Shown: positions 1-64,000 of the stretch, one piece after another | Numbering within the stretch: position 1 is the first letter of the stretch | How the letters are laid out: every line of letters starts with the position of its first letter | Origin: Arenicola marina | Taxonomy: Eukaryota > Annelida > Polychaeta > Arenicolidae | Reading direction: 5' to 3' | NCBI GenBank assembly: GCA_964019135.1 | Contig: OZ025248.1 | Span: forward strand, 33,597,670-33,661,669 | Length of the DNA stretch: 64,000 nucleotides | Made by a program: the position numbers and the translations under genes | Notes under the pieces: generated by a model | Database searches by the model: none | Told to the model about the DNA's origin: nothing | The model's input: the letters and a program-made list of their open reading frames with translations, nothing else

Positions 1-640
1 AGGTTAAACCCTATACCGTAGAGGGGCATATCTCATCCCTTCCTGTGAGTTCCACTCCCCGTTATAGACAGTTCCCGTGTGTCGTTTAACCGTTACGAAA
101 GTCTCAAAATAAGATTAAAACAAAGTTATTCGATCGCGATTGGATGAACATTAGAAGCAAAAGGAAATGTCGACAGAACATAAATGAAATCAACCAAGGG
201 AATGCTAGAAATCCAGGTAAATTCTACAACGTCTTCGCTAAATTATCAAGAGTAAGGAAAAACCCGCACATGAAACAAAGCTGAGAATGTGAGACGTCGT
301 TATAATATTTAGGCTCAAAGCGTTCATATTAAGCGATCATCTCTGAAATAAATAGGTTAAGATGCTAGGTACAGTGCACCAGGAACAACAAATCACCAAG
401 TGAAATCATGAAAAACACAATCTCGTTATTCTTGCAGACTATATCGCTAAAAGCACATATCTAACCACAGCCAATTGCGGTCTTTCCCGCAAGAGGGGGT
501 AAAGGCGTGGCAAGGCACCATAAGCCACTCAAACATAACATCATCTTCAAAATTATAACAAAGAGACATGGCGAACTATTCAGACAAAAGACTTGAAAAT
601 GGGGAATGGGTGGATGCTGTCTATTGACATAAAGTCCCAG
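1..640. other. SRPK intron 9, no gene seen
   Basis: Unique AT-rich intronic sequence. I see no exon or clear repeat in it. Confidence 0.6.
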
Positions 641-653
641 GCACAAAACAGTC

Positions 654-803
654 GTCACGGCGCATGCGTGTCACAACAGTTGTGTCACGGCGCATCGTGT
701 CACAACGGTCGTGTCACGGCGCATGCGTGTCACAACAGTCGTGTCACGGCACATGCGCGTCACAACGGTCGTGTCACGGCGCATGCGTGTCACAACATCC
801 GTT
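654..803. repeat. 30-bp minisatellite, five copies
   Basis: Five copies of a unit like gtcacggcgcatgcgtgtca plus caacagtcgt, one copy 29 bp. Each carries a GCATGC palindrome. It is followed at 836-870 and 975-1025 by G-rich, purine-biased DNA. Confidence 0.9.
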
Positions 804-1088
804 TACGCCAAGGTCAAAGTGACCGGGTTTAGAAAAGGGCGGGTGGTGGTGGTGGGGTGGGGGGGGGATATAGAGGACTAGCGGTGTGACAGCAGGCGTT
901 ACCCTTGTGGTTACCATGGCAAAGGGTTGGGAATGATGGCCCTGGGGTGAGGGAGCGCAATTCCCAAGGGGCCATTCAGGCAGCGGAGGAGGGAGGAAGA
1001 GGAGGTGGGGGAGGAGGTGGAGGGTGAGGAATGAGAAAGAGGAAATAAGAACGGGAAACAGGAAGAAAAAAGTCTGGAGGGTGACTAC

Positions 1089-52663
<51,575 letters not shown>

Positions 52664-52686
52664 CACCAAAACTACACTCCAGCCAC

Positions 52687-52698
52687 TGCGCGTGCGCA
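52687..52698 (-). promoter_or_regulatory. NRF-1-type site upstream of the SRPK start
   Basis: The minus strand reads TGCGCACGCGCA, an exact match to the NRF-1 consensus YGCGCAYGCGCR, 24 bases upstream of the SRPK start codon. NRF-1 sites commonly mark TATA-less housekeeping promoters near the transcription start. No TATA box is seen. Confidence 0.55.
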
Positions 52699-54260
52699 GC
52701 CAAATGCTGACCTGACCCAGATTGAGCGTGTAACCTATAAGCCGCAATCGCTGCAAATAACCGCACTCACACTAAAGTGGATCGAAGCTGCGATCCAAGG
52801 ATGAGTTCAGGCAGGCACGACGTTCCACCAGCGAACCAGTATACACTGTACTAGCGTTAAATGCTGCTGCATATATTTTCAATACAGACTTTCAATTCAA
52901 ATGTGCATGAATTTTGCTTTTGTTCTTTGTCACACCAAAGAACTTGTGTTCTCCAAATGCTTTGCTTGCGCCAATATGTCAGTCGGCTACACGCTTGTGT
53001 TTTATTATCTTTGACAAAAGCAAGTTGCTACTTGGCGTTGTTGACATTTGATACAGATGCATAATGGAGTCTTATCTGATCTTGTTATTCTTGCGATTCA
53101 TTAAAATTCGCGTTATTGTTACCAGTAAAGGTAAGTAACTTTGCGTTACAAAAGAATGTGGGCCAGCGCAAAAATAATCATAATGCCTTCTTGTATGACC
53201 TTATATTTGTGTGACGTATTCGTTACCTACAAGATGAACAGGGAACAGGAATAGGGTGTGGGTGTGTTGGGGGGGGGCGTATATATGTTCAGTAAGTATA
53301 CCTTTTAATAAAATTAAATATTGGTGTTTTAGGTAACTTTTGTGCATATTGGATCAAGAAACCTCCCGGAACCCTGAAATAGGTGGTGAAACAAGCTCAT
53401 TTGACCCACGACCCGTTGATCTGCAGCGTTCTTCTTAAAATCTGAACTAAGACGGTTCCGTCAAATACAAGATAAGTAAGCGATTACAACATATAATGTG
53501 GACTGAAGAGATTTGTAAATGGACAGTGGCCGTTACATTCCGCCCGGACCTCCTGGGAATTCCCCGTGCAGGACTTCGCTGTACGTGATGGCTGCAGACT
53601 GCGTGTTAAATCGTGGTTTGCAATTTAAAGAACTTAATTTACCTCTCTAGGGCAGCAGTTAATGACTGAAGACAGCATCGAATACAGGCCGGCGACATAT
53701 AGCAGATTTTTTATTTTCTCTTTTTATTTGACTAAGCAGTACGAATTTTAATTTTTACTTGAGCCAACGTTTGATTATGGGGAGACCGGAACGGAGGATT
53801 TGGGGTGAGAATGAACTGGCCGTATACGAACTAATAACCATAAATACACGAAGATCTTCCAGTAAAGAAATTCCCGGCTATTATCGGATCCAAGATTTGA
53901 GTGAGGATTATGTCTTTTATGCCACTGGTGGACACACATGGACCAAATAACTCCAAGAATCATAAGCCAAACTCGAAAAAACGGTGTACGTAGTGCCTGA
54001 AACAACCGGTTACTGAAACTACTATGGCGCTTCCATATTAATCGAGTCTACAGATATCCTGACTTAATGGTCGCAAGTTTCATTTTAAGACGTCACATAG
54101 AAGTGGGACCAATGACCCATCTGGCGTGCATCACTGATGACTCTTCTGAGCTTTTCTTATCGCAACCCATATATTGGGAAAGATTTGTTGATTACAGTTA
54201 CAAGGGGAAGCCACGTCTGGTAAATATAGAAATATACAGGAATCTAAACTGCTTCAATAT
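52699..54260. other. SRPK 5' flank and intergenic DNA
   Basis: Holds the SRPK 5' UTR/promoter and about 1.4 kb up to the 3' end of the next minus-strand gene. The short plus-strand frames (53759-53950, 54067-54288) match nothing I know. Confidence 0.5.
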
Positions 54261-54278
54261 CATAATACTCGCTCGGTC

Positions 54279-54284
54279 TTTATT
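54279..54284 (-). terminator. AATAAA signal of the dsRBD-RNase H gene
   Basis: The minus strand reads ACAATAAAGACC 160 bases after the stop codon, the expected position for the polyadenylation signal. Confidence 0.7.
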
Positions 54285-54443
54285 GTAACATAACATGTTC
54301 ATGCAGAGAAATCCACAATCATTTTTCATTTCATACAAAACCATGGTATTGTAATCACATAAACAAATTAACAGTATATATTGCACCACCAAACTAAAGG
54401 CAGATTTATAGATATACAAACTGACAACACTCTTTGAGAGTTG

Positions 54444-54884
54444 TTATCTGTCCGTATCATTGTTCTTATTGTCCTTTGATATTGCCACATCAACTCTGTA
54501 CTTAAAGTCGCCCAGCTCTCCGTCGTGGCGTAGCGAGTGGCTAGAGTCCAGCACTTGGTGCACCGGCCTCGGCGGGCCATCATTCTCCGTGGTAACTTCA
54601 ACGCCGCATTTGTCCAGTACTGGGCCGCTGTCCGTCCTCCATTTTCGGTGCGTACGCGGCTTGGACTCCGCAGAGTGGCGCCCCTGTAGAGACGCGGACA
54701 TCGTCAATGGCGCGAAAAACTCGAGCTTCTTCGGTTTTTTAGAGTCGCGCCTGGCATTCGGCACCAGTCGGAGGAATCGGTCGACCTCCATCCGCGAGAG
54801 GTAGTCGGCCGCCAGGTTGTCGTGCCGAGAGATGTGGGAGGCGTGCACAGAGATGTTGTAGCGCATGCACGTCCAACATAACAC
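54444..54884 (-). CDS. dsRBD-RNase H gene, terminal exon
   Basis: Acceptor GTCACAG. It starts VLCWTCMRYNISVHASHISR and completes RNase H with the last catalytic aspartate in DNLAADYLSR. It continues with about 115 charged residues of no recognised fold and stops at 54444. Confidence 0.8.
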   Translation of the reverse strand: MLCWTCMRYNISVHASHISRHDNLAADYLSRMEVDRFLRLVPNARRDSKKPKKLEFFAPLTMSASLQGRHSAESKPRTHRKWRTDSGPVLDKCGVEVTTENDGPPRPVHQVLDSSHSLRHDGELGDFKYRVDVAISKDNKNNDTDR

Positions 54885-57466
54885 CTGTGACGAGGAATAC
54901 AGAGAAAAGGGAGCCATTTTATTGTTATTTATACACAACTTTAACAACTTCGGTAACCAAGTTTTATGTATCATTTGAGCAGTTCTCCTAATACTGGACT
55001 ATTAGAAGGAATAAAGAAAGCTACGTCAATTGTTTTTGACGTGGCGGTGAGTTTGCGCCTTACATTTTACAAATGTGCAGTGAGACTGGACCGGCTTACA
55101 GAGGACTGTGGGTTAGATTGACGCAGGCTAAGAGAATATATCCAGTTAGATACCTAAGATTACAATTTACACCCGAACCCACCCTCACTCCACCACCCAC
55201 CTGGAACATCTTGGTCATACAGGCATGCCTGCGGGAGATGCCGCCCCGGACTATCATGGCCGTGCTGCTGCTGTCGGTATAGAAGGCCACCCGCTTGTCC
55301 ACAAACTTCTTCTTCCACGTGAACACGGCCGCCAGGAGGCCGTAGAACTCGAGAAAGGAGGAGTTGTGGAGGTAGGGCTCCACGCCGGCGCCCCAGGGCG
55401 CACACAGCCAGCGCACCTCGGCCGTCGCACTCTCCGGCCCCGTTTTGGCCACCAGGTAAGCGCCGTAACCCTTGTTGGAGGCGTCCACGTAGACCTCGTA
55501 ATCCGCTGGCTGTCCGGGGGCCTCGGTCTGGGGGCGGCGGCGGGGCAGTGAGATGTAAGACCACGGCTTGAGCACGCCGTCTCGGGATACCATGCCGTTA
55601 GCCTGCAGCAGGGCAAGATTGGTGAGGAGAAAGTGCAGGGATGGTGGGGAGAGGGTCAAAAGGCCGCGGTAGAGTATTATAATGCTAAAACGTGTTGGGT
55701 TTCCGTTAGCATCCAGTCACTATTCAGACACATTCGCAAAGCAACATATTTGGCGATCTTAAGTGACAACTTCATACAACGTTCACATATTGACATTACT
55801 GCAGCTGGATTCGATGAGTAGTACCAGAACGCCACAAACGCAGCCTCCGCAGCCTAATATAAAATCTGTAACCCTACAATGTTTCAGCTATATAACCAAG
55901 ATGACTGTGGCAATGACTACACATGTGCATAAATTATTATTATTATATGCATATTTTAGCTCAATAGGCCACAGTGGATGACTAAACTAAGACTGGTTCC
56001 ACAGTATTAGCACCCACCTTGAACTTGACAAAGGCCAAGACGGCGGCATTCTGTTCCGCCGCTTCCTGCGTCAAGCCCTCCCCTTGAACACAGAGGGCGA
56101 CTGGCCACGAAATTGTCAGCCGAGACGTCCACCGTACATGGCCGCCCAGGGCCTGGAGGCTGCTGTTGAAGTTCAGCGTCGTCTTCTGGAAGTCCTCCAC
56201 CCGGATGACACAATCACTATGGCACTCCAGGAGAGACTTCTTGAAGTCTATCAAGCGCCCGTCATGGGTCAACACGCCGCAGAACTGGCAATCACATAAT
56301 ACAAATGTTTTACATAGGAAAATATGAATGCATGTACTGAAAAATCTAAAAGAATAGAGTAATCATTATTCTAATTTCTAATAGAATGTATGAGTGGGAC
56401 GTTAATGGCAAGAGACGTTCTACTTAAAATACTTAAAAGTATAGCCTTTGTGAAGATTATGTGACAAAGAATTTACAGAACTTCCATACAAGTTCTTTGG
56501 TAGCGATATACAGTTGTACTTGTAAATCAAACAAATGAAACAAAGAAATCTGTGTTGCAATCTTCAGCCACAGATTATCACATTACTGCTCTGGCTTTAA
56601 CATGGCGACAGTTTGGGAAGTCAAACAGCCGGATACATAAGCCATGCACTGACACATTTCAATCCAACTTTTTCAGATGACTCACATGAAGCATTTGACA
56701 AGCTGAGAGAAACGCAAACTCCTCGGCCATTTCTGATCTTGCGCCGATTCCACAGACTTGAAATCTGCGTGGCCAAATCACAGTGAGTTGAAACTTCCAT
56801 GTGGTGCCATTCAAGTTCCTTTTGCATTCACAATGTGGTTCATAGCGAGGATCCACTGCTATGACTGGAGCCAAGAAGCGATTGAGCAGATCTTTCGCTT
56901 TTGGAAATGACTTTCGAAGTAACTCAACTGCAAACAAAAATGTTTCACTGTCAGTGCAACTGTAAAAAATTAGTTTAACCTCAGTCAAGAGTCAAATGTA
57001 ATTTATTTAAACCAAGTACACAAGCAAAGAAATAGCTAATGTATATAAATCCATGAAAGTAAAGAAAAACACTTGGCTAGGGAAACTGAACTATTTGGTC
57101 ACCTTACCTTCTGTTTGCTATAAACTATATAACTGAAATTAAATTCTCATCTACCATAATGTTCTCATGGTTCAAGACTGACCAAAATACTCGCACAAGT
57201 TGCCAAAATTGTTCTGCTAGTGATGTAATCGGCAGATGAGAAATTATTTACCACACAGGAAAGATAAGGTCACTCATCCAAACTTTAAATTTTGAAGCTT
57301 TACTTTTCAGCATTTAATGGTACTTGATTCATAAGGTACATACTTCCATAAACTATTGCCATACCTTAAAATGCTACATACGACATGGACCTCTTCCTAA
57401 ATTCGACACGGACTTCTGCTTATAAAATCGACATGGACTTTTGCTTATAAAATCGACATGCGACAT
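54444..57466 (-). CDS. Host gene fusing two DHX30-like dsRNA-binding domains to a retroelement-type RNase H (five exons, ~478 aa)
   Basis: Exons 57382-57466, 56686-56927, 56018-56284, 55201-55602 and 54444-54884 have GT/AG borders and consistent phases. Residues about 35-125 (FPKAKDLLNRFL, LTVIWPRRFQVCGIG, AEEFAFLSACQML) resemble the first dsRBD of the mitochondrial helicase DHX30. Residues about 140-215 (LTISWPVALCVQGEG, AAEQNAAVLAFVKF) form a second. RNase H fills about 230-365: VYVDASNKG, FLEFYGLLA, FYTDSSSTA, SHISRHDNLAADYLSR, so the aspartate-glutamate-aspartate-aspartate set (about D238, E283, D308, D359) is present. No helicase or reverse transcriptase domain is seen. The C-terminus is a charged tail. 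An AATAAA follows 160 bases after the stop. Inference: a host RNA or RNA:DNA-hybrid nuclease with a domain taken from a DIRS- or Ty3-like source. Confidence 0.75.
55201..55602 (-). CDS. dsRBD-RNase H gene, exon with most of RNase H
   Basis: Acceptor CTGCTGCAG, donor GTGGGT, 134 codons in phase 0. It joins the end of dsRBD 2 directly to a proline/arginine linker and RNase H motifs VYVDASNKGYGAYL, SSFLEFYGLLAAVFTW and RVAFYTDSSSTAMIV. The fusion is therefore within one exon, not only a splice prediction. GC-rich, codon-biased sequence indicates selection. Confidence 0.85.
56018..56284 (-). CDS. dsRBD-RNase H gene, exon with dsRBD 2
   Basis: Acceptor GATTGCCAG, donor GTGGGT, 89 codons, phase 0 at both ends. 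The second dsRBD-like unit holds TSRLTISWPVALCVQGEG and EAAEQNAAVLAFVKFK. Its C-terminal end continues in the next exon as ANGMVSRDGVLK, as DHX30 has LKSLGLVDRNNEPL. Confidence 0.8.
56686..56927 (-). CDS. dsRBD-RNase H gene, exon with dsRBD 1
   Basis: Between acceptor TTTGCAG and donor GTGAGT. It encodes helix 1 (FPKAKDLLNRFLAPVI), the beta strands (CECKRNLNG, WKFQLTVIWP, RRFQVCGIG) and helix 2 (MAEEFAFLSACQMLH). The next exon continues FCGVLTHDGRLIDF, matching DHX30 after its first dsRBD (ACQLFKGWGLLG). Confidence 0.8.
57382..57466 (-). CDS. Putative first exon of the dsRBD-RNase H gene
   Basis: The ATG lies in a good context (accgccATGT). The exon encodes a basic, serine-rich 28-residue start (MSHVDFISKSPCRFYK...), with no acidic run, that could be a mitochondrial presequence. 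Its GTATGT donor is phase 1 as the next exon requires. The exon contains an imperfect internal repeat (gacttttgcttataaaatcg), so this first exon is less certain than the rest. A GC-rich segment at 57480-57610 could be the promoter. Confidence 0.45.
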
Positions 57467-57774
57467 GGCGGTCTAGGGTCTCTACGACCGCAGCTCGCTT
57501 CGACCGCAGTTCATCTGGACCGCCGGTTGGGGTGGAGTGCGAGGCAGTTTGGGTGGGGCGGAAGGACGGAGGGGGGTGGGGTGGTGGGGGTACCTGGCGG
57601 TGTTAAGCGGCTTAGACGCCTATGTATTTGTTGTCTCGCTTGGCAATTCACTGACTTCTTAGCGTTGCGTGTTTGTGAAGGGTGTTGCTGAGAGTGATGC
57701 GTGTTGAGATTTTGTTAACGGGGAACAAACGGTACTGAAAAACTACAGTTTTACCACACACACACATCAACGAC

Positions 57775-57780
57775 TTTATT
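57775..57780 (-). terminator. AATAAA signal of the unidentified minus-strand gene
   Basis: The minus strand reads GTAAATAAAGTC about 85 bases after the stop at 57865. Confidence 0.65.
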
Positions 57781-57864
57781 TACACAAGCTGATACCCAGC
57801 TACTATACATCAGGAGCTACATCGTTCCCGCGGCGTACGCATCCTTTATCACTCGGTCACCCTA

Positions 57865-58112
57865 TCACTCGGCCTGCTGTGGGCGGGCAATTCGTGGGCC
57901 CAGGAGATGGGTCCCGGCATCAAGGAGGGATTCGGCGTCACGAGCCCCCGCGACGTACTCCTCCCAGAGCCGGCGAATGCGCTCGTCGCTGCGTGCGGCT
58001 CCTCTGTGGCGATGACGCACCTGCTCCTCCCTTCGAACCATGGCCACCATCACGTCCACCATCTGTGCCTCCTGGCGCAACAGTTGGCACAGCAGAAAGA
58101 TCAAGAGGGAAC
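57865..58112 (-). CDS. Terminal exon of an unidentified gene
   Basis: An 81-codon terminal exon from a good acceptor (TTTATTTCCTTGCCAG) to a stop, followed by AATAAA. The product is a leucine-rich start (SLLIFLLCQLLRQEAQ) then a charged, probably helical tail (RREEQVRHRHRGAARSDERI, RRLWEEYVAGARDAESLL). I do not recognise it. PIF/Harbinger transposons carry a partner Myb-like protein with a similar helical C-terminus, but the evidence is thin. Upstream exons were not found. Confidence 0.5.
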
Positions 58113-58324
58113 CTGGCAAGGAAATAAAACAATATCACAATGATTAGAATGAGAATGGAGCATGATTATTTTTACATAAAAACGTTTTTTCTTGATTCCT
58201 TTCCTGTACCAACAAATTTGGCAATTTATTTGTACATAAAAAATAACATTAAATAAATTGGTGATATACTGCAAAAATGTAAAAGTAAGAAGTGGATTAC
58301 TAACATTACGGCCATGGGTGTTGA

Positions 58325-58437
58325 GTCTAAGATGCCAGCCCTCGACATCGTTGTTTGTCCATCACACATCCATCGCACTGCATGCCTTCTTGGCGGGGTT
58401 GTACAGGATCATTACATGCTAGGCATAAGTTTTCCAT
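58325..58437 (-). pseudogene. Zinc-finger fragment, MULE/FLYWCH-associated type
   Basis: A 36-codon frame starting ATG: NLCLACNDPVQPRQEGMQCD then GCVMDKQRC. The C-x2-C, CDGC and xQRC pattern resembles the zinc finger preceding FLYWCH/MULE regions (QCDGC..WQHR.C). The end is atypical and a stop follows soon, so it is probably a relic or a short exon. Confidence 0.3.
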
Positions 58438-58683
58438 TGTGGTTATCAAGTTGTAGAATGAAGGTACAAGACACCAACATGGCTTTTATAACCGTTTGTT
58501 GACAATGTGTCAATGATATATCAAATATGTGTTAAACTGACAGATTATGATGACCTCTGACTTTAATGAGCTGCCTCCTGACACCGCTTTTGATGTTTGT
58601 TAACTAAACCATCAAATACTGATCTGACTGTTAGGGTGAAGGTGTGAATCAATGTTCAGGAAATCACACATTTTGTGAGTCGT

Positions 58684-58799
58684 TTTATTGTTTAACAACA
58701 GCGTAATTGTAATCCTTTAACCATGCCCAGTGCACCCTCCACTGCACGCCGCCAACGATGCGCATCAGGCCTGACACCAAGTGAGCGCTTTAGATAAAA
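58684..58799 (-). CDS. Possible terminal exon with AATAAA, unidentified
   Basis: After a weak acceptor (TTTTATCTAAAG) the frame reads RSLGVRPDAHRWRRAVEGAL and then GMVKGLQLRCC to a stop at 58692. AATAAA lies immediately after (58684-58689). Family unknown. Confidence 0.3.
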
Positions 58800-58950
58800 C
58801 ATACATAAAAAATAACAAAATCTCTATCTGAATCCCATACTGTTATATATGCATGTTTGGTCGAAGATTGATTAGACATATACCTAAACTATGTCAATGA
58901 GACTTGCTGATTTTAAAATCGTTCTATCATTTATTTACAAGAAGAATTTA

Positions 58951-59352
58951 AAGTTGCATATCAAGTTCTTTCCCGCCAAAACTAAGACCAGACGAAATTT
59001 ATATCAAAATTTGCAGAAAACTCGATTGTTTCATTCCATATATTCAGAAACCTGATAAACATCGCCGTTTCGCCTGTGGTGTGGCAAACGTGTATATCCT
59101 GGGACACCACAGAACTCTGTCGCGGCACTGCTACTTATATAAAAGCATCGCGAAGCACACAAACTGATGATGTTTACCACTAAAATGAAAACTTGTGGTA
59201 AATTGATATCACTGGCAAGGCTAAGAGACACTATATGGCAGTCTGGCATGGGTGGAGTATAGCCAAAATAAATCTTGAATGTATCAAGGACTGATTCTTA
59301 CTTGTATTTTGACCTCTTTAGTTTTGGCGGGAAACAACTCGACATGCAACTT
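58951..59352. mobile_element. Mariner-like MITE, 402 bp
   Basis: Terminal inverted repeats of about 35 bp: AAGTTGCATATCAAGTTCTT tcccgccaaaactaa at the left, AAGTTGCATGTCGAGTTGTT tcccgccaaaactaa inverted at the right. TA flanks both ends, as for Tc1/mariner. No transposase remains. Confidence 0.85.
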
Positions 59353-59633
59353 TAATATTTAAAACAAGACTTTGTCGTGGCTATAATACGGATACTGAGT
59401 AGTTGTGACGTTAAAATGTTATAAAAGTTAATGGTATGCACGGTTTACATCATCCCACCAAAGATACATATTATGGCAAGCTGATATGGCATTTATTTTG
59501 AATATTGATCATTAGGTAGCACCTATCCATATTACGCATAGGCTCTGACTTTGATGTTTAGTAGCCTTTTAATTGCACCAACCAGCAATCGCAAATCAGA
59601 AAGACAAGTTTCTTGTAACCTTGTAACAATAGT

Positions 59634-59639
59634 TTTATT
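59634..59639 (-). terminator. Possible AATAAA signal
   Basis: The minus strand reads GCAATAAAACTATTG. The stretch above it (59645-59760) is C-rich on the plus strand and could be a minus-strand 3' exon; no frame is recognised. Confidence 0.35.
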
Positions 59640-59839
59640 GCTGGTGGTAATCAACAACAACAGGCAGCGTTCACCCCTCCACCTGTCCACTGGACACCGC
59701 CATCAATGGGCACCACCCCTCACAACATGAACCCCCAACCCCCTACTACCCCCCTTGCGCGGTTCACGTGGCCTGCGGTCGACCCATCCTGCGGTCGAGG
59801 AGGGCGTACCCCAACATGGCTACCCCTCTGACGGGCACT

Positions 59840-60240
59840 ATATGTTTGGAGTTGTTCTCGGTCAAATAACAAACCCTGTCATTACCAGACCTGTCTCTAA
59901 CGCATCACGGGGTGCCGTTAGCGCCAGGCAGCATTTGCTGTCTTTGCGGTGTAGCAGCACATAATGGCGTGGGCTGGTGCTGATCGAATAAATGTGCCCA
60001 GAAAAAGCCCTGACATTGCAAGTTAGGACAATAAATCAAAGTATTTTCATTCTGCCAGGTCAGTAAATTGCATAAGGATTCTAGAAAGATCCATATTTTG
60101 TCGGCTAGTTAAAAACTGTGTGCCCTATACGCGAAAATATGCGCTGCAACATCGCAAAGACAGCAAATGCTGCCTGGCTCTAACGGCACGCCGTGATGCG
60201 TTGGAGACAGGCCTGGTAAACCCTGTCACTGACCTATTAT
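59840..60240. mobile_element. Inverted pair of PIF/Harbinger-like transposase scraps
   Basis: A plus-strand frame (59840-59965) reads TRPVSNASRGAVSARQHLLS LRC. A minus-strand frame (60138-60240) reads TRPVSNASRRAVRARQHLLS LRCCSAYF. The pattern resembles RPTxRNxALxxxQQLLxLRF of Harbinger transposase N-termini. The two copies face each other across about 170 bp. Only short pieces remain, so the assignment is weak. Confidence 0.35.
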
Positions 60241-61024
60241 CGCTCACCCCCAGCATATCCCAATGGACTAATGCTCACCTTCCTCTTTTTGAGGATGTTG
60301 TCGCCTTTTGACGTTTATCTCTTCCACTTGTTTGTAGAATTGTGTGTGGTTGCGGACATATATCCATTGCAGACATCGTTGTGGTGGTACTTGGAACACT
60401 TTTAATGCGCCACCAAGCATTCTGCAACTACGGATTTGTACGAAAACTATCTGTCCCATACTCGGCCGCTACGTGGCGCTACACGCGCCTCAACATCAAA
60501 GCGGGGGAGTGGGCGTCGCGGGGGCCAAGGGTTTGGGGTGAGGGATGGTGGGAGTTGGGTAGTCGGATTGGGCGGGGAGTTTTGGAGGGCTATATGTCTA
60601 CTTCTTTCAATTCAGGTGCATAAAAAAGTGTATTTAAGTATATATTCAAATTAAAATTACACGGCACAGTCTCGTTACACAAACGCTTGGGATTTGTATC
60701 TGTGGGTTACTAAAAGTGTTACGTTCTAATCTACTAATTCAAGTAGTGAAATGAAAAATGCTCTGTCTAAAAATTTTGAGCATTATAAAAAAAAACCATT
60801 TGGGGTAAATTCACCAAAATATGTGTCGTATGATAGACATGCAGTTTGTTACAGCCCCAAGACCACATTCGATATTAACTTGAGCAAGAATCGAATCATG
60901 ATCGGTGCAAAATCCCCTCCCCCCCCCCCCTCCCCACCACCACCCATAAAACAGCTCAGACTGAGTAGGTTCCCCGCGCCTAAAATAATAATATGTTTCG
61001 TTTAAATGTCAATTATTAATGAAT
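60241..61024. other. Unassigned sequence with a minus-strand frame
   Basis: A 62-residue minus-strand frame (60268-60459) ends at a consensus GTGAGC donor and has a GC-rich region upstream, so a first exon is possible, but nothing in it is recognised. A poly-C run lies at 60917-60930. Confidence 0.3.
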
Positions 61025-61172
61025 TGGTATTCAGATGAGTTGATATTCAGATGAGCTAATATTCAGATGAGTTGATTTTCAGATTAGTTGATTTTCAGAT
61101 TAGTTGATTTTTAGATTAGTTGATTTTTAGATTAGTTGATTTTTAAATGAGTTGATTTTCAGATGAGTTGAG
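61025..61172. repeat. 16-bp AT-rich tandem repeat, about nine copies
   Basis: Unit gattttcagattagtt with gatgagtt variants, just upstream of the plus-strand gene. Confidence 0.88.
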
Positions 61173-61337
61173 AAACGCGCGCTACCCATTCTGGATTTAT
61201 TCTTTTGCCCCTAAACGCTCCGCCCTCTCTTCCTTTGTGCGGTCGGTATCTCAAACAGTTCCAAGGCACTTCGATTGGGACGAGTATATATGTGACCACA
61301 ATTTAACAGGAGATAACCTGTCCAGTCGTAGTCATAG

Positions 61338-61346
61338 AAGATGGCG
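61338..61346 (+). promoter_or_regulatory. YY1-like site
   Basis: AAGATGGCG, matching the core of the YY1 promoter motif often found just downstream of metazoan transcription starts, 19 bases before the start codon at 61365. Confidence 0.4.
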
Positions 61347-61364
61347 TTATGATAATTTTGGTTT

Positions 61365-61442
61365 ATGTCTGCGAAAGACGATGAATCTGCAGCTTTGCGC
61401 AAATATCGCAAATGCGCAATATCGCAAATGTGCAACCGTCAA
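61365..61442 (+). CDS. First exon of an unidentified plus-strand gene
   Basis: 26 codons starting MSAKDDESAALRKYRKCAIS and ending at a consensus donor CAA|GTAAGA in phase 0. Its phase fits the exon at 63634. Part of the exon is a short tandem pattern (cgcaaatatcgcaaatgcgc), which lowers confidence. An (AT)n tract follows the donor. Confidence 0.45.
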
Positions 61443-61449
61443 GTAAGAT

Positions 61450-61484
<35 letters not shown>

Positions 61485-62527
61485 TCCTCATCATGAGTCA
61501 CAATGTCAATATTGACAATAGTAGCAGAAGCGTCTTTGCAAAATATAAAGCATAAACAGTGGATTGGCCCCATGATATTCCTTCCCGCATAACGGTGAGG
61601 TGCACTTTAGCGGGGATAACTGGGGGATAACTTAAAACTTAAACCGAAAGCAACGTGCAGGCATTTGTGTCAGCCAAAAGTATCCGGGTAAGATACGGTT
61701 TACATTTGAAGTAGTTGTCCGTGATCGTTTGATAATGATCAAAGTACTGAAACAGTTTAAAAACGTTCCAGCTTCACATAATAATTAGACTTTTACTTTC
61801 AGCCATATATACCACTGCATCATCTAAATACAATATAACTTAAATTATATCAAATTTTTTGTGTGCATAAACAGAGGCGCAATCGAATAAACTGATTATC
61901 CATAGCTGACAATTAATGCAGCAGGTTGTCCGCGGATTCCTATACTTTCGGTATTTAGCCTGCTTTCATTTCCGGCTCGCTTCGTTGCGAATGTCAACAA
62001 TAAATCTTATTGCACAACATTTTTTATTATATCTACTTACACTGGCTGTGTGCCCTGCCACTGAGTCAGTTTGAAGTAAACGTTTTTGTGAATTTTTCGA
62101 TCATTGAACCTTTCAAGGGGCCCACATCATTGGAGTAAGTTGTGTCACCAACCTGACAAGTGACATTGTCTGCAGCTTGGTGTTTGACACTAAAAGTCTA
62201 TATGGCCGAACGGCAAAATGGCCAATTAAGTTGACCTATTTAAGGTGTGTGTGGGGGGGGGGGGGTTAGGGGATAGTATAAGTCGTGAGTCTGAATCGGA
62301 GTCGAGCTGTGTGGATCGATCTGGCGATTAGTGACTTGGAGTAGTGGCGCTATTATTATTATATATATAAAAGCATAATTAAATCTTCATACACTGTTAT
62401 CATTTGCTGCATAGGCTAGGCCTAATCACCTTACCAAACAATTGGTCACACCAACAAATATAGTCTTTAGGTCATTCAAGTGAGACAGTCATAATCTGGT
62501 AACAACAGAATTACTGGTATGTAATAG
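61443..62527. other. Probable intron, AT-rich
   Basis: An (AT)n microsatellite lies at 61451-61480. No exon or other repeat is recognised. Confidence 0.5.
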
Positions 62528-63066
62528 GCAGGTCACACCAGAACCAAGAGATGGTCACATAAGAACTAAAAGATGGTTACACAAGAACCAAAAAATGGTC
62601 ACCTCAGAACCAAGAGATGATCACCTCAGAACCAAGATATGGTCACCCCAGAACCAAGATATGATCACCCAGAAGCAAAAGATGTTTGCACCAGAACCAA
62701 GAGATGGTCACCCCAGAACCAAGCGATGGTCACCCCAGAACCAAGAAATGACCACCCCAGAAGCAAGAGATGGTTGCACCAGAACCAAGAGATAGTTGCG
62801 CTAGAACCAAGAGATAGTTGCACCAGAACCAAGAAATGGTCACAACAGAACTAAAAAATGGTCACAACAGAACTAAAAAATGGTCACCCCAGAAGGCAAG
62901 CATGAGATGGTCACCTCAGAAGGTAAGCATGAGATGGTCACCTCAGAAGGTAAGCATGAGATGGTCACTCCAGAACCAAGAAATGGTTGCACCAGAATCA
63001 AGAGATTTTCTCACCAGAACCAAGTCTGTCATACCAAAACCAAGAGATGGTTGCTCCAGAATTAAG
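62528..63066. repeat. 22-bp minisatellite, about 24 copies
   Basis: Unit gagatggtcaccccagaacc aa, with a longer variant ending ggtaagcat at 62880-62960. The right edge abuts a SINE. Confidence 0.92.
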
Positions 63067-63089
63067 AGGCGATTGCTCAACAAAGAAGA

Positions 63090-63337
63090 TTGGTTGGTTG
63101 TATATTCAGGACGCTTTAACCACTTTTCGCGTCAATTGGAGAAGCAAGGGGGAGTGGAGCCATGTCCCCAGGGGTAACCCCCTACTCTTTGCGAAGAAGG
63201 ACGTGAGATCTTTATCCTGCGACCACACAGACATGGCCACAGCGGGACTTGAACCATCGATCCACATGCGTTAGGCTCTCAGGTGACCGGCACACTCAAT
63301 GCGAGCGCTCTAACCCACGGAGCTACCTAGCCGGCCC
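63090..63337 (-). mobile_element. tRNA-derived SINE, nearly full length
   Basis: Minus-strand head ggctaggtagctccgtgggt tagagcgctcgcattgag, then gtcacctgagagcctaacgc and box B ggttcaagtcccgctgtgg. The tRNA-unrelated body ends gcgtcctgaatatacaacca. It shares its head with the copy at 48925-49040. Confidence 0.8.
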
Positions 63338-63633
63338 CCAAAAAGAAGAGATGGTCGCATCAGAAACATAAGCTGTCCATTCCATCAACCTATAACGTCT
63401 TGTCGAAGCATAAAGATCACAGAAACCCGATATTTCGTCGCCAGTTCCTTTTCCTGTCGGAATGGGGTAGATTGTATCTTGTTCTTTCATGACCCCTCGC
63501 GAGACCGCCGATATAACGCCGTTGCCTTCTGCAATGAAAGAAATTCCCAGACCCCCCTCTCCCCCCCCCTACCCAAAAATATTTCCAACAGTTTCCCACA
63601 ATCTTTATCTCACAGATATTTCTCTACCTACAG

Positions 63634-63831
63634 ATTATTATGGGGATGTCCCAGTCTACACCCCCAGCGGCTGGGCCGTCAGACCTGGCTGTCGTTACTG
63701 TTGGAAGCGGCGAGCGAAGACACAAATTGAATGTGGCCACACCAGACGACAAAATCAAAGGCTTAACGAGACTTCTGGCTGCCGAGAACCGTCACAAAGG
63801 CCGCGACAGTGATGAGTTTGAGACCCGTAGA
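63634..63831 (+). CDS. Internal exon of the unidentified plus-strand gene
   Basis: 66 codons between acceptor CTCTACCTACAG and donor GTAAGT, phase 0 at both ends. The product runs IIMGMSQSTPPAAGPSDLAV ... HKLNVATPDDKIKGLTRLLA ... DSDEFETRR. I do not recognise the family. Balanced codon use and good splice sites favour a real exon. If the exon at 61365 is wrong, MGMSQS could be the start. Confidence 0.6.
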
Positions 63832-63983
63832 GTAAGTTCACTTATTAGGTATACATGTTTACACTTCAACCTTCAACTTATTCAACAAGTTTAACCTTGT
63901 TGACACTTTGGTTGACATCATGACGTCAACATATTCAACAGAAACTCCAACACACAATAAACGCGTCTCTTTATCCTACATAG

Positions 63984-64000
63984 GTTTACGTTGAAGATTC
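63984..64000 (+). CDS. Start of a third exon, cut by the window end
   Basis: Acceptor TATCCTACATAG is followed by frame VYVED in phase 0, continuing DEFETRR|VYVED. Too short to identify. Confidence 0.4.

Follow-up and report, generated by a model that had tools for sequence, protein, structure and literature searches.

Is the minus-strand gene of Arenicola marina described here, in which two dsRNA-binding domains (dsRBDs) are followed by an RNase H domain, a gene of the host, and where does its RNase H come from? The preliminary description of the window (the whole stretch of 64,000 nucleotides that was analysed) had taken it as a dsRNA-binding protein fused to an intact retroelement-type RNase H. 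Its observations hold on re-analysis, and its interpretation is supported in part. We read the locus as a host gene carrying a tandem pair of DHX30-type dsRBD folds and an RNase H which most probably came from a retroelement (DIRS/Ty3 style) and is now split by an intron, and we assign this reading a probability of about 0.6.

The gene is composed of five proposed exons, which give a conceptual protein of 478 amino acids followed by a stop. Translation of the exons as they stand in the sequence gave the same borders, phases and open frame as first described: exons 2, 3, 4 and 5 are entered in phases 1, 0, 0 and 0, all introns are of the normal GT-AG type and the frame is open throughout. The gene has its own AATAAA, read on its strand at 54284-54279. 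The features are the following.

57382..57466, minus strand: exon 1, proposed first coding exon, uncertain; 28 codons plus one base, net charge +4
56686..56927, minus strand: exon 2, dsRBD1 of the DHX30 type; match to 2db2, Dicer_dimer below cut-off
56018..56284, minus strand: exon 3, tail of dsRBD1 and then dsRBD2; homology to dsRBD1, AF2 model, Foldseek, GC3
55201..55602, minus strand: exon 4, end of dsRBD2 and most of the RNase H (D238, E283, D308); open frame, GC3, Pfam
54444..54884, minus strand: exon 5, C-terminal part of the RNase H (H349, N355, D359), tail and stop; open frame, GC3, motif
54279..54284, minus strand: AATAAA poly(A) signal, 3' of the gene; sequence

Exon 4 contains both the last part of dsRBD2 and the beginning of the RNase H, and the fusion lies inside a single exon, as had been claimed. 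A wrong joining of two neighbouring genes was rejected on account of this shared exon, the tail of dsRBD2 in exon 4 also belonging to the internal repeat alignment. A pseudogene was likewise rejected, there being no stops and the acidic residues being intact. Residues 381-478, a C-terminal tail of 98 residues, contain no recognised domain and have no Pfam match.

The weak link of the gene model is exon 1, which is doubtful. Seventy-nine of its 85 bases are inside a 25-bp tandem repeat at 57374-57460 (TRF). It has an ATG in the context ACCGCCATGT, a GTATGT donor and the right phase, and is one of four candidate first exons in the 7 kb upstream, in a scan restricted to exons that begin with ATG, have a strict donor and keep the phase. 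When the two candidates starting below 59500 were compared, its start context was the better one.

The high-quality codon structure attributed to the gene stands for exons 3 to 5 and fails for exon 2. GC3 of exons 2, 3, 4 and 5 is 0.41, 0.78, 0.86 and 0.71, respectively. The controls were stretches drawn at random from the region 50-64 kb of the window, excluding the gene, each taken in the best of its three frames; the GC3 minus GC12 of exon 3 (0.29), exon 4 (0.32) and exon 5 (0.22) was reached by 0 of 3735, 0 of 3728 and 0 of 3661 of them. Exon 2 is without codon bias, with a value of -0.06 which all 3836 controls equalled or exceeded. Among the top 45 window ORFs listed by codon signal, exons of the gene rank 1st, 2nd and 5th, ranks 3 and 4 being antisense mirrors of coding exons, while the SRPK (SRSF protein kinase) exons of the window rank 6th, 10th and 12th. 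The codon bias of exons 3-5 is at least as strong as that of these SRPK exons.

Comparison of the 478-residue protein with solved structures (phmmer) gave 2db2 at E=3.7e-5 over residues 28-125. This structure is the dsRBD of KIAA0890, which is DHX30. Pfam on dsRBD1 returned Dicer_dimer alone, below cut-off (0.016-0.051), and for dsRBD2 by itself there was neither a Pfam match nor a better result with 2db2 than 0.59, in fourth place. The relationship of dsRBD2 to dsRBD1 is clearer: blastp between the two gives 4e-5 with the bare exons and 7e-7 with the tails, and their local score of 66 was reached by none of 5000 shuffles (mean 23.7, maximum 58). A two-row profile of the pair has 2db2 as its sole match at 3e-5; with the tails added 2db2 rises to E=4.8e-6, the only significant solved-structure match, the next having E=1.

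Modelling of exon 3 by AF2, from an alignment in which exon 2 was the only other row, gave a beta-beta-beta-alpha arrangement with a mean pLDDT of 58.1 (67-73 over residues 41-89, below 50 over residues 1-34), the first helix of dsRBD2 being modelled with low confidence. Foldseek with this model gave no match at E <= 0.001 among 763 (best 0.015); of the 50 that were listed, the top 25 are all proteins with a dsRBD, 2db2 standing at rank 21. The structure prediction proposed earlier as a check is, for dsRBD2, partly confident, and its best listed neighbours are of the expected kind. The two domains also share their gene structure, a phase-0 intron being located at the same place after each (ACQMLH^FCGVLTHDG and AFVKFK^ANGMVSRDG), followed by the common tail G-[VM]-[LV]-[TS]-x-D-G-x-L. 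Such matching placement would be expected after duplication of an exon, or if the pair was inherited from an ancestor that already had the two in tandem. The alpha-beta-beta-beta-alpha dsRBD fold and a sequence kinship of the DHX30 type are present in the gene, and the two DHX30-like dsRBDs of the preliminary description are supported by the profile and by their mutual match.

Their proposed activity is another matter. Textbook dsRBDs have the basic contact motif KKxAK at the start of helix 2, and a patch of this type is absent from both domains, which read GARSEMAEE (dsRBD1) and GLTQEAAEQ (dsRBD2) there. For this reason binding of dsRNA by the pair is doubtful, and their description as dsRNA binders is not supported. 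At the place aligned to dsRBD1, helix 2 of DHX30 reads GSKKIDAER. The dsRBDs more probably serve for docking or dimerisation than for gripping dsRNA in the standard way.

The RNase H fragment, obtained by joining exons 4 and 5, matches three RNase H-type Pfam families, RT_RNaseH (0.021), RVT_3 (0.033) and RT_RNaseH_2 (0.093), all below cut-off (15.4, 14.6 and 13.2 bits against 24.8, 21.6 and 29.8). RVT_3 is a member of the RNase H clan. Jointly the three matches cover residues 3-134 of the 147 of the fragment; with the whole protein as query they weaken to 0.24, 0.21 and 0.16, respectively. None of nine shuffled controls matched an RNase H family, and three of the nine had some chance match at 0.13-0.26, so that any one E-value means little by itself, and more weight attaches to three families agreeing. 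No solved structure was found by sequence for this half of the protein, and an AF2 model of exon 4 alone (pLDDT 33) was not used.

All four acidic residues of an RNase H are present and in order, as had been noted: D238, E283, D308 and D359 (positions 8, 53, 78 and 129 of the fragment). H349 and N355 are found in an H-x5-N-x2-A-D setting. H-x5-N-x2-A-D-x-[LM]-S-[RK] is an RNase H pattern; chosen after the sequence had been seen, there is one instance of it in the window, all six frames counted, against an expected 0.0002, and none in 100 block-shuffled windows. The shorter AD-x-[LM]-SR has a single occurrence in the six frames, inside the gene. The domain is split by the GT-AG intron between exons 4 and 5. 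Judged from its residues the RNase H is probably catalytically able, and the suggested label of retroelement type rests on the sub-threshold Pfam matches and the motif.

Three known systems can be compared with this gene. DHX30 has a dsRBD of the same subtype and is the only one to give a significant solved-structure match. It continues past its dsRBDs into a DEAH helicase, whereas here an RNase H follows. Cellular RNase H1 pairs a hybrid-binding domain with RNase H, and is similar in having an N-terminal nucleic-acid module and a C-terminal RNase H with D, E, D and D; it differs in that the gene has two dsRBDs and an RNase H matching RT-linked families, and no match to the hybrid-binding domain was present among the Pfam results for the 478 residues. 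The motif order of the RNase H and its AD-x-LSR ending are as in DIRS1-like and Ty3/Gypsy RNase H. The pol order of DIRS1-like elements is given as reverse transcriptase, RNase H and methyltransferase, and their RT/RH as close to that of Ty3/Gypsy (PMC3266345). In distinction to these elements, the gene has no recognised reverse transcriptase, methyltransferase or recombinase, and its RNase H is divided by an intron.

The type of the RNase H raises the question of whether the locus is still part of a mobile element. No YxDD-type motif of the form [FYVL][YVAMFI][MVILA]DD[ILVFM] was found in the six frames of the 64 kb, a scan which an intron-split reverse transcriptase would escape; within the reach of this motif the earlier statement that there is no reverse transcriptase is borne out. 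Directly upstream of the RNase H, where a DIRS/Ty3 element would have its reverse transcriptase, the same exon carries dsRBD. Beyond 47 kb there are 56 neighbouring ORFs of at least 62 amino acids, and in the 20 of them scanned against Pfam no reverse transcriptase or recombinase family was found; four had a match, the best at 0.012 to a zinc ribbon, none over cut-off. A second copy of the gene is absent from the window, a weak similarity at 33925-33656 (E 0.45) being taken as chance. Within 50-62 kb no terminal-repeat pair, direct or inverted, flanks the gene: the direct repeats of at least 25 bases belong to two minisatellites, and each of the six inverted-repeat pairs is confined to one side of the gene.

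These data make it highly improbable that we are dealing with a pol fragment of a retroelement which itself carries dsRBDs. The RT-linked type of the RNase H would fit such an origin, but the gene has four introns, and there is neither a YxDD-type motif of the scanned form nor a second copy in the window, nor a flanking repeat pair in 50-62 kb. A recent lineage-specific chimera, in which an RNase H fragment landed behind DHX30-like dsRBD exons and is read through with no selected function, would account equally for an RNase H of this type, and also for the 98-residue tail without a recognised domain and for a first exon made mostly of minisatellite. We regard it as unlikely, given that every exon is open with the catalytic residues intact, that a GT-AG intron splits the RNase H, that exons 3-5 have a strong GC3 bias, and that there is no reverse transcriptase or recombinase family in the 20 of 56 ORFs scanned, no YxDD-type motif of the scanned form and no flanking repeat pair in 50-62 kb.

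The RNase H fold could also have been retained as a nucleic-acid-binding or structural module, the protein serving as a scaffold that binds RNA, perhaps within a mitochondrial RNP. DHX30 has a mitochondrial role, and its kinship to the gene points this way, as do the basic proposed N-terminus (net +4, itself uncertain) and R352, which stands in place of the G of H-x-x-G usual in RNase H. However, all four acidic residues are kept together with H349 and N355, residues that a domain with a structural role alone could do without. We hold a scaffold role to be quite improbable.

With a domesticated host gene as the preferred reading, the gene would be transcribed and spliced as modelled, and its RNase H would be active and cut the RNA strand of RNA:DNA hybrids, and possibly dsRNA as well. 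The dsRBD pair would then act as an anchoring or dimerising module which takes the RNase H to structured RNA or to an RNP. The preliminary description goes further and proposes an independently built analogue of RNase H1. In our version of this proposal a captured RNase H is steered by the dsRBD pair to RNA:DNA hybrids or structured RNA, possibly with a mitochondrial or anti-retroelement function and under lineage-wide selection; this we put forward only tentatively. Among the parts of retroelements that hosts have domesticated, gag, integrase and envelope make up the majority. If the proposal is true, a stand-alone retroelement RNase H with its active site complete and joined to an RNA-binding-type module would mean that evolution had reached an RNase H1-like enzyme by a second route, and the protein would be a candidate nuclease acting on R-loops, on hybrids in mitochondria or on intermediates of retroelements.

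No dsRBD-RNase H gene was present among the literature matches listed (titles and abstract openings), and the layout may nevertheless have been described before. In IMG/VR six stretches matched the pattern of the RNase H part with none confirmed, and none matched the dsRBD part; in the GTDB genomes 53 matched for exon 4 and 37 for the dsRBD part, again with none confirmed. Neither collection is a fair place for an animal gene, and the empty searches are as expected for this reason. The single IMG/VR match to the RNase H motif was dropped, as it is out of frame inside an unrelated-looking ORF of 449 amino acids, and PF17917 had no match in that record nor in 14 control genomes. NCBIfam and PHROGs, searched with the RNase H fragment as well as the two dsRBD exons, gave nothing useful; we regard one PHROG at 0.27 and AcrIF5 at 0.51 over residues 221-282 as chance matches. 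Scanning the window for Rfam families and tRNAs led nowhere.

Some minor observations concern the surroundings of the gene. Fold-back inverted repeats are located on both sides of it, at 50910-51814 and 58948-60219, with arms of 233 nt (50910-51142 and 51422-51654, 75%) and of 82 nt (59882-59963 and 60138-60219, 91%); they look like small inverted-repeat elements. The minus strand has at 57775-58440 a short stretch whose beginning, MENLCLACNDPVQ, is rich in cysteine; a later ORF at 58134-57868, which has no Pfam match, is followed by an AATAAA. The stretch could be the remains of a transposon or another gene next to this one. The SRPK exons are located in the left part of the window (4140-9620, minus strand). 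A 52-residue piece of two joined exons matches the SRPK2 structure 2x7g at 6e-30. Its similarity to yeast Sky1 (1.5e-10) falls far short of that to SRPK1/2 (6e-30 at best), which together with the minisatellites points to an animal genome. The region 4140-4310 matches Pkinase at 1.2e-9, the other four of the five ORFs given being without a Pfam match. Minisatellites are very many between 1353 and 48925, TRF rows covering 26989 of the 64000 bases of the window, and include a 45-bp unit repeated 109 times (18812-23716), with long open frames on both strands.
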